A stretch of DNA of 64,000 nt from the NCBI RefSeq assembly GCF_001458775.1, contig NZ_CZPZ01000033.1, positions 62,001-126,000 of the forward strand, written 5' to 3'. The notes under the pieces are model-generated. The model saw only the letters and a program-made list of their open reading frames with translations. It was not told where the DNA came from and searched no databases. Position numbers and translations under genes: made by a program. Origin of the DNA: Candidatus Nitrospira nitrificans (lineage in GTDB: Bacteria; Nitrospirota; Nitrospiria; Nitrospirales; Nitrospiraceae). How positions within the stretch are numbered: position 1 is the stretch's first letter; every line of letters begins with the position of its first letter. Positions 1 through 64,000 of the stretch are shown here, piece after piece.

Positions 1-551
1 TTCCTCCGGCTCCGCGCGGCATGCCGCAGATTGAAGTGACTTTCGATATCGATGCCAACGGCATCGTGCACGTATCGGCAAAAGATCTCGCCACACAGAA
101 AGAACAATCCATCAAGATCACGGCGTCCAGTGGTCTGAGCAAGGATGAAGTCGAGAAATTCGTTCGAGACGCGCAGTCGCATACGGAAGACGATAAGAAA
201 CGCCGCAAGCTGGCGGAAGCCAAAAACCAGGCGGACAATCTCGTCTATCAAACCGAAAAGAACATCACGGAGTACGGCGACAAAGTTTCCGTCGAGGAAA
301 AGACGAAAATCCAGGATGCCGTCGCAGCCGTCAAAAAGGCGCTCGAGGGCACCGATGCCGAGGCCATTGAATCGGCGACGCAGACACTCATGACGGCATC
401 GCACAAGTTGGCCGAAGAGATGTACAAGAAAGCCGCCGCATCCCCGGGTCCGCAACCGGGCGCCTCGTCCTCCGACGGCGCCGGTGAGACCAAGACCGAC
501 GAGAAAGTCGTGGATGCAGAATTTGAAGAAGTGGACAAAGACAAAAAATAG
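1..551 (+). CDS. dnaK: Chaperone DnaK, C-terminal fragment
   Basis: This is the 3' end of an Hsp70 gene; the start lies before the window. The frame is open from base 3 and gives about 182 residues. The [14 protein letters not shown] segment belongs to the beta-sandwich substrate-binding domain, and helical lid sequence follows. A disordered Gly/Ser/Ala linker leads to the acidic tail [14 protein letters not shown], which matches the usual DnaK C-terminus (DAEFEEV). DnaK is the cytosolic ATP-driven chaperone that works with DnaJ and GrpE, and dnaJ follows 74 nt downstream on the same strand. Identity is certain; the ATPase domain cannot be judged here. Confidence 0.97.
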
Positions 552-574
552 CCTAGAATAACGCCTCAGACAAT

Positions 575-603
575 CCGAGTTCCCGACACCGTCGGGAACT
601 CGG
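575..603 (+). terminator. Perfect 13-bp hairpin between dnaK and dnaJ
   Basis: CCGAGTTCCCGAC (575-587) and GTCGGGAACTCGG (591-603) pair perfectly around a 3-nt loop. Only a weak T-rich stretch (CTATTTC) follows. It could be an intrinsic terminator, a partial attenuator that lowers dnaJ relative to dnaK, or a transcript-stabilising element. Confidence 0.55.
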
Positions 604-625
604 CTATTTCATAGCTCAATTCGCA

Positions 626-1759
626 ATGGCACCTGTGTCAAAACGCGACTACTACGAAACTCTCGGCGTCGATAGAAACGTATCCGACGACGATCTGAAA
701 AAAGCCTATCGCAAGCTCGCGCGCCAGCACCATCCGGACCTCCATACCGGCGATCAACAGAAAAAAACAGCCGAAGAAAAATTCAAAGAGATCAACGAAG
801 CCTACGAAACGCTGAGCGATCAAGAAAAGCGGAAACGCTACGACATGTTCGGCCACGCCGGGGCGCAACAAGGTGGGCCGGGCTTTGACGGGTTCGATTT
901 CAACCGCGGCGGATTCGGAGACGTCTTCAACGATATCTTCGAGGATTTTTTCGGCCAAGCGCGAGGCGGAGGGCCGACTCGGGCCGAACGGGGCAACGAT
1001 CTCCAATACAACCTCGAGATTGAGTTCGAAGAGGCCGTGTACGGAAAAGAGGCCAAGCTCAAAATTCCGCGTTGGGAAATCTGCGTCGATTGCAAAGGAA
1101 CGGGGGCCAAATCAGCGGCCTCCATCAAGACATGCGCCAGCTGCAAAGGCGCCGGTCAAATTCGATTCCAGCAAGGGTTCTTCAGCGTCAGCCGTCCATG
1201 CGGCCAATGTGAAGGCACCGGTCACTTCGTCACGGACCCCTGCTCGACCTGCCAAGGACGGCAACGTGTTTACAAAGAACGCACCATTGCCGTCCATATT
1301 CCAGCCGGTATTGAGACCGGCATGCGACTTCGTCTCTCCAATGAAGGAGAGCATGGCCCCAATGGTGGCCACCCCGGGGACCTCTATGTAGCCGTGACCG
1401 TCAGACCCCATCAAATCTTTCATCGCAAAGGACTCGACATCGTCTGTGATGTGCCGGTCAATCTCGTCACGGCCGTGCTCGGCGGGAAAGTGGAAGTCCC
1501 GACTCTCACGGGGGCGACCGTCATCAAGGTGCCGCCCGGCACGCAACATGACAAGGTTCTTCGGATTAAAGGGTTAGGGGTTCCCAGCCTGAAGGGGGGA
1601 TCGACCGGCGATCAGGTCTATACGATCAAGGTTCAAATTCCCACCAAATTGACGGCCAAACAAAAAGAACTGCTGATGGAGTACGCGAAAGAATGCGGCA
1701 TGACCATGGAAACCAACGGCGACGGTTTCTTCGATAAGATGAAGACCTTCTTCGAGTAG
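626..1759 (+). CDS. dnaJ: Chaperone protein DnaJ
   Basis: Full-length Hsp40 of 377 residues, the normal size for type I DnaJ. The J domain (about 7-75) carries HPD at 36-38. A Gly/Phe-rich segment (about 85-115) follows. The cysteine-rich domain has four CxxC zinc motifs beginning near residue 153: CVDC, CASC, CGQC and CSTC. The last lacks the usual second glycine (CSTCQGRQR). Two beta-barrel C-terminal domains complete it. The protein stimulates DnaK ATPase and delivers unfolded clients in the cytosol. No strong ribosome-binding site is visible before the ATG. It follows dnaK, the usual arrangement. Confidence 0.97.
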   Translation: MAPVSKRDYYETLGVDRNVSDDDLKKAYRKLARQHHPDLHTGDQQKKTAEEKFKEINEAYETLSDQEKRKRYDMFGHAGAQQGGPGFDGFDFNRGGFGDVFNDIFEDFFGQARGGGPTRAERGNDLQYNLEIEFEEAVYGKEAKLKIPRWEICVDCKGTGAKSAASIKTCASCKGAGQIRFQQGFFSVSRPCGQCEGTGHFVTDPCSTCQGRQRVYKERTIAVHIPAGIETGMRLRLSNEGEHGPNGGHPGDLYVAVTVRPHQIFHRKGLDIVCDVPVNLVTAVLGGKVEVPTLTGATVIKVPPGTQHDKVLRIKGLGVPSLKGGSTGDQVYTIKVQIPTKLTAKQKELLMEYAKECGMTMETNGDGFFDKMKTFFE

Positions 1760-1800
1760 TCTTCCTACCCCACATCCGGATCAATTCCGTAGAGCCTCTC

Positions 1801-2541
1801 ATGCCCGTGTTTGTTGTCTCCCCTGAGTGCATCGATCAACGGACAATATCGGTCACCGGCGACGTGTTGGTGCATATCAGAGACAGTTTGCGCATCACAG
1901 TCGGTGAGACTCTGTGGCTCGGCAACGGACAGGACGCCAGGTACCGCGTCGAAATCACCGAGGTGTCCAAACGAGCGGTCACCGCGCGCATTCTCGAAAC
2001 GATCCAAGAACCACCCCGCCGGACACCTCGTCTGATCCTCGGTCAATCGCTGCTCAAGGGGGAGAAGATGGACTGGGTCATTCAAAAGGCAACGGAACTC
2101 GGCGTGAGCGAGATCGTGCCGATCGAAAGTCGGCACAGTGTCGTACAACTGAAAGCCGACCGCGTGGATCATCAGCTCGCCCGATGGCAACGGATCGCCT
2201 TAGAAGCCGCTCAGCAATCCGAACAGTGGCGCATCCCAACCATCGCGATGCCCCACTCCCTCTCAGCACTTCTGAGCAGCCGGGCGACAGACGCGCTCAC
2301 ACTCATGCTGGCCGAGCGACAAGAAGGGATAAGTTTGCAGAGTGTGGAATTACCCCACGATATGAATGGATCCTTGCGGATCTTGATCGGACCTGAGGGA
2401 GGCTGGAGCCAAGAAGAAGTGCAGATCACCGAGCAGGCAGGAGTCGTCTCTATTACCCTTGGTCAGCAGATCCTCCGATCTGAAACAGCCGCCATCGCCA
2501 CCATCAGCATTCTTCAATCACGTCTCGGCGCACTGAGCTAA
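1801..2541 (+). CDS. rsmE: 16S rRNA (uracil(1498)-N(3))-methyltransferase RsmE
   Basis: The 246-residue protein matches RsmE, a SPOUT-class methyltransferase that methylates N3 of U1498 in 16S rRNA within the assembled 30S subunit. An N-terminal PUA-like domain (about 1-75) is followed by the trefoil-knot catalytic domain. Family motifs seen are KGEKMDWVIQKATELGV, IGPEGGWSQEE and LGQQILRSETAA near the C-terminus. It lies 41 nt after dnaJ on the same strand. A dnaK-dnaJ-rsmE (or prmA) order is common in bacteria, so it is probably co-transcribed. Confidence 0.95.
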   Translation: MPVFVVSPECIDQRTISVTGDVLVHIRDSLRITVGETLWLGNGQDARYRVEITEVSKRAVTARILETIQEPPRRTPRLILGQSLLKGEKMDWVIQKATELGVSEIVPIESRHSVVQLKADRVDHQLARWQRIALEAAQQSEQWRIPTIAMPHSLSALLSSRATDALTLMLAERQEGISLQSVELPHDMNGSLRILIGPEGGWSQEEVQITEQAGVVSITLGQQILRSETAAIATISILQSRLGALS

Positions 2542-2853
2542 ACGAGATCGAGGGCTTGGCCCATCGTCACATCTAATCCTCCTTTCCTTAGTTCTCATTC
2601 GACCTTGCACAAACAGCGTGGATTTAAAACTAAGAAGCCGCCTCTGTGATCGAGGCGTAGAAAGTTCTGTGTCTCCCGTCCGCTATAGGGCGGTTGATTT
2701 CGGAGCGAGTAGTCGGTGATTATGAGCCGAGAGCGTGCACGCTGTCGGCTGAGCGGACAGCCGTGAGGATGTGCCATCAGCGAGTAGACAAGCCTAGAGG
2801 AGCGGTATTCGATCACAGGGATCCGGTTGATTGCCGGAGAAGTGGATTTTCGC
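2542..2853 (+). promoter_or_regulatory. Long structured leader before the TerC-family gene
   Basis: No gene is convincing in these 312 nt. Several short hairpins are visible: CGCCTC/GAGGCG (2639-2644 with 2652-2657), CCGTCC/GGGCGG near 2678-2695, and CGGCTG/CAGCCG near 2746-2763. The 9-mer AGCGAGTAG occurs twice, at 2704-2712 and 2779-2787. Some TerC genes elsewhere are controlled by the yybP-ykoY manganese riboswitch, whose first loop contains GGGGAGUAG. The GAGTAG element and position fit loosely, but the second conserved loop is not clearly present. Treat as a structured leader with an unproven riboswitch assignment. Confidence 0.35.
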
Positions 2854-3627
2854 ATGTTCGATTGGATGACTCAGTCAGAGATGTGGATTGCGCTGGGCAC
2901 GCTGACGGCCCTTGAAATCGTGCTCGGGGTCGACAATATCATCTTCATTTCCGTCCTTGTGAGCCGGCTTCCACAGCATCAGCGAAACCTCGCGCGCCGT
3001 CTTGGGCTAGGTCTTGCCATGATCGCGCGACTGGGATTGCTATTCTCTATTTCGCTCGTGATGGAGCTGACGGCTCCCCTGTTCACGATGCTGAATCAAG
3101 CGATTTCAGGGCGAGATTTGATTCTCATCATCGGTGGACTGTTCCTCCTCGCCAAAGCCACCCACGAAATTCACGAAAGTTTAGAGGGCGCGGATGATCA
3201 AGCAGCCGCATCGGTTCCGACCGGTTTCGGGATGATGTTGTTTCAGATCACCGTGCTGGATCTGATTTTCTCCTTGGATTCCGTCATCACGGCCGTCGGT
3301 CTCGTGGATGAAGTCTCCGTCATGGCGATGGCGATCATCGGAGCTGTGCTCGTCATGCTGTTCGCCGCCCGTCCGATCGGGGAATTCGTCGATGCCCATC
3401 CGACGATCAAGATTCTCGCCCTGTCCTTCCTGATCCTTGTCGGCGTGACTCTGATGGTCGAGGGATTCGAGGTTCATGTCCCAAAGGGGTATATCTATTT
3501 TGCGATGGCATTTTCGGTTGCCGTGGAGATGATCAACCTACGAATCCGCGCGCGCGCCACCCCACCCCGTAAGCTCCACAGCCGATACTCGCCCAATAAA
3601 AGGGAAGCTTCGGTCCAAGAGCACTGA
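2854..3627 (+). CDS. TerC family integral membrane protein
   Basis: The 257-residue polytopic protein belongs to the TerC/Alx/YkoY family of inner-membrane proteins linked to manganese export and metalation of exported proteins. It shows about seven hydrophobic helices. Two conserved acidic motifs mark the family: EIVLGVDNIIFISVLV near the N-terminus and FSLDSVITAVGL mid-protein. The ATG at 2854 is preferred because GGAGA lies 13 nt upstream; the longer in-frame TTG at 2827 would add nine unusual residues. The C-terminal tail is short and basic. The substrate is not determined by sequence. The long leader suggests regulation at the RNA level. Confidence 0.88.
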   Translation: MFDWMTQSEMWIALGTLTALEIVLGVDNIIFISVLVSRLPQHQRNLARRLGLGLAMIARLGLLFSISLVMELTAPLFTMLNQAISGRDLILIIGGLFLLAKATHEIHESLEGADDQAAASVPTGFGMMLFQITVLDLIFSLDSVITAVGLVDEVSVMAMAIIGAVLVMLFAARPIGEFVDAHPTIKILALSFLILVGVTLMVEGFEVHVPKGYIYFAMAFSVAVEMINLRIRARATPPRKLHSRYSPNKREASVQEH

Positions 3628-3638
3628 CGTTACTATCG

Positions 3639-3684
3639 CGGCTGCCACCCGAACCACCGGACCGGTGCTCAGAACCGGCAGCCG
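3639..3684. terminator. Inverted repeat between convergent genes
   Basis: CGGCTGCC (3639-3646) pairs with GGCAGCCG (3677-3684) around a 30-nt loop that itself holds CCGGACCGG. It lies between the ends of the TerC gene and the convergent MFS gene. There is no T tract, so a shared bidirectional terminator is only a suggestion. Confidence 0.35.
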
Positions 3685-3692
3685 GGAGTTGA

Positions 3693-5153
3693 TCAAGCAG
3701 ACCGGGCTGGATCGTCGGGAGCCTGTCGCGCTGACAAGGGTGTCGCCAATTGTTCGAGCGACTGGCCTTCGGCATTGATTCCCAACCAGAGTTCAATCGC
3801 CGCGCCGAGCAGCATCATGCCTCCGCCCAACAGATATCCGTAGAAGACGCTGGTCATCGACGTTTCGATGAGCTTTCCATAGAGCCACGGCGCCGCCACG
3901 CCGGCTCCTTGCGCCACGATGAAGAAAAAGGCGATCGCCATGGCGCGGATCTCCATTGGAAAGATTTCGCTCACCGTCAAATACGCGGCACTGGCCCCGG
4001 CCGATGCACAAAAGAAGATCAGCGACCACAACACCATATGCTGAGTGAGAGTCAAGGAACCTATCCAAAACAGATAACCCGCACACCCCAAGAGAAGGCC
4101 CGCCACACCGTAGGTAAGGCTGATCATGGGTTTGCGGCCGATCGTGTCGAAGAATCGTCCCAGCAACAGTGGGCCTAAGAAATTGCCGAGCGCAAACGGA
4201 AGGATGTACAGCCCGATGGCGGCGCTGGGTACGGCATAGTATTTTGTCAGCAGCAGCGGATACGTGAACGATACCGCGTTATACATGAACGATTGCGTGA
4301 CCATGAGGCCGATGCCCAACACCGTCCGCCGTGGATACGAATGAAAAAGTTCTCGGGCCACCGTCGCGATTGTCGCGTGGGGGCGGGCATGTACCGTGAT
4401 CGTGCCGTGGGGGTTCGCCAGCGATAGGCCTCGATCCTGCTCCACCTGTCGTTCGATCTGCGACACGATGGCTTCCGCATCTGAAACCCGACCGTGCGTC
4501 ATGAGCCAGCGGGGGCTTTCCGGAATGACGCGGCGAACCATGATGATGGCGACTCCCAGCACGGCGCCGAAGACGAAACAGAGGCGCCAGCCGACTGATT
4601 CAGGGAATATCGCCGGATTCAGCAACAACAGCGTGAGTAACGCCCCCACTGCCGCCCCGAGCCACCAGGTTCCGTTGATCGCCAGATCGGTATGTCCACG
4701 ATTCCGAGCGGGAATCAATTCATCGATGGCTGAATTGATGGCGGCGTACTCACCTCCGATGCCGGCGCCGGTCAGAAAACGGAAAAACATGAAACTCATG
4801 AGGTCCCATGAACACGCCGTCAGCACCGTCGCCGCGAGATAGAGCGCCAAGGTGATCATGAACCATTTCTTTCGCCCCTGCCGATCGGTGAGATATGAAA
4901 AGAGGAGCGCGCCGATGACGGAACCGGCCAAGTAGGCGGACGCCGTGAGCCCCACTTCCGATTGGGTGAGATGCAAGGTGTCCGGGTGAGTGAGCATCGG
5001 GCCGAGCGAGGCCACGACGGATACTTCAAGCCCGTCGAGCAGCCAGGTGATCCCCAACGCGCCGACAACCAGCCAATGCCAGCGTGCCCAGGGCAACCGA
5101 TCCATGCGTTGTGGAATATCGGTGGTGATCGAACTGTCGGGCTCGGCAGGCAT
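3693..5153 (-). CDS. MFS transporter, sugar/metabolite:H+ symporter type
   Basis: The 486-residue protein has twelve predicted membrane helices, typical of the major facilitator superfamily. Two family signatures are visible: the loop 2-3 motif YLTDRQGRKK and the loop 8-9 copy GRFFDTIGRKP. GAGIGGEYAAINSAIDE in helix 5 is typical of the metabolite:H+ symporter and sugar porter groups. The substrate cannot be read from sequence. It lies 46 nt downstream of zwf on the same strand and is probably co-transcribed, so a sugar or organic acid is plausible. A GAGG ribosome-binding site precedes the ATG (CGAGGATGA). Confidence 0.85.
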   Translation of the reverse strand: MPAEPDSSITTDIPQRMDRLPWARWHWLVVGALGITWLLDGLEVSVVASLGPMLTHPDTLHLTQSEVGLTASAYLAGSVIGALLFSYLTDRQGRKKWFMITLALYLAATVLTACSWDLMSFMFFRFLTGAGIGGEYAAINSAIDELIPARNRGHTDLAINGTWWLGAAVGALLTLLLLNPAIFPESVGWRLCFVFGAVLGVAIIMVRRVIPESPRWLMTHGRVSDAEAIVSQIERQVEQDRGLSLANPHGTITVHARPHATIATVARELFHSYPRRTVLGIGLMVTQSFMYNAVSFTYPLLLTKYYAVPSAAIGLYILPFALGNFLGPLLLGRFFDTIGRKPMISLTYGVAGLLLGCAGYLFWIGSLTLTQHMVLWSLIFFCASAGASAAYLTVSEIFPMEIRAMAIAFFFIVAQGAGVAAPWLYGKLIETSMTSVFYGYLLGGGMMLLGAAIELWLGINAEGQSLEQLATPLSARQAPDDPARSA

Positions 5154-5199
5154 TCATCCTCGTGGCGTGACGACGCAGCGGAATACTCGCTGGAAAGGC

Positions 5200-6666
5200 C
5201 TACCAGCCCAACTGCCAGCTCAACCCGTTCCGTTCCACGAGCGCGTCGGCTTCTTGTGGCCCCCACGATCCAGCCGTGTAGACATGCACCTGTCGTGGAC
5301 TGAGCAAGAGCGGGTCGTAGAGTCGCCAGGCCGTTTCTGTAAAGTCCGAGGTCACGAACAATGTTTGATCCCCGATCATGACGTCACGCAACAGAGTTTC
5401 ATAGGCTTCCGGCAATTCCCCGCCGAAGGCATGGCCATAGTCGAACCTCAATGCGCGATCGGTGAATTTAAAAGGCCGCCCGGGTGTTTTCACGGAGAAG
5501 CAGAGAGAAAATCCTTCGCTTGGCTGCAACGTGATCAGCAACTTGTTGGGATTGAGACTGTCTGGCTCCAATGATCGAAAGACTTGGATGGGGGCCGAGC
5601 GGAAGGTGACCGCCACCTGGGTGATCTTGCGCGGAAGCCGTTTTCCGGTTCTCAGGTAAAAGGGCACGCCTTTCCAGCGCCAGTTGTGAATCGCCAACTT
5701 CAACGCCACGTAGGTTTCAGTCGTCGAGTCCGGCGGCACGCCTCGTTCTTCCAGATAGCCGGGAATCCGCTGGCCGGCGACATCCCATGCCGTATATTGG
5801 CCGAAGACGACGTTCTGAGAGTGAATGGGTGAAATAGAGCGCAAGACCTTCAGCTTTTCAGCTCGAATCTCGGCCGCTTCGAAGGAAGTCGGCACTTCCA
5901 TGCCGACGACGGTCAGGAGTTGCGTCAAATGGTTCTGGACCATATCGCGTAACGCGCCGGCCCCCTGGTAATAGGCCCCGCGGTGTTCGACCCCGAGATC
6001 TTCGGCGACCGTGATTTCCACGCTTTCGACCGTATCGCGATTCCATAGTGATTCAAAAATGGGGTTTGCAAAGCGAAAGGCCAATAAATTTTGCACGGTC
6101 TCTTTGCCGAGATAATGATCGATGCGATAGATCTGGGATTCTTCGAGATACCGATGTAAGAGGGTATTGAGCGAGCGTGCCGAGTGGAAATCATGACCGA
6201 ACGGCTTTTCAAAGACCACCCGCACCCATCCATGGCTCTTCAGCAATCCGGTTTGATCGAGGAGTTCCAGGGTCGCAGGCACAATCGTCGGCGGAAGCGC
6301 CAGGTAAAAGATTCGGTTTTGAGGCAGATTCCTCGCCACTTCGAATTGAGCGATGTACTTGGCTAGGGCTTCGTAGTCCGCCAATTTGCCTTCGCCCAAG
6401 GTGTGATAATACACATGATCGTCACACCATTGGCGCAGGTCGGTCGCATTCCGCGACCCGGAACTGCTCAAGCCCTCATACGCCCATAACCGGAAGGCTT
6501 CCGGACTGAGCTCCGGCAACGCAGCCCCGACAATGAGGGTGTTCTGTTTTTCCAGTTCGCCGTAGGTGCGCAAGTGAAAGAGCGCGGGCAGCAGTTTTCG
6601 CCGGGTCAGATCACCGGTTGCTCCGAGAATGATGAAGAGATGCGGCTCGACGGTTCGTTCTGTCAT
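5200..6666 (-). CDS. zwf: Glucose-6-phosphate 1-dehydrogenase
   Basis: The 488-residue enzyme converts glucose 6-phosphate and NAD(P)+ to 6-phosphogluconolactone, the first oxidative pentose-phosphate step. The Rossmann motif GATGDLTRRK is at residues 15-24. The active-site signature RIDHYLGKE is at 181-189, with its catalytic His and substrate-binding Lys. Length and motifs are normal. Neighbours are a 65-residue protein upstream and an MFS transporter downstream on the same strand. No 6-phosphogluconolactonase or gnd gene is in the window. Confidence 0.97.
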   Translation of the reverse strand: MTERTVEPHLFIILGATGDLTRRKLLPALFHLRTYGELEKQNTLIVGAALPELSPEAFRLWAYEGLSSSGSRNATDLRQWCDDHVYYHTLGEGKLADYEALAKYIAQFEVARNLPQNRIFYLALPPTIVPATLELLDQTGLLKSHGWVRVVFEKPFGHDFHSARSLNTLLHRYLEESQIYRIDHYLGKETVQNLLAFRFANPIFESLWNRDTVESVEITVAEDLGVEHRGAYYQGAGALRDMVQNHLTQLLTVVGMEVPTSFEAAEIRAEKLKVLRSISPIHSQNVVFGQYTAWDVAGQRIPGYLEERGVPPDSTTETYVALKLAIHNWRWKGVPFYLRTGKRLPRKITQVAVTFRSAPIQVFRSLEPDSLNPNKLLITLQPSEGFSLCFSVKTPGRPFKFTDRALRFDYGHAFGGELPEAYETLLRDVMIGDQTLFVTSDFTETAWRLYDPLLLSPRQVHVYTAGSWGPQEADALVERNGLSWQLGW

Positions 6667-6690
6667 GTTCTCGTGTGAGACCTGGTCGCG

Positions 6691-6888
6691 TTACTCGTCC
6701 GGTTCCTCGATCGGGCCGGCCCATTCACCTTTGGCCAGAGGGACTTCCTGAAACCCTCCGTCCGGCCATTGGAACTGTCCGGCCTCATCGACCAGCACGA
6801 TAAAGGGATCGGCCTCATGCGCTTGTCCGCGGAACCAATACCAGCCCGGCCGAGTGGGCGCATTCGTACTCCAACGATAGGTCGGCAT
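6691..6888 (-). CDS. Small hypothetical protein upstream of zwf
   Basis: A 65-residue soluble, acidic, tryptophan-rich protein of unknown function. The start at 6888 is chosen because GGAGG sits five bases upstream. An ATG at 6921 would place its AAGGA directly against the start codon. It has the pattern PTRPGWYWFRG, then a FIVLVDEAGQF strand and WPDGGFQEVPLAKGEWAGPI, resembling a small all-beta fold. It ends 24 nt before zwf on the same strand and is probably co-transcribed with it. Confidence 0.6.
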   Translation of the reverse strand: MPTYRWSTNAPTRPGWYWFRGQAHEADPFIVLVDEAGQFQWPDGGFQEVPLAKGEWAGPIEEPDE

Positions 6889-6982
6889 CAGGTCCTCCGG
6901 AGCGCCCTGTGATCTCGGCATTCCTTCTTCCTGTCACTATTTGATACAGTCGCCTCCATCACGTTCACGAACCTATCATGTC

Positions 6983-9508
6983 ATGTCTTTACTTCCAATA
7001 GAAGATGTCCTGCCGGCAATCCGCAGAGCGTTGAACGCCGGTCCCAACGCGCTGCTGACAGCCCCTCCCGGCGCCGGGAAGACCACCCAGGTTCCACTGG
7101 CGCTTCTCGAGTCACCGTGGGTAGCCGGCCGGAAACTCCTGTTGCTGGAGCCACGGCGGCTCGCGGCACGAGCCGCCGCTCACCGGATGGCCGACCAGCT
7201 GCGCGAGCCGGTCGGAGAAACCATCGGCTATCGGATGCGATTCGACACGAAGATCGGGCCGAGGACGAGGCTCGAGATCGTCACCGAGGGAGTGCTGACA
7301 CGGCTGCTCCAAGAGGATCCGTCGTTGGCTGCCTACGGCATGGTGTTGTTCGACGAATTTCATGAACGAAGTCTGCAAGCCGACCTGGGACTTGCCCTCT
7401 GTCTGGAAGCTCAACGTCTCTTTCGCCCCGACCTTCGCCTCTTGGTGATGTCGGCGACTCTCGACTGCGGGCCGGTCAGCGAACTGATGGGGCATGCGCC
7501 GCTCATTACCTGCGAAGGTCGGCTGTTTCCCGTGGAAACCCGATACCTCGATCACCCTGTTTCCGGACGACTCGATCATGCCGTGGTCCAGCACATTCGA
7601 CGATCATTGGCGAACGATAACGGCAGCGTGCTGGTCTTTCTTCCCGGAATGGCTGATATCCGCCGGGTCGAACGGACGTTGCTCGAGTCCGACCTCGGAC
7701 CATCGGTACGGATCGCGCCGCTGCACGGTGAGCTTCCGCAAGACATGCAAGCGGCGGCGATTCGACCGGCCGCTCCCGGATCGCGAAAAATCGTGCTTGC
7801 CACGTCGATCGCCGAAACCAGCTTGACCATCGAAGGCGTGCGCGTGGTGATCGACGGAGGCTGGCTCCGCATTCCCCGGTTCGATCCTCGCTCCGGTCTG
7901 ACTCGATTGGAGACCGTTCGCGTCACGAAAGATTCCGCTGAGCAACGCCGTGGCAGAGCCGGGCGTCTTGAACCAGGCATCTGTTACCGGCTGTGGACCG
8001 AAAAAGAGCAGGCCTCGCTCGCAGTTCATCGTCCGCCTGAAATTCTCGAGGCGGATTTAGCCCCACTGATGCTGGATCTCGCCCAGTGGGGCGCGCAGAG
8101 TCCGGACGACTTCTCCTGGCTTACCCCGCCGCCGTCCGGCGCGATCGCCCAAGCCAAAGACTTGCTCATCCGGCTCGGCGCCTTCTCAACTGGCGGGCGT
8201 CTTACGGACCATGGACGACAAATGGCCGAGCTTTCGCTGCATCCCCGCCTGGCCCATATGCTGATCCGCGCCGTCCCGTTGAAGCTCGCCGATCAGGCGT
8301 GCGAGGTGGCGGCCCTGTTGAGTGAACGTGACGTCCTGCACGGACCGTTGCCAGATCAGAATGCGGATGTGCGTGTCAGACTGGATGTTCTTCAAGGTGA
8401 GCTTGATTCAGGCAGCCAGGCGATCAATCGAGCTGCGGTCGAACGCGTGAGGCGAACGGCTCGACTCTGGCGACGGCAACTCAAGGGGCTGTCCGGGACG
8501 ATCGCCGGCGACGAACGCCACCACCCGCATACGGCGGGCCTCTTGCTCGCGCTGGCCTATCCCGATCGGATCGCGCAGCGGCAATCGGGTGAGACCGCCG
8601 GCTACCGACTGGTGAATGGGCGAGGCGCTCGGTTCAGAAGACCCGATCCCATCGCCACGGAACCATTCCTTGTCATCGCGGACTTGGATGGAGGCGCCCA
8701 GTGGGCCGATATCAACCTGGCAGCTCCGATCACGCGCGAAGCCATTGAATCCCTGTACCATGACCAGGTGCTCAGCGAAGAGTTGGTCTACTGGGATGAA
8801 CGGAGCAGTGCTGTTCGGGCCGTACGCCGTCAACGACTTGGAGCGATGATTCTTTTGGAGGAGGCGGTCTCCTCGCCGGATGCACATGCAATCACATCCA
8901 TGCTTTTGCAAGGCATTCATACAGCGGGACTTGAGGTGCTGTCATTCAGTCATCCGCTCAGACGGTGGCGCGCTCGCGTGATGTGGGTGCGACGCATTGA
9001 TGATCCTTCGACGGAATGGCCGGATCTTTCCGATGGGGCGTTGCTTCGGACATTGGACCAGTGGCTTGGTCCGTACGTGGCCAATATCACGACCCTCGAG
9101 CGGGTAAAACGGTTGGATCTCACCACGCCACTCCATGCCCTATTGACGTACGAACAACAGCGCCGCCTTGACCGTCTGGCCCCGACTCACATCACTGTTC
9201 CGAGTGGTTCCCGTCTCCCTATCGATTACGAGCAATCGGAATCTCCGGTGTTGGAGGTGCGTTTGCAAGAGCTGTTCGGGTGCAAGGACACGCCGCGTAT
9301 AGCGGACGGAAAAATTCCGTTGATGTTGCATCTCCTGTCTCCTGCCAAACGGCCGGTGCAGGTGACGCAAGATCTCGCCGGCTTTTGGAAGAGGGCGTAC
9401 CACGACGTCCGCAAAGAATTGCGTGGCCGATATCCGAAACACCCTTGGCCTGAGGATCCGCTGAGCGCCGCCCCCACCGCCAAGGCAAAACCAAGAAACC
9501 GGAGTTGA
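6983..9508 (+). CDS. hrpB: ATP-dependent helicase HrpB
   Basis: The 841-residue DEAH/RHA-type helicase matches HrpB. The Walker A segment APPGAGKTTQ is near residues 27-36. Motif II is DEFH at 124-127, a form of the DExH box, and motif III is SAT. The motif VI region reads QRRGRAGR. The helicase-associated and HrpB-specific C-terminal domains follow, ending in GRYPKHPWPEDP, the family hallmark. The ATG at 6983 (MSLLPIEDVL) is chosen by fit to the family; the in-frame TTG at 6941 adds a low-complexity stretch. The cellular role of HrpB is poorly defined. Confidence 0.94.
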   Translation: MSLLPIEDVLPAIRRALNAGPNALLTAPPGAGKTTQVPLALLESPWVAGRKLLLLEPRRLAARAAAHRMADQLREPVGETIGYRMRFDTKIGPRTRLEIVTEGVLTRLLQEDPSLAAYGMVLFDEFHERSLQADLGLALCLEAQRLFRPDLRLLVMSATLDCGPVSELMGHAPLITCEGRLFPVETRYLDHPVSGRLDHAVVQHIRRSLANDNGSVLVFLPGMADIRRVERTLLESDLGPSVRIAPLHGELPQDMQAAAIRPAAPGSRKIVLATSIAETSLTIEGVRVVIDGGWLRIPRFDPRSGLTRLETVRVTKDSAEQRRGRAGRLEPGICYRLWTEKEQASLAVHRPPEILEADLAPLMLDLAQWGAQSPDDFSWLTPPPSGAIAQAKDLLIRLGAFSTGGRLTDHGRQMAELSLHPRLAHMLIRAVPLKLADQACEVAALLSERDVLHGPLPDQNADVRVRLDVLQGELDSGSQAINRAAVERVRRTARLWRRQLKGLSGTIAGDERHHPHTAGLLLALAYPDRIAQRQSGETAGYRLVNGRGARFRRPDPIATEPFLVIADLDGGAQWADINLAAPITREAIESLYHDQVLSEELVYWDERSSAVRAVRRQRLGAMILLEEAVSSPDAHAITSMLLQGIHTAGLEVLSFSHPLRRWRARVMWVRRIDDPSTEWPDLSDGALLRTLDQWLGPYVANITTLERVKRLDLTTPLHALLTYEQQRRLDRLAPTHITVPSGSRLPIDYEQSESPVLEVRLQELFGCKDTPRIADGKIPLMLHLLSPAKRPVQVTQDLAGFWKRAYHDVRKELRGRYPKHPWPEDPLSAAPTAKAKPRNRS

Positions 9509-9621
9509 TGGCATTCACCCATTGAGACCATCCGGATTTTGGAACGTGAAACCGCCAGGCCTTTTCCTAGTCCACGATCGCTTGATTGTTTGAGAGGATC
9601 ATCCTGTGCTTGTCGGTACTC

Positions 9622-9643
9622 GCAACTAATAAGCAACTAATAA
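9622..9643 (+). repeat. Two tandem copies of an 11-bp repeat
   Basis: GCAACTAATAA occurs twice without a gap (9622-9632 and 9633-9643), immediately before the AAGGAGG ribosome-binding site of the next gene. It could be a small slippage duplication or a binding site. Confidence 0.6.
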
Positions 9644-9656
9644 GAAGGAGGCGGCC

Positions 9657-9983
9657 ATGAAAGGAATTCTGCTACTCATGATAATGGTAATCGGAGGACT
9701 ATTGGGCTCAGGCATTTCAGCCCAGTCGGCCGATCCGACAATCCCAAGGGCCCAAAAAGAGACGGCGCCCGCAGGGCGTCTGAGCGATGGCACGATTAAG
9801 GGCACATTACTAAGAACCGAGGGTGAATATTACTTCATAAAGGACCCTGACGGTATCGAGCAAAAGATCCATGTCGACAAGACCACCAAATTAGACAAAG
9901 TGAAGCCCGGCGATATGGTCAGGGCCTACGTGACCGATGAGGCCCATACGACGGCTTTGACGGTTTTAAAGGGTGGAAACTAA
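9657..9983 (+). CDS. Small exported hypothetical protein
   Basis: The 108-residue protein begins with a signal peptide (residues 1 to about 23, hydrophobic MKGILLLMIMVIGGLL) with a likely cleavage after GISAQSA. The mature part includes GTIKGTLLRTEGEYYFIKDP and a KVKPGDMVRAYV segment. This looks like a small OB-fold-like or beta-barrel domain, as in other periplasmic proteins of unknown role. An excellent AAGGAGG ribosome-binding site precedes the ATG. The next gene, 48 nt downstream, encodes a small basic protein, so the two may be co-transcribed. Function unknown. Confidence 0.8.
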   Translation: MKGILLLMIMVIGGLLGSGISAQSADPTIPRAQKETAPAGRLSDGTIKGTLLRTEGEYYFIKDPDGIEQKIHVDKTTKLDKVKPGDMVRAYVTDEAHTTALTVLKGGN

Positions 9984-10031
9984 TCGGTTGGCTGCTGCCT
10001 TTGACCAAAAACGAACAGATGGGAGGAACGT

Positions 10032-10214
10032 ATGGCACGATATGGAAAACGTGCTCGTAAAACAGTCGAAGGGGTGATGCGCAAGAAAAAGAAAGGATCG
10101 CTCAAAAGCGGAAAATCCGGGAAACCAGTGAAGAGCCGCAAACAAGCCATCGCTATCGGCCTGTCGGAAGCAAGGCGCAAAGGAGCCAAGGTTCCTAAAA
10201 AGAAGGCCGCCTAA
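10032..10214 (+). CDS. Small basic protein, DUF6496-like
   Basis: A 60-residue, very lysine- and arginine-rich protein. The core SRKQAIAIGLSEARRKG with a basic KVPKK tail matches the small DUF6496 family found in many soil and water bacteria. The family has no proven function; nucleic-acid binding or a stress role is a reasonable guess from the charge. A GGGAGG ribosome-binding site lies just upstream. Confidence 0.8.
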   Translation: MARYGKRARKTVEGVMRKKKKGSLKSGKSGKPVKSRKQAIAIGLSEARRKGAKVPKKKAA

Positions 10215-10429
10215 TTATCGCGCTATCATCGCGGAGATGGTCATCGAGATTGCGTCGTGTTATGACGTCCCCATTGGTTGGTTATTCCCCGGTAGGAATG
10301 TGTCGACTGTCGCCCTCGGTATGGCAAAGCAGGTCCAGGCAAAGGGATCGCAGAGCTGATCAGCTGCGGGATGGCCGCCAGTCGGTGGGTCCATGCGACT
10401 GGTGGTGGGGATTCGGATCGTGTAAGGCG

Positions 10430-10735
10430 TCACATTTTGACGCGATGTTGTTCCCAGACTCGAAACGTTGCAAGATCCTGTGCAATGCTGTGGAGTAAGA
10501 GCGCCAGCACTGCTGCATCGTCAATCAATCCAATTCCTGGAATAAAGTCCGGAATCATATCCACAGGGCTCAAGACATAGAGCAGGGCTATCGCCAGTGA
10601 CGCAAGCGTGCGCACCGAGAGGCCTCGATAGCTCCCCTCTTTCCAGGCCCTGAGGAGGCGAACCAAAAGTGGAAGGTCGGACCACAGACGACCGATCATG
10701 CGCAGTGCCTCAAAGAATCTCATCGATGCTTTCAT
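10430..10735 (-). CDS. YkvA family protein (DUF1232)
   Basis: The 101-residue membrane-associated protein contains the DUF1232 signature YVLSPVDMIPDFIPGIGLID followed by a hydrophobic helix. The family is widespread, small and of unknown function. The start at 10735 is supported by AAGGAGG seven bases upstream. A longer in-frame start at 10795 would swallow this site. An amphipathic segment precedes the conserved core. Confidence 0.85.
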   Translation of the reverse strand: MKASMRFFEALRMIGRLWSDLPLLVRLLRAWKEGSYRGLSVRTLASLAIALLYVLSPVDMIPDFIPGIGLIDDAAVLALLLHSIAQDLATFRVWEQHRVKM

Positions 10736-10870
10736 CTTTGCCTCCTTGATGACTGTTCTTGTCCCACGAACCAGCGGTCTCATCCAGCATACCAAGCGGC
10801 ATCGAGTTTAGGAAGCCGTGCTCGGCGTGGCCAGCGGACAACGAGTTGCATGGGTGTGGCACCTACGCCA

Positions 10871-12616
10871 TTAACGAAACAGTCGTACAGGTACTTTCCG
10901 GCCTTTGATCCGAGCGCGGCCGAGCTGGTCGATAATACGAGCGGCGAGGGATTCCGGGACATCGACGATGGAAAACCGATCTTCGATCTCGATCGCGCCG
11001 ATGACGTTGGAGTTGACCTTCACCTCGTTGGCGATTGCGCCCACAAGGTCGCCAGGCCTGATCCCTGCCTCATGCCCAGCGCCGATATATACTCGGACCA
11101 TGCCGGTCTCTCGCTGTCCGTCCTGACGGGGCGGCCCTGTCGGCCGACGTTCAGGTCGGGAGGATAGGCCGCGGGATCGGTCGTCATAGCGACCGGCCTG
11201 CCGGACCGGACGACCGAATTCCGGCTGCCTGGCAGGCAACCCGGGAATCTCTTGTTCCGGACGCTCTCCTCCCTGCGCCCGAACCAGCAGTTTGATCGCG
11301 GCTGCTGCCACATCAGTCGCTGAATGGGAGGCGGTCAGCCGATCGACAAGGGGTGTGAATCCATCCAACTTGCCGTCGCGCAAGACTTCCCCCATGGCCG
11401 CCTGGATCCGCTCCAACTGTTTGGCGCGAAGATCGGCGATGCTGGGCACCGGCAAGACGGTGACCTGAGCCTTCGTGTGCTGCTCAATCGTTCGCAGCAG
11501 ACGTTGTTCTCGAGGATCGAGAATCGTGATAGCCACGCCTTCCCGACCAGCCCGGCCGGTCCGGCCGATCCGATGCACATACACCTCGGCGGAGGACGGA
11601 AGATCGTAGTTGATCACGTGTGATACTTGGGGTATATCCAGGCCGCGCGCAGCCACATCGGTCGCCACCAGCAACTCCGTTTGCCCGCTTTTGAATGCTT
11701 GCATCACGCGGTCCCGCTGTCCCTGGCTCATGCCGCCGTGAATGGCTTCGGCTCGATGACCGCGACCCGTCAGCATCGCCGTCACTTCATCGACTTCCAG
11801 CCTGGTTCGACAGAAGACCAATGCTGATTTCGCGCCGACCACATCAAGCACTCGGGCAAGCGCCGCCCCTCGATGCGCTCTCGTGACGACATAGGCCGCT
11901 TGCTGGACACGGGGGGCCGTGCCGGCTTTGACCGGTTCTTTGGCGATGGTAATCTCGACGGGGTTATGGAGATGCCGGTGGGCGATCGAGCGAATCCGTG
12001 GGGGCATGGTCGCGGAGAACAAGGCGGTTTGTTTAGTCTTGGGCGTGCCGGTCAGAATCGCGTCCAGGTCATCCGCAAACCCCATGTCGAGCATTTCATC
12101 CGCCTCGTCCAATACGACGATCTTCACCTCTTGTAGCTTGAGCGTGCCCCGGCGGATATGATCCAAGGCCCGACCCGGTGTGGCGACGACCACGTCGACT
12201 CCCCGCTTGAGCGCGTACAACTGCGGACCGATGGCCTGCCCGCCGTACACCGGCAACACAGTCATCCGTAATTCCTTGCCGTACCGTTGCATGGCCTCCC
12301 CGACTTGAATCGCCAACTCACGGGTCGGCACGAGTACAAGCGCCGATGGGCGAGCCCTCGTTGCATGACCGATCCGCTGCAACATCGGCAACGCGAATGC
12401 TGCGGTCTTGCCGGTGCCGGTCGCCGCCTGCCCGAGCAAATCTCGTCCTGCGAGAAGCGGTGGAATCGCTTCACGTTGGATGGGGGTGGGCTCTTCGTAG
12501 CCCAGTGTTTCCAGCGTCGTAAGGAGCGGCGCTTCAAGTCCCAAGGAAACGAACCCCGGTGAAAATCCCGTCGCGGTTGGGCCGGCGGACGCCGATGGGT
12601 GACTCTGTTTCGTCAC
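10871..12616 (-). CDS. DEAD-box RNA helicase with DbpA-type RNA-binding domain
   Basis: The 581-residue ATP-dependent RNA helicase resembles DeaD/CsdA and DbpA. The Q-motif region YEEPTPIQREAI is at about 40-51, Walker A ATGTGKT is at about 65-71, the DEADEM box is near 175, and motif III is SAT. Motif VI is HRIGRTGRAGR. After an Arg/Gly/Pro-rich linker (about 440-500) comes a C-terminal domain with VRVYIGAGHEAGIRPGDLVG, the RRM-like DbpA domain that binds structured rRNA. Likely roles are ribosome assembly or cold adaptation. The start codon is GTG. CsdA in E. coli is longer, so the exact orthologue is uncertain. Confidence 0.92.
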   Translation of the reverse strand: MTKQSHPSASAGPTATGFSPGFVSLGLEAPLLTTLETLGYEEPTPIQREAIPPLLAGRDLLGQAATGTGKTAAFALPMLQRIGHATRARPSALVLVPTRELAIQVGEAMQRYGKELRMTVLPVYGGQAIGPQLYALKRGVDVVVATPGRALDHIRRGTLKLQEVKIVVLDEADEMLDMGFADDLDAILTGTPKTKQTALFSATMPPRIRSIAHRHLHNPVEITIAKEPVKAGTAPRVQQAAYVVTRAHRGAALARVLDVVGAKSALVFCRTRLEVDEVTAMLTGRGHRAEAIHGGMSQGQRDRVMQAFKSGQTELLVATDVAARGLDIPQVSHVINYDLPSSAEVYVHRIGRTGRAGREGVAITILDPREQRLLRTIEQHTKAQVTVLPVPSIADLRAKQLERIQAAMGEVLRDGKLDGFTPLVDRLTASHSATDVAAAAIKLLVRAQGGERPEQEIPGLPARQPEFGRPVRQAGRYDDRSRGLSSRPERRPTGPPRQDGQRETGMVRVYIGAGHEAGIRPGDLVGAIANEVKVNSNVIGAIEIEDRFSIVDVPESLAARIIDQLGRARIKGRKVPVRLFR

Positions 12617-12963
12617 GGAAACCGTTACCTTTCTGCCGTTGATGGTCGTGGAATCGTAGGGGGTAAGGAACGACGACTCACAGCAAGCTTGATGTTACGT
12701 TGGAATGGGACGTGAGCGCAAGACCAGGATCAGCCCTGTTCCCATAAATCGTCGCCGGGCAGGTCGCTGGACACCACGGGCTCGAACCGAGCGTTGGAAC
12801 AGATCGATTCTCAGTCCATGGGATATGTATCACATTGTTTGAGGGGGATGCTGCCCACATGCCGGGCGGACAGGGTCATCAATACCTGTCCGCCATACGC
12901 AGTCACCGACTGATATCAGGTGTCTCCTGTACGGCGGAGCGAGCAGAGGGAAAGCCCGCTGCC
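12617..12963. other. Intergenic region without a supported gene
   Basis: These 347 nt lie between the start of the DEAD-box helicase gene and the end of a 106-residue gene, both on the minus strand. Apart from the hairpin at 12865-12894, I see no gene or RNA with support. The helicase promoter should lie in the low-coordinate half. Confidence 0.5.
12865..12894 (-). terminator. Perfect 10-bp hairpin after the 106-aa gene
   Basis: GGCGGACAGG (12865-12874) pairs perfectly with CCTGTCCGCC (12885-12894) across a 10-nt loop, about 70 nt downstream of the minus-strand stop at 12964. It lacks a T run, so termination is a suggestion. Confidence 0.4.
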
Positions 12964-13284
12964 TTATTGCTTCGACAGGGCCAACATACGCGCTGGAACC
13001 AACCGATCTTCTGTCGGGATCAGGAACATCATCTGTGCGAGCGCTCGGTACCGCGCTTCCAATTGGCGGCATCGCTGCACGAATCGGCCGGCGGACATCC
13101 GAGGGAAATAGCCACGGTGCCGTTCGTAAAAGAGGGCCCGGCGTCCCCAACGTTCCGCCTTGAAGAGGCACAAGCGGGTTACTAATTCGAGAAGGTGGTT
13201 CGGCGACAACCGCGTGGGTCCTCCTCTCGTTGGAGCCGGAATAACAGAGGTGGAGAGAGTCAGTCCTTTTGTCACATTCTTCAT
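12964..13284 (-). CDS. Hypothetical basic protein (106 aa)
   Basis: I do not recognise this family. The case for a real gene is a consensus AAGGAGG seven bases before the ATG. The 106-residue product is basic and Arg-rich, with motifs FYERHRGYFPRM and FVQRCRQLEARYRALAQMM that predict amphipathic helices. It has no signal peptide or membrane helix. It stands alone between the DEAD-box helicase and the lipoprotein gene, on the same strand. A chance open frame remains possible. Confidence 0.5.
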   Translation of the reverse strand: MKNVTKGLTLSTSVIPAPTRGGPTRLSPNHLLELVTRLCLFKAERWGRRALFYERHRGYFPRMSAGRFVQRCRQLEARYRALAQMMFLIPTEDRLVPARMLALSKQ

Positions 13285-13511
13285 AGCGCGTCCTCCTTGT
13301 GCTATGTGCCTTATCGATTGGCTTCGAGCATCGCGACTGTCAGCGCCTCGCGCGCCCAGGGCCTCAGCTCATCGCGTATTACCTTATAATCCCGGAACAT
13401 GAAGAGATCATTAGGAGAAGATGAAAACTTCTTCATAAATGGCGGAAATCCATGCCTCCATTCACAATTTCCCAGACTGGGGTGGAGGAACCGGCGAGAC
13501 TCGTCGATTGG

Positions 13512-13940
13512 CTATTCGGCGCAGGTGCAGTGCGGGAGGATCTCGGTGGCAATGTAGCTTAGGTTATTGGTGTAGGAAACGAATCCCTTTCTGCGTCCAT
13601 AGAGGGTCAGAACACAGTCTGCCCCTGTACGGTTGATAAAAAACCGGTAGTCGGTACCGGATGGGGCGGCAATCGTGAAGGGGCGTGGTCCGAGACGGTA
13701 GGTTGTGAGAGTGGAGAGGGTCTTGCCCGCAAGGGCATCCGCAATCTCAGGCTGTTCACCCTCCTGGGTGAGAACGACCGAGAGTCGGCGAGCAAACGAG
13801 ATGCGGCAGGATTCCTCCGAGAGATTCGTTACCGCGGCTACCGAAGCGCAGCTCGATGCTGTCAGGACAACCGCCAGGGATAACGCCCACACACGGTTGG
13901 CCGGGCACATCAGCCCTGCCCTATGAAGCAGCCTGGCCAT
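13512..13940 (-). CDS. Putative lipoprotein, unknown function
   Basis: About 142 residues from the ATG at 13940; an ATG at 13910 is an equally good start. The N-terminus is a hydrophobic signal peptide (VWALSLAVVL) ending in TASSC, a plausible lipobox with the cysteine as lipidation site. The mature part has two Cys-containing beta-rich stretches and ends in HCTCAE. It is the last gene of a minus-strand group with the membrane protein, STAS protein and sensor phosphatase upstream, 56 nt after the membrane protein gene. No family recognised. Confidence 0.65.
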   Translation of the reverse strand: MARLLHRAGLMCPANRVWALSLAVVLTASSCASVAAVTNLSEESCRISFARRLSVVLTQEGEQPEIADALAGKTLSTLTTYRLGPRPFTIAAPSGTDYRFFINRTGADCVLTLYGRRKGFVSYTNNLSYIATEILPHCTCAE

Positions 13941-13996
13941 GGAGCGGGAGTGGAGCCTGCACCCGTCCGATCGCACAACATGATCCTTTCTTACTC

Positions 13997-14779
13997 TTAC
14001 CGCTGAGGAGGTACGAAACTGACATCGGCGACGACAGTGGCTTGGACTGGTGGATAGACCCCGTCGAATCTCGCTGGAAACACGTATAGGCGATTGCCGG
14101 CTGAGAAGAGTAGCCGATACTCCTGTTCGGCATCATTGCGCAGATACACCGTGAGCAGCGAGGAGGTCGGCTGTCGATCGAGCCGCGCCCAATTCAGTCC
14201 AAGCTGCGCAGGGACCACATACAGACCGACGGCAATCATGGCGAATGCGACATATGCCATCGACAGATCAATGAGCCGACTCATTGTCGTAGTGAACCGC
14301 GCCACAACCAGCTCGAATGCCGAGGTAAGCAGGAGCAGCATCGCGACTAGGCCGATAATCGACAATACGATCGCCGACATGACATGGCCGAGCGTGCTCA
14401 GAAGCGGGGTTATCAGTAAGAGCGCGAGCAAGAACCAGGGCCCATGCTGAACCACGGCCACGGAAAACTTGAATTGAAAGCTGGCGGTCAGGTCGTCTTG
14501 ACTCCCGATCGCCGCGAGATTCGTCGTGACCAGGTACCCGAAGTAGAGCATCAGTAACAGCGGCACCCAGCTTTGACTAAAATAGGTCGCTGCCGGAACC
14601 TCTTCCAAGATCCACGAGGCTCCGAATTCTGAAAAATAGGTTTTCGTATAAATCGATCCAGCGAGATACGCCACCCCGATCAGGGCGGCCAACCCGGCTA
14701 GTATCTTCGGCGTCTGCTCGATGAGTCGCCGAGCCTGGGCTCGAGACGATTCATTCTTCTTCGGGTCGTCGCGAGGCAT
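13997..14779 (-). CDS. Hypothetical membrane protein
   Basis: The 260-residue protein has a charged cytosolic N-terminus (1 to about 22) and roughly five or six hydrophobic helices between residues 25 and 195. A C-terminal soluble domain (about 196-260) contains LLTVYLRNDAEQEYRLLFSAGNRLYVFP, likely extracytoplasmic. I do not recognise the family. It lies 28 nt after the STAS gene and just before a lipoprotein gene, all on the same strand, so it may be an input or output partner of the partner-switching proteins. That link rests on position only. Confidence 0.7.
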   Translation of the reverse strand: MPRDDPKKNESSRAQARRLIEQTPKILAGLAALIGVAYLAGSIYTKTYFSEFGASWILEEVPAATYFSQSWVPLLLMLYFGYLVTTNLAAIGSQDDLTASFQFKFSVAVVQHGPWFLLALLLITPLLSTLGHVMSAIVLSIIGLVAMLLLLTSAFELVVARFTTTMSRLIDLSMAYVAFAMIAVGLYVVPAQLGLNWARLDRQPTSSLLTVYLRNDAEQEYRLLFSAGNRLYVFPARFDGVYPPVQATVVADVSFVPPQR

Positions 14780-14807
14780 GGGGGCACGAAGGAGAACGCT
14801 GAAACGG

Positions 14808-15191
14808 TTAACCCGTAAAGGCGGCGACCGCCTCTTCTTCCGTGTCGCACAATTGAATGCTTTCTCCGTACACCCGGTTCAGCAGGTCAAAGCCGCTTGC
14901 CTGCAGAGCTTCTTTGACCATCCCTTTCGCGGCGGCAATCTTCATCTGCCCCTGAACATTGTTGAGCTGCTTGCAGGCCAGTATCAGGACTCGAATGCCG
15001 CCGCTGCTGATATAGTCGACATCGGCCAGATTGAGGATGACCTTTTTCGCGCCGGCATCCACAATCTTTTTCATTTCCTGGTTTCCCTGATCCGCAGTGG
15101 TGGCGGAGAGGCTGCCCTGCATCTTCACGAATGTGATCCCGGCATTCTCGCGAGAGGTCACCGTCAATGTGTGTCTGGTCCCTTGATCCAT
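14808..15191 (-). CDS. STAS-domain anti-sigma factor antagonist
   Basis: A 127-residue single STAS domain of the SpoIIAA/RsbV kind. The segment VILNLADVDYISSGGIRVLI carries the serine that RsbW-type kinases phosphorylate in this family (the ISS of YISSGG). In known systems the unphosphorylated form binds the anti-sigma kinase and frees a sigma factor or other target. An AAAGGGA ribosome-binding site precedes the ATG. The upstream gene encodes a fused phosphatase, kinase and STAS protein, the obvious regulator. No sigma factor is nearby. Confidence 0.9.
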   Translation of the reverse strand: MDQGTRHTLTVTSRENAGITFVKMQGSLSATTADQGNQEMKKIVDAGAKKVILNLADVDYISSGGIRVLILACKQLNNVQGQMKIAAAKGMVKEALQASGFDLLNRVYGESIQLCDTEEEAVAAFTG

Positions 15192-15354
15192 GATGATATC
15201 CCTTTCCGTTTAGGAGAAGATCGCCATTCTATCCCAGCAGGCTCATGAAAAACCAATTCGACCGGTCGGTGTCGCCCGATACGATCAACGATACGTTTCT
15301 GCAATCGACGCCCTCCGCCCTTGAAGAATCAACCACTGTCTCACCCATGCTCCG

Positions 15355-18126
15355 TCAACGCGCCGCGTGGACCTTTGACAACGCCTCTTCCAGCGTGGAG
15401 GCATAGAGGCTCATCATCAGCGCTCCGCTTAATCGCAGCACCGTACGGACATGGTCGTTTCCCCCGCAGAGCACGATGTTCCCGTCTGTTCGGGTCATTG
15501 CCATCAACACTTTCAGGATCACCCGGAGCCCGATGGAGGAAATATACGAAATACGGGAGAGATCCAGCACGATCTGCCGTTCTCCCTGCCCAATGTGGTC
15601 CAGCAGAATGCGCTCGACCTCCGGCGCGCTGTTCGTGTCGAAGCGGGTCTGGGGAGTGACGATCATCACGGTCCCGCTCCGGCGCGAGTCGACACTCTTC
15701 TCGCCATTCCTTGGGCGTTCGCGCAAGGGGGACGGCAGCCGCTCGACCTCGAATGCGCGGATTCCGGTCTTGTCGGGAGGCTTCATGGCGGAGGATGGTC
15801 CGGAAGCCAACTTCTTTTTCACCGTCAAGACATTGCGTCCCACGTTGCGATGGTAGGACACTTCATCAAACATGGAGCGCACCAAGTGAATCCCCAGACC
15901 GCCGATTTCTCGCTCATGTAGCAGCAGCGACAGATCGGGAGGCGCGACCGTCAGAGGGTTGAAGGGAATGCCGTCATCCGTAATGGTGAAGATGACCCAC
16001 GTATCACGCACTTCGCCTTCGACCTCGATATGATGCTCCGTCGGATCGTTGGGGAAGGCATACTGCACCACATTGTTGAGCAGATCATCCAGCGCCATGT
16101 TGAAGGTGGGAATGAGCGGCTTGGCCGCGTCCCATTGTGCCACATATTGCTCAAAAGCCATCTGGAGGTCCGGAATGACCGCCAATTGATTGGGCATCGT
16201 TCGGCGGAAGACTCGAGTCGCCACGCCGGACGGGGCGACCCCGTGATACCGCAGCCCCAACATGGTGATATCGTCCGCCTGCGGAGCGTCAACGGCAAAG
16301 GATCTTACCGCGTTCATAACCTCGCCAAGTCGATCGACGACCGAGACGGCTCGAGATTGGGTCAGGACTCTTTTCAACCGGTCGTTGCCGAACAGCTCGC
16401 GCCGCCGATTATCCGCTTCGGTGACCCCGTCTGTGTACAAGAAGAGCTCATCTCCCGGACCCAATTGGATGGTCGTCTCCTTGAAGGCGATGCCCGCCAT
16501 GGGACCGACCATGGGGCCGTCGATGCCCGTCAGCCACTCGAACTGTCCATCCTGCCGTTTCAGCAGAGGAGGATTGTGTCCGGCGTTTGTCGCAAGGAGC
16601 GTCCCGTCACGGAGATTCAAAATGCCGAGATAGAGGGTCACGAACATACAGCTGTCGTTATCCGCGCTCAGCGCATCGTTCACATGGGTGACGATACTGG
16701 CCGGCGAGGGATCGGAGGTCGCCCTGGTCTTCACCATGATCTTGGTCATCGCCATGAACAGCGCGGCAGGGACTCCGTTGCCGGCCACATCGCCGATCAC
16801 AAAACAGAGTCGATGGTCATCGACCATGAAAAAATCGTAGAGATCGCCGCCGATTTCAAGGGCCGGCTCGAGCACCGCGTAGAGCTCGATCTCCTTTCGG
16901 TCCGGGAAAGCCGGGAATACGCGCGGGAGCATACTCCGTTGAATATCCCGGCCGACATTCAGTTCTTCCTGCATGCGGGCCTTCGCAGCCTCCACGACCG
17001 CCAACGAATCCGCGAGCCGCGCATTGGCATCCTCGGCGGCCTGTTCGGCGTTTTTCAGAGCCGTAATGTCCGTAGCGATGGCGACAATTCCGCCGTCGTG
17101 AGTCCTCTTCTCGCTGATTTGGAGCCATTCTCCATTGGATCGATATTGAATGTACGGTCCTTGAGGATTATGGTGCATCTCCAGGCGCTGCTTCACCCAC
17201 GATTCAACATTCACGAGCGCCGCGTCGATATCACCTCGTTCGGCAATCCGGCGAATAATCGACTCGAATGTGTCGCCTGGCTGCACCTCCGCGCCGACTC
17301 CTGACATCACCTCCCGATACTTGCGATTGCAGATGACCAGACGGTCCTCCGCGTCGAAAAGCGCAAACCATTGAGGAACACTTTCGATGGCTTCGATCAG
17401 CCGCGCGTGGCTGTCGCGCGCGAGGCTCGATGCCGCCGTCACTTGCCGATCGATGATGGCCAGGAGGGTCGAGAGCGAGACGGCGACCACCGCGAGGAGG
17501 TCAACCTCGATGCCCGGCGGCGGAGCGCCGGGCCTGATGGCGGAAAGGCCATATGTCGGAATCATCCCGATGAAGTGGGATCCGGAAAGAGCAATCCCCA
17601 TGGCGCTCGCCTTTTCCGTGACCCGCCAGTTTCTGTATGTGGTGATATTCCACGCCCCGATCACGATGCCGATGACGCTCAATGCCACGATCCCGACCGT
17701 CGACAGCACAACGACCATGAGGTCATTCTCGAGATCGATCGGCTGATGAACCGCCATCATGCTGGCGAAATGGGTCAGGCTCATGCAGGCGCCCATCAGC
17801 ATGCCCCCGGAGACGAGGCGCATTCGGCTGTTGATATGGCTGCTGATCAGGTACACGGCCACGGCTCCTGTTGCCCCGGCGGAGACAAGCGACAGCACGG
17901 CGAGCGCCGAGTCTTGCGCCGCCGAGACCTGAGGACAGAACGCCAAATTGCCGATGTAGTGAATCGCCCAGATTTCCAGGCCCGCGGCGACGGCGCCGAT
18001 CGTCAGCCATCGGAACCTGACGGAACCTTGGTCGGGAGCGCGCATCCGTTCGGCGATGCTGAGGATGACATAGGCGGCCGCGCCACCCAACAGCATCGAG
18101 GAAATACCCAGCAAGGGATCGCACAT
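15355..18126 (-). CDS. Sensor protein: MHYT, PAS, SpoIIE phosphatase, HATPase, STAS
   Basis: About 923 residues from the ATG at 18126; an in-frame TTG at 18177 would add 17. The N-terminal membrane part (about 1-230) has seven helices with the repeated MHYT-type motifs IHYIGN, THFASM and SHFIGM. This family is proposed to sense diatomic gases through bound metal. A PAS domain (about 240-360) and a coiled coil follow. The PP2C/SpoIIE phosphatase domain shows GGDLYDFF, GDVAGNG and LYTDGVTEA. An RsbW-like ATPase has DDLLNNVVQYAF, DDGIPFNP and GGLGIHLV. A C-terminal STAS domain carries YISSIGLRVIL. Phosphatase, kinase-like ATPase and antagonist thus sit in one chain. Confidence 0.9.
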   Translation of the reverse strand: MCDPLLGISSMLLGGAAAYVILSIAERMRAPDQGSVRFRWLTIGAVAAGLEIWAIHYIGNLAFCPQVSAAQDSALAVLSLVSAGATGAVAVYLISSHINSRMRLVSGGMLMGACMSLTHFASMMAVHQPIDLENDLMVVVLSTVGIVALSVIGIVIGAWNITTYRNWRVTEKASAMGIALSGSHFIGMIPTYGLSAIRPGAPPPGIEVDLLAVVAVSLSTLLAIIDRQVTAASSLARDSHARLIEAIESVPQWFALFDAEDRLVICNRKYREVMSGVGAEVQPGDTFESIIRRIAERGDIDAALVNVESWVKQRLEMHHNPQGPYIQYRSNGEWLQISEKRTHDGGIVAIATDITALKNAEQAAEDANARLADSLAVVEAAKARMQEELNVGRDIQRSMLPRVFPAFPDRKEIELYAVLEPALEIGGDLYDFFMVDDHRLCFVIGDVAGNGVPAALFMAMTKIMVKTRATSDPSPASIVTHVNDALSADNDSCMFVTLYLGILNLRDGTLLATNAGHNPPLLKRQDGQFEWLTGIDGPMVGPMAGIAFKETTIQLGPGDELFLYTDGVTEADNRRRELFGNDRLKRVLTQSRAVSVVDRLGEVMNAVRSFAVDAPQADDITMLGLRYHGVAPSGVATRVFRRTMPNQLAVIPDLQMAFEQYVAQWDAAKPLIPTFNMALDDLLNNVVQYAFPNDPTEHHIEVEGEVRDTWVIFTITDDGIPFNPLTVAPPDLSLLLHEREIGGLGIHLVRSMFDEVSYHRNVGRNVLTVKKKLASGPSSAMKPPDKTGIRAFEVERLPSPLRERPRNGEKSVDSRRSGTVMIVTPQTRFDTNSAPEVERILLDHIGQGERQIVLDLSRISYISSIGLRVILKVLMAMTRTDGNIVLCGGNDHVRTVLRLSGALMMSLYASTLEEALSKVHAAR

Positions 18127-18327
18127 TCCCAGCACAGTGACGCTCCGGTCAGGAGGTTCGTTCCATGCGCGGATCAACCGTCATGACACGCGCCTTCAAA
18201 TCCTCGAATGTAGGGCCGGCTCGGCGTCGAACAAAGTCCGCCTGGCCGGCTTCACCTATGAGAAGCCTCGGCTCGCAAGCAGGAACGCGTCACGGCGCGT
18301 TCTTACACTGAGGTCTCGCCACTGCCG

Positions 18328-19335
18328 CTATCGCACCGGTTGATTGAGGCGGTCCCAGCGTGGAGTTTTCGTGCCGGGATCAACCGACCAGTAAATACAT
18401 ACCGCCCGCCCCACGATGTGCTCCTTGCTGATCGGTCCCAAGAATCGGCTGTCCAGGCTCTCCTCCCGATTGTCACCCAAGACGAAGTAGGCGTCGGGAG
18501 GCACGGTGACAGGCCCAAGGTTATCCCGGACGTTTCCGGACATACTGGATGGATCGGTATGTTGCGCATAGGGTTCGGTCAAGACTTCGTCGTTCACCGA
18601 AACCGCCTGATTATGAACTTCGATTCGATCGCCGGGAACCCCGATCACGCGGTGGAGAAAAAGCGTCCCATCCTTGTCCGGGTAGCGGTAGACGACGACT
18701 TCGCCGCGTCGAGGTTCTGCAGCATGATATGCAGCCTTGTGCGCGATCACATGGTCTCCCGGCAAGAGCGCCGGGACCATCGTCTCGGCCGAGATCTGGA
18801 GCAGATGGGACCGGGCCCGCACCGCCGGCAACAGGTCCGACAGACGGTCCGTCACGAAATTCCAACGGAGTTCTTGCACTCTGGACGTCGGGCTGAGAAT
18901 TTCGTTGTCATACCCCTCGACCAATCGCCGGGCCTCCGATGCCGACACAGTTGCGGCATAGTAGAGCGCGAGATGGTGCTCCCAGAAGTACTCCGGGGCC
19001 AGATCGAACAACATGACTTTGAGCGAGCGCACAAAGGACTGCGCGATCTCTTCCATCTCGGATGGCGTGAACGGACGAGTCAGATCAGACTCGACCTCCA
19101 GTTGATGGCTGAACCCCGCCACGTCGGCGTGGTCCGCGATCGACTGGTACAAACGATTCGATGCCACCTCCAGGCCGGCCAGCTGATGAAACACAGCTTG
19201 GGACTCGTTCTCACCGTCACTGTGAGCCACCGGAGCGGTACTGCACGCAGTCCAGAGCCCACTCCATGCCATAAGCAGACAGAGGACAACATGATTCGAA
19301 GATCGTCCAAGGAGGTGGGATAGGTCGGAGAGCAT
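18328..19335 (-). CDS. Signal peptidase I-like lipoprotein with altered catalytic dyad
   Basis: The 335-residue protein has an N-terminal hydrophobic segment ending in LWTAC (Cys31), a plausible lipobox. A helical region of unknown function (about 45-175) follows, then an S26 signal-peptidase domain (about 178-335). Family boxes are clear: ISAETMVPALLPGD (box B), FLHRVIGVPGD (box D) and GDNREESLDSRFLGPI (box E). The catalytic Ser before Met in box B is Thr185, and the box D general-base Lys is His228. SipW-type and archaeal enzymes use Ser/His, but Thr/His is unusual. It may be inactive, or a peptidase with other chemistry. It lacks the usual N-terminal transmembrane pair. Confidence 0.85.
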   Translation of the reverse strand: MLSDLSHLLGRSSNHVVLCLLMAWSGLWTACSTAPVAHSDGENESQAVFHQLAGLEVASNRLYQSIADHADVAGFSHQLEVESDLTRPFTPSEMEEIAQSFVRSLKVMLFDLAPEYFWEHHLALYYAATVSASEARRLVEGYDNEILSPTSRVQELRWNFVTDRLSDLLPAVRARSHLLQISAETMVPALLPGDHVIAHKAAYHAAEPRRGEVVVYRYPDKDGTLFLHRVIGVPGDRIEVHNQAVSVNDEVLTEPYAQHTDPSSMSGNVRDNLGPVTVPPDAYFVLGDNREESLDSRFLGPISKEHIVGRAVCIYWSVDPGTKTPRWDRLNQPVR

Positions 19336-19536
19336 TGGGAGGCTCAGTCAACGCTCCTCTCGTTCGTGAATCGCACGAGAATACCGCACTGGGGCCTGAT
19401 AGGAAAGGGCATTCAGTCACAACCCAGGCGACATATCCGCGAGTGGGAGAAGCCAACCACATTTCCGGTTGAAGCGGGGGCGTCAGGCAATAGGCCTCGC
19501 CGGCTCGAGGCAAGCCGGGCACCGAATGATATTCGG

Positions 19537-20349
19537 CTATGTCCCGCCTTCGCCCAACCGACGGTGAAAGAGCTCCAACGTCATGTCGTAGCAGATCCGG
19601 GCCGCCGCCGGATCGTAGCGGGGACCTTCGTCGCGCATGAATGCGTGCGCGGCGTTGAACTCATGCCACTGGAAATGCGCGCCGGCATCGCTCAGCGCGT
19701 TGTAGATGAGCGCCCGCCCTTCGCGGGGAATGTGCGGGTCCTGTCGGCCCCAGATCATCAACAACTCTCCGGATATTTCGCCGATCCGGTCCAGACTGTC
19801 GTCATGCATACCCTGGCCCAGACTGCGTTTGTGAATGTCCGTGGCATAAAAACAGGCGGCGGCCAGCACATCGGGCTGCATCGCCGCGCGAAACGCCAGA
19901 TGACCCCCGATGCAAATCCCCATCACGCCGAGCTTGCCCGTGCAGTGCGGTGATGAGGCCAGATAGTCCAGCGCCGCACGCGCATCGTTGTCGTAGCTCA
20001 ACAGGGTTTTGGTGATCTTGTGCCGATTGCCACGTGCCGCGCCCGCTTCGTCATAGGCGAATACCGTGCCTGCCGGCTCCAGCTCGTGGAAGATTTCCGG
20101 TACTGCCACCACAAACCCATTGCTCGCCAGCATCGCCGCCATACGCCGGATCGGCCCGGTGATCTGGAAAATCTCGGAGTACAGGACCAACCCAGGATAG
20201 CGTCCCTTCGCCGCAGGGCGAAAGAGAGAGGTCCGCATCGGCTCGGTTGGGGTCGCGAGCTCGGTCGATTCCTGGTCGGTAATTGTCATGCGGTCCTCTG
20301 TGACCACGCAGCATTGCTCTGAAAAGACAACGGCTGACCGATCACTCAT
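19537..20349 (-). CDS. Dienelactone hydrolase family protein
   Basis: The 270-residue alpha/beta hydrolase matches the DLH family. The nucleophile elbow is GICIGG, with Cys as in dienelactone hydrolases. The acid is in IWGRQDPHIP, and the His is in FNAAHAFMRDEGPRYD, a typical DLH C-terminal motif. DLH enzymes open dienelactones in aromatic degradation, but many homologues have other substrates or none known. The ATG at 20289 (MTITDQ) is an alternative start, since the first 20 residues look poorly conserved. Neighbours do not point to an aromatic pathway. Confidence 0.88.
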   Translation of the reverse strand: MSDRSAVVFSEQCCVVTEDRMTITDQESTELATPTEPMRTSLFRPAAKGRYPGLVLYSEIFQITGPIRRMAAMLASNGFVVAVPEIFHELEPAGTVFAYDEAGAARGNRHKITKTLLSYDNDARAALDYLASSPHCTGKLGVMGICIGGHLAFRAAMQPDVLAAACFYATDIHKRSLGQGMHDDSLDRIGEISGELLMIWGRQDPHIPREGRALIYNALSDAGAHFQWHEFNAAHAFMRDEGPRYDPAAARICYDMTLELFHRRLGEGGT

Positions 20350-20476
20350 GGGTGCAGTCTAAAACAATAAGACCTGTTGGTACAGCGCAAACGGAAAGGA
20401 CTTCCAATATCAAGTCCGTTCGTTCTCAGACCTGACCATCGTGTGACCGAGCAGGCCTGCATGCTGATCTCCGCAA

Positions 20477-21616
20477 CTAGTTTGGCCTCAGCAGTCGGAA
20501 TAGTGTGCGGGGTTTGAACCGTAGGTCTCGATAGGTCCGCGTTCCGGCCATCACATCCGTGACGGCTTCGGAGAGGCGCTGCCCATATTGAGAGAATGCG
20601 AACGATCTAACGCGAGGAAAGTCGTACAGCAGTCGGGCCAGCCATCGGCTTCTTCGCAGCTCCGGAAGAATCGTCTCCGCCAGCGCGCTGGCATATGTCT
20701 GCCGTGCGGACTCTTCTTCAAGATGCGCCTCAATCAAGGATTGCGCTGCCATCAGACCACTTCGAACGGCGAATGAAATCCCCTCCCCGGTCACAGGATC
20801 GGCGAAGCCCGCGGCATCGCCGACCAACAGAATGCGCTTCGCGACGAACGGTCCACGTCGCGGTCGAACGGGAATGACAAAGCCATGTCGCTCGACGTGA
20901 GTGAACGATCCACAATCGAGCAGGTCGAGATAGCGCGCCATCGCGCGTTTGAGATCAGCCCCCCGCTGCCTCGTCGACAGGACGCCGATCGAGAGGTGCC
21001 GTCGTTTGGGAAAGGCCCACGCATATCCATGGGGCAGCAGATCGAAATCAAATCTCGCTATGTTCTGAAACCCGTCCAACCGGTCATGAGGCACCGTCAC
21101 TTCGTACTCGAGCGCCGGAATGAGGACGCGTCCATCGGCCATTCCCATGGTTCGGGCAACGGTGCTGAGCGCGCCGTCGGCTGCGATGACGAACTTGGCC
21201 TTCATCGAGCCTCCGTTGGTGGTGAGCGTGACGAAGTCGCCGTGGAACGACACATTCTCGACGGCGCGTTGTCGGTGAACAGCTGCTCCCGCTGCTTGGG
21301 CTGCGGAAAGAAGGGCATAGTCGAACTGATCGCGCATCGTCATGGAAACGATGGGAGTCGGTCGACGGGTGATGAAGGACAATCCGGCAGGCAGATTGAG
21401 CTGCGCGGTATGGCAGTCCTGCTCGACCACGTGGCGCATATCCAAGGGCAAGGCCTGCAGGGTCCGTCCCACGATCCCGCCACCGCATGTTTTGTACCGC
21501 GGAAGCGAGGCCTTCTCGATGACGGCGACCGCCACGCCGGCCTGAGCCAGGCGCCACGCGGCGCAAGACCCAGCCGGTCCACTGCCGACTACAATGACGT
21601 CATACATGGTAGACAT
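20477..21616 (-). CDS. FAD-dependent oxidoreductase, geranylgeranyl reductase family
   Basis: The 379-residue flavoprotein starts with the dinucleotide-binding motif VIVVGSGPAGSCAAWRLA (about 7-24). PRYKTCGGGIVGRTL follows, and GDAAGFADPVTGEGI is the second FAD motif. Together these mark the geranylgeranyl reductase-like group, which reduces isoprenoid double bonds in chlorophyll, archaeal lipid or quinone side chains. In a non-phototroph the substrate is more likely a menaquinone or other prenyl lipid, but this is inference. No biosynthetic partner gene adjoins it. A weak GAGAG precedes the ATG. Confidence 0.85.
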   Translation of the reverse strand: MSTMYDVIVVGSGPAGSCAAWRLAQAGVAVAVIEKASLPRYKTCGGGIVGRTLQALPLDMRHVVEQDCHTAQLNLPAGLSFITRRPTPIVSMTMRDQFDYALLSAAQAAGAAVHRQRAVENVSFHGDFVTLTTNGGSMKAKFVIAADGALSTVARTMGMADGRVLIPALEYEVTVPHDRLDGFQNIARFDFDLLPHGYAWAFPKRRHLSIGVLSTRQRGADLKRAMARYLDLLDCGSFTHVERHGFVIPVRPRRGPFVAKRILLVGDAAGFADPVTGEGISFAVRSGLMAAQSLIEAHLEEESARQTYASALAETILPELRRSRWLARLLYDFPRVRSFAFSQYGQRLSEAVTDVMAGTRTYRDLRFKPRTLFRLLRPN

Positions 21617-21960
21617 CTCTCGCGCCTGAGTCTGTCGAAATGGGATGTCTGACCTGCCTCACCTGAGTCGACACACATGTGGCTGCGCGCTTCACGAAAC
21701 ACCCCTCTGTTCTTGGATCGCGGTAGGATACCCTATCGGGCGCCGATGGGAAAAGATCATCCGCGCACAATATAGATGGCAATTCATTCAGCGATGCGGG
21801 CGAGACCTGTCTAACGTTGCGCCTCGGTGAACGGTCATGTCCTGTTCCGTCGTCAAGTGTGGTAGCCTGTGGGGGGAGAAGGCCCTCCCACAACCGTGTG
21901 GGTCGGTAGCCTTGGCTGGGTCCCTCTGTTCAACAAGCGCGGTAGGGAAATCGGGATACC
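21617..21960. other. Divergent intergenic region
   Basis: These 344 nt separate two divergently read genes (flavoprotein to the left, zinc peptidase to the right) and must hold both promoters. I see no gene or strong promoter match. One 8-bp hairpin (21732-21739 with 21743-21750, one G-U pair) is visible. Confidence 0.5.
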
Positions 21961-22647
21961 ATGGTGCGTCTCATTCTGCTCTTGATCATCGTCGGTCTGG
22001 TCATGCTCGGGCCGCAGCTCTGGACCAGGCGGGTGTTTGCGAAGCATAGCGCGCCCCGTCCGGACTATCCGGGAACCGGAGCAGAATTGGCCCGGCACCT
22101 GCTCAATCGGTTTGACTTGCCACACATTAAAGTGGAACCGACCGAGACGGGCGACCACTACGATCCGGTCAGCAAAGCGGTCCGCCTCACTCCCGCGATC
22201 TTCGATGGAAAATCCCTCACGGCAATTACGGTCGCCGCTCACGAGGTCGGGCACGCTATTCAAGACCACCTGGGGTATCAGCCCTTGGCGGAACGCACGA
22301 AGCTCGTGCGGGTCGCGCAGGGCGCGGAGAAGGTCGGGGCGATTCTGATGATGGGGATTCCCATCGCGGCGGCGGTTGCCCGCACTCCGGTGGCGAGTGT
22401 CGTCGTTCTGATGGCCGGGATGGCCACGATGGGGATCTCCACGCTGGTCCACCTCGTCACGCTTCCCGTCGAGTGGGATGCCAGTTTCCGGCGTGCCCTT
22501 CCCGTCCTCCGACAAGGCCGGTACTTGTCGCCTGATGATGAGCGGGGGGCTCGAAGCATCCTCACCGCCGCCGCACTGACCTACGTGGCGGCCTCCCTCG
22601 CCAGTCTGCTGAACCTGTGGCGCTGGATCGCCTTCCTCCGACGATAG
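21961..22647 (+). CDS. Zinc metallopeptidase, YugP family
   Basis: The 228-residue membrane protein fits the YugP-like neutral zinc metallopeptidases. An N-terminal helix (about 3-20) precedes a cytosolic or periplasmic part with AAHEVGHAIQDHLGY, an HExxH zinc site. Two or three hydrophobic helices follow (about 120-165 and near 205), and the tail ends in LLNLWRWIAFLRR. The family is widespread, usually annotated as zinc metallopeptidase, and its substrates are unknown. The short form is typical. Confidence 0.88.
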   Translation: MVRLILLLIIVGLVMLGPQLWTRRVFAKHSAPRPDYPGTGAELARHLLNRFDLPHIKVEPTETGDHYDPVSKAVRLTPAIFDGKSLTAITVAAHEVGHAIQDHLGYQPLAERTKLVRVAQGAEKVGAILMMGIPIAAAVARTPVASVVVLMAGMATMGISTLVHLVTLPVEWDASFRRALPVLRQGRYLSPDDERGARSILTAAALTYVAASLASLLNLWRWIAFLRR

Positions 22648-22803
22648 CCTTTACAGGCTCCCGCGCTCTCATTGCACCTGGTCCAACGTTATTTTGCGAG
22701 AGTCGGTGATGGCGGGTGGCGGGACCAGCTACCCGATCCTGTTATTCAGCCCGAGGCTGCTGTTGGGGATAGTATTTCGGTCGCGTGATGAGGAGATCCA
22801 CAC

Positions 22804-24192
22804 CTATCGCGCGAGCTTCTTTTTGATCATCGTCAGGTTCTCGGGGGTCGATCGCACCCGTATCGTGAATCCCTCGGCATCATAGTCTTCAGACAAGATC
22901 CGCATCCGAGCGCGAATCTCCGCAAGGACCGCTTGAGCCGTAAACGGCAGACGGAATTCCTCGTCGATCATCTCGTTCTCAAAGTGCCGCATGATCCGCT
23001 CACGTAGCGCGTTCAGATCGTCCGTGCTTCTCGTGGAAAGGAAGAAGGCCTGGGGATACTCCACCTTCAATGACGCGAGGGCATCCGGTCCGAGACGGTC
23101 TTGTTTATTCAAGACCAGGAGGCTGGGAATATCCGTGGCTCCCACTTCGGCTAATACCGTCCGCGTGACGTCGAGTTGGGACCGAAAAGACGGATCCGAG
23201 GCATCAACGACAAATAGTACCAGCGAGGCGCCGGCCGCTTCGTCAAGCGTCGACTTGAACGACGCCACCAGGTCATGCGGGAGCTTTTTGATGAATCCTA
23301 CCGTATCGGTCATGAGCACTTTGGGACGTGTTTCAGGATGCAGCGGCCGGATCGTCGTATCGAGCGTGGCGAACAGCTTGTCGGCCACCAGCACGTCAAT
23401 GCCCGTCATCGCCCGCATCAGCGATGATTTCCCGGCATTGGTGTACCCGACGAGCGCGACCGTCAATTCGTGTTCCCGCCTCGCGCGGCGCGTGTGATGC
23501 TCGTCTCCGATCGCCGCCAATTCCGCTCGGAGCGCCTTGATCCGATCGCGAATTCTGCGCTTATCGAGCTCAAGACTCGTCTCTCCCGCCCCCTTGCCGC
23601 CGATCCCTCCGCTCTGCCGCTCGCTGCCGCCGCCAGTTTCACGCAACCGTGGCGCCAGATAATTGAGCCTCGCAATCTCCACCTGGAGTCGGGCCGCTCG
23701 GGTCCGCGCATGTCGACTGAAAATTTCAATGATGACACCGGTCCGATCGAGCACCGGCACGCCGGCGGCACGTTCAAGATTCTTCAATTGTGACGGCGAC
23801 AGATCACAGTCCACGATGACGATTTGCGCCTGTTGGCGAGGAACGGGTGACGTCTCGCTTGGTTCATCCGATTCCCCTTCTTCCGAGTCTTCCGCTTCGT
23901 CCGCTGCCGCGGCCGCGCGCTTCGAGGCCGCTTTGTGCATCGGCCTTTCAAACGATGCCGCGATAGTGCCGAGCCCACCGGTCCACCGCGCCAGTTCGGC
24001 GAGTTTGCCCTGGCCCAGGACCGTCGAAAATGTATCGGAACTCCGTTTTTGCATCACCCGGCCGACGACATGGTGCCCGAGGGTTTTCACCAGGCGGGTG
24101 AGCTCTTGCAGCGAGCTGTCCAGCTCTTCCCTGGAGACACGAGGGGTTTGAATCGCCACAAGAACGACACGGGATTGAGAGGGAGTCGACAT
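22804..24192 (-). CDS. hflX: GTPase HflX
   Basis: HflX binds the 50S subunit and splits stalled or stressed ribosomes, driven by GTP. From the ATG at 24192 (AAGGA nearby) the protein has 462 residues. The N-terminal domain includes LGQGKLAELARW and the RTGVIIEIFSRHARTRAARLQVEIARL block. A Gly-rich loop (GGGSERQSGGIGGKGAGE) follows. The G domain shows GYTNAGKSS (G1), DTVGFIKKLP (G3) and NKQD (G4). A run of acidic and Ala residues (AAAAADEAEDSEEGESDEPSE) is inserted in the N-terminal domain. An in-frame ATG at 24231 is an alternative start. Confidence 0.93.
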   Translation of the reverse strand: MSTPSQSRVVLVAIQTPRVSREELDSSLQELTRLVKTLGHHVVGRVMQKRSSDTFSTVLGQGKLAELARWTGGLGTIAASFERPMHKAASKRAAAAADEAEDSEEGESDEPSETSPVPRQQAQIVIVDCDLSPSQLKNLERAAGVPVLDRTGVIIEIFSRHARTRAARLQVEIARLNYLAPRLRETGGGSERQSGGIGGKGAGETSLELDKRRIRDRIKALRAELAAIGDEHHTRRARREHELTVALVGYTNAGKSSLMRAMTGIDVLVADKLFATLDTTIRPLHPETRPKVLMTDTVGFIKKLPHDLVASFKSTLDEAAGASLVLFVVDASDPSFRSQLDVTRTVLAEVGATDIPSLLVLNKQDRLGPDALASLKVEYPQAFFLSTRSTDDLNALRERIMRHFENEMIDEEFRLPFTAQAVLAEIRARMRILSEDYDAEGFTIRVRSTPENLTMIKKKLAR

Positions 24193-24486
24193 GGCTTGGT
24201 TTTCCTTTGACGACATCATGAAGGATTTCATCTTAACAGGGAATTGAGGTTTCAAGGCAGCTCGCGCGCCATATTGAGCGCGCGACGAGGTTGTTCGTTG
24301 TGTCGGTGGCGTTGCCTCAGAGAGGTGTATACACGATTCAAGATTCCAATGCCTTGCCTGCGACGAAACGGAGCGGCGGAGCCGTCTGACTTAGGTGGCA
24401 GGCAAGAAATGAGAGGCGAGAATTTGAGGAATCTTGAGGAAGTGGGCAGCGCATTAACCGACTGTCAACGAGGAGGCGGCAGCGCA

Positions 24487-25767
24487 TCAGAGCCTGGCTG
24501 TCTTTCCGACGTCGAGCAGGATGGCGACGAGCATGTCGCTCATGATGTTGACGCCGGAGCGGGCGCGGGCGATGATCCAGTCGACGGTCATGATGAGGGG
24601 GATGGCGGCGAGGATGACCTGGTCCGGCAAACCTGCAGCGGACAGGACGAGCGGCAGGACGATCATGCCGGCTTCGGGAATGCCGGCCACACCGGCGCCG
24701 GCGATGATGGAGGCAACGACGATCACGATCTGCTTCGATATCGGCAGGTCGTAGCCGAGCGCATGGGCGAGAAACAGCGCGGCCATCGCTTCGTAAAGGG
24801 TGATGCCGTCGTTGTTGAGATTTGTTCCGACACAGGCGGCGAGGCGCGCCGATTGCGCCGACACCTGCATCCGTTCGAGGCAGCGGAGCGTAACCGGTAC
24901 CGTGGCCAGGCTGCTGTTACATGATATTCCCGTCAGAATGGCATCGGCCCCCTTCCCCAAGTAAACCCTTGGGGATTTCTTCCCCACCCACCAGGCAACG
25001 AGCGGATAGTAAACCAGCCCATGCACCGCCAGGCCGAGGAGCATGGCCACGAGAAAGATCCAGAGGGCAGAGAAGACTCCGACACCGGACTTGCCGACGA
25101 TATTCGCCACGACACCGAACACCGCAAACGGAATGACCAGGATGACCCACCAGAGAATCGTGACAAGCCAGCCGTAGGTCCGCTCAATGGCCCAGGCGAC
25201 CTGATCAAGCAATCCGCCGGCCTGACCGTCCTTCGTTCTAGCCCACCGCAATACGATCCCGATCCCGAGCGCCATGAGCACGACACCGATGATGTTATTG
25301 CTCCCAAACGGATCGGCGATCGTCCGAGGAATATAGGCCAGCAAGTCTTCCAGGGGATGCTCGGACGGCGTGACGGTGATCTTGAGACTCGTCCCTGGCA
25401 CCACATGGAGCAGATCTTCGACGTGGCCCTGCCACGATTTCCCCGGCTGCCAGAGATTCATGATGGTCAGGCCGATGAGCATCGCCACGGAGACGTTAAT
25501 AAGACAGATGGTCAGCAGCTTTGCTCCCTGGCGTAACGGAAGCGAGGTTCGGATCAACGAGTCGAGGATGGCCACAAAGATGAGTGGAACGGCGAGCGTT
25601 TTGAGGACCCAGACCACCCAGAGGCCAAGTTTTCCGAGCTGCTCGTTACGCAGGCCGCCCAGATAGGGCTCCTGGCCGAAGAAGACGCCCAGCGTCGTGC
25701 CGCCGATCACGGCGACGAGGACTTGGGCATACAGTGGGAACGGACTGCGGCGTGATGTGTCGTGCAT
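24487..25767 (-). CDS. Dicarboxylate/amino acid:cation symporter (DAACS family)
   Basis: The 426-residue transporter belongs to the DAACS/SDF family (GltP, DctA). Eight membrane helices and two re-entrant loops are predicted. Family features are SNNIIGVV, the serine-rich re-entrant loop ISCNSSLATVPVTL, and TNLNNDGITLYEA, where typical members have NMDGT. GAGVAGIPEAGMIVLP matches the second hairpin region. Substrates are normally glutamate, aspartate or C4-dicarboxylates with H+ or Na+. It lies 155 nt downstream of the beta-grasp gene and the FAD/Fe-S dehydrogenase on the same strand, so it may feed that enzyme. Confidence 0.9.
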   Translation of the reverse strand: MHDTSRRSPFPLYAQVLVAVIGGTTLGVFFGQEPYLGGLRNEQLGKLGLWVVWVLKTLAVPLIFVAILDSLIRTSLPLRQGAKLLTICLINVSVAMLIGLTIMNLWQPGKSWQGHVEDLLHVVPGTSLKITVTPSEHPLEDLLAYIPRTIADPFGSNNIIGVVLMALGIGIVLRWARTKDGQAGGLLDQVAWAIERTYGWLVTILWWVILVIPFAVFGVVANIVGKSGVGVFSALWIFLVAMLLGLAVHGLVYYPLVAWWVGKKSPRVYLGKGADAILTGISCNSSLATVPVTLRCLERMQVSAQSARLAACVGTNLNNDGITLYEAMAALFLAHALGYDLPISKQIVIVVASIIAGAGVAGIPEAGMIVLPLVLSAAGLPDQVILAAIPLIMTVDWIIARARSGVNIMSDMLVAILLDVGKTARL

Positions 25768-25922
25768 CGTGATCGCGTGGGTCGCAGGACCTTAACTGAT
25801 TCCGTTCAAAGAAACCACGTCCGTGATCGGGAAGCCGGAAGTCGTCGCCATCCAGTTCACTCATCTGTAAGCCACTCTTTGGAGCGGCGAGATGAAGAAC
25901 CGGTCTGCGGAGTTGCCACTGA

Positions 25923-26201
25923 TCAGGTGGGAATGTCTCTGGTGCCGTCATAAGACGTACGGGATTGGAACGACAGTTTGACGATGTCGCCGTCGCGAAC
26001 CGGTGAATCCTCCGAGCCGATTTTCTTGTTGATGGTGATGAGCGCCTCACGGTTCTTTATATAGCGCAGCAACGGGCCCAGTTGTGCCGGGTGGGCTTCG
26101 ATCAGTTGTTTCACGGTGGTCGGGCCGGTCACCGGCACCTCAAGTTCGCTCTCCTCGATGACCGCACGCAAAGTCTGGCCAAATACCTGGACCGATACCA
26201 T
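25923..26201 (-). CDS. MoaD/ThiS-like beta-grasp protein without terminal GG
   Basis: A 92-residue protein with the MoaD/ThiS-like beta-grasp pattern: an initial VSVQVFGQTLRAVI strand pair, TTVKQLIEAHP helix, NREALITINKKIG, then DGDIVKLSFQ. The C-terminus is TSYDGTRDIPT, so the Gly-Gly that activates sulfur carriers is absent. It therefore probably is not a classical sulfur carrier. It may bind another protein, or be a degraded copy. It follows the large FAD/Fe-S dehydrogenase gene by 79 nt on the same strand. Confidence 0.65.
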   Translation of the reverse strand: MVSVQVFGQTLRAVIEESELEVPVTGPTTVKQLIEAHPAQLGPLLRYIKNREALITINKKIGSEDSPVRDGDIVKLSFQSRTSYDGTRDIPT

Positions 26202-26280
26202 CGAACCCCCAAGACGTTAATCGGATATCCCGTCGCTCGCAAAAACCTCCGCGTACTATACACGATGAGTGAGGGCGGAC

Positions 26281-29118
26281 TCAGCTGTTCTCGCGCTCAG
26301 CCGCTTGATAGGCATCTTGCAGGAGCTGGGCGACATGTTTGACTTCGACGGCTTCGCCTAATCCATTTTTCAGCTGAATCATGCAGGCCGGACAACTGGT
26401 GGCGACTACGTTCGCCCCGGTTTGTGAGATGGCGCGGGCTTTCCGGTCGAAGATCTTCTGCGATGTGTCATAATCCTTGACGAGGTAGGTGCCTGCGCCT
26501 CCGGCGCAGCGATCGGCGCTCTGCATCTCGACGAAGTCGACGCCGGGCAATGACGATAGAACTTGTCTCGGCTCTTTTGTGACCCCCGCGGCCCTCAGGT
26601 GGCAGGATGAATGATAGGTGACGCGCTTCGTCGTCTCACCGGCTGTGGCCATCGGAGGGTGCTGGGTTGAGCGGGCGACGAACTCCGAAATATGCACCAC
26701 CTTCCTGGCCAACGCTTCGGCTCTCTGCCGTTCCTCGCCCTCTGGGAAGAGCGCGGGGTAGTCTTTCAGCATCAGTGTGCAGGAAGCACAGCCGGTCACG
26801 ATCGTTTCGTAGGGAATGAAAGACCGGACATTGAATCTGGCTCCGTCGCGCGCCAGATCGACATGGCCATAGGTTTGAATCGGGGTTCCTGAGCAGCGTT
26901 GCGGCGGCAGTGCCGGTTCGACTCCGTGTTTCTTCAACACTTCGATCACGGCATCTCCCACCCCATCATCGAAATAGTTTGCGGCACAGCCATGGAAATA
27001 GGCTACCCGACGTGTCGGCGGTGAGTCCGACTCATCGGGGATCAAATGTGTATACCGTTCACGCAAGTGCCGTTGGGCCAATTTGGGCAGCACGAGGTCA
27101 TGCGGCAAGCGAGCGGTCGGAGCCAACCGCTTCATGATCGGCCTGGTGATCCGTTCGAGCAGCTTTCTGAAGAAGGGGCGATCCCAGACGGCCTGCGTAC
27201 TCGCCAGAATGTGGAGCACCGCCTCAAAGTTCACCCTCTTCGCCTGGTGCCTGAAAATCCATCCCGCCAACCGGTTGGGATGCTCTGCCCGTTTCTGAAG
27301 AATCAGGTCGGACACATCCACGCCGGCGGGACAGATCGTACGGCACGATTTGCAGTTGAGGCACGCCTCCACCACGCGTTTGGAATTCAGATAGCTATAG
27401 TCCTTCGCCGTGACGATTTCGAACCAGCCGCGCGCGCTCATGTCCTCCGACTGAAAGACGTCGTACACGGGACATACCGAATTGCACTTGGCGCAGGTGG
27501 CGCAGGACTTGGAAAGCCTGGTGTAGTCGATATGGTCGGTAAACGAGGCGTCGCTCAGCTTGATGCCGGGGTTGAGTACGTTCTCAGGATCGAAGGCTTT
27601 CTTAACCTGCACAAAGAGGTCATAGAGTTCGTCGCCGAACATTCGCTTCACGAACTCGGCCCGAACGCGGCCGTCACCGTGTTCGCCACAAATCGATCCG
27701 CCGAACCGATTCAGCACAGTCGAATGGACGTCTTGATAGGCCTGCACCATCTTCTCGAAGTCGCCGCGGTCGTTGACATCCAACAGAGGGACGATGTGCG
27801 CATTCCCGTTTCCGATGTGGCCGAAGACGGCCACCGGGACGTGCTGGCCCTCAAAGAAGTCCTCCAGATAGCGGATCAATTCGCTGATGCGCTCAGCCGG
27901 CACGACGACATCATCGACGAAATTGATCGGCTTCTTCTTCGGGTCGAATCGATAGAGAGTCGGATACAAGGCCTTTCGCGCTTTCCAGAGCTGTTCCCGC
28001 CGTTCTGCATCGAACGCGAGCGTGGGTTCCGAGGCCAGCTTGTAGGGCCCACAGATTGCTGTTATGGCTTCAGCCCGCTCACGCAAGTCGATTTTGAGTG
28101 AATCGGCATCCAGCTCGAGCAACAGAGTGGCGGACGCCTCGGCCGGAATCCCATGTTTCCCTCGCCCGATGAGGTTGAGCGTGTTGGCATCCATGACTTC
28201 CAAGGCACTGGGCATGAGGGTCAGCAACCGAGGGACCGCCTCGCCGACCTCCTCCAGATTTCTGAAATGAATGAGAGCGGTCACGGTGGCCTCGGGCTTG
28301 TCGACCAGTGTGAGTGTGGCTTCGCTGACGATGCCGAGCGTCCCTTCGCTCCCCACGAATAACTTGGTCAGGTCGAAGCGTCCGCTCGCCAATCCGTCGG
28401 CGATGCCAAAGAGGTTGTAGCCGCAACTGTTCTTGCTGACGAGGGGCCGCTTCGCGGCAATGAGGTCGGCGTGGGTCTGCGTCAACACCAGGACATCACG
28501 CAGGGCCGGCACCATCGTCAACAACCGTTCAAGCGTTGGATCAGCCAGCGCATAGGATCGCGCCTCGATCCAGGAGGATGAGGCGAGGCACAACCGGAGG
28601 CTCTGCACATTGTCTTTGACCGAGCCGTAGCGGAGCGTATGGGGGCCTGAAGAATTGTTGGCGACCATGCCACCCAGTTTGCACATGTCGCCGCTTGAAG
28701 GATCCGGCCCGAACAGAAGCCCGTGGGCGCTGAGCTGTCTGTTCAATTCCGCCAGGACGATTCCCGGTTGCACTCGCGCCCATTTCTCCTCTCGATTCAC
28801 CTCAAGGATTCGATTGAGACGCGAGACATCGAGGATAATTCCTGAACCGATCGCGGAACCGGTGAGATTGGTGCCGGCTGCCCGAGGGGTCAGCGGAATT
28901 CCTCGCGACCGGGCATAGCCGATGGTCGCGGCGATATCATCGTCGGATTCAACGAGGACCACTGCTTGCGGCGGCATGCGATAGATACTGGCGTCCACCG
29001 CATAGGCGGTGATCGTCGGCCCGTCATCTTTGACTTTGTCGGATCCCAACAGGGCGCGAAGATCATGAGCGATCGCATGAGATCTTGTCGGTCGGATCAA
29101 TGGAGAAGAGGAGCTCAT
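26281..29118 (-). CDS. FAD- and Fe-S-containing 2-hydroxyacid dehydrogenase
   Basis: About 945 residues from the ATG at 29118; starts at 29130 or 29136 are possible. An N-terminal FAD-binding domain of the PCMH/GlcD type includes PRAAGTNLTGSAIG and MCKLGGMVANNSSG. The FAD-linked oxidase C-terminal domain (HIGNGNAHIVPL, CGEHGDGRVRAEF) follows. Two 4Fe-4S motifs come next, CATCAKCNSVCP and CLNCKSCRTICP. Cys-rich CCG-type domains finish it (TGCASCTLML, CAGGAGTYL). The layout matches YdiJ, and GlcD-GlcF fusions that oxidise D-lactate, glycolate or D-2-hydroxyglutarate and pass electrons to quinone. The exact substrate is unknown. A 2-hydroxyacid reductase gene is divergent next door. Confidence 0.9.
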   Translation of the reverse strand: MSSSSPLIRPTRSHAIAHDLRALLGSDKVKDDGPTITAYAVDASIYRMPPQAVVLVESDDDIAATIGYARSRGIPLTPRAAGTNLTGSAIGSGIILDVSRLNRILEVNREEKWARVQPGIVLAELNRQLSAHGLLFGPDPSSGDMCKLGGMVANNSSGPHTLRYGSVKDNVQSLRLCLASSSWIEARSYALADPTLERLLTMVPALRDVLVLTQTHADLIAAKRPLVSKNSCGYNLFGIADGLASGRFDLTKLFVGSEGTLGIVSEATLTLVDKPEATVTALIHFRNLEEVGEAVPRLLTLMPSALEVMDANTLNLIGRGKHGIPAEASATLLLELDADSLKIDLRERAEAITAICGPYKLASEPTLAFDAERREQLWKARKALYPTLYRFDPKKKPINFVDDVVVPAERISELIRYLEDFFEGQHVPVAVFGHIGNGNAHIVPLLDVNDRGDFEKMVQAYQDVHSTVLNRFGGSICGEHGDGRVRAEFVKRMFGDELYDLFVQVKKAFDPENVLNPGIKLSDASFTDHIDYTRLSKSCATCAKCNSVCPVYDVFQSEDMSARGWFEIVTAKDYSYLNSKRVVEACLNCKSCRTICPAGVDVSDLILQKRAEHPNRLAGWIFRHQAKRVNFEAVLHILASTQAVWDRPFFRKLLERITRPIMKRLAPTARLPHDLVLPKLAQRHLRERYTHLIPDESDSPPTRRVAYFHGCAANYFDDGVGDAVIEVLKKHGVEPALPPQRCSGTPIQTYGHVDLARDGARFNVRSFIPYETIVTGCASCTLMLKDYPALFPEGEERQRAEALARKVVHISEFVARSTQHPPMATAGETTKRVTYHSSCHLRAAGVTKEPRQVLSSLPGVDFVEMQSADRCAGGAGTYLVKDYDTSQKIFDRKARAISQTGANVVATSCPACMIQLKNGLGEAVEVKHVAQLLQDAYQAAERENS

Positions 29119-29195
29119 AAGGGGTCGCATGCACAAGCAGGATGTATTTTCCTAGGAGCCTGCCAGTCAGTCCATTCCTTGAGGAACCAAAATCG

Positions 29196-29225
29196 TTGTC
29201 CGTGGACTCCGATTTCTCCTACAAT
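29196..29225 (+). promoter_or_regulatory. Possible promoter for the hydroxyacid reductase
   Basis: TTGTCC (29196-29201), 18 nt, then TACAAT (29220-29225) resembles a sigma-70 promoter. It would start RNA only a few bases before the ATG at 29236, giving a nearly leaderless message. Confidence 0.35.
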
Positions 29226-29235
29226 AGGCGGCACG

Positions 29236-30192
29236 ATGGATCGTCCCATCTTATATATCACCCGCCTCTTGCCGCAGCCAGTGTTGGACGCCATTCCACG
29301 ACACTATCTCAGGCTGACTGAACCAACCGATCGGACCCCGACTGCGGAGGAGTTGCGGCGCGGGTTCGCCGAGGCCGATGCCGTCATCAGTACGTTGACT
29401 GATCGTATTGATGCCTCGTTACTCGCTCATGCCAAGAACTTGAAAGTCATCGCCAACTACGCAGTTGGTTACAACAATATCGATGTGTCCGCCGCAACCC
29501 GGCGCAGCATCATCGTTACCAATACACCGGATGTGCTGACTAATGCCACTGCCGACTTGACGTGGGCCCTGTTGCTGGCTGTTTCCCGACGAGTGGTAGA
29601 GGGAGATTCCTGGATTCGAACCGGCGACTGGCCCGGATGGACGCCGACGCAACTGTTGGGTGCCGACGTCTCAGGCAAAACCCTGGGCATCGTCGGCATG
29701 GGACGCATCGGCCAGGCAGTCGCGCAACGAGCATCCGGATTTCGGATGTCGGTGATCTATGCCGGACGTCATCCCATTCCCACTTCATCGGGCCTCGCGT
29801 GGACATGGCAGCCGCTCGATGAAGTTCTTGTGAATTCCGATTTTCTTTCACTCCATGTCCCTCTCACCGACACGACCCGTCACCTGATCGGCCGCCGCGA
29901 GATCACTCTGATGAAACCAACCGCCTACTTGATCAACACATCTCGCGGACCGGTCATCGATGAGGCAGCATTGGTGTCGGCGCTTGAGGCAAAAACCATC
30001 GCAGGCGCTGGGCTGGATGTGTATGAACAGGAACCGATGGTCCCTGCCGGTTTGACGGCTTTGCCGAATGTGGTCCTTCTTCCTCACTTAGGATCGGCCA
30101 CGCTCGAAGCGCGTGTGCGGATGGGACTCATGTGTCTCGACAATATTGCGGCCGTGTTGGGAGGCCGCCTAACGCCGAATCGAGTGAACTGA
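29236..30192 (+). CDS. D-isomer 2-hydroxyacid dehydrogenase (glyoxylate/hydroxypyruvate reductase type)
   Basis: The 318-residue enzyme has the family's catalytic and cofactor motifs: GIVGMGRIGQ for NAD(P) binding, NTSRGPVIDEAAL with the catalytic Arg, YEQEP with Glu, and LPHLGSAT with His. It resembles glyoxylate or hydroxypyruvate reductase. The reaction reduces a 2-oxoacid to a D-2-hydroxyacid with NAD(P)H. It is divergent from the FAD/Fe-S enzyme that likely runs the opposite oxidation. The ATG at 29236 is used because upstream codons are unlike any family member. Confidence 0.93.
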   Translation: MDRPILYITRLLPQPVLDAIPRHYLRLTEPTDRTPTAEELRRGFAEADAVISTLTDRIDASLLAHAKNLKVIANYAVGYNNIDVSAATRRSIIVTNTPDVLTNATADLTWALLLAVSRRVVEGDSWIRTGDWPGWTPTQLLGADVSGKTLGIVGMGRIGQAVAQRASGFRMSVIYAGRHPIPTSSGLAWTWQPLDEVLVNSDFLSLHVPLTDTTRHLIGRREITLMKPTAYLINTSRGPVIDEAALVSALEAKTIAGAGLDVYEQEPMVPAGLTALPNVVLLPHLGSATLEARVRMGLMCLDNIAAVLGGRLTPNRVN

Positions 30193-30218
30193 GCGGGATT
30201 GAGAACGAGGGTCGGTCC

Positions 30219-32321
30219 CTACGAGGCATATCGAAAACCGACGTCCCCTCCCCCTTGTTTCCCCTTCAAGGCGGCTAGTCGCTGCGGGACATCATGGAAT
30301 GAGGGAATCGATTGGAATGCGTGAGCGGCTTTCTCCCACTGTTCCTCCGCTTCATAAAGCAACCCTAACTCATAGCGAATGGCTTGCCCCTTGGCCCCTT
30401 GGCAACGAAGATCAGCCAAGACCGTTTCCAATCCAAGAATCGCCTGACCGTGATGATGTTCTTCCTTGAGACAGACCGCGGTCATCAGCGCCGAATCAAG
30501 ATAGTAAGAGTCGCTGTTCATGGACGCACGAAATTCTTCCTTGGCTTCCTCGTACAACCCCATATTCTTGTACGCGACACCTAACGCATAATGCGTCTCG
30601 TAATCAGGCACCGCCGTCGGTTCCTTTACGGTCGCCGGCGGAGCTGCGGCGGATTTGCCGGAAGCCGCTGAGTCCACCGATGCCTGAACCGAGACGGGGT
30701 TGATCGGGTGTGAAAGAGGTGGCGGAACATCGGCCTTTGGCACCTCGTTCTTTTGTAAAGCGACTGGTTTTTCGATCGCCGGCGCTCTTACCGGTTCATG
30801 CCGAGACGGATGCGAAGCCATGGGCGTTTCTGTCCGCACCGTGGCAGCCGGTAAAGAGGCAGAGATCGATGTATTCTTCACACCTTGCCCGTGAAGAGCC
30901 GCATTCGGCTCGACGTTGGCTTTCTGCAATCCACCGTCATCGGTAACAGGGTGGGCGTCGTCCGGTTCCGCCTCTGCCGGCGAAAATTGTTGGGTTTCCC
31001 TCATCCGACCGTTTGGATGGACCGCCTGCCCGTCATCTGAATCATCGCTTAGTAGTTCCCTATCGATCGGTAGGGAATCGACGCGGTTCAACGGCGCGTT
31101 CACGGCGGATACAGTCTGAGCGGATTCGCTTCGTTCGCCTGAGACCTCTCCCTTCATCCGTGCTGTCAGACGAGCCACTAACGCATCATCGCTGGATAGC
31201 GCTCGCACCTTTTCAAAGAGCTCCTCATGCAAGCTTTCCATGCCGGGCTCGGGATGTTCCAGCAAAAGTTCGATGGCCTTCGCATACTGGACGGCGGCTC
31301 CTCCGCTATCGCCTTGTTCTTCGAGGAGTTCTCCGTTCAGCTCCAACAGGGGAACGGAATTCGGGTCCGCTGCCAAGAACTCCTGAATCAACGATCCAGC
31401 AAGCAGGAGGTCATGAGCCCGCAACGCGGCCCCGGCCAAAAAGCGATATTCTCCCAGCGCCACTTGGACATCCCCGCGTTGCAAGTGCAACCGAGCCAGA
31501 AGTTGACAGACTTGAGGGTTCCCTGGCTCTCGTGTGAGCATTTGGTTCAGAATCGCTTCGGCGCCGGCATACTGCTTTTCGTCGATGCGACGAACGGCCT
31601 CGGCCAGAAGGTCGACCGGTTCGGACGATTTCTGTGCCGGCGCAGCAAACCCTGGTTTGACCGCCTTGATCGATCCGGTGCCACTTTTCTTCAGGCTCTC
31701 CACAAACTGAGTTGCCTCGTTGTTCGTCGGGTCGATCCTGAGAACGGCGAGATACGCGTCTTTCGCCTCATCGTATCGTCCTTGCGCCGATCGTTCACGG
31801 CCCAACTGAAGATACACGGTAGTCGCTTCATCCTGCTGGTTTTCCTGGACGCAGAGTTCGGCGACCTGCTGCTGTGCGTTGAGATTCGATGGATCGTGAA
31901 GGACGATCTTCTTATACACTTCGAGCGCGTCTTTTCCGCGGCGCTCTTTCAGGTAATGCTTCCCCAGCGTGAGGTAATCCTGGACCGCACTGCTGATGAG
32001 TCCGCGCTCAACATTCAGGTCTCCAAGGTGGCGATAGACCTCATAGCGAGAGGCATCGTATTTCAGGACTTTTTTAAATGCGGCAATGGCCTTGAGCGTC
32101 GCGCCTTCGGCTCGGAATGCCGAGGCCGCCTGCAAAAACGCGGAGGCGGCTTCCCCTGAAGCGTTTCGTTTCAATTGCAAATCACCGATCGTATTATGAA
32201 TGGTACCGTCGGCGGGAGAATCTGCGGCCAGCTTCTTCCATTCGGCTATGGCCGCTTCGTACTGTCCGCGGGAAGCGAGGAGCTGCGCTTGTTGAAGAAC
32301 TCGACTTCGATCCGGGGGCAC
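30219..32321 (-). CDS. Tetratricopeptide-repeat protein (700 aa)
   Basis: The 700-residue protein has many tetratricopeptide repeats over about 1-330. Examples are YEAAIAEWKKLAADSP and KDALEVYKKIVLHDPSNL. A long Pro/Ser/Glu-rich, probably disordered stretch follows (about 400-555). Further TPR units close it (YETHYALGVAYKNMGLYEEA at about 567-586). No signal peptide is visible, so a cytosolic scaffold is likely. Start codon GTG. It lies downstream of cspA on the same strand, with a hairpin between. Function not assignable. Confidence 0.85.
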   Translation of the reverse strand: MPPDRSRVLQQAQLLASRGQYEAAIAEWKKLAADSPADGTIHNTIGDLQLKRNASGEAASAFLQAASAFRAEGATLKAIAAFKKVLKYDASRYEVYRHLGDLNVERGLISSAVQDYLTLGKHYLKERRGKDALEVYKKIVLHDPSNLNAQQQVAELCVQENQQDEATTVYLQLGRERSAQGRYDEAKDAYLAVLRIDPTNNEATQFVESLKKSGTGSIKAVKPGFAAPAQKSSEPVDLLAEAVRRIDEKQYAGAEAILNQMLTREPGNPQVCQLLARLHLQRGDVQVALGEYRFLAGAALRAHDLLLAGSLIQEFLAADPNSVPLLELNGELLEEQGDSGGAAVQYAKAIELLLEHPEPGMESLHEELFEKVRALSSDDALVARLTARMKGEVSGERSESAQTVSAVNAPLNRVDSLPIDRELLSDDSDDGQAVHPNGRMRETQQFSPAEAEPDDAHPVTDDGGLQKANVEPNAALHGQGVKNTSISASLPAATVRTETPMASHPSRHEPVRAPAIEKPVALQKNEVPKADVPPPLSHPINPVSVQASVDSAASGKSAAAPPATVKEPTAVPDYETHYALGVAYKNMGLYEEAKEEFRASMNSDSYYLDSALMTAVCLKEEHHHGQAILGLETVLADLRCQGAKGQAIRYELGLLYEAEEQWEKAAHAFQSIPSFHDVPQRLAALKGKQGGGDVGFRYAS

Positions 32322-32417
32322 AACAATACCTCCACGACCAGAACAACCAAACGCTAACAGTCCTAAGGATTTTTGTCTAGAAAATGGAAGAATCAGACAG
32401 CAAGCACTCTGGTAAAG

Positions 32418-32448
32418 GAGCCGGTCCTCCGATTGTGAGGACCAGCTC
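32418..32448 (-). terminator. Hairpin downstream of the cold-shock gene
   Basis: GAGC plus GGTCCTC (32418-32429) pairs with GAGGACC plus GCTC (32437-32448) with one mismatch in an 11-bp stem and a 7-nt loop. On the minus strand it follows the cold-shock gene by 33 nt. A short T-containing stretch (CCTTTACC) comes after it. A plausible terminator. Confidence 0.55.
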
Positions 32449-32480
32449 TTCTACCGAACCACACGGAAAGACGTGACGAC

Positions 32481-32699
32481 TTACGACGCGGCGATCTCCC
32501 CCTTGAGCACATTGGCCGCTTGAGGACCCTTGGCTCCCTGCACGATCTCAAACTCGACGTTTTCCCCCTCCTTGAGGGTCTTGAACCCGTCTCCTTGTAA
32601 TGCGGAGTAGTGGACAAAGACATCTTCTCCGCTATCCAGCCGGATAAATCCAAACCCTTTTCGATCGTTGAACCACTTGACCGTTCCTTTTGTCTTCAC
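32481..32699 (-). CDS. Cold shock protein, CspA family
   Basis: A 72-residue cold-shock domain with both RNA-binding motifs: KGFGFI (RNP1) and VFVHYSAL (RNP2). Csp proteins act as RNA chaperones that prevent secondary structure. The GTG at 32699 is the likely start because AAAGGAGG stands eight to nine bases upstream; a longer in-frame start would cover that site. A candidate promoter 178 nt upstream implies a long 5' leader, as in known cspA genes. Confidence 0.94.
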
Positions 32700-32876
32700 T
32701 GAACCCCCTCCTTTTGTCAACAACTACGACTGGCTACGTAGCAGCTCCACTCAATCGCCCTTATCGTCAAAACTGAAAATGGACCGGGCAAGAATCTGGC
32801 TGGTAGAAGGGACGGGCACCTGAAGGAGTGATACATCGCTCACGGAACCCATCGTGTGAGTGGAAAGTCGCGCTGC

Positions 32877-32904
32877 ATTTAACATAGGCTTCACGCTCTG
32901 TCAA
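32877..32904 (-). promoter_or_regulatory. Sigma-70-like promoter of the cold-shock gene
   Basis: Read on the minus strand, TTGACA (32904-32899) is followed after 16 nt by TTAAAT (32882-32877). The -35 box is a perfect match. Transcription would start near 32870 and leave about 170 nt of leader before the GTG. Confidence 0.5.
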
Positions 32905-32936
32905 GCGAATCTTTATGGGGAAGATTTTCTCCTGTG

Positions 32937-32965
32937 TTTACAGGCGAGAAGGACTTCCCTATAGT
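32937..32965 (+). promoter_or_regulatory. Sigma-70-like promoter of the lptF operon
   Basis: TTTACA (32937-32942), 17 nt, then TATAGT (32960-32965): five of six matches in each box with ideal spacing. It stands 30 nt before the lptF GTG and points away from the cold-shock promoter. Confidence 0.6.
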
Positions 32966-32994
32966 GATCAGAATTTCTCCCATCCTGACATTCT

Positions 32995-34086
32995 GTGATC
33001 TTACGAACACTGCTCGATCGCTACATTTTCACGGAGCTGCTCTCTCCGTTTGGTCTCAGTCTCGGCGCGCTCTGCTTTGTCATGTTGACCAGGGAGCTGT
33101 TGCGTCTTGTCGAACTGCTGGTGTCCAAGGGGGTTGGCTTCTGGGCGGTCCTCAAAGTGATCGCCATGCTACTCCCCTCCGGTCTCGTGCTCACGCTTCC
33201 GATCGCCGGGCTGATTGCGTCGGTCACGGCATTTGGGCGGTTGTCTTACGACAAGGAACTGGTCGCCATGCGCGCGACAGGGCTCAGTCTGTTTCGACTC
33301 TCGCAGCCCGTCCTCCTGTTCTCCTTGTGTGTCTTTACGCTGACCTTGATCTTGTCTCAATGGGGACAGCCCTGGAGCTCTTTGAATCTCAAAAAGGTGG
33401 CTCTCAACCTGCTCAAGGATCAGCTCGTGCTGGCGTTGGAGCGAGGCACCTTCAACGAGCCGATTCCACGCATGATGATCTATGTTCCGGAAGGCGAGCC
33501 GGGCCGTCCGGCGGAGGGCATCTTTATCTCGGATGAACGCGTGCCCGAAGAACCTCGCGTCATCGTGGCCGAGCAATACCATGTTTTCATGGATGCCGCC
33601 CATGCGCAGGTCGCGCTCCAGCTGGTGAACGGAGTCATCCATAGCCGACCGCATCAGGTGGACCAGTATCAGCAGATTGCGTTCGCCCGTTATGATCTCA
33701 AGATCGATCTGAATCTCAGCAACTATTCGGCCACCGAAGAACGCCCGTCCTATGAACAGATCATGGCCCGGCTGGCCGAGTCCGGCGGAAAGGATGCCGG
33801 CTCTCTTCGGCGTCTGATGGAATACTATAAAGATTTAGCCTTTCCGACCGCGTCGCTTGTATTCTGTCTGCTCGGCGTGCCGGTCGGAATCGTCTCGAAG
33901 CGGTCCGGACGGGTCGGCGGGTTTGCCGTCGGCGTGGGCATCATCATCGCGTTTTATATTCTCAATGTCGGGTGCGACTTTTTGGTGACGGCCCTGATTC
34001 TGCATCCCTTTGCGGGGGCCTGGTTGCCCAATATTATTTTCGTCATCATCACCGTCGCACTTTTTTTACGGATGAGCAGGCACTAG
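32995..34086 (+). CDS. lptF: LPS export permease LptF
   Basis: The 363-residue inner-membrane protein is one of the paired LptF/LptG permeases of the LptB2FG ABC complex, which pulls LPS from the inner membrane. It has three N-terminal helices (motif DRYIFTELLSPF near the start), a long periplasmic beta-jellyroll part (about 115-270) and three C-terminal helices. The cytosolic segment SYDKELVAMRATGLSL contacts LptB. lptG follows 4 nt later. The start is GTG at 32995 without a clear ribosome-binding site. lptB itself is not in the window. Confidence 0.92.
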   Translation: MILRTLLDRYIFTELLSPFGLSLGALCFVMLTRELLRLVELLVSKGVGFWAVLKVIAMLLPSGLVLTLPIAGLIASVTAFGRLSYDKELVAMRATGLSLFRLSQPVLLFSLCVFTLTLILSQWGQPWSSLNLKKVALNLLKDQLVLALERGTFNEPIPRMMIYVPEGEPGRPAEGIFISDERVPEEPRVIVAEQYHVFMDAAHAQVALQLVNGVIHSRPHQVDQYQQIAFARYDLKIDLNLSNYSATEERPSYEQIMARLAESGGKDAGSLRRLMEYYKDLAFPTASLVFCLLGVPVGIVSKRSGRVGGFAVGVGIIIAFYILNVGCDFLVTALILHPFAGAWLPNIIFVIITVALFLRMSRH

Positions 34087-34090
34087 CAAC

Positions 34091-35182
34091 ATGACGATTC
34101 TTTTTCGGTACATCCTTCGTGAATACTCGAAAATATTCGGGATGTGCTTTTCCGGATTGGTGACCATCTATCTCGTGATCGACTTTTTCGAGAAAGTCCG
34201 CCGGTTCTTGCGTTACGAATCGGGCATCGTTCCGATCCTCGCGTACTTCGCGTTGAAAATTCCCTCTATTTCCTTCCAAGTCGCTCCGTTCGCGATCTTG
34301 GTGGCGACCTTGTTGACGCTTGGTCTGTTCGCGCGCAGCAACGAAATCACCGCCATGCGCAGCTGCGGAATCAGTTTATTGTGGATGACCTCGCCCTTTC
34401 TCCTGTTTGCCGCCGGCGTGTCCATGATTCTCTTTCTCTTCAGTTCGACCGTCATTCCGCTCGCGTCCGAAAAAGCGGAGGAAATCCGGGCGGTCCAGAT
34501 CGAACAACGACCGGCTCCGGTCACCGTCAAAGCCGTCCAGCCCTGGGCCCGCATCAGCTCGGACGGCCTGATGGAGGTCAATGAGATCGATGTCGCAGGG
34601 ACCACCCTTCGGGGTATCCGGATCTTTCATTTTCGTCCGCCGTTTACGCTCGACCGGATTACGGAAGCGGCTGAAGCCCGGTATACGCCTCAAGGCTGGA
34701 CCTTGCTGAACGGGACTCATCGCCGCTTTCAATCGGACGAGATCGTCGAGCTGGCGCTGTTCACGGAGCAAGCGATCAGCATTCCGTTGATTCCCGATGA
34801 TTTCTCCTCCTCGCTGGTGGGGAACTCGGAAACCATGACGTTTCAAGAAATCCGAAACTACCTCGGACGCTTTCGGCACGAAGGTTTTTCGTTCGCCCGT
34901 CTCCTGACGGACTACTACGGTCGCGTCGCATTCCCTTTAGTGACGGTCGTGATGGTGCTCGTCGGAATTGCGTTGAGTTTGCGCCGAAGCGGAGTCCGTG
35001 GCGGCAACATGGCCGTCGGTATCGGCCAAGCGTTCATCGTCGGGTTCTGCTACTGGACGACACACTCCGTCGCCATCGCACTCGGACGAGGAGGAGTGTT
35101 GGCTCCCATGCTTGCCGGCTGGATGGCCAATATGCTGTTTCTCAGTTTCGGTCTCTATCTATTACTCAAAGTTAGGCACTAA
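34091..35182 (+). CDS. lptG: LPS export permease LptG
   Basis: The 363-residue partner of LptF has the same layout: YILREYSKIFGMCF opening helix, RSNEITAMRSCGISL cytosolic loop, a periplasmic jellyroll with VNEIDVAGTTLRGIRIFHF, and three C-terminal helices. It is in the same operon, four bases after lptF. In E. coli lptF and lptG are also adjacent. Together they form the membrane half of the LPS extractor. Paralogy makes F/G naming by order reasonable. Confidence 0.9.
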   Translation: MTILFRYILREYSKIFGMCFSGLVTIYLVIDFFEKVRRFLRYESGIVPILAYFALKIPSISFQVAPFAILVATLLTLGLFARSNEITAMRSCGISLLWMTSPFLLFAAGVSMILFLFSSTVIPLASEKAEEIRAVQIEQRPAPVTVKAVQPWARISSDGLMEVNEIDVAGTTLRGIRIFHFRPPFTLDRITEAAEARYTPQGWTLLNGTHRRFQSDEIVELALFTEQAISIPLIPDDFSSSLVGNSETMTFQEIRNYLGRFRHEGFSFARLLTDYYGRVAFPLVTVVMVLVGIALSLRRSGVRGGNMAVGIGQAFIVGFCYWTTHSVAIALGRGGVLAPMLAGWMANMLFLSFGLYLLLKVRH

Positions 35183-35197
35183 AGAGAGGTTTCCTAG

Positions 35198-35226
35198 TTG
35201 ACTGTACATCAGTCTTCCGGTAAGAA
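35198..35226 (+). promoter_or_regulatory. Weak internal promoter candidate before fabF
   Basis: TTGACT (35198-35203), 17 nt, TAAGAA (35221-35226) lies in the 77-nt gap after lptG. The -10 box is poor. It could give fabF-acp-lpxD some independent expression. Confidence 0.25.
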
Positions 35227-35259
35227 AGGCGCCGTGTGCGCCCATAAGGAGGGAGAAAC

Positions 35260-36516
35260 ATGGCCTCGCGCGTGGTAATTACCGGTCTCGGGGTGATTTC
35301 TCCCATCGGGATCGGCGTCAGTGAGTTCTGGAAGGCCGCCCTTGCGGGGCGCTCGGGGATTTCCGCGATCCCTTCCCTTGGATGGTTTCCGATGTCCGGC
35401 TATCGTTCGCGGGTCGCCGGACAGATCCACAATTTCTCACCGGAACAGTATTTGTCGACGATGCAGGCCAGTCGCGTGGACCGTTACGCGCAGTTCGCCT
35501 TGGTCTCCACGAAAGAAGCGCTCGCCGATGCCGATCTGAGCATGGCCAAGGAGGCTCCCCATCGCGTCGGCGTCATTGTCGGAGCCGGCATGGGCGGAAT
35601 GGTGATGGGCGAGCGTGAAATCACACAGCTCTTTAAAACACAACGACCGCATCGTGTCCATCCGAATTTCATTCCGACGATCACGCTGAATTCCGCGTCG
35701 GGGATCGTCGCCATGGCACACGGTGCCAAAGGACCAAATCTCACGATTTCGACGGCCTGCTCCTCCAGCGCCCATGCCCTTGGCCAAGCCCTGCAATGCA
35801 TTCGCAGCGGGCAGGCCGATGTTATTATCGCCGTCGGAGCCGACGCGAGCATTACTCCCTTGGTGTTTGCCGGGTTCTGTTCCTTACGCGCCCTCTCCAG
35901 CGAATTCAACGATGCGCCGGAGCGAGCGTCACGTCCCTTTGATCGGCTCAGGGATGGATTCGTCATGGGCGAGGGAGCTGCCGCATTAGTCGTGGAGTCA
36001 TGGGCACATGCCAAGAAGCGCAAAGCGAGAGTCTATGCGGAACTTGCCGGCTATGCGGCCACCAGCGAAGCCTATCACATGGTCATTCCCCAGGAAGATG
36101 GCCAGGAGATCGCCACGACCATGAAGATCGGTTTAGACTCGGCCGGCATCGGACCGGATCAGGTCGACTACATCAACGCTCACGCAACCTCCACGACGAT
36201 CGGCGATGCCGTTGAGACCAAAGCGATCAGGAGTCTGTTTAAGAATCGTGCGGACAAACTCGCCGTCAGTGCCACAAAATCGCTCATCGGCCATACCTTG
36301 GGGGCGGCCGGCGCGATCGGCGCTGTGGCCACGACCCTTTCGATCCATACCGGGCAAATCCACCCCACGGCAAACTACGAGGAACCGGACCCGGCCTGCC
36401 GTTTGGACGGGATCACACGTGCCGTCCAAGAACGAAAGGTTCGTTACGCCCTCTTGAACGCATTCGGATTCGGCAGTAACAATGCCACGGTCGTCTTCAA
36501 GAAATTTGTGGCATAA
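35260..36516 (+). CDS. fabF: 3-oxoacyl-ACP synthase II (FabF-like)
   Basis: The 418-residue condensing enzyme has the complete Cys-His-His triad of elongating ketosynthases: Cys167 in STACSSSAHAL, His308 in NAHATST and His345 in SLIGHTLGAAG. It joins malonyl-ACP to acyl-ACP in fatty-acid elongation. A strong AAGGAGGGAG site precedes the ATG. An ACP gene follows 79 nt later, then lpxD, inside an LPS-export operon. That setting suggests it may supply a special acyl chain for lipid A or another envelope lipid rather than bulk fatty acid; this is inference. Confidence 0.92.
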   Translation: MASRVVITGLGVISPIGIGVSEFWKAALAGRSGISAIPSLGWFPMSGYRSRVAGQIHNFSPEQYLSTMQASRVDRYAQFALVSTKEALADADLSMAKEAPHRVGVIVGAGMGGMVMGEREITQLFKTQRPHRVHPNFIPTITLNSASGIVAMAHGAKGPNLTISTACSSSAHALGQALQCIRSGQADVIIAVGADASITPLVFAGFCSLRALSSEFNDAPERASRPFDRLRDGFVMGEGAAALVVESWAHAKKRKARVYAELAGYAATSEAYHMVIPQEDGQEIATTMKIGLDSAGIGPDQVDYINAHATSTTIGDAVETKAIRSLFKNRADKLAVSATKSLIGHTLGAAGAIGAVATTLSIHTGQIHPTANYEEPDPACRLDGITRAVQERKVRYALLNAFGFGSNNATVVFKKFVA

Positions 36517-36595
36517 CAACGGTTGAACGACATCGAGGGTCCCGTCGCGGTATTCACATGCGCGGAGCCTCATTCCACTTGGAGGAGTACCTATA

Positions 36596-37057
36596 ATGAC
36601 TGAACGGATCGATCCTGCGGTTGCCGCTAAAATCATTCAGGCCTTGGCCAGCTATCTCAAACGAGACCCAGCGTCGATTACCGAGGCCCATCATCTTCGT
36701 GATGACCTCGGCCTCGACTCGGTGGCTATCATCGAACTGCTGTTCGAGATCGAGGAACGGTTCAAGCTTCAAATTCCAGACCAAGACCTTCCAGGGTTGA
36801 GCACCGTTGGTACCGTAGCGGCCTATGTTCAACGACGGCTCGCTGAATCGAAAACGGAGTCCAAGCCTGAATCGCCCAAGCCCGTGACTGCTGCCAGCAA
36901 GCCGAAATCAGCCAAGTCGACAAAAACCAAGAGCAAGCCAACCTCAGCCAAGTCCCCGTCTCCCAAGAAAGCGGCCGCGGTAAAGTTCGCTTCGGCCGGT
37001 AAGCCGAAGAAAACATCCGCAGGTACGTCCAGGAAGAAGAAAGTTGCGGCCCGATGA
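36596..37057 (+). CDS. Acyl carrier protein with lysine-rich C-terminal tail
   Basis: Residues 1 to about 83 form a normal acyl carrier protein with [18 protein letters not shown]; Ser42 is the expected phosphopantetheine site. Unlike the standard 78-residue ACP, this one continues with about 70 residues of Lys/Ala/Ser/Pro repeats (19 lysines) that look like histone H1 or AlgP tails. The tail is probably disordered and strongly positive, opposite to the acidic ACP core. GGAGGAG precedes the start. It overlaps lpxD by four bases, and fabF precedes it, suggesting a dedicated acyl carrier for these enzymes. Confidence 0.9.
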
Positions 37058-38154
37058 GCAAACCACAACTGCCTTCTCCGATCACATTGGCACAAGTCCA
37101 TGAAGTGGTCGGAGGGACGATTCACGGAGACGACCAGACACCCATCTCCAGCTTGACAAGCCTCGGCGAAGCTAATTCACATGCCCTGTCGTTTGTTGCT
37201 AACGACAAAATGTCGAAGGCCGCGGCCACTCTTCGCGTCGCGGCGCTCCTGGTCCATCGGCATGTGCCTGATCTCGCCGTGCCGCAAATCGTCGTCGACC
37301 ATCCACTGTTGGCCTTCGCGCGCGTCGCACAGAAATTTTTCATTCCTGTTCCTACGCCCCGCGGCATTGCCGAGTCTGTCACCCAAGGATCGGATGTGCG
37401 GATCGGAAGCGATCCCTCTATCTGGCCATATGTCACCCTGGGCGACCGCGTGACAATCGGCAATCGCGTCACGCTCTATCCGGGGGTTTTTATCGGATCA
37501 GATTCAAGGGTTGGGGACGATTCCGTTCTGTATCCCAATGTCGTCGTGCGCGAAGGCTGCGCACTTGGGGCGCGAGTGGTCGTGCACAGTGGAACCGTGA
37601 TTGGAGCCGATGGATTCGGATACGTGCAGCATCAAGGCCGCCATCATAAGATCCCCCAGCTCGGTGGTGTCGTCATTGAAGATGACGTTGAGTTGGGAGC
37701 CAATGTGACGGTCGACCGCGCGACATTAGGTCGAACCCTCGTCAAGCAAGGCACCAAAGTCGACAACCTCGTCCAAATTGCCCACAATGTCACGGTGGGA
37801 GAGCACTGTATCCTGGTTGCGCAGGTCGGCATCGCCGGCAGCACAACCATCGGCCGTCACGTGATGATCGGTGGCCAAGCCGGACTGTCCGACCACATTA
37901 CCATTGGCGATCAGGTGATGATCGCGGCGCAATCAGGCGTCAATCGTAGCGTGGAATCGAACCAGATCGTCGGAGGAAGTCCCGCGATGGCGCGTGAAAA
38001 AGCCCTGAGGGTCCAGGGTGTTATCTTCCAATTGCCTGAGTTGAAACAACTCGTGCGAGACTTGGAACAGCGTGTCGTCACCCTTGAAAATCAAGCCAAA
38101 GAGCCAGTGCGTCGACCCGCGCGATCAAAGGCGAAGCAGTCCAGGAAAAAATAG
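37054..38154 (+). CDS. lpxD: UDP-3-O-acylglucosamine N-acyltransferase LpxD
   Basis: The 366-residue enzyme adds an N-linked 3-hydroxyacyl chain to UDP-3-O-acylglucosamine in lipid A synthesis. The N-terminal uridine-binding domain (about 1-105, SFVANDKM) precedes a left-handed beta-helix of hexapeptide repeats. GADGFGYV and [10 protein letters not shown] follow the family pattern, and [10 protein letters not shown] contains the catalytic His. The C-terminus is extended by a basic stretch ([11 protein letters not shown]). The ATG overlaps the ACP stop. lpxA and lpxC are not nearby. Confidence 0.93.
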
Positions 38155-38158
38155 GTTC

Positions 38159-38791
38159 TCATTTCTCTACCTTTCCGAGCTTGATCACTCTTCGCCATAA
38201 GAAGAGCCTCGCCCAATAGTATCCGGCCCAGGGCATCAAGAGCGCCGGCACGATGCTCACTCGTTCATAGGCAAATGTCGTAATGGTCCCTCCTACCAAA
38301 AGGATGACCCCAAGCAGATACGCGAATGGAACGAACTGGCGTCCTGGATGCTCGATCGTGGTCGCCTCCGACCTCTTCTTGAGCGTTCCTCTTTGCCGAC
38401 TCAGGCCTTCCTTCATGCGAGCCGCCAGAACTTCGGGAAACTCCCGTAGGAGATACCGTTGGTAGAGCGTCTGCACCGCCCCCAAGCCGATGCCTGATAT
38501 GAACAATGCTGAACTTTGATAGAAGGTTTCCCAGGAATAGCTGTCAGTGCCAAGCCATTGATATGCCAGACCTCCAACCGCCCCGATCACACAGACCAGT
38601 CCGAGCAGACCGGATGGCATGAGGATGTACGTCTTCACGTACTCCTGGGCTAGCTGCATCGTCTGCTGCGGATTATGAACATTGATGAGTTTCGGCACGT
38701 GATTCCCTCCGCAATAGTCACACGACTCAAAGACCGATGCATTATAACCATCTGGATCTTCACAGCAAAGGGGAGAACACGAGGGGCTCAT
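38159..38791 (-). CDS. Hypothetical membrane protein with Cys-rich N-terminus
   Basis: About 210 residues from the ATG at 38791; starts at 38845 or 38860 are possible. The N-terminal part has CSPLCCEDPDG and CDYCGGNHV, perhaps a small zinc site. Four hydrophobic segments follow (LLGLVCVIGAVGGLAY, SALFISGIGLGAVQ, FVPFAYLLGVILLVGG and VPALLMPWAGYYW). I do not recognise the family. It ends 4 nt from the convergent lpxD stop. No function can be inferred. Confidence 0.65.
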   Translation of the reverse strand: MSPSCSPLCCEDPDGYNASVFESCDYCGGNHVPKLINVHNPQQTMQLAQEYVKTYILMPSGLLGLVCVIGAVGGLAYQWLGTDSYSWETFYQSSALFISGIGLGAVQTLYQRYLLREFPEVLAARMKEGLSRQRGTLKKRSEATTIEHPGRQFVPFAYLLGVILLVGGTITTFAYERVSIVPALLMPWAGYYWARLFLWRRVIKLGKVEK

Positions 38792-39016
38792 AGCTTTCGA
38801 TCTTATAGAGGATGGGTTGATTACTCCCTCTCTCAACGAAACCATGTGTTTTCTGGACATCCCTGTGGTCTACTCACGCATGGCCGACACAAGGCCATGC
38901 GAGCAACATGCTGTGATCGTGGATGGAGCTATGCAGAGGCAGGAAGAATCTGCTTGAATGTGAGGCCGCCGATCGCTCGGTAGTCGTAGCTCAATCAGGG
39001 GCAGGAGTTGGAGATT

Positions 39017-40033
39017 CTACGAAGCCCTCTTGGCGTTCACCGCGCCTTGCAGTGTCAATACAACTGCGTCAAGACTTTCCAGCAATGAGGTGAAGGAATC
39101 GGAAACAGCAGGCGGCGCAGCAGACGGTGCCGCCTGCGGAGAGGCTTCCGAAAATGTGATCCGCCCGACCATGGGCGGATGGAGAATCTCCGCGATCGAC
39201 ACCAATGGCGCGCGACTCAAATCAATTTCATGAGAGCGATCTCCCCCCTGTTCCTGTTGATCATCCAATCGCACGATCGGGCGAAGGGGATAACTGCTGT
39301 TCACTTTGGCCACCGCTCCCCTTTCACCGGTCGTCAATCGCACGGTAGTCCCAAGTGGATACACTGATAATTGCTCGACAAGCGCTTTCAGGATTTCTCG
39401 AGGAAAGGCCCTTCGTTCAGCGACGAGAAGTTCCTTGACCGCTTCGTGCGGGAGCAGGCGACGGCGATAGGGGCGTTCGCTCACCAATGCATCAAAAACA
39501 TCGACTACTCCGACGATCATGGCCATTTCACTGATCTCCCTCCCCGTCAATCGATTGGGATATCCCTGCCCATTGAAGCGTTCGTGAGCCTGACGCGTCA
39601 ATTGCGCCAACCAGTGATAGGGAGGTCCGCACTTCGCAACGACCTGATATCCGAGCTCAGGATGCCGCTCGACGAGTGCCCGCTCTTCCTGAGTCAAACG
39701 GCCGGATTTCGTGATCACGGATTTTGGCACGGCAAATAATCCAATGTCATGGACAAATCCAGCGAGCGCCAACTGGTGGAGTTCGTCTCCATAGTACCCG
39801 AGACCGATCCCGACTTTCGTTCCGAGTATGGCCACATTGATCAGGTTCGTGATGAGTGGCGGCCCGGGCGGTCCCGCGAGTGCTTCCACCACAAGCTCAT
39901 CGTTATGCTGCAGCGAGGCAACGACGTCTCCTGCAAGATCTTCAAGGCGTGCTACTGATATTGAACGGTGTTCCTGAACGGCAGACGCGACCTCCCCCAC
40001 CGCCTGCTCTGCCTCGTGATACCAGTTTGTCAA
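39017..40033 (-). CDS. HD-GYP domain protein
   Basis: A 338-residue protein with an HD-GYP domain (about 55-225). HDIG starts at His95 and HERFNGQGYP gives the GYP motif. HD-GYP enzymes hydrolyse cyclic-di-GMP. The lysine that usually follows HDIG (HDIGK) is Leu here, so activity is not assured. A C-terminal PilZ-like or unknown domain (about 230-338) holds TTVRLTTGERGAVAKVN, common in HD-GYP proteins of this kind. Start is TTG, backed by GAGGTGA four bases upstream. It is last in the chemosensory gene group. Confidence 0.85.
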   Translation of the reverse strand: MTNWYHEAEQAVGEVASAVQEHRSISVARLEDLAGDVVASLQHNDELVVEALAGPPGPPLITNLINVAILGTKVGIGLGYYGDELHQLALAGFVHDIGLFAVPKSVITKSGRLTQEERALVERHPELGYQVVAKCGPPYHWLAQLTRQAHERFNGQGYPNRLTGREISEMAMIVGVVDVFDALVSERPYRRRLLPHEAVKELLVAERRAFPREILKALVEQLSVYPLGTTVRLTTGERGAVAKVNSSYPLRPIVRLDDQQEQGGDRSHEIDLSRAPLVSIAEILHPPMVGRITFSEASPQAAPSAAPPAVSDSFTSLLESLDAVVLTLQGAVNAKRAS

Positions 40034-40220
40034 GACGTCACCTCTGTGCCGGCATGGGTTTGTCGACGGAATGCCTCAGTCGAGACATGTTTGACCAATA
40101 TGTCTCTGATCTGAACGGATCCGATCCGAGTCGGAGCACAATGTCGCCACGCACTTAACTCGCCGTGACAGCCGCATCGGCAAGCGGCAGTAGGAAGTCA
40201 TTCTCATGTCGGTAGCCGAG

Positions 40221-41189
40221 TCAGAACGAGGTTGTACGGGTGGCGTGCGTTCCATGCATCAAAACGCGTTGTATCGCCATGCGCTCCGTCCGTCCGTTTT
40301 CCACCCATTCCTCAATCCCTTTCACGCTCTGGTGCAGACGTGATTGGATCGCGTCATAGCGTGTAGTCCCCACGACCACACGTTGCTGAATCACAATAGT
40401 AAGAAAGCTATGCAGCCCCATGAAAAATACCATCGCGTGTGAGGCATTGACCTGCTGAGCTGCAGACCACAGTTGTGCGACACGTTCGACGGTATTCTGC
40501 AAGTCGGAGGACATTCCAGTTAGGGCGTCGCCCCCGGTCTTGAGGGTCCGAAAAACGGACGTCAGAATCGGAAGTTCTTGTCGAACAACTTCGAGAAAGC
40601 CGTGCTCTCCGTCTGCAGATCGGTCAAGAAACTCCTGGATGGACGAGACATTGCATTGTTCCATCCCGCGCCCCATCAGTCCTTCCGCCTGGGCCATCAT
40701 CATCTGAACCAAATTGCGATGGAAGGCCTTGGACGCCGTGCCTTGATTTTGGAGCCCGCGAAGTAATGCCACAAACTCCTTTGTCGCGATCATCGTCGGC
40801 TGATTTTCGGTGGACGCCGGGACTTCCTCTTCCTCAAAAGTCACACCCGTTGCCCGCGTCAGAGCTCCATGAATATGCCCCAGCTGTTTGCACAACGCGA
40901 TGAAGTCATCAGTGGAGATCTCCGCGGAGGGATCTTGAACGGCTTCCACAAAAGGAAGGGCTGAGAAACTGGCTCGCTCGACATCGCTCAGATTGAGTGT
41001 GGCCGCAGACCCACCGAGGTTCGTGATACCTACCGTGATCGTCTGAGCCAAGGCGCGATGGCGTTCGAGGGCCGGAGATTGCTGGAGTTCATCAAGGGCG
41101 ACGTGAATTTGTTGAAGCCATTCCTGTGCCTCTTGAACGAACAGTTCAACTAGTTCTTTCTGGAACGCGTCTTCGGTGTCAACGGACAT
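40221..41189 (-). CDS. Chemosensory-cluster protein with degenerate HPt domain
   Basis: About 322 residues, from the ATG at 41189 with AAAGG nine bases upstream. The N-terminus (LVELFVQEAQEWLQQIHVAL) is like the first helix of CheA HPt domains. The phospho-histidine motif AHTLKGSA is replaced by ITNLGGSA, so the His and Lys are lost. The rest is helical and of unknown type. It lies just after the receiver/coiled-coil gene on the same strand. It may bind receivers or CheA without carrying phosphate. No other family recognised. Confidence 0.65.
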   Translation of the reverse strand: MSVDTEDAFQKELVELFVQEAQEWLQQIHVALDELQQSPALERHRALAQTITVGITNLGGSAATLNLSDVERASFSALPFVEAVQDPSAEISTDDFIALCKQLGHIHGALTRATGVTFEEEEVPASTENQPTMIATKEFVALLRGLQNQGTASKAFHRNLVQMMMAQAEGLMGRGMEQCNVSSIQEFLDRSADGEHGFLEVVRQELPILTSVFRTLKTGGDALTGMSSDLQNTVERVAQLWSAAQQVNASHAMVFFMGLHSFLTIVIQQRVVVGTTRYDAIQSRLHQSVKGIEEWVENGRTERMAIQRVLMHGTHATRTTSF

Positions 41190-41234
41190 TGACTTTGGCC
41201 TTTTATCAAAAATACGATCATTCACCGACCCCGA

Positions 41235-42626
41235 TTACGTGGATCCGGATTGTCCCCTTCCATTTCCAAGTTGAGAGGCCAAGCTCGCTATTTCCCCTAA
41301 CTTGTGCGCCATTTCCTCAAGCCGTTTCGTGGCGCTCTCGGCCGCTTGTTCGGCGTCGGCTACTCGCCGAGTGAGCATCCCGTTTCGATCTCGTTCTGCG
41401 GCCAGCAGTCCCTCGATTTCAGGAATCTTTATCGCCACTCGCTCCAATTCTTGAAGATGTCCTGCTGCCTCTTCCCCTTTCCGCCGTTCGGTCGATAGCT
41501 CAGCTTCGAGCCCCTGGAGTTTTTGGTGAAGTTCGGCGGTCTGTTGTTCCGCATTCGCGAGTCCTGCCTCCATCTCTCGTGTCCTGGTCGATATTTGTTC
41601 CAATTCCGTCAGTTGTTGCACGAGTTGCTCTGCCGCCGTCCGTTCCGCATGCAAGGCAGACTCCAGTTCTGCAACTCGATCGGAAGCTTTTTGCCAGTGC
41701 ACCACCTCTTGTTTGAAGACACCGACCGCATCCTGTTCCGCCTTCAGTGCCGCTTCGAGCTCGGGGATTCTTGCGACTTGTTGCTCGACCTTGGCGAGCG
41801 TTTCCTGAAGATCGTTGGCACGTGCGCGCTCGGCTACCAACTCCACTTCGCTTGTCTTGGCTCTGGCAACCTGCTCCAAGGACTCGGACAGCCGTTTGGT
41901 GAGCTCTTCGGAGCGAGTCCGTTCCACCTTCAGTGCCGCTTCGAGCTCGGGGATTCTTGCGACTTGTTGCTCGACCTTGGCGAGCGTTTCCTGAAGATCG
42001 TTGGCACGTGCGCGCTCGGCTACCAACTCCACTTCGCTTGTCTTGGCTCTGGCAATCTGCTCCAGGGACTCGGACAGCCGTTTGGTGAGCTCTTCGGAGC
42101 GAGTCCGTTCCATCCGTAATTCGTCTTCAACCTCTTTGGGTATGCGGACCTCCTGATGTAGCCCTTGTTGCTGTCGGTCCGCCATCTGTATCGTTGGTTC
42201 ACCGACGGAGGCCTGAGAAACGGAGACATGCCCGGCGACGGCGCCCGGTGCTGCTCCCTGCCCTTTCGCTATGAGCTCGAGGACTCGATCCTTGAGGGAC
42301 GTCCCTTGAAAGGGCTTCTTCAATACCCCATCTGCGCGGCAGGACTCCGCCTGTTTGATCACTTCATGGTTCACGATTCCAGAGATGAGGAGTACGGGCG
42401 TCGAAGCGAGGGTTACGTTCCCACGAACAAATGCGCATACTTCGTATCCACTCTTATCCGGCATAATGACGTCGGACACAACAACATCCGGCCGTTCCTT
42501 GGCTAAATACGCCAACGCTTCCTCCCCGTTTGCCGCAAGCGTGACGCCGAGGCCGGCCTCCGTCAATAGCCGTTCAGCCACTTTACGCACTGCGATGCTG
42601 TCATCGGCTACTAAAATCTTCGGCAT
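41235..42626 (-). CDS. Response regulator receiver with long coiled coil
   Basis: The 463-residue protein begins with a receiver domain (1 to about 120). It has the acidic pair Asp9-Asp10, phospho-acceptor Asp52 (SDVIMP) and the Lys of KKPF, so it may be phosphorylated. From about 165 onward it is almost pure coiled coil, rich in Glu, Arg, Ala and Leu. Two 62-residue blocks there are nearly identical. The architecture matches FrzS and AglZ of Myxococcus, which link chemosensory signals to pole-localised motility machines. An AAAGGTG ribosome-binding site is present. No output DNA-binding domain. Confidence 0.88.
   Translation of the reverse strand: MPKILVADDSIAVRKVAERLLTEAGLGVTLAANGEEALAYLAKERPDVVVSDVIMPDKSGYEVCAFVRGNVTLASTPVLLISGIVNHEVIKQAESCRADGVLKKPFQGTSLKDRVLELIAKGQGAAPGAVAGHVSVSQASVGEPTIQMADRQQQGLHQEVRIPKEVEDELRMERTRSEELTKRLSESLEQIARAKTSEVELVAERARANDLQETLAKVEQQVARIPELEAALKVERTRSEELTKRLSESLEQVARAKTSEVELVAERARANDLQETLAKVEQQVARIPELEAALKAEQDAVGVFKQEVVHWQKASDRVAELESALHAERTAAEQLVQQLTELEQISTRTREMEAGLANAEQQTAELHQKLQGLEAELSTERRKGEEAAGHLQELERVAIKIPEIEGLLAAERDRNGMLTRRVADAEQAAESATKRLEEMAHKLGEIASLASQLGNGRGQSGST
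41741..42112 (-). repeat. 186-bp tandem duplication within the coiled-coil gene
   Basis: Copy one (41741-41926) and copy two (41927-42112) are nearly identical over 186 bases; only a few substitutions (for example AACCTGCTCCAA versus AATCTGCTCCAG) separate them. Each encodes 62 residues of coiled coil starting near RTRSEELTKRLSESLEQ. The period keeps the reading frame. Confidence 0.9.
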
Positions 42627-42663
42627 GCCTACACCTTTCCTTCACCCGACACAGGAGAAATCA

Positions 42664-43110
42664 TCACCCAGACAACCCGAGTTGTGATACTGAGAGAATC
42701 GGGATCTCATCCAGGCCGGTGGTATAACTGCCGTCGGCCGGCAAATCCTTGCCGTGGTATGGCTGAATCGTGGCAGAGTCCAACGCATGAAGAACGGGAA
42801 TCTCGTCATCAATGCATATCGCCATTTCACCGAAGGGATGCTTGACCCTCAACCATAAGGGACTGTTTCCTTGCACGGTCAGATGAAGGGAGACGGCCAA
42901 ATCAAATACCGGCAACACAGTCTGCTCCTGACGAATGACTGATGTGATAAAGGGAGTTTGTGCGGCGACCGGAATAGGCTCAGCCCACTGGACAATGCTC
43001 GATACATCCAAGCTCCTCACCGCTAGCCGCCTTCCTCCCACGGAAAACACCAACAGTTGACATGATCGACACTTCGTCTCCCGCTGATGCGTTTGAGCGG
43101 TCCTCAACAT
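42664..43110 (-). CDS. CheW-like protein
   Basis: A 148-residue CheW-like domain. The start CQLLVFSVGGRRLAVRSLDVSSIVQW matches the CheW fold (strand, GxxLAxP-like segment, VxEV-like helix), and QTVLPVFDLAVSL matches the usual VIDL segment. CheW links receptors to CheA. It overlaps the next CheW-like gene by seven bases. The divergence suggests a specialised adaptor rather than a second standard CheW. Confidence 0.7.
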   Translation of the reverse strand: MLRTAQTHQRETKCRSCQLLVFSVGGRRLAVRSLDVSSIVQWAEPIPVAAQTPFITSVIRQEQTVLPVFDLAVSLHLTVQGNSPLWLRVKHPFGEMAICIDDEIPVLHALDSATIQPYHGKDLPADGSYTTGLDEIPILSVSQLGLSG

Positions 43111-43616
43111 GCCCGGCCATCGCTCACTGAGACCTGCGGGGTCGCTCTGGGTCGAGCGATGCTTCCTTGTCCCTCACTACCTTCCACGTTCGATACCTGC
43201 TTATCGAGAACCCACGTTGTATCAAGCGCCACAGCGATGCTTTTTTCGAATAAGATCATGCCTCGATACCAGTGTCGTTCCGGTCCACGGAACTGCGGAG
43301 GAATCGGCAGGACTTGAGAGCGATGGAGTTCGAGCAACCCCTGTATCGTGGTGACTCGAATGCTCCCACGCGCGCCTCGTTCAGCAAGCAGCACGATGCG
43401 TGAATCCGCCGCATCTTGACTATTCGATATGCGCAAACGATCAGCCAGATTGATCGTTCTGTACACCATGCCGTGAATCGTGGGATCGTCACCATAGCCG
43501 GCCTCTTCCAGCGTGCAAACCCCCGCTATCGACTCGGCATCCAACGCCAGATACCGTCCGCCCAATGTCACGATCAGAAATCGTGCCGGAACAGCTAACG
43601 ATGAAATTCCTGCCAT
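43104..43616 (-). CDS. Divergent CheW-like protein
   Basis: About 170 residues from the ATG at 43616; an in-frame TTG at 43634 is possible. FLIVTLGGRYLALDAESIAGVCTLEEAG follows the CheW fold, and TINLADRLRI fits the region usually reading IPVIDLRR. The match is weaker than for the CheW at 49053-49583. The tail is polar. Located directly downstream of the CheA hybrid gene. Likely a second adaptor of the same signalling array. Confidence 0.6.
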   Translation of the reverse strand: MAGISSLAVPARFLIVTLGGRYLALDAESIAGVCTLEEAGYGDDPTIHGMVYRTINLADRLRISNSQDAADSRIVLLAERGARGSIRVTTIQGLLELHRSQVLPIPPQFRGPERHWYRGMILFEKSIAVALDTTWVLDKQVSNVEGSEGQGSIARPRATPQVSVSDGRAC

Positions 43617-43704
43617 CGGTTCTCGTGCACCCAAGCCAAAACCGTTTTATTCATTCTCTGTAACAAGCCTCATTTCGTCAATTGATACGAATATTTCCGC
43701 AAGG

Positions 43705-46700
43705 TTACCTGCGCAGCGTTGAAGCCTTTCCAAGCCATCGTGCCACCTCCTGCAACAACATCCGTTCTTCGACCGGCTTAGCGATGTAGGAATTAGCGCC
43801 AAGGTTGATCGCCATCTGTCGATGCTTGTCTCGTGCCCTGGTCGTCATGACGACCACCGGCGTTTGTCGAGTTTCCGGACGACTCCTCAGCGCTTGAATC
43901 ACTTCGAATCCATTGAGCTTCGGCATTTCAAGGTCGGTGAGGATCATTCGATACTTGGTCGTCGATGCCTTGCGAAGTCCATCTTCTCCATCGACTGCCG
44001 TATCAAACGGATATCCGGCTTCCTCCAACATCCTTCCGACGAACTTTCGAATGCTCAATGAATCGTCTATTAAAAGTAGGCGCGCCTCTTCCGGCTTATT
44101 CGATGGTGGCTCTTGTGGTGCGGACTCTTCCTGCAGAGACGTGGCTTTGAAAAGGAGAGTCTGTGCAACTGACTCCTTCAGCTCTCTCGGCATCAACCGG
44201 TTTGGATCGACGACAAGAACGACTCGTCCTTCCGGATCAATGGTCGCGCCTCCAAAACACGAATGCTCCAACACCTTCAATGGTCCAAGCGGCTTAATGA
44301 CGATTTCTTGGCGGCCCAACACTTCATCGACCGCTAATCCCACCGGAGCTCCGGCTGTCCGAACGATTACTACCGGCATGGTCCAATCGACGCGCCCTGG
44401 CTCTCGACGGAGGATATGATGGAGGGAGTGTAATTCAATGATGTGTTCGTTGATCTGTAAGAGTGTACGATGCCCCTCCTCGCGCACCGAGGAAGGTGTC
44501 GGCACCGTGACTTCCTGTATGCTCAAGAGCGGAATCGCATATTTTTCGGTGCCGACTCGCACGAGCAACGCTGTGGCGATCAGGAGAGTGAGAGGGAGAT
44601 TCAAGGTAAATTTGGTGCCCCTGCCGGGTTCAGATTCCACCTCGATATGCCCGTTCATGCCTTCAACTACTCGTTTAACTACATCCAATCCTACGCCTCG
44701 ACCCGCTTGATCCCCCACCTTGTCAGCTGTGGAAAAGCCGGGCATGAAAATCAATTGCCGGACGTCCCTATCCGACATGGCTTGGATCTGACGCAATTGG
44801 GCTGATCCCATCTTGCCGGCTTTGGCTCGGATTTTTCCCAAATCCAATCCTGCTCCATCATCTTCCACCTCGATGATGACCGAGTTCCCACGATGAGCCG
44901 CATGGAGGTAGACAGTTCCGAGGGCCGGTTTACCCTTCGCGATCCGATCTGCCACAGGCTCGATACCGTGATACACAGCGTTCCTGACCAAATGCACCAA
45001 TGGATCCGCCAGTCGTTCCACGATTCCGGTATCCACTTCGGTCTGCTCGCCTGATGTGACCAACGATACCTCCTTGTTGGATGCTCTGGCGGTTTCTCTG
45101 ACCGCTCGACGAAACCTGGTGAATGCCGTACCGATGGGAACCATGCGGGCATGGGCGATTTCGTCTCGCATCACCAGAGTCAACTGTTGCAGTTGACTCA
45201 TCTCGTCATGGGCTTTTTGAATGGATCCGTCCAGCTGCGACATCGATTCGGTGATATCAGCGGTGACTTCCCCGATACGCCGAGCCAAAACATTGAAATC
45301 ATCGTATTTGTCCAGCTCGAGGTTGCCGAAATCGCCGAACGCGGGAAGGCCTTGACCCGCAAGCGTGGTCGAAACACTCGGTACTTCCTGATAGGTAAAG
45401 GTGTGTTTGTCTGAAAAGGAGCGGATCGAGTCCACCAAGCGACTCTTGAATGTTAAGACCTGCTGTGACAGTTGCTCCAAGACTCGCAGCCGTTGTTCCA
45501 ACCGGCCTCGTCCGATGACGAGTTCTCCTACGAGGTTCATCAGTCGCTCGAGCCGCACATAACTGACACGGATGACCTCACGTTCATCTGCTGATTTCTC
45601 GTTCGGAACGCCCTCATCATCCCGAGGAGACTCGTCTCTTCCGGACTGTCTGGCCGTCGCCGGACCAGCGCTGTCATCAGACGGACGTGCCGCCGCCGTC
45701 TCGTTTGTGTTTTCCTGATCCAATCGTCGCAGTTCGGTTCGCGCCGCATCAAAGCGATGCCTCGTGTCATCGACCTTCGTGAGATCTCTGCGCATGAGCA
45801 CTCGCACGACATCGATGGCGCGAAGTATGAGATCGGTATGCCCCGGCATCACGTGGAGACGACCGTCTCGCACCGCTCCCATGAAGTCTTCGACATGATG
45901 GACGAGGTCGCCGATTGATCGAAACCCGACGGTATAGGCGGATCCCTTCAAGGTATGTGCGCTTCTGAACAGATGATCGATCAGTTCCCTATTGTACGGA
46001 TCCTTGTCCAATCGTAAGAGATTAGCTTCCAATAGCTCCAGATACTCTTGTGCCTCAGGGATAAAGTAGGAAAGGATTTCCGGATCCAAATCCGGAATCA
46101 CATACCGAGCGGATAAGCCGGCGGTCGGCTCTTCCATGGTAACGATGGGATCGTTCTGGACGGAATGAGAGCTAGGCGCGCGCGTATCGTCGGAGAGAGT
46201 CGTCGGTGGAGATGGGGCAGCGGTACCTGCGGACATCCGGGTGAAACGATTGAGAAGAAGCGGCAGGTCGTGCTGGAGTTTCGGCAGGCTCGCTGGCTCA
46301 TGTCGGAGAATGAGCCGGATCAATTCGGCTGCCTTCGCCAGCGAATCAAGAATGTCAGGGCTGAGAGGAAGGCGGTTTTCATGAACCTCGACCAGGCAAT
46401 CTTCCATTGGACGAGCGACATCTCCAATGACTTGGTATCCCACGGTGTAGGCTGACCCCTTCAAGGTATGCGCCGCGCGAAAGAGCCGATGAATCGAGTC
46501 GTCTGCATCCGGCTTGGCTCGAAGCGTAAGAATCAACCTGTCTATGGTGTCGAGATACTCTCCCGCTTCAGGGATGAAGTAAGAGAGGATTTCGGCATCG
46601 AGTTCGGGAAGCACGTAGGTCTCATCGGCTATCGACTCGGAGAAGATGGGCGCCGGCCCGCAGGTTATTCCTTTTTCTCGTTGTGTGATCGAAGCCCAAC

Positions 46701-47061
46701 AGCGGGCTACGGCTTCTACATCCTCAACGCCCCCTTGCCCGATGACTCGAACGATTCCATGAAGACTGTGCGTAATATTTCTCATCGAGTCTACGGCGTG
46801 ATCCCAGTGAGCCATCGGAGTCGGCGTCACCTGCTCAAGGAGTGTTTCCAGATGTTCAGCGAGCTGAGCCACTCCACTGAAGCCGTATAGGGCGGCAGCG
46901 CCGCAAATACGGTGGGCGGTAATGTATTGGTCTGTTAGTTCCTGAGGACCAGGAACTCTTCCATCGGGAGGATGCAAGGCTTTAGTCAGGGCATCCAACC
47001 CATCCGAGGCTTCGAGTACAAAGATGCTGATGAGGTTCTGCCGGTCGAACTCCGAACTCAT
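43705..47061 (-). CDS. Hybrid CheA histidine kinase with three HPt domains and receiver
   Basis: The 1118-residue kinase starts at 47061 (GAGGG site upstream). Three HPt domains are visible: ITAHRICGAAALYG (about 1-115), RAAHTLKGSAYTVGY (about 155-265) and RSAHTLKGSAYTVGF (about 335-445). The dimerisation region (about 510-620) and HATPase follow, with HLVRNAVYHGIEP, DDGAGLDLGK and GRGVGLDVVKRVVEGMNG. A CheW-like domain (about 810-945) and a C-terminal receiver (LLLIDDS, LTDLEMP, KPVEER) close it. Multiple HPts plus receiver is the ChpA/PilL plan of Pil-Chp systems, which control type IV pili. The cluster order supports that reading. Confidence 0.93.
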   Translation of the reverse strand: MSSEFDRQNLISIFVLEASDGLDALTKALHPPDGRVPGPQELTDQYITAHRICGAAALYGFSGVAQLAEHLETLLEQVTPTPMAHWDHAVDSMRNITHSLHGIVRVIGQGGVEDVEAVARCWASITQREKGITCGPAPIFSESIADETYVLPELDAEILSYFIPEAGEYLDTIDRLILTLRAKPDADDSIHRLFRAAHTLKGSAYTVGYQVIGDVARPMEDCLVEVHENRLPLSPDILDSLAKAAELIRLILRHEPASLPKLQHDLPLLLNRFTRMSAGTAAPSPPTTLSDDTRAPSSHSVQNDPIVTMEEPTAGLSARYVIPDLDPEILSYFIPEAQEYLELLEANLLRLDKDPYNRELIDHLFRSAHTLKGSAYTVGFRSIGDLVHHVEDFMGAVRDGRLHVMPGHTDLILRAIDVVRVLMRRDLTKVDDTRHRFDAARTELRRLDQENTNETAAARPSDDSAGPATARQSGRDESPRDDEGVPNEKSADEREVIRVSYVRLERLMNLVGELVIGRGRLEQRLRVLEQLSQQVLTFKSRLVDSIRSFSDKHTFTYQEVPSVSTTLAGQGLPAFGDFGNLELDKYDDFNVLARRIGEVTADITESMSQLDGSIQKAHDEMSQLQQLTLVMRDEIAHARMVPIGTAFTRFRRAVRETARASNKEVSLVTSGEQTEVDTGIVERLADPLVHLVRNAVYHGIEPVADRIAKGKPALGTVYLHAAHRGNSVIIEVEDDGAGLDLGKIRAKAGKMGSAQLRQIQAMSDRDVRQLIFMPGFSTADKVGDQAGRGVGLDVVKRVVEGMNGHIEVESEPGRGTKFTLNLPLTLLIATALLVRVGTEKYAIPLLSIQEVTVPTPSSVREEGHRTLLQINEHIIELHSLHHILRREPGRVDWTMPVVIVRTAGAPVGLAVDEVLGRQEIVIKPLGPLKVLEHSCFGGATIDPEGRVVLVVDPNRLMPRELKESVAQTLLFKATSLQEESAPQEPPSNKPEEARLLLIDDSLSIRKFVGRMLEEAGYPFDTAVDGEDGLRKASTTKYRMILTDLEMPKLNGFEVIQALRSRPETRQTPVVVMTTRARDKHRQMAINLGANSYIAKPVEERMLLQEVARWLGKASTLRR

Positions 47062-47114
47062 CGGTCCCTCGTTACACCAGAAGGCTTTCCTCACTCAGCG
47101 GATGAGGGAGAGTC

Positions 47115-49004
47115 TCAGGTCAGCTTAAACTGCGACACTGACGTCGTCAGACCTTCAGCCAAGGTCACCATATCTTCTACCGTCGCGCGAGCCGAGTCGG
47201 TGGCCTTTTGCGTTGCCACGGCACCTCCGGTAAAGTCCTTGATCGAACGACCGACTTGATCGGTTGACGCCGTTTGCTCAGCTGCCGCCGCCGCAATGCT
47301 TTGCGCAAGTTCCGCCGACCGTTGCGCAATCGTCGAAATGTCCTTGAACACATCGCCTGTTCGCAAGGCCGAAGCCGACCCGGCTTCGACCGCCTGAGTT
47401 TCATGTTCCATGGCGACGACCGCATGTTGCGTTTCGCTCTGAATGACTTTCACCAGCTCCGCGATCTCGCGTGTTGCCTGTGTCGAGCTTTCCGCAAGCT
47501 TCCGCACTTGATCGGCGACGACCCCAAAGCGCGCTCCCGCCTCGCCGGCACCGGCGGCCTCGATCGCAGCATTGAGGGCTAGCAAATTTGTCTGATTGGC
47601 GATATCCCGAATAGTCGAGACGATTTGTGAAATTTCCAATGAGCGGTCGCCGAGCGCTTTGACCTGCTTGGACATCCGTTGGACCGCCAATTGAATGCGC
47701 TGCATATCGTGAACGGTTTCTTGCACCGCGAGCCGGCCGGCTTCAGTGGCCTTGAGCACTTGGCGGGCCGCTTCAGACGAGGCTCCCGCGGTCTCCGACA
47801 CTTGGCGCATCGATGACGCCAGCTGTTCAACCGCGCCGAGCGCCTTGATGGATTCATCCGCTTGATGTCTGGCTGTTCCGGCCATCTGGCCCGCATTGTC
47901 CCGCAACTTGCCCGCCGAGCTATTGACACGTTCGGCTGCCTGGCGCACTTGTTTCATCAACTGTGAAAAACGCTGAATCATGAGATTGAATCCGTCCGCC
48001 AAATTTCCAAACATATCGGCCGTCACTTCACCGCGCTTGGTCAAATCTCCTTTCCCGACATCCGAGACCAATACGAGGAATTGCACGAGTTGCTTTTGCA
48101 TCCTGTCCCGCTCTTCCTCTGTCGAGACCAGTGCCGTGATCCGATCCAACATGATGTTGAACGCCTTGGCCATATGTCCGACTTCATCCTCGCTCTCCAG
48201 ACTGGCGCGCGCCTGCAAATTGCCCGCTGCAGCCTGTGTCGCAACGTCGGCGACATGGATGATGTCTTTCACGATGCTGCGGGCGAGGAAATATCCGATC
48301 GCAACGGCTATGAGGAGTGCCGAGGCCGCCGCGCCGAGCATGACTTTCGTCAGGTGGACGGCCAGGCTCTGCCCCGTATCGTTTAATTCGCCGGCCAAGT
48401 CTCGAATGAGCTGCGCCAGCCATTGGAAGCGCCATATCGACCGGCCGTGCCACAATGAGACCTCAGTCGACAACAGGGTAGCGGCCAGTTCCCTCATCGA
48501 CTGTCTTTGCTCATCCGTGAGCGAGGAGTCAAAGCTATCGTTCAATGCTCCCACTGTGCTTTCAGCCGACGCAAAGTATTCTTTCAACGTAAATAGGAGG
48601 ACATCCAACTCTTGTCCGTCGCGACGTCCATCCACCGTCTCGTGTGTTGCGGACGGGCGATACATCTCAAGCGGCGTCAGCGTTCGCCTCTTCAATTCAG
48701 CGAGTGGAATGATGGCCTCGTCAAAATCACTCTTTTGTCTTTGGTCCGCAACGCTCAATAACGCATTGTGATACAAACTGAGGTTGGTGCTGCTCACCGC
48801 GACATGAGAAACTCCCACTGTTGAATCGTCATAAATGGAGCTCAGCTGGCCCTGCAGCTGGCGGAGGCCCAACAAACCGATCAGACCAATGGCCATCATG
48901 CCGACAAGGATGACGAAAAACCCGATAAGGATCTTGTGCAGGGCCTTTAGGTTTTTAAACCATGTACGAGGCGACCATTTCCATGTCTTTCTAGAGTTCG
49001 ACAT
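47115..49004 (-). CDS. Methyl-accepting chemotaxis protein (PilJ-like)
   Basis: The 629-residue receptor has TM1 (about 22-44), a periplasmic helical sensor (about 45-205), TM2 (about 206-230), then two HAMP-like segments ([20 protein letters not shown] and a second with [15 protein letters not shown]). The signalling tip reads [19 protein letters not shown]; most receptors have EAARAGE there. The start at 49004 has AGGAGG just upstream. It sits between the CheW and CheA hybrid genes, as PilJ does. The ligand is unknown. Confidence 0.92.
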
Positions 49005-49052
49005 GACGCTCCTCCTGCTCACGACTCAAGATAGGACGGACCTTTGTCGGCA

Positions 49053-49583
49053 TCATCGTTCCTTACCATGATGGTGTGACCTCTGGTCATCGGCCGTTCC
49101 CTCTATGGAGGCCAATAGTCGAGACAATTCTAATATCGCGCTCAGTTTGTTCTCGGTTTTGAAGAACGCAGAAATCATGGGACGCCTTTCAGCCGCCGTG
49201 CGAGTCGAGGGAGCCACCAAATCATCCGACTGAATGGTGCGAATTTCAGGAACTTCTTGGACCAGGATGCCGACCTGTTGCATGCCCTGACGAATCACCA
49301 CCGCGTATTTCGGCATGACGGATGCGGATATGCCTAATGCGTTTCTCAAATCGGTAAGGGGAATGATGGTGCCTCGTAGATTGGTGACACCGACCAGCGC
49401 CGCAGGCATTCCCGGCACAGGCGTGATCGACTTGGGTTCGAAGACCTCACGGACCTGACGGACATCAATGGCGAACGTTTCATCTCCCAATGCGACGAGA
49501 CACACCCGCAATGATTCGGTGGATTTCGCCTGTCCCGGGACTGAATCGGAATGCAGTCGAGGCAATTCGTCTATGGGAATCAT
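49053..49583 (-). CDS. CheW chemotaxis adaptor (PilI-like)
   Basis: A 176-residue CheW protein with a clear fold: VCLVALGDETFAIDVRQVREV, then ITPVPGMPAALVGVTNLRGTIIPLTDLR, the conserved core. It bridges MCP and CheA. The C-terminus is charged and His-rich (SHHHGKER). Gene order CheY-CheW-MCP-CheA equals pilH-pilI-pilJ-chpA. Confidence 0.92.
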   Translation of the reverse strand: MIPIDELPRLHSDSVPGQAKSTESLRVCLVALGDETFAIDVRQVREVFEPKSITPVPGMPAALVGVTNLRGTIIPLTDLRNALGISASVMPKYAVVIRQGMQQVGILVQEVPEIRTIQSDDLVAPSTRTAAERRPMISAFFKTENKLSAILELSRLLASIEGTADDQRSHHHGKER

Positions 49584-49614
49584 TCTGTCACGCCCCCGCG
49601 CAGTATCGGCTCTC

Positions 49615-49977
49615 TCAGCTCAGTGCGTGCTTCACGGCATGCAGAAGCTCCTCTGATTTGAAGGGTTTCACCACATGTCCGTTCGCCCCCTGTTGCTGCC
49701 CCCAGAACTTGTCGCTTTCCTGCCCTTTGGAGGTGCAGAGCACGATCGGAATGTTCTTGAAGCGAGCATCGCTTTTCAGATCCCTGCATGCCTGAAATCC
49801 ATTTCGACCCGGCATCACCACATCCAAGACGATCAGGTCCGGTTTTTCAGAAACAATCTTATCCTCCAATCCATCGGCGCTGGAGAACGAGACAACGGTA
49901 TGTTGGGCAGTCTTCAGATACGACTCGATCAATTGCAGTTCCGCGTACGAGTCATCGACAACCATGATTTTGCTCAT
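49615..49977 (-). CDS. CheY-like response regulator (PilG/PilH-like)
   Basis: A 120-residue single receiver domain with Asp8-Asp9, phospho-acceptor Asp52 (VLDVVMP), Thr/Ser in LCTSKG and Lys in VKPF. PilG/PilH-type regulators have this size. Probable target of the CheA hybrid kinase; it is the first gene of the cluster, with GAGAGGA upstream of the ATG. The KFWGQQQGANGHVVKPF segment resembles PilH. Confidence 0.92.
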   Translation of the reverse strand: MSKIMVVDDSYAELQLIESYLKTAQHTVVSFSSADGLEDKIVSEKPDLIVLDVVMPGRNGFQACRDLKSDARFKNIPIVLCTSKGQESDKFWGQQQGANGHVVKPFKSEELLHAVKHALS

Positions 49978-50471
49978 ACACCATTTCCTCTCTCTTTCAA
50001 GAACGTTTCATGCTGTTCTCAACGCGTCGTCATGACCGCCGGTTTCGTGTATCGCTATCCTGGGAAGCGAGAAGGAACGAGCATGCGCGAAGCACCTTCG
50101 CCTCAACGTCGTCAGGTTCGGCGTCTTCCATTCGATAATCTGGATATGCAAATGTGACCCGATCGTCAGTCTTGAAGACCCATGTGTCCCCGGTATGAAT
50201 ACCGCAATGAACCCTGTCGCATCGTCAGATTCTTCGGCCGTGGCATAGGACACATTTCCGAAGATTCCGGCACACAACCAGCCCTACGATCTGTGACGGC
50301 GCTCCCCTATCCTTCAAGACTGATTGGCACCGTTCCCCTGGAGTGTAGCGACTTGTAGTTGATTGGCAAGAAAACGTTGAATATCAACATCCTCGTTGGG
50401 TGTAGTGGAGGGCGATACGAAGGCGAGCAGCGGTATCGGGATGGAACGTGGCGAACACCGGAGAGGTGATG
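49978..50471. other. Noncoding region between B12 operon and chemosensory genes
   Basis: These 494 nt lie between the end of cobQ and the start of the cheY-like gene on the same strand, and should contain the promoter of the chemosensory cluster. Short open frames here have no ribosome-binding site and no recognisable product. No clear promoter or terminator found. Confidence 0.5.
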
Positions 50472-52001
50472 TCATCGGAGAAGACAAGACAGATTGATGT
50501 TCCTGGACAGATGATCCGCCCACCGATCAAGTTCATCCCGCAAATGAACAGTGACTGACATTGATGTGTGAATATCAAGAGGTGGAAGCCCTTTCTTCAG
50601 GCGAGCACGATTGAGCCAGGAACGACGAAAACCAGGCTCATCAAACACTCCATGAATGTACGTCCCCCACACAAGTCCGTCGTGCCGAATCGCTCCATCG
50701 AACTCATCTGTGTGCGTAGCCATCGAATGGGGGGCGTCCGCTTTCCGGGCGGAATGACGGCGAACTCTAAAGCAGGGACGTTCGTTCACGCGTCGCGTGA
50801 CGCCCATATGAATCTGATACCCGCGCACCAAGCCCTGACCGGCCGGAAAGAAGTCCGTGGGGTAGGCCTCTATCTGTGCGGTATATTTCTTTTTCCCGAG
50901 TACTGTCTCCGTATCCAAGTAGCCCAAACCGCAACCGCTTCCGCCCTCTTCAACGCAATCAGGATCAGCAATCCGCCGACCAAGCATCTGGTAACCACCG
51001 CAAATACCGATCAGCTCGCGCCGACTCCGTAGATGATTATCAAGCAACGCCATAAACCCTCTTTCTTTCAGGTAGGATAAATCGGCCACCGTATTCTTAC
51101 TTCCGGGAATGATCACACAGTCGGCATCGACAAGTGCGCTTGGTGTGCCGACGTACTTCAAGGCCACGTCTTTTTCCGCAGCCAATACGTTGAAATCGGT
51201 AAAGTTGCTCATGTAGGGCAACAGAATAACGGCAATGTTGATACGGTCAGGCGCAAAACTCGTCAAGTGCTGCCTGCCTAGGTCCAGACTATCTTCTTGG
51301 TCCAGCCTCAGATCACGAAGAAAGGGCACAATGCCCAATACAGGAATCCCAGTCCGAGACTCCAAGAAGCGCACCCCATCGGCAAACAATGTGGGATCGC
51401 CCCTGAATTTATTGATGACGACGCCGCAGACCCTGGCGCGTTCGTCCGGCTCCAGCAAGTCTAATGTTCCAATCACTTGAGCAAAGACGCCACCTCGATC
51501 GATATCGGCAACGAGCAGAACCTGAGCATTGGCATATTCCACGACCGGCCAATTCACCAGATCCCATTTTCGGAGATTGACCTCGGCGGCACTGCCCGCC
51601 CCCTCAATCACCATCATGTCGTACTGTTTCGATAGCCGCGCATAGCTGTCTTGCACGACCGACCAGAGTCTTGATCGCCCATCACAGTATGCCGAAGCTT
51701 CTTGCTTCGCGAACACCTTGCCGAGGATCACGACCTGGGAACATCTATCGGATTCCGGTTTGAGGAGGATCGGATTCATATCGACATGTGGAGAGAGTCC
51801 GCAGGCCTCGGCTTGCAGCGCTTGCGCCCGTCCGATCTCATGCCCATCCGGCGTGACGAATGAATTCAGAGACATATTTTGAGCTTTGAATGGGGCCACG
51901 CGAACACCTGTGCGGTGAAGCGATCGGCAAATCCCGGCCGCGATCAAACTTTTTCCTACGTCCGATCCCGTTCCAAGAACAGCAATCGCCCGCGCCGTCA
52001 T
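50472..52001 (-). CDS. cobQ: Cobyric acid synthase CobQ
   Basis: The 509-residue glutamine-dependent enzyme amidates adenosylcobyrinate a,c-diamide at positions b, d, e and g to give adenosylcobyric acid. An ATPase domain starts with AIAVLGTGSDVGKSL and includes APFKAQNMSLNSFVT. The class I-like glutamine amidotransferase domain is seen in IIPGSKNTVADL and LIGICGGYQMLG with its Cys, and THTDEFDGAIRHDGLVWGTYIHGVFD with His. The ATG at 52001 overlaps the cbiZ stop by four bases (ATGA). It is the last gene of the B12 operon. Confidence 0.95.
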   Translation of the reverse strand: MTARAIAVLGTGSDVGKSLIAAGICRSLHRTGVRVAPFKAQNMSLNSFVTPDGHEIGRAQALQAEACGLSPHVDMNPILLKPESDRCSQVVILGKVFAKQEASAYCDGRSRLWSVVQDSYARLSKQYDMMVIEGAGSAAEVNLRKWDLVNWPVVEYANAQVLLVADIDRGGVFAQVIGTLDLLEPDERARVCGVVINKFRGDPTLFADGVRFLESRTGIPVLGIVPFLRDLRLDQEDSLDLGRQHLTSFAPDRINIAVILLPYMSNFTDFNVLAAEKDVALKYVGTPSALVDADCVIIPGSKNTVADLSYLKERGFMALLDNHLRSRRELIGICGGYQMLGRRIADPDCVEEGGSGCGLGYLDTETVLGKKKYTAQIEAYPTDFFPAGQGLVRGYQIHMGVTRRVNERPCFRVRRHSARKADAPHSMATHTDEFDGAIRHDGLVWGTYIHGVFDEPGFRRSWLNRARLKKGLPPLDIHTSMSVTVHLRDELDRWADHLSRNINLSCLLR

Positions 52002-52723
52002 TGACGCGACTCCCGCCAAGCCTTCGCTTTCGCTAAACCACGAGTCATGCAATTGGTCACTGCCCGCCCAACAAGCGCTCCGATCACCGTATGGGTTCCG
52101 CCGTAGATGTGCGACGGACCCTGTCCCTGTAGCCGACAAGCGATCACGACCGCATCCGTGCCGGTTCCGGTGGCCGCCATGCCACTGCAACTCGGCACCG
52201 CATGATCGTGCAAGACGCCGGTCTTGGCCTCCGTGGCAACTTGCACGACACCAACCATCGCGGCATGGGAGAGACTCCCGTTGGTGATGAGAATGAGATT
52301 GATCGTGCCGGGCTTGCCCGGTCTGTCGCGATGGGACCGTTGAGACGGCCATTCTCCAGCCCGAACGGCATTCGTCACGCCAACCGTCGCAAAACACTCC
52401 ACCCAGATCCCATCCCAAGCAGCTCTCGCCACCACCAACTGTGTCATCGGGACAGCCGTCATGAGTCCGACGGTGCGTGCGCGGATGCCGAGTCGGAAAG
52501 CCACCTTTCGCAAGAAACGGGCGGGATCAGTGAAACGTTTAGGCAGACCCCCGATCGCCGAGGAATGTGCCTCGACCTGGTGATTGAGGACACAGGAAGC
52601 CAGCGTAAGCCCTCCCCCTTGTGGCGCAGAGGAAAGCACCCGTCTCCGACCTCCAAGATCGATGACCAGTGTCTGCTCAATTACTCGGTGGCTGGTGCGG
52701 ACTCGTGTGGAAGCGCCCTTCAT
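51998..52723 (-). CDS. cbiZ: Adenosylcobinamide amidohydrolase CbiZ
   Basis: The 241-residue protein matches the CbiZ family, which removes the aminopropanol side chain of adenosylcobinamide or pseudocobalamin so that cobyric acid can re-enter the pathway. Family features seen: VTNAVRAGEW, the ATEAKTG segment, GMAATGTGTDAVVIAC and YGGTHTVIGALVGRAV. It overlaps cobD and cobQ. In this context it lets the cell remodel scavenged corrinoids. Confidence 0.85.
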   Translation of the reverse strand: MKGASTRVRTSHRVIEQTLVIDLGGRRRVLSSAPQGGGLTLASCVLNHQVEAHSSAIGGLPKRFTDPARFLRKVAFRLGIRARTVGLMTAVPMTQLVVARAAWDGIWVECFATVGVTNAVRAGEWPSQRSHRDRPGKPGTINLILITNGSLSHAAMVGVVQVATEAKTGVLHDHAVPSCSGMAATGTGTDAVVIACRLQGQGPSHIYGGTHTVIGALVGRAVTNCMTRGLAKAKAWRESRQ

Positions 52724-53835
52724 CACAAGACGCCTCGATGGAGCTGGCGAGCGATGGCCTGCACGATCCGGTCATTGTCTTGAACGGAACGCACGGCAAG
52801 TCGGATCGAACGTGAGTTCGCGCCAAGCACGGACGAACAATCACGAATCAACAGGCCTCGGCTTCGTAATCGTTCGGTCATGTCACTCGCATGCCAGCCG
52901 CGAGGCAATTCCACCAGGAAATAATTCGCGTATGTCGGCATCACGACGCAGCCGGGTAAGGCCGTCAGCAACGCTCTCAACCGTTCACGCTCTCGCGCCA
53001 TGAATCGCAAACTCTTGCGCGCATGCGGCGCATCGTTCACCGCAGCGAGCGCGGCAACCTGCCCCATGGCGCTCACCGACCAGGGCGGCAGCTGCCGTTG
53101 TAGCCGTCGCGCGGTGATGCGGGTTGCCACTGCATAGCCTACTCGCAGTCCCGGCAAAGCATAGAATTTGGTCATGCTGCGCAAGATAACCACATGGGGC
53201 CAGGACGCCGCATGCGGCAAGACAGACCGATCCGGACAGTAATCCGCAAAGGCTTCGTCGATCACCAACCAAAGACCTTTTTGCCGAGCCGCCGTGGCTA
53301 AACGGGCGATGTCATCGGCAGAGCAGGCTTGTCCGGTCGGGCTGTTGGGATGACAGAGCACGATTCCATCGATCAAGCGGCCGTCGCTTCGTCCGGTTTT
53401 CATCACATGACAAAGCCGGTCGATCGGGATGGCATACTGGTCCCGTCGGTCTGCGCACAGGGAAGCGGCCTGTTTCTTCGCCCGCACCATTGCCGCCGTA
53501 TATTCAGAAAAAGTGGGTTGGACGACCAGCAGCCGATGAATTCCCAATGCGCGAGGAAGCGCGTCGATCAACTCCGTGGAACCATTGCCCACCACGATCT
53601 GTTCCGGATCGATCTGCCAGAACGCGGCCAACGCTTGCCGAAGATCCCAGCAATCAGGGTCAGGATAGTGGCTTAAGAGATGTTTGGACCTCGCGATGGC
53701 TCGCCACACATGCGGAGAGGGTCCCAGTGGATTGATGCTGGCGCTGAAATCACAAATTTCGGTGGAATCACGGCCCAATTCTCGTGCCGCAGCGTAGATA
53801 TCACCACCATGCCCTCTTCCGTTCAGACGAGCCAT
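52723..53835 (-). CDS. cobD: Threonine-phosphate decarboxylase (CobD)
   Basis: The 370-residue PLP enzyme makes (R)-1-amino-2-propanol phosphate from threonine phosphate, for the nucleotide loop. It is an aminotransferase fold class I enzyme: GHGGDIY and FSASINPLGPSP at the start are CobD signatures, and SMTKFYALPGLRVGYA holds the PLP-lysine. The start at 53835 has GGGGAG upstream. It overlaps cbiB by 13 bases and cbiZ. The name differs in the aerobic (CobC) nomenclature. Confidence 0.92.
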   Translation of the reverse strand: MARLNGRGHGGDIYAAARELGRDSTEICDFSASINPLGPSPHVWRAIARSKHLLSHYPDPDCWDLRQALAAFWQIDPEQIVVGNGSTELIDALPRALGIHRLLVVQPTFSEYTAAMVRAKKQAASLCADRRDQYAIPIDRLCHVMKTGRSDGRLIDGIVLCHPNSPTGQACSADDIARLATAARQKGLWLVIDEAFADYCPDRSVLPHAASWPHVVILRSMTKFYALPGLRVGYAVATRITARRLQRQLPPWSVSAMGQVAALAAVNDAPHARKSLRFMARERERLRALLTALPGCVVMPTYANYFLVELPRGWHASDMTERLRSRGLLIRDCSSVLGANSRSIRLAVRSVQDNDRIVQAIARQLHRGVL

Positions 53836-54779
53836 CGACTCCCCAACGCCAAACACACCCCCAGCGCCGAAGCAGCCACCATGATCGTGGCTGCCAACCG
53901 AATGTCTTTGGGTGCTGCGCTCCGTCCCTCCGCGCCGAGCACAGGACGGTCTTGCGCGATTCCATCATAAAAGTTCGTGCCGCCCAACCGTACTCCCAAG
54001 ATCCCGGCCATCGCCGCTTCAGGCCTGCCGCTATTGGGACTGGGATGGAGACGTCCATCTCGCGCAAGCACGCGCCATCCGTTGCGAATCCGCTCGAGTT
54101 GTCGGGTGACGAGCCCTGCGCCAAGGAGAAGCAATACGGCCGACAACCGGGCCGGAATCCAGTTTGCCAGATCATCAAGCCGAGCCGACGCCCACCCAAG
54201 ATCGGCATAGCGTTCATCCCGATGACCGATCATGGAATCCAATGTATTGACGGCCTTGTATGCCAAGGCCAATGGAACCCCTCCGATCGCCAGATACAAC
54301 AACGGCGCAATCACGCCGTCCGCCGCGCTTTCCGCGACCGTTTCCACCGTCGCGCGGGCCACCTCCGATTCGGAAAGCTCCGCCGTGTCCCGCCCCACGA
54401 TCATCGCCACAGCGCCGCGGGCAGCGGGCAGATCGCCGGCTTGGAGCGCATCATCCACCGCGCGGACATGGTCCCACAGGTCCCGCGCCGCAAGAGTTGT
54501 CGAAGCCAATGCGATCGACAGCGCCGATCCCATCCACCACGCAACACGTTCGACCTCTTCAATCATGATCACGCCGAGACAGTAGGTCGTAATCGGCAAT
54601 CCCCCGGCCAAACAGACCCCTGCCATGCGAAGGCCGGCACGACTTCGACAAACCTTTCGGACTCGATGATCGAGCCACGCAATGCACCGGCCCATCATGC
54701 GGACAGGATGCGGCAACCAGCGGGGATCGCCACATACCCCATCAAGCGCGGCGGCGAGAAGGAATTCGCCGCCGGTCAT
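53823..54779 (-). CDS. cbiB: Adenosylcobinamide-phosphate synthase CbiB
   Basis: The 318-residue integral membrane enzyme attaches aminopropanol (phosphate) to cobyric acid. Motifs seen are DGVCGDPRWLPHPVRMMGR at the start, ETVAESAADGVIAPLLYLAIGG and YKAVNTLDSMIGHRDERYADLG, all family marks. Several hydrophobic helices. It overlaps cobS by four bases (ATGA). Called CobD in the aerobic nomenclature. Confidence 0.93.
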   Translation of the reverse strand: MTGGEFLLAAALDGVCGDPRWLPHPVRMMGRCIAWLDHRVRKVCRSRAGLRMAGVCLAGGLPITTYCLGVIMIEEVERVAWWMGSALSIALASTTLAARDLWDHVRAVDDALQAGDLPAARGAVAMIVGRDTAELSESEVARATVETVAESAADGVIAPLLYLAIGGVPLALAYKAVNTLDSMIGHRDERYADLGWASARLDDLANWIPARLSAVLLLLGAGLVTRQLERIRNGWRVLARDGRLHPSPNSGRPEAAMAGILGVRLGGTNFYDGIAQDRPVLGAEGRSAAPKDIRLAATIMVAASALGVCLALGSRWLV

Positions 54780-55648
54780 GGCAATCGAAGCAGGAGTGGA
54801 ACGAGTATGAGGAAGAGAATTTCCATCGCTTCATTCACAGCACCAAGCGTATCCCCGGTGATCCCACCGAACCAGCTACGGCAAGCCCACCAGCCGACGA
54901 GCACGATCAGAGCCCCGGCGAGAAGGATCAGGCATGCGCCGACCGCCCCAAACCCTCCTGCCAGAGCCATCGTCAAGACCCCCGTGGATATGGCCGCGTG
55001 CCGCCACGAGAGATGGGTGAGGAACGGCGCCGCCAGTCCCCCTTCTGATCTGGCATAGGGTGAAATCCAAGCGAGCGTGACCATCGCCCAGCGCCCCACC
55101 GCCGGCATGCAGAGCACGGCAGGAAACCGTAACTCAGCCGGCAGCGCCATGAGTCCGGCATACCGAAGAATCAGCGAGAGAAAAAGCCCTGTGGCGCCGA
55201 TCGCGCCGATACGAGGATCGCGCATGATCGAAAGCCGTTCAGCCGGCGTCCGACCTCCGGCCAACCCATCCAATGTGTCGGCCAACCCGTCTTGATGAAG
55301 CCCGCGCGTGAACAATACCAACAGCACGATCAGCAGCACATTCACGACGACCGTCGAGAACATCGTGGTCAATCCGAAATCAACCGCGCTGAGCCCCCCA
55401 CCGATCAGCAAGCCGACGACCGGATACCACGCCATCGATGCAGCCAGCTCGGGCGCGGTCGGCTCGTGATGAGCCCGGCTCAAGGGGATCGTGGTCAAAA
55501 AATGCCAAGCGATAATGAAAGATCCACACAGGTGACAGGTGACACGTGAAACGCCATCGCCGAGCGGACGGTTCGCCGGATGGCCGGAGGTCGATGGAAG
55601 ACCGGCCGTCACGTTCGCTGCACCAGGATCTGATTCGCCGTCTTTCAC
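54776..55648 (-). CDS. cobS: Adenosylcobinamide-GDP ribazoletransferase CobS
   Basis: About 290 residues from the GTG at 55648, which has GAGAGG upstream. It is a membrane enzyme that joins alpha-ribazole to AdoCbi-GDP, the final assembly step. Family motifs: FLTTIPL, DGLADTLDGLAGGRTPAERLSIM with the metal-binding Asp residues, and GGITGDTLGAVNEAMEI. The first ~35 residues are not typical of CobS, so a later start is possible. Overlaps cbiB. Confidence 0.92.
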   Translation of the reverse strand: MKDGESDPGAANVTAGLPSTSGHPANRPLGDGVSRVTCHLCGSFIIAWHFLTTIPLSRAHHEPTAPELAASMAWYPVVGLLIGGGLSAVDFGLTTMFSTVVVNVLLIVLLVLFTRGLHQDGLADTLDGLAGGRTPAERLSIMRDPRIGAIGATGLFLSLILRYAGLMALPAELRFPAVLCMPAVGRWAMVTLAWISPYARSEGGLAAPFLTHLSWRHAAISTGVLTMALAGGFGAVGACLILLAGALIVLVGWWACRSWFGGITGDTLGAVNEAMEILFLILVPLLLRLP

Positions 55649-55658
55649 ATTGTACCTC

Positions 55659-56711
55659 TCACGCCTTACTGGAGACTCCTGCTTCGTCGAAGGTCGCCAT
55701 CTCCGTGTAGATCTTGATCGCGGCACAGACCAGATCCATTCCCAAACAGGCCCCGGTGCCCTCGCCAAGACGCAAGTCGAGATCCAACAGTGGTTTCAGT
55801 CTCAGATAGTCCAGGATGACACGATGGCCCTGCTCGGCCGAACGATGGGAGGCGATGAGATACTCGCGGCACAGCGGCTGAAGCCCGACGGCAATCAGCG
55901 CCGCCGCGCCGGCGATAAAGCCGTCCAATACGACCGGAATCCGAGCCTCCGCCGCACCAAGCATCAAACCAGCCAGTCCGCCGATTTCCAGCCCACCCAC
56001 CTTGGCGAGCACAGCAAGCGGATCAGCCGGGTCAGGATGATGTAACGCAAGCGCCTGCTCGATCACCGCCACTTTGCGCGCGCGGCCCGACTCGTCGATG
56101 CCCGTTCCCCGTCCGGTAACGTCCGCCGCAGGCCGCCCCGTCATCACCGCCGTAATGGCGGCGCTGGGTGTGGTATTACCGATCCCCATCTCGCCGGTGC
56201 CGATCAATCCGATGCCCTCTCGCACAGCGTCCGCCGCCAATTCCATGCCGACGGTTACGGCTCGTTCTGCCTGATCACGTGTCATGGCCGGCTCGGAGAA
56301 AATATTGCCTGTGCCTTTCATGATTTTGCGATCGAGAAGGCCGGCCACGGTTCCAAATTCGCAGTCCACACCGATATCCACCACCCGCACGGCCACGCCG
56401 GCATGTCGCGCCAACACGTTCACCCCGGCGCCACCCCGTAGAAAGTTCAGCACCATCTGAAAGGTAACCTCTCGCGGATAGGCGCTCACTCCTTCGAGGG
56501 CCACCCCATGATCGGCCGCGAAGGTAAAGACCATGCCTCGCGGCACATTCGGTTTCAGCTCGCCGGTCATGGTGACGTAGGAGGCAGCCAATTCCTCCAA
56601 ACGCCCGAGGCTGCCGAGCGGTTTGGTTAGGCGATCCAGCCATGTTTTTGCTTTCGCCCGCACATCTTGATTGAGCGGCTGAATTCCACGACACACGTCC
56701 TGTATCACCAT
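55659..56711 (-). CDS. cobT: Nicotinate-nucleotide-dimethylbenzimidazole phosphoribosyltransferase CobT
   Basis: The 350-residue enzyme makes alpha-ribazole phosphate from nicotinate mononucleotide and dimethylbenzimidazole. Seen: TKPLGSLGRLEELA, FTFAADHGVALEGVSAYP, GAGVNVLARHAG, GEMGIGNTTPSAAITAVMTG and EGTGACLGMDL, all conserved in CobT, including the base-binding Glu region near the end. AGAGGAG precedes the ATG. bluB upstream makes its DMB substrate. Confidence 0.95.
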   Translation of the reverse strand: MVIQDVCRGIQPLNQDVRAKAKTWLDRLTKPLGSLGRLEELAASYVTMTGELKPNVPRGMVFTFAADHGVALEGVSAYPREVTFQMVLNFLRGGAGVNVLARHAGVAVRVVDIGVDCEFGTVAGLLDRKIMKGTGNIFSEPAMTRDQAERAVTVGMELAADAVREGIGLIGTGEMGIGNTTPSAAITAVMTGRPAADVTGRGTGIDESGRARKVAVIEQALALHHPDPADPLAVLAKVGGLEIGGLAGLMLGAAEARIPVVLDGFIAGAAALIAVGLQPLCREYLIASHRSAEQGHRVILDYLRLKPLLDLDLRLGEGTGACLGMDLVCAAIKIYTEMATFDEAGVSSKA

Positions 56712-56728
56712 GATGACTCCTCTGTTGG

Positions 56729-57289
56729 TTACTTCAAGCGAAGCGATATCCCACTGACCACCAGATGAACTTCGTCCGCTCCGGCGGCAATCTGCTGGTT
56801 CATCCGTCCGGCAAGATCGCGAAACGCGCGGGTCGCAGGCTCAGCCGGAACCAGCCCGAAGCCCAACTCGTTGCTGACGATGACCACCCTCGCCGCCGTG
56901 GCCCGCATTCTCCGCACCAGCGTCTCAGCTCTGGCGAGAACGACCGATTCGTCGAGGCCGGTTCCGACCAAATTGCTCAACCACAAGGTGACACAATCGA
57001 AGAGAATCGTCCGATATCGAGGCCCCTGCGCGGCAAACCACGCCTCCGGATCGAGCGGCTCTTCAACGGTCTCCCAATCCGCCGAACGTGTGGCCTGGTG
57101 CCGGGCGATTCGTGCGGCCATTTCATCATCCAATCCCTGCCCTGTGGCGACGAATGCGCGCGGCCCTCGTGAGCCGGCCAATTTGAGCGCCGCCTCGCTT
57201 TTTCCGGACGACGCCCCGCCAAGCACAAGAATGATGCGGCTTGTGGCTCGTCGCGTCGGCTGGCCTTTACTCGGCTTTCTCGGCGACAT
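56729..57289 (-). CDS. cobU: Adenosylcobinamide kinase/guanylyltransferase CobU
   Basis: The 186-residue bifunctional enzyme phosphorylates adenosylcobinamide and transfers GMP to it. P-loop VLGGASSGKSE (about 22-31), RIARHQATRSADWETVEEP and NELGFGLVPAEPATRAFRDLAG are family hallmarks. The start at 57289 is chosen because upstream residues are low complexity; it overlaps the adenosyltransferase gene by 23 bases. The N-terminus is slightly long and basic. Confidence 0.94.
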   Translation of the reverse strand: MSPRKPSKGQPTRRATSRIILVLGGASSGKSEAALKLAGSRGPRAFVATGQGLDDEMAARIARHQATRSADWETVEEPLDPEAWFAAQGPRYRTILFDCVTLWLSNLVGTGLDESVVLARAETLVRRMRATAARVVIVSNELGFGLVPAEPATRAFRDLAGRMNQQIAAGADEVHLVVSGISLRLK

Positions 57290-57863
57290 CGCGTTCCCAT
57301 AAGAATTCCGGCTCGCCCTGCGTCTTGGCGACCCAACGGGCCAATACAAACAGAGCATCGCTGAGCCGATTGACGAACTTGATGATCGTCGAATCGACCG
57401 GCTCCGTTTTGGAGAGGGCCACACACAGCCGTTCGGCTCGGCGACAGACCGTCCTTGCCTGATGCAAAAATCCGGAAACTTTCCCCCCTCCCGGCAGGAT
57501 GAATTCCTTCAGCGGCTCCAAATCTTTTTGACACCGGTCAATCATCTTTTCCACACGTGTGACATCCTTGGCGGAGACCTGCGGCATATTGTTGAATGTT
57601 TGTCCCGGTGCCGTCGCCAGGATGCTGCCCACATCGAACAACTTGTTCTGCACCCACCGCAACTCAGTTTCGAGCTGCGCCGCCGCCCTATGCTCGTCGA
57701 CGGCATCGGCATTCAGCACCCGCGCGACACCGATCGACGCATTCAACTCATCGATCGTGCCGTAGGCGTCGACCCGCAGGCTGTCTTTCCAGACCTGCTG
57801 TCCGCCGGCCAGTCTAGTTTTTCCCGCGTCGCCCGTTCTTGTATAGACCTTGGTGATGCGCAT
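57267..57863 (-). CDS. PduO-type cob(I)alamin adenosyltransferase
   Basis: About 198 residues. MRITKVYTRTGDAGKTRL is the ATP-binding signature of PduO/MMAB enzymes, and ELNASIGVAR with KLFDVGS follow the family. VCRRAERL is the conserved active-site segment. It transfers adenosyl from ATP to cob(I)alamin. ATG at 57863 with GAGAGGGG upstream. It overlaps bluB by 50 bases. The operon also has the unrelated CobO/BtuR-type enzyme. Confidence 0.93.
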   Translation of the reverse strand: MRITKVYTRTGDAGKTRLAGGQQVWKDSLRVDAYGTIDELNASIGVARVLNADAVDEHRAAAQLETELRWVQNKLFDVGSILATAPGQTFNNMPQVSAKDVTRVEKMIDRCQKDLEPLKEFILPGGGKVSGFLHQARTVCRRAERLCVALSKTEPVDSTIIKFVNRLSDALFVLARWVAKTQGEPEFLWERDVAEKAE

Positions 57864-58629
57864 CCCCATCCCCTCTCTTGACTTGGATCCGATTTCCCCA
57901 TGCCTCCTGGTGAATCAACTGGTCGATTGGAATCCGGCTCCGCCATCCGGCTGCTTGCAAATCCGGCTGCTCTTCAAACTTGGATACATAGCCGATGCAA
58001 AGATAGGCGAGGACCGTCACCGATTGAGGCACGCCGATGACCCGCTTCAGCTTCTCGTGATCCAAAATGCTGACCCACCCGACGCCGATGCCTTCGGCTC
58101 TGGCGGCCAACCAGAGATTCTGAACCGCGCAACAGGTGCTGTACAAGTCCGTCGCGCGGACCGTGGAACGACCGAGCACATTCGCCCCCCCGCGCCGCCG
58201 GCTGCAGGTGATGCAGAGATTGATCGGCGCTTCTTCGATGCCTTCCAGCTTCAGCTGCCGGTACAACGCCCCCTTGGCGCCTGCATACCGGGCAGACGCC
58301 GCGGTGTTCGCCTCGACGAAGAGATCCTTCACCGCGCGCTTCGTCGCGCGATTGCGGATGACCACGAAATCCCACGGCTGCATGAATCCCACCGATCCCG
58401 CATGGTGCGCCGCCGTCAGCAGCCTCATCATCACCGCATCCGAAATCGGCGTCGCCAGAAAATTCCGGCGCACATCACGGCGCTCAAAGATCGCCCGATA
58501 GACGGCGGTGCGCTCGACCGTGGAAAACGCCTGGTGATGACCGTCACGCTCTCGATCGCGACCGATCTCCGAAAGCTTTTTATCACGAGAGGATCGTGCG
58601 GCTCTGACGATACTGGTCTTCCGGCGCAT
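57814..58629 (-). CDS. bluB: 5,6-dimethylbenzimidazole synthase BluB
   Basis: BluB is a flavin-destroying nitroreductase-like enzyme that cuts reduced FMN with oxygen to give dimethylbenzimidazole, the lower ligand of B12. The 271-residue protein has RRDVRRNF, GSVGFMQPWDFVVIR and YSTCCAVQNLWLAARAEGIGVGWVSILD, all characteristic. A basic N-terminal stretch of about 45 residues precedes the family core. AAGAAGGG precedes the ATG at 58629. Its presence implies oxygen-dependent DMB synthesis. Confidence 0.93.
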   Translation of the reverse strand: MRRKTSIVRAARSSRDKKLSEIGRDRERDGHHQAFSTVERTAVYRAIFERRDVRRNFLATPISDAVMMRLLTAAHHAGSVGFMQPWDFVVIRNRATKRAVKDLFVEANTAASARYAGAKGALYRQLKLEGIEEAPINLCITCSRRRGGANVLGRSTVRATDLYSTCCAVQNLWLAARAEGIGVGWVSILDHEKLKRVIGVPQSVTVLAYLCIGYVSKFEEQPDLQAAGWRSRIPIDQLIHQEAWGNRIQVKRGDGDAHHQGLYKNGRRGKN

Positions 58630-58714
58630 GCCCTTCTTCTTTCGACATTCGACCGACCCAGAGTCGGTCTGTAGGTATGGGTTTTCGCTCAATCAGCCAA
58701 AATTCACTACTCGC

Positions 58715-59146
58715 CTAGACGGACGTCGTCGATCGGTGTCTTTGCGCCGTCAACGCGCCGGCCAGGCTGAAGAACGCATGAACGACACAGCCAATACCGG
58801 TATAAAACAACGAAACGTGACGTGAACTGTGCCAGGCTCGTCTGCTCGAACCGGCCGGTTCCCACAACATGCCATAGGCCGGCAACAAGAAACCATAGGC
58901 GGGACTGACGCAGAAACTACCGACTCCTCCCCAAGTAATGGCCGCAAAGTCCAGCAGTGCCGCTTCCGCCAGGAACGCCGTATAGATCCAACGAGAGCAG
59001 AGATAAATGCCCGCCAAAAAGAACACGGCCCATGAGGCGGTGGGCACATATTCGAGCGCGCCGAAATGGCGACCTCGTGTCGCCGCCATGAGCGTGGCAA
59101 GCGTGATACCCAGTACGATCTGCACTCGAGCTGAAAGTGTAATCAT
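58715..59146 (-). CDS. Unknown membrane protein in B12 operon
   Basis: A 143-residue protein with about four hydrophobic segments (VQIVLGITLATLMA, ASWAVFFLAGIYL, AALLDFAAITWGG, LFYTGIGCVVHAFFSLAG). I do not recognise the family. It is between the CWC gene and bluB in the operon and on the same strand. A role in moving cobalt, corrinoid or the lower ligand across the membrane fits its setting but is not shown by sequence. Confidence 0.7.
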   Translation of the reverse strand: MITLSARVQIVLGITLATLMAATRGRHFGALEYVPTASWAVFFLAGIYLCSRWIYTAFLAEAALLDFAAITWGGVGSFCVSPAYGFLLPAYGMLWEPAGSSRRAWHSSRHVSLFYTGIGCVVHAFFSLAGALTAQRHRSTTSV

Positions 59147-59154
59147 ATGATGCC

Positions 59155-59370
59155 CTAGGGAATACGCTGATCAGCCTGCGGGAGTTGAGGTCCCAGCTCA
59201 CCGGTTGCGATCTTTTCCAAACAATGAGAACAGAGACAATCCTGATACCGCGCCGCAATCCAATCCATCTGCGGCTCGGTAATGCCGACTTTTCCGCACC
59301 AACACTGGTATCCGCCACACTCGAACACGTGGCCGCAGCGCTCGCAAGTCTTCCGGATCGGTCCTCTCAA
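59155..59370 (-). CDS. Cysteine-rich CWC family protein
   Basis: A 71-residue protein with CERCGHVFECGGYQCWCG, the CxxC...CxC pattern of the Cys-rich CWC family, and CLCSHCLEKI further on. It likely binds zinc or another metal. TTG start with AGGAG eight bases upstream; it overlaps the cobO stop (TTGA). The role is unknown; its operon position suggests a link to cobalamin metabolism. Confidence 0.8.
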   Translation of the reverse strand: MRGPIRKTCERCGHVFECGGYQCWCGKVGITEPQMDWIAARYQDCLCSHCLEKIATGELGPQLPQADQRIP

Positions 59371-59966
59371 AATTCCACTCCTGGTTGCGCCTTGATGCCT
59401 TTTCGGAAGGGATGCTTCACTTGCTTCATCTCCGTCACCAGATCGGCCTCTTCCAGAAGGGCCGCCGGTCCTCCTCGACCGGTGATCACCACATGTTGCA
59501 TCGTGGGACGGTCGCGAAGCGCCGGTAATACCTCTTCAAGGCGGACATAGTCGCACTGCAGCGCGATATTGAATTCGTCGAGGACGACCATGGCATAGGA
59601 CGCATCGCGCAGGAATTCACAAGCCGTGTTCCACGCCTGTTGCGCGAACTGGATGTCTCGCGCGCGATCTTGAGTTTCCCAGGTATAGCCTTCTCCCATC
59701 CGGAGGAAGACCACTCGATCGCCGAAAGATTTCAGCGCGCGCTCTTCCGCCGTGTCGATGGCACCTTTGATGAATTGCACGACCGCGACCTTCCAGCCAT
59801 GCCCGATGCAGCGCAACACCATCCCAAACGCGGCGGTCGTCTTTCCTTTGCCGGCGCCGGTATAGACGATCAAAAGGCCTTTCTCCTGTTGCGCCTCCTC
59901 GATACGCCGATCAACCGACGCCTTAAGCCGTGCCATTCTCGCTTGATGTTCGACTTGATTCGTCAT
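59367..59966 (-). CDS. cobO: Corrinoid adenosyltransferase CobO/BtuR
   Basis: The 199-residue enzyme of the CobA/CobO/BtuR type adenosylates cob(I)yrinate diamide and other corrinoids. P-loop YTGAGKGKTTAAFG (about 35-48), VVQFIKG, VVLDEFNIAL and VITGRGGP match the family, as does the ending VKHPFRKGIKAQPGVEF. It overlaps cbiA by four bases (ATGA). It is not homologous to the PduO-type enzyme downstream. Confidence 0.95.
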   Translation of the reverse strand: MTNQVEHQARMARLKASVDRRIEEAQQEKGLLIVYTGAGKGKTTAAFGMVLRCIGHGWKVAVVQFIKGAIDTAEERALKSFGDRVVFLRMGEGYTWETQDRARDIQFAQQAWNTACEFLRDASYAMVVLDEFNIALQCDYVRLEEVLPALRDRPTMQHVVITGRGGPAALLEEADLVTEMKQVKHPFRKGIKAQPGVEF

Positions 59967-61363
59967 GATGAACCCTTACCTCTGGCCATCCGAACGGTTG
60001 ACTGACGAGCAGCCTCCACCAGCGCTGTCCCGACTTGTGGTCGGCCGGCAAAATGCAAATGGGTGTAGAGCGCCAGTACGTTTTCCTTCATGAGTCCATC
60101 CTGTCCCTTCAAAAATCCTTCCGCATCCCTCGATGCGCAGGCATACTGCAGCGGTCCCTTCGCAACCAGCGTGGAATAGTGAAACTCATGGCCTCGCGCC
60201 GTGACGCCGACTTCACCCAGGATGCAGCGCCGTGAACATTCCACTGTTCGGTATCCCAACGTGAGGCCGGGTTTCCGCATGACCGCTTGGGCCGGAAAGA
60301 TGCCGACCATTTCATGCGGACGTCCGTCGAAATCGCGGATGGACTCCGTGAGATACATCAATCCGCCACATTCCGCGTAGATCACGCCGCCTCGTTCGGC
60401 AAATCGCCTGACGGCTGCGCGCATAGCGCGGTTCTCGGCCAACGTTGCGCCATACACTTCCGGATATCCGCCGCCAAGATAGAGCATCTCGACGTCCGGC
60501 AAGGTAACATCCCTCAACGGAGAAAAGGTGATTAGTTCGGCGCCCGCCGCTTCCAGCGACTCAAGATTGTCCGGATAGTAAAAACAAAACGCCTGATCCT
60601 GCGCCACTCCGATTCGAACCGTACGCCCCTGACTCTTGATCACCGGTGGAGACAGGGCTTCCGGCAACGTGCCAGTCGAATGGGCAAGGGTTTCGATACG
60701 ATCCAGATCGATCGTCTCCAGCGCGGCCTTCGCCAAGCGATGATAGAGCCGACCATCGCCTTGTTCCATGGCCATGACCAGCCCAAGATGCCGATCCGGA
60801 ATGGTCAGGGCAACGTCCGGACGCAAGTACCCGACAGGGATCACTTCCGTCTCTCGTTCCACGGCCGCTTTCAACAGCTGGTAATGGCCGTCGCTCCCGA
60901 CCCGATTGAACAAGACCCCTGCCACGCGTAGGGCAGGATCGAAACGCGCATAGCCCGCCACCATCGCGGCGGCGGAACGGGCCATGGCGCTTCCATCGAC
61001 GACGAGCAGCACCGGGGCATTCAATTGCTTCGCCAATTCCGCCGTGCTGCCGATCTCGTTCACCGGAGAGCTGCCGTCAAACAGCCCCATCATCCCTTCG
61101 ATCATGGAGATATCCGCATCGGCCGCGGCGCGGGCGAAGATCGAACGATTACGCTCCGGCCCGAGCATCCACCCGTCAAGATTTCGAGAGAGGCGGCCTG
61201 TGGCCGCCCGATGATGACTTGGATCGATAAAGTCCGGCCCCGCTTTGAACGGCTGGACCAGGCGGCCTTGCTCGCGCAAGGCCGCCAGAATCGCCAACGT
61301 CGCCGTCGTTTTTCCGACGCCGCTTGATGTGCCTGCAATGACCAATCGTGGATACTGTTTCAT
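59963..61363 (-). CDS. cbiA: Cobyrinic acid a,c-diamide synthase CbiA/CobB
   Basis: The 466-residue glutamine-dependent enzyme amidates the a and c carboxylates of cobyrinate. N-terminal ATPase motif AGTSSGVGKTTATLAI, then FKAGPDFIDPSHH, a family mark, and EGMMGLFDG. The glutamine amidotransferase part shows YLGGGYPEVY, YAECGGLMYL with its Cys, and GYRTVECSRRCILGE. It starts 6 nt after the btuB stop. CbiA alone does not prove de novo corrin synthesis. Confidence 0.95.
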   Translation of the reverse strand: MKQYPRLVIAGTSSGVGKTTATLAILAALREQGRLVQPFKAGPDFIDPSHHRAATGRLSRNLDGWMLGPERNRSIFARAAADADISMIEGMMGLFDGSSPVNEIGSTAELAKQLNAPVLLVVDGSAMARSAAAMVAGYARFDPALRVAGVLFNRVGSDGHYQLLKAAVERETEVIPVGYLRPDVALTIPDRHLGLVMAMEQGDGRLYHRLAKAALETIDLDRIETLAHSTGTLPEALSPPVIKSQGRTVRIGVAQDQAFCFYYPDNLESLEAAGAELITFSPLRDVTLPDVEMLYLGGGYPEVYGATLAENRAMRAAVRRFAERGGVIYAECGGLMYLTESIRDFDGRPHEMVGIFPAQAVMRKPGLTLGYRTVECSRRCILGEVGVTARGHEFHYSTLVAKGPLQYACASRDAEGFLKGQDGLMKENVLALYTHLHFAGRPQVGTALVEAARQSTVRMARGKGSS

Positions 61364-61369
61364 GCGACG

Positions 61370-63394
61370 TTAGAGCGGCAGATCGTAATTGATCCGCACC
61401 CCTCCGAAAATCGACCGAATCGGTGTGCCGAAAAACAGGGTCTCTTCGTATTTCTCGTTGAAGATGTTGTCCAACCGGAGATAGGCCTGCACGGACTTCG
61501 TCACGTCATAGCTCGCGGACAGATTCCAGACCACGAACGACGGAGTCGGATTGCCGTTCCCCACATTGCCGAACCGTTCCCCGACATAGCGTCCCTCCAG
61601 ATTGGCCTGCACACTTTCGACGGGCTGATAGCTGAGGACCGTCGAAATTTGATGGAGCGGCCACTTGGGAAGACGTGCATCCGATCCGCTACTGACATCC
61701 CGCGTCGCGGCGTACGTATACTGGATGAGCAGGTCCAAATTCTTCATCCAAGGGCCGTCACGATAGAGTTTCAGCTTCGTGCTCACTTCCACACCTTCCG
61801 CTTTGGCCAACCCGACGTTCTGCGCGCAAAACCCAAACGAGCCGGGAGCCGTACAAACGCCTGGGTCGAAGATCGACAAGATCAAGTTGCGGTACCGCGT
61901 CCAAAAGTAGCCGACGCTGATGCTGCCTCGATCATTCGGCAATGCCTGTTCGATCGCCACATCCAGCGCTTGGCTTTTTTCAGGCTTCAGATTTGGGTTG
62001 CCGAATCCAGGGAAAAACAGCTGGTTGATCGTGGGGGCGCGAAAACCGGTCGCATAGCTGCCTCGCAACTTCGTCCCGGTTTCCTTGACCAGATATCCCC
62101 CGGTCACTCGATAGGTCGTTGCGCTTCCGAATACATTGTACTCATCCTGGCGGACCCCTGCCGTTCCAAACACTCGGTCCCACAGATTCAACTGGGCCTC
62201 TCCAAACCCGGCATGGCTGCTGACGGATCTGTTCTCGAATACCGTCGTGTTTGTGATGAGATCACGATTGTCTCCCCTCTGTTCTCGAAACTGATACCCT
62301 GCGGTCAACTTGAGGGGTTTGCCGACTTGAATATTGTGCTGCCATTCGATCCTGTTACTGGTCGTTTCGATTTGAGACCTGAACGGGGAACCGATCGGTC
62401 CCGTGGTTCCGGTCACAAGATTACGTTCAACCGCGCCGCCGTCGCTCGCAAGATGTTCAGTCGCCCGCGACAAGGTCAGTTTGTGTGACCACCAGTCGGT
62501 AATCGGCTGAGCATAGTTTCCTGCGAAGACATAGTGGGTGCTTCTGGATCGCGCGCCGAAGACGTCGGCCGGATTTGACGCGAAGGTGAGAGAATTAAAC
62601 GCAAATCCATCAAAATTCACGATGCCGTCGAGCCAGCGGAAGCTAAATTCGAGCCGACCGTCCTTCGGCAGATCCGCTCCCAGCCGAACCGACCCCTGCC
62701 AGTTGTGGTAGCCGTCACGCTCGGCCGCGCCGCGCCGATAGTTGATGGCTGAAAATCCGGCCGTATCCAAACGCGTGATCGATCCTGAAAAATCAATCGG
62801 ACCCTTTTTGCCGGCCAGGCTGCCTCCTTCTCGAATCGTGTTGAACGATCCATACTCGACAAAGCCGGAGATGTTGGGTTTCTCTCGTCCACGTTTCGTC
62901 GTGATATTGATCACGCCGCCCATCGCATCCGATCCCCAGAGCATGCTCTGGCTGCCTCGCAAGATTTCAATCCGCTCGATATTGTCGGACGTGAGATTGG
63001 CAAAATCATAAATGCCGATGGTGGCGCTGTTGACGATCGCCCCATCGATCAAGACGAGTGTCTGTTCCGGTGTGCCTCCGCGCATCCGCACATCAACGGT
63101 CGTGCCAAGACCTCCGCTTTGGAAGACGGCCAGACCCTGCGCCCAGCGAAGGGCCTCCGCCACCGTTTTGACCTTCCGCTGTTGCATCTCTTCGCCGGTA
63201 ATCACTTCCACCGCGCTGGTGACTTGCTTGGCGGGCAGTTCCGTCTTGGTTGCGCTGACGATGACGTCGGGAGCCTCAAGGTCAGGCTTGTCGGCCATGG
63301 CGACTTCTTGAGCCGATACGGGATGGGCAAGAAAAGCGATCGAGAGAATGACGGCACACGCACACGGAACACCACGAAATGAGAACCGCGACAT
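61370..63394 (-). CDS. btuB: TonB-dependent cobalamin receptor BtuB
   Basis: The 674-residue outer-membrane receptor follows a cobalamin riboswitch. Signal peptide (about 1-28, AVILSIAFLAHPVSA); TonB box region DVIVSATKTE; plug domain with VRMRGGTPEQTLVLIDG and IEILRGSQSMLWGSDAMGGVINI. The beta-barrel runs to the end, finishing in INYDLPL. ATG at 63394 has GGGAGG upstream; the longer in-frame start would lie within the riboswitch. The operon behind it handles corrinoids, which fixes the substrate as B12-like. Confidence 0.93.
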   Translation of the reverse strand: MSRFSFRGVPCACAVILSIAFLAHPVSAQEVAMADKPDLEAPDVIVSATKTELPAKQVTSAVEVITGEEMQQRKVKTVAEALRWAQGLAVFQSGGLGTTVDVRMRGGTPEQTLVLIDGAIVNSATIGIYDFANLTSDNIERIEILRGSQSMLWGSDAMGGVINITTKRGREKPNISGFVEYGSFNTIREGGSLAGKKGPIDFSGSITRLDTAGFSAINYRRGAAERDGYHNWQGSVRLGADLPKDGRLEFSFRWLDGIVNFDGFAFNSLTFASNPADVFGARSRSTHYVFAGNYAQPITDWWSHKLTLSRATEHLASDGGAVERNLVTGTTGPIGSPFRSQIETTSNRIEWQHNIQVGKPLKLTAGYQFREQRGDNRDLITNTTVFENRSVSSHAGFGEAQLNLWDRVFGTAGVRQDEYNVFGSATTYRVTGGYLVKETGTKLRGSYATGFRAPTINQLFFPGFGNPNLKPEKSQALDVAIEQALPNDRGSISVGYFWTRYRNLILSIFDPGVCTAPGSFGFCAQNVGLAKAEGVEVSTKLKLYRDGPWMKNLDLLIQYTYAATRDVSSGSDARLPKWPLHQISTVLSYQPVESVQANLEGRYVGERFGNVGNGNPTPSFVVWNLSASYDVTKSVQAYLRLDNIFNEKYEETLFFGTPIRSIFGGVRINYDLPL

Positions 63395-63430
63395 GAAAAC
63401 CTCCCTTTGACTCGAAGGGTGTCTATCGTC

Positions 63431-63600
63431 CCGGCAGTTGGGTCTCCTGACTTGCGGATCACAGCTTCTCCGCGCCTTCCCATGTGCCGAGGCACACAGT
63501 GGCATTCTGCAGAGTCACTCCCCGCTTACAGTGGCGGCACCGTGATGGATTTGCACCATCTTCCCCGTCGCTGACGGTATGACCTAACGAATCCCTCCCC
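63431..63600 (-). promoter_or_regulatory. Cobalamin riboswitch
   Basis: Read on the minus strand, the conserved pieces appear in order: GGGGAAGATGGTGCAAATCC, GCCGCCACTGTAAGCGGGGA, GCCACTGTGTGCCTCGGCAC, ATGGGAAGGCG, and CCGCAAGTCAGGAGACC. This matches the adenosylcobalamin riboswitch core, including the B12 box. It ends about 36 nt before the btuB start, close enough to block translation or stop transcription when B12 is plentiful. The 5' boundary is approximate. Confidence 0.95.
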
Positions 63601-63725
63601 AATGATTGTTCCGCACCAAACCGCTTGGGCAGGAGAGCGGTGCGTACTCATCCTGCTCGCATCGAATTATCCCGCTTGAATCTCCTTGCTCACACGTCCA
63701 TCGAACATCCCTGCAGCATGCCGGA

Positions 63726-64000
63726 TTAATGCCGAATGTAGTCGATGGAATATAGAGAAGAACGCGGCGCCATGCGGTCGAAATCCCAATTGAACGTCAA
63801 GACGGCAGATCGATTGGACGTATGCGTGAGCACCCGCATTCCATTCTTCACGACCAGGCTCGGCGCGTTCCAGAAGTCCAAGGTCTTTTCCGCGCCGGTT
63901 CGGTTACAGACAATCAAGGGGAGACCTGTTTCGTGGGTCCGTTGCTCCCATTCCCCATTCGGACCGTGTGGACCGGGTCCCCACGAGGCCGGCGAGACGA
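63726..64000 (-). CDS. Carbon-nitrogen hydrolase, C-terminal fragment
   Basis: The frame is open from the window's end to the stop at 63726, giving about 90 C-terminal residues; the start lies outside. The segment GEWEQRTHETGLPLIVCNRTG followed by NAPSLVVKNG and VLTFNWDFDRM fits the nitrilase superfamily, where a CN-G motif lies near the region after the catalytic Cys. The catalytic residues are mostly beyond the window, so the substrate is unknown. It is upstream of the riboswitch on the same strand. Confidence 0.7.
   Translation of the reverse strand, partial: VSPASWGPGPHGPNGEWEQRTHETGLPLIVCNRTGAEKTLDFWNAPSLVVKNGMRVLTHTSNRSAVLTFNWDFDRMAPRSSLYSIDYIRH

What the first reader, a model, noticed from the sequence alone, without database searches (positions are those of the whole stretch)
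18328..19335. Signal peptidase-like lipoprotein with Thr185/His228 instead of Ser/Lys
Boxes B, D and E of S26 peptidases are clear, but the catalytic Ser directly before Met is Thr185 (codon ACG) and the box D Lys is His228. In known bacterial enzymes Ser/Lys, and in SipW-like ones Ser/His, is used. The protein also has an N-terminal lipobox (Cys31) and a helical domain of unknown type, rather than a transmembrane anchor pair. It could be a dead binding protein or a peptidase with a new dyad.
Basis: partly seen in the sequence, partly recalled or inferred. Interest (0 to 1): 0.7.

Follow-up and report, generated by a model that had tools for sequence, protein, structure and literature searches.

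The report
Dead signal-peptidase lipoprotein in Nitrospira
This Nitrospira gene makes a lipid-anchored relative of the enzyme that trims export signals from proteins, but its whole family lost the cutting residues long ago, so the odd Thr/His pair is most likely a leftover in a retired enzyme kept for another job, probably peptide binding, rather than a new cutting machine.

Summary
In detail: 18328-19335(-) encodes a 335-aa protein with a lipobox (Cys31), a helical domain and a clear S26 domain, with Thr185 for the catalytic Ser and His228 for the Lys. Orthologues decide the interpretation. In 41 Nitrospira orthologues, position 185 is Ala in 31, Ser in 7 and Thr in only 3; position 228 is His in 38, Gln in 2, Leu in 1, never Lys. 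The window's nearest relatives (79-84% identical) are Ala/His, so Thr185 is a one-base change from Ala (GCG to ACG), not a new nucleophile. The sister group in another genus is Ala/Lys, so Ser was lost first, Lys later. Both domains are under purifying selection (dN/dS about 0.2) and box E is invariant. This is a maintained pseudo-signal-peptidase, best compared with streptococcal SipA, most likely a binding protein. Its gene lies next to a MHYT-PAS-SpoIIE-HATPase-STAS gene in all 19 orthologue neighbourhoods examined; the genome has a separate canonical Ser/Lys LepB. Thr/His catalysis is unlikely. A residual puzzle is a nested clade that by parsimony regained Ser next to His; its activity is untested. 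New variant of a known kind.

The parts
18328..19335 (-). gene of the S26-like lipoprotein, 335 aa
   Evidence: intact ORF; orthologues in about 42 of 79 same-genus genomes; dN/dS about 0.2
19243..19245 (-). lipobox cysteine Cys31 (LWTAC), predicted lipidation site; +2 residue Ser
   Evidence: Cys conserved in the orthologues; signal type inferred from sequence, no predictor run
18817..19218 (-). helical domain, residues 40-173, tentatively DUF2059-like
   Evidence: AlphaFold2 pLDDT 88; best fold match PA0856, DUF2059, Z 5.5; hhalign score 20.6 against a shuffle maximum of 16.4, P 0.017
18388..18801 (-). S26 signal-peptidase domain, residues 179-316, catalytically degenerate
   Evidence: Pfam PF10502 133 bits; VIA Z 13.2 to E. 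coli SPase I, 12.7 to SipA
18781..18783 (-). Thr185 (ACG) at the catalytic Ser position
   Evidence: alignment with LepB; Ala in 31, Ser in 7, Thr in 3 of 41 orthologues
18652..18654 (-). His228 (CAC) at the catalytic Lys position
   Evidence: His in 38, Gln in 2, Leu in 1, Lys in 0 of 41 orthologues
18445..18477 (-). box E, GDNREESLDSR, residues 287-297
   Evidence: G287, D288, N289, R290, S293, D295, S296, R297 invariant in alignment A1
15355..18177 (-). neighbouring gene: MHYT-PAS-SpoIIE phosphatase-HATPase_c-STAS protein, downstream on the same strand, candidate functional partner
   Evidence: Pfam; adjacent in all 19 orthologue neighbourhoods; present in 35 of 35 lipoprotein-bearing genomes
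14808..15191 (-). STAS-domain protein (anti-anti-sigma type), 127 aa, follows the phosphatase gene
   Evidence: Pfam STAS 65 bits; travels with the phosphatase gene also where the lipoprotein is absent

Best explanation
The protein is a maintained pseudo-protease: a duplicated bacterial signal peptidase I whose membrane anchors were replaced by a lipid anchor plus a helical domain, and whose Ser-Lys dyad was lost in order (Ser to Ala, then Lys to His). Thr185 is a later, probably neutral, Ala-to-Thr change in this lineage. After export and lipidation it would sit on the periplasmic side of the inner or outer membrane. There the conserved S26 beta-fold would bind a peptide or protein partner without cutting it, as proposed for streptococcal SipA. 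The adjacent membrane partner-switch protein (MHYT-PAS-SpoIIE-HATPase-STAS) is the best candidate for what it serves, for instance as periplasmic ligand-binding partner of its membrane part. Shown here: family, predicted fold, residue states, order of losses, purifying selection, synteny. Inferred: lipidation, membrane side, lack of activity, peptide binding, and the link to the phosphatase.
For: Position 185 is Ala in 31 of 41 orthologues and Lys is never found at 228. The window's Thr lies in a clade of Ala/His proteins. The sister homologues in genus g18 are Ala/Lys, so Ser went first. The equivalents of E. coli Pro87 and Ser88 are Ser182 and Ala183 and these positions vary widely. dN/dS is about 0.15-0.3 in most comparisons in both domains. 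The S26 fold is predicted with Z 12-13 to SPase I and SipA. A separate canonical Ser/Lys LepB is in the genome. Precedent: SipA lacks Ser and Lys, shows no peptidase activity and keeps the cleft (PMC4049620). Synteny with the SpoIIE-type gene is 19 of 19.
Against: Seven orthologues have Ser at 185, with His in six, a dyad type that works in ER-type signal peptidases. Box E, with the Ser equivalent to E. coli Ser278, is invariant, which could also mean an active centre is kept. The phosphatase gene occurs without the lipoprotein in 12 genomes, and the g18 homologues lie beside HflX or other genes, so the link to the phosphatase may be only positional. SipA's own peptide binding could not be shown in vitro (PMC4049620).
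Confidence: 0.75

Rival explanations
1. Active peptidase with a Thr-His dyad: Thr185 acts as nucleophile and His228 as general base, in this species and in two others.
For: Thr carries a hydroxyl; His228 is kept in 38 of 41 orthologues; the Ser equivalent to E. coli Ser278 is invariant. Thr/His arose twice.
Against: Nearest relatives are Ala/His and similarly constrained; Thr is one transition from Ala; the residue equivalent to Ser88, which as I recall helps form the oxyanion hole, is Ala in the window.
Confidence: 0.06
2. Part of the family is an active Ser-His protease: the seven-genome Ser group (motif IPSQSM, His228 in six) regained Ser, while the Ala and Thr members are dead.
For: The Ser rows form a supported group nested in Ala lineages; parsimony needs 6 changes with Ser regained and 11 if Ser can only be lost. 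They keep the equivalents of Pro87 and Ser88. Ser-His dyads work in ER-type signal peptidases (PMC10269814).
Against: Ala/His sisters share the same IPSQ or TPSQ context; one Ser member has Leu for His (L045); Ser, Ala and Thr codons are one base apart, so Ser may be drift.
Confidence: 0.12
3. Decaying copy of LepB on its way to becoming a pseudogene.
For: A few orthologues are broken (G029 near residues 212-219; G001 near residue 74).
Against: Present in more than half of the genus, intact in nearly all, dN/dS about 0.2 in both domains, synteny kept. The breaks may be draft-assembly errors.
Confidence: 0.04

Closest known systems
Streptococcus pyogenes SipA (signal peptidase-like pilus assembly factor, PDB 4N31)
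   Same: S26 fold with the catalytic Ser and Lys replaced; fold match Z 12.7, 2.4 A over 127 residues; no peptidase activity shown (PMC4049620)
   Different: SipA has Asp/Gly, one N-terminal transmembrane helix and a pilus locus; this protein has Thr or Ala with His, a lipobox, an extra helical domain and no pilus genes in the neighbourhood examined
Bacterial signal peptidase I (LepB), MEROPS S26A, PF10502/TIGR02227
   Same: boxes B-E recognisable, fold Z 13.2 to E. coli SPase I; over NCBI's equivalog cut-off
   Different: no Ser-Lys dyad, no transmembrane anchor pair; a separate Ser/Lys LepB is encoded at G000:C5
ER-type signal peptidases (Sec11, B. subtilis SipW)
   Same: His in place of Lys as in the Ser-His dyad (PMC10269814)
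   Different: sequence and model are closest to P-type LepB; Ser is absent in most members
DUF2059 (PF09832; PA0856, PDB 3OAO/2X3O)
   Same: best, but weak, fold match of the helical domain (Z 5.5) and weak profile similarity (P 0.017)
   Different: no PF09832 hit in any of 24 members; similarity covers about 50-100 residues

Membership tests
Peptidase family S26 by descent (PF10502) | significant match to the family profile and fold | tested here: met
   133 bits against cut-off 22.9; Z 12-13 to SPase I structures
Active signal peptidase I (S26A, Ser-Lys) | nucleophilic Ser directly before Met in box B | tested here: not met
   Thr185 in the window; Ala in 31 of 41 orthologues
Active signal peptidase I (S26A, Ser-Lys) | general-base Lys in box D | tested here: not met
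   His228 in the window; Lys in none of 41 orthologues
Active signal peptidase I (S26A, Ser-Lys) | box E GDN(x)4S(x)DSR | tested here: met
   GDNREESLDSR; G, D, N, R, S, D, S, R invariant
Active signal peptidase I (S26A, Ser-Lys) | N-terminal transmembrane anchor(s) | tested here: not met
   one N-terminal hydrophobic stretch ending in a lipobox, then a helical domain modelled as globular
ER-type Ser-His signal peptidase | catalytic Ser with His base | tested here: not met
   Thr/His in the window; Ser/His in only 6 of 41 orthologues
SipA-type inactive S26 homologue | S26 fold with Ser and Lys both replaced, domain conserved | tested here: met
SipA-type inactive S26 homologue | role in pilus polymerisation, pilus locus | tested here: not met
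   neighbours examined are a SpoIIE-type phosphatase, STAS protein, DLH hydrolase, FAD-dependent reductase and metallopeptidase
Bacterial lipoprotein | type II signal peptide with lipobox Cys | tested here: inconclusive
   LWTAC with Cys31 conserved in the orthologues, Trp at -3 is unusual; no predictor or experiment
DUF2059 | match to PF09832 | tested here: inconclusive
   no PF09832 hit; weak fold and profile similarity

The most novel reading that the evidence does not exclude
A bacterial signal peptidase that died (Ser to Ala, then Lys to His) has in one Nitrospira clade regained Ser next to His, giving a P-type fold with an ER-type Ser-His dyad on a lipid anchor, while its dead sisters act as periplasmic sensors for the adjacent SpoIIE-type partner-switch protein.
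Probability: 0.08. Interest if true: 0.75.

Novelty: new variant of a known kind. Interest (0 to 1): 0.4.

Why it matters
These genes score far above NCBI's cut-off for signal peptidase I, so they are likely to be called as enzymes although the dyad is gone. The family shows the order in which an S26 dyad was dismantled (Ser/Lys, Ala/Lys, Ala/His, then Thr/His or Ser/His), a natural series in which gain and loss of catalysis can be tested. It adds a lipid-anchored case from a Gram-negative-type envelope to the few known pseudo-signal-peptidases, and its constant neighbour suggests a role in envelope signalling in Nitrospira.

Tried and rejected
New Thr/His dyad: rejected as main reading because close relatives have Ala. 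Sequencing error or single decayed copy: rejected by two further Thr/His genomes, dN/dS and genus-wide spread. Overlapping antisense ORF 18340-19323(+), 327 aa: rejected as a gene, since that frame has 2-10 stops in the other orthologues. Another conserved nucleophile: the invariant Ser residues in the S26 domain are Ser293 and Ser296 of box E and Ser317, known or likely structural. N-domain identity: no Pfam or PDB sequence hit worth using; Bcl-xL matches by Foldseek have E above 0.5 and were ignored. Literature searches for inactive signal peptidases, for S90T/K145H mutants and for Nitrospira lipoproteins of this kind found nothing useful beyond SipA. The Thr185-His228 distance could not be measured because the tools gave no model coordinates.

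Full report
Observation. The ORF 18328-19335(-) is intact and codes for 335 aa. Residues 179-316 match Peptidase_S26 (133 bits) and TIGR02227 signal peptidase I (144.5 bits, cut-off 47). Alignment with E. coli LepB puts Thr185 (ACG) at Ser90 and His228 (CAC) at Lys145. The N terminus has a hydrophobic stretch ending in LWTAC, so Cys31 is a plausible lipidation site.

Family. The window belongs to a Nitrospira genome (titles of the nearest named loci; genome G000). Of 79 same-genus genomes searched, about 42 hold an orthologue with the full architecture. A phylum-wide profile search of 396 genomes found the full architecture outside this genus only in genus g18 of the same family, in three genomes. 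The own genome has one other S26 gene, a canonical Ser/Lys LepB with IPSGSM and FIKR, so secretion need not depend on this protein.

Catalytic positions. Among 41 aligned orthologues, position 185 is Ala in 31, Ser in 7 and Thr in 3. Position 228 is His in 38, Gln in 2, Leu in 1, and never Lys. The LepB-type proteins of the same order, class and phylum that were aligned are Ser/Lys, with one Ala/Lys exception, L063. The paralogue in G039 (L058) is Gly/Gln. The g18 homologues (L125-L127) are Ala/Lys.

History. Trees built without columns 185 and 228 place the window in a ten-row group (97/91) whose other nine members are Ala/His, and place the other two Thr rows far away. Thr therefore arose twice; in the window it is ACG beside GCG relatives, a single transition. 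The g18 Ala/Lys proteins are sister to the genus family, so Ser was lost before Lys. The Ser rows form a supported group inside Ala lineages; parsimony needs 6 changes if Ser was regained, 11 if it can only be lost, and 15 if Thr must also come directly from Ser. Parsimony on one column is a weak tool, since Ala, Ser and Thr are one base apart.

Constraint. Counted by the Nei-Gojobori method, dN/dS between the window and ten relatives is 0.15-0.38 in the helical domain and 0.14-0.30 in the S26 domain. Met186, Gly193, Asp194, Arg229 and the box E residues Gly287, Asp288, Asn289, Arg290, Ser293, Asp295, Ser296, Arg297 are invariant. Position 185 is more variable than about two thirds of the S26 columns, and positions 183 and 184 are among the most variable. 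The domain is kept, the nucleophile is not.

Structure. The AlphaFold2 model (mean pLDDT 76) has an S26 domain matching E. coli SPase I (Z 13.2) and S. pyogenes SipA (Z 12.7). The helical domain modelled alone has pLDDT 88. Its best fold matches are two entries of PA0856, a DUF2059 protein, at only Z 5.5 and 5.3, and a profile comparison with Nitrospira DUF2059 proteins scored 20.6 against a maximum of 16.4 in 20 shuffles, P 0.017. I call it tentatively DUF2059-like.

Neighbourhood. In all 19 orthologue neighbourhoods fetched, the lipoprotein gene lies upstream, on the same strand, of a gene like 15355-18177, whose product is MHYT-PAS-SpoIIE-HATPase_c-STAS. In 65 genus genomes compared, 35 have both genes, 12 only the phosphatase, 18 neither and none only the lipoprotein (the Fisher P of 2e-8 ignores kinship). 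Where the lipoprotein is absent, the phosphatase still has its STAS neighbour but not the other flanking genes, and two of the three g18 homologues lie beside HflX, so the link is suggestive, not proven.

Mechanism. Best reading: a lipid-anchored pseudo-signal-peptidase that binds a peptide or protein partner at the periplasmic membrane face, possibly feeding the adjacent partner-switch protein. The precedent is SipA, which has Asp/Gly in place of Ser/Lys, no detectable peptidase activity and a conserved cleft; its mutants at the old nucleophile position still work (PMC4049620). Lipidation, inactivity, binding and the phosphatase link are inferred here. The Thr/His protease reading stays possible but unlikely.

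Novelty. Inactive S26 homologues are known, so this is a new variant of a known kind. What is new, as far as the literature held here shows, is the Nitrospira family with a lipid anchor and helical domain, and the visible order of dyad loss. No paper on it was found.

Noticed in passing
window 15355-18177 (-): One protein carries MHYT, PAS, SpoIIE phosphatase, HATPase_c and STAS domains, a whole partner-switch module in a single chain; in some relatives (G017, G061, G063) the STAS part is set off from the rest, with a stop between.
   Followed up: partly
window 18340-19323 (+): A 327-aa antisense ORF covers nearly the whole lipoprotein gene; the frame is closed in the orthologues, so it looks like chance.
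   Followed up: yes
L063 (G148:C2): Another S26 protein with Ala at the Ser position but Lys kept, in a 615-aa open frame, in a different family of the same order.
   Followed up: no
L125, L126, L127: Homologues in genus g18 are Ala/Lys and lack the lipobox cysteine; two of them lie next to hflX.
   Followed up: partly
L045, L029, L030: Orthologues in which His228 is Leu (L045) or Gln (L029, L030).
   Followed up: partly
L053 (G029) and L037 (G001): Orthologues whose frame is broken, near residues 212-219 and near residue 74; may be draft-assembly errors.
   Followed up: no
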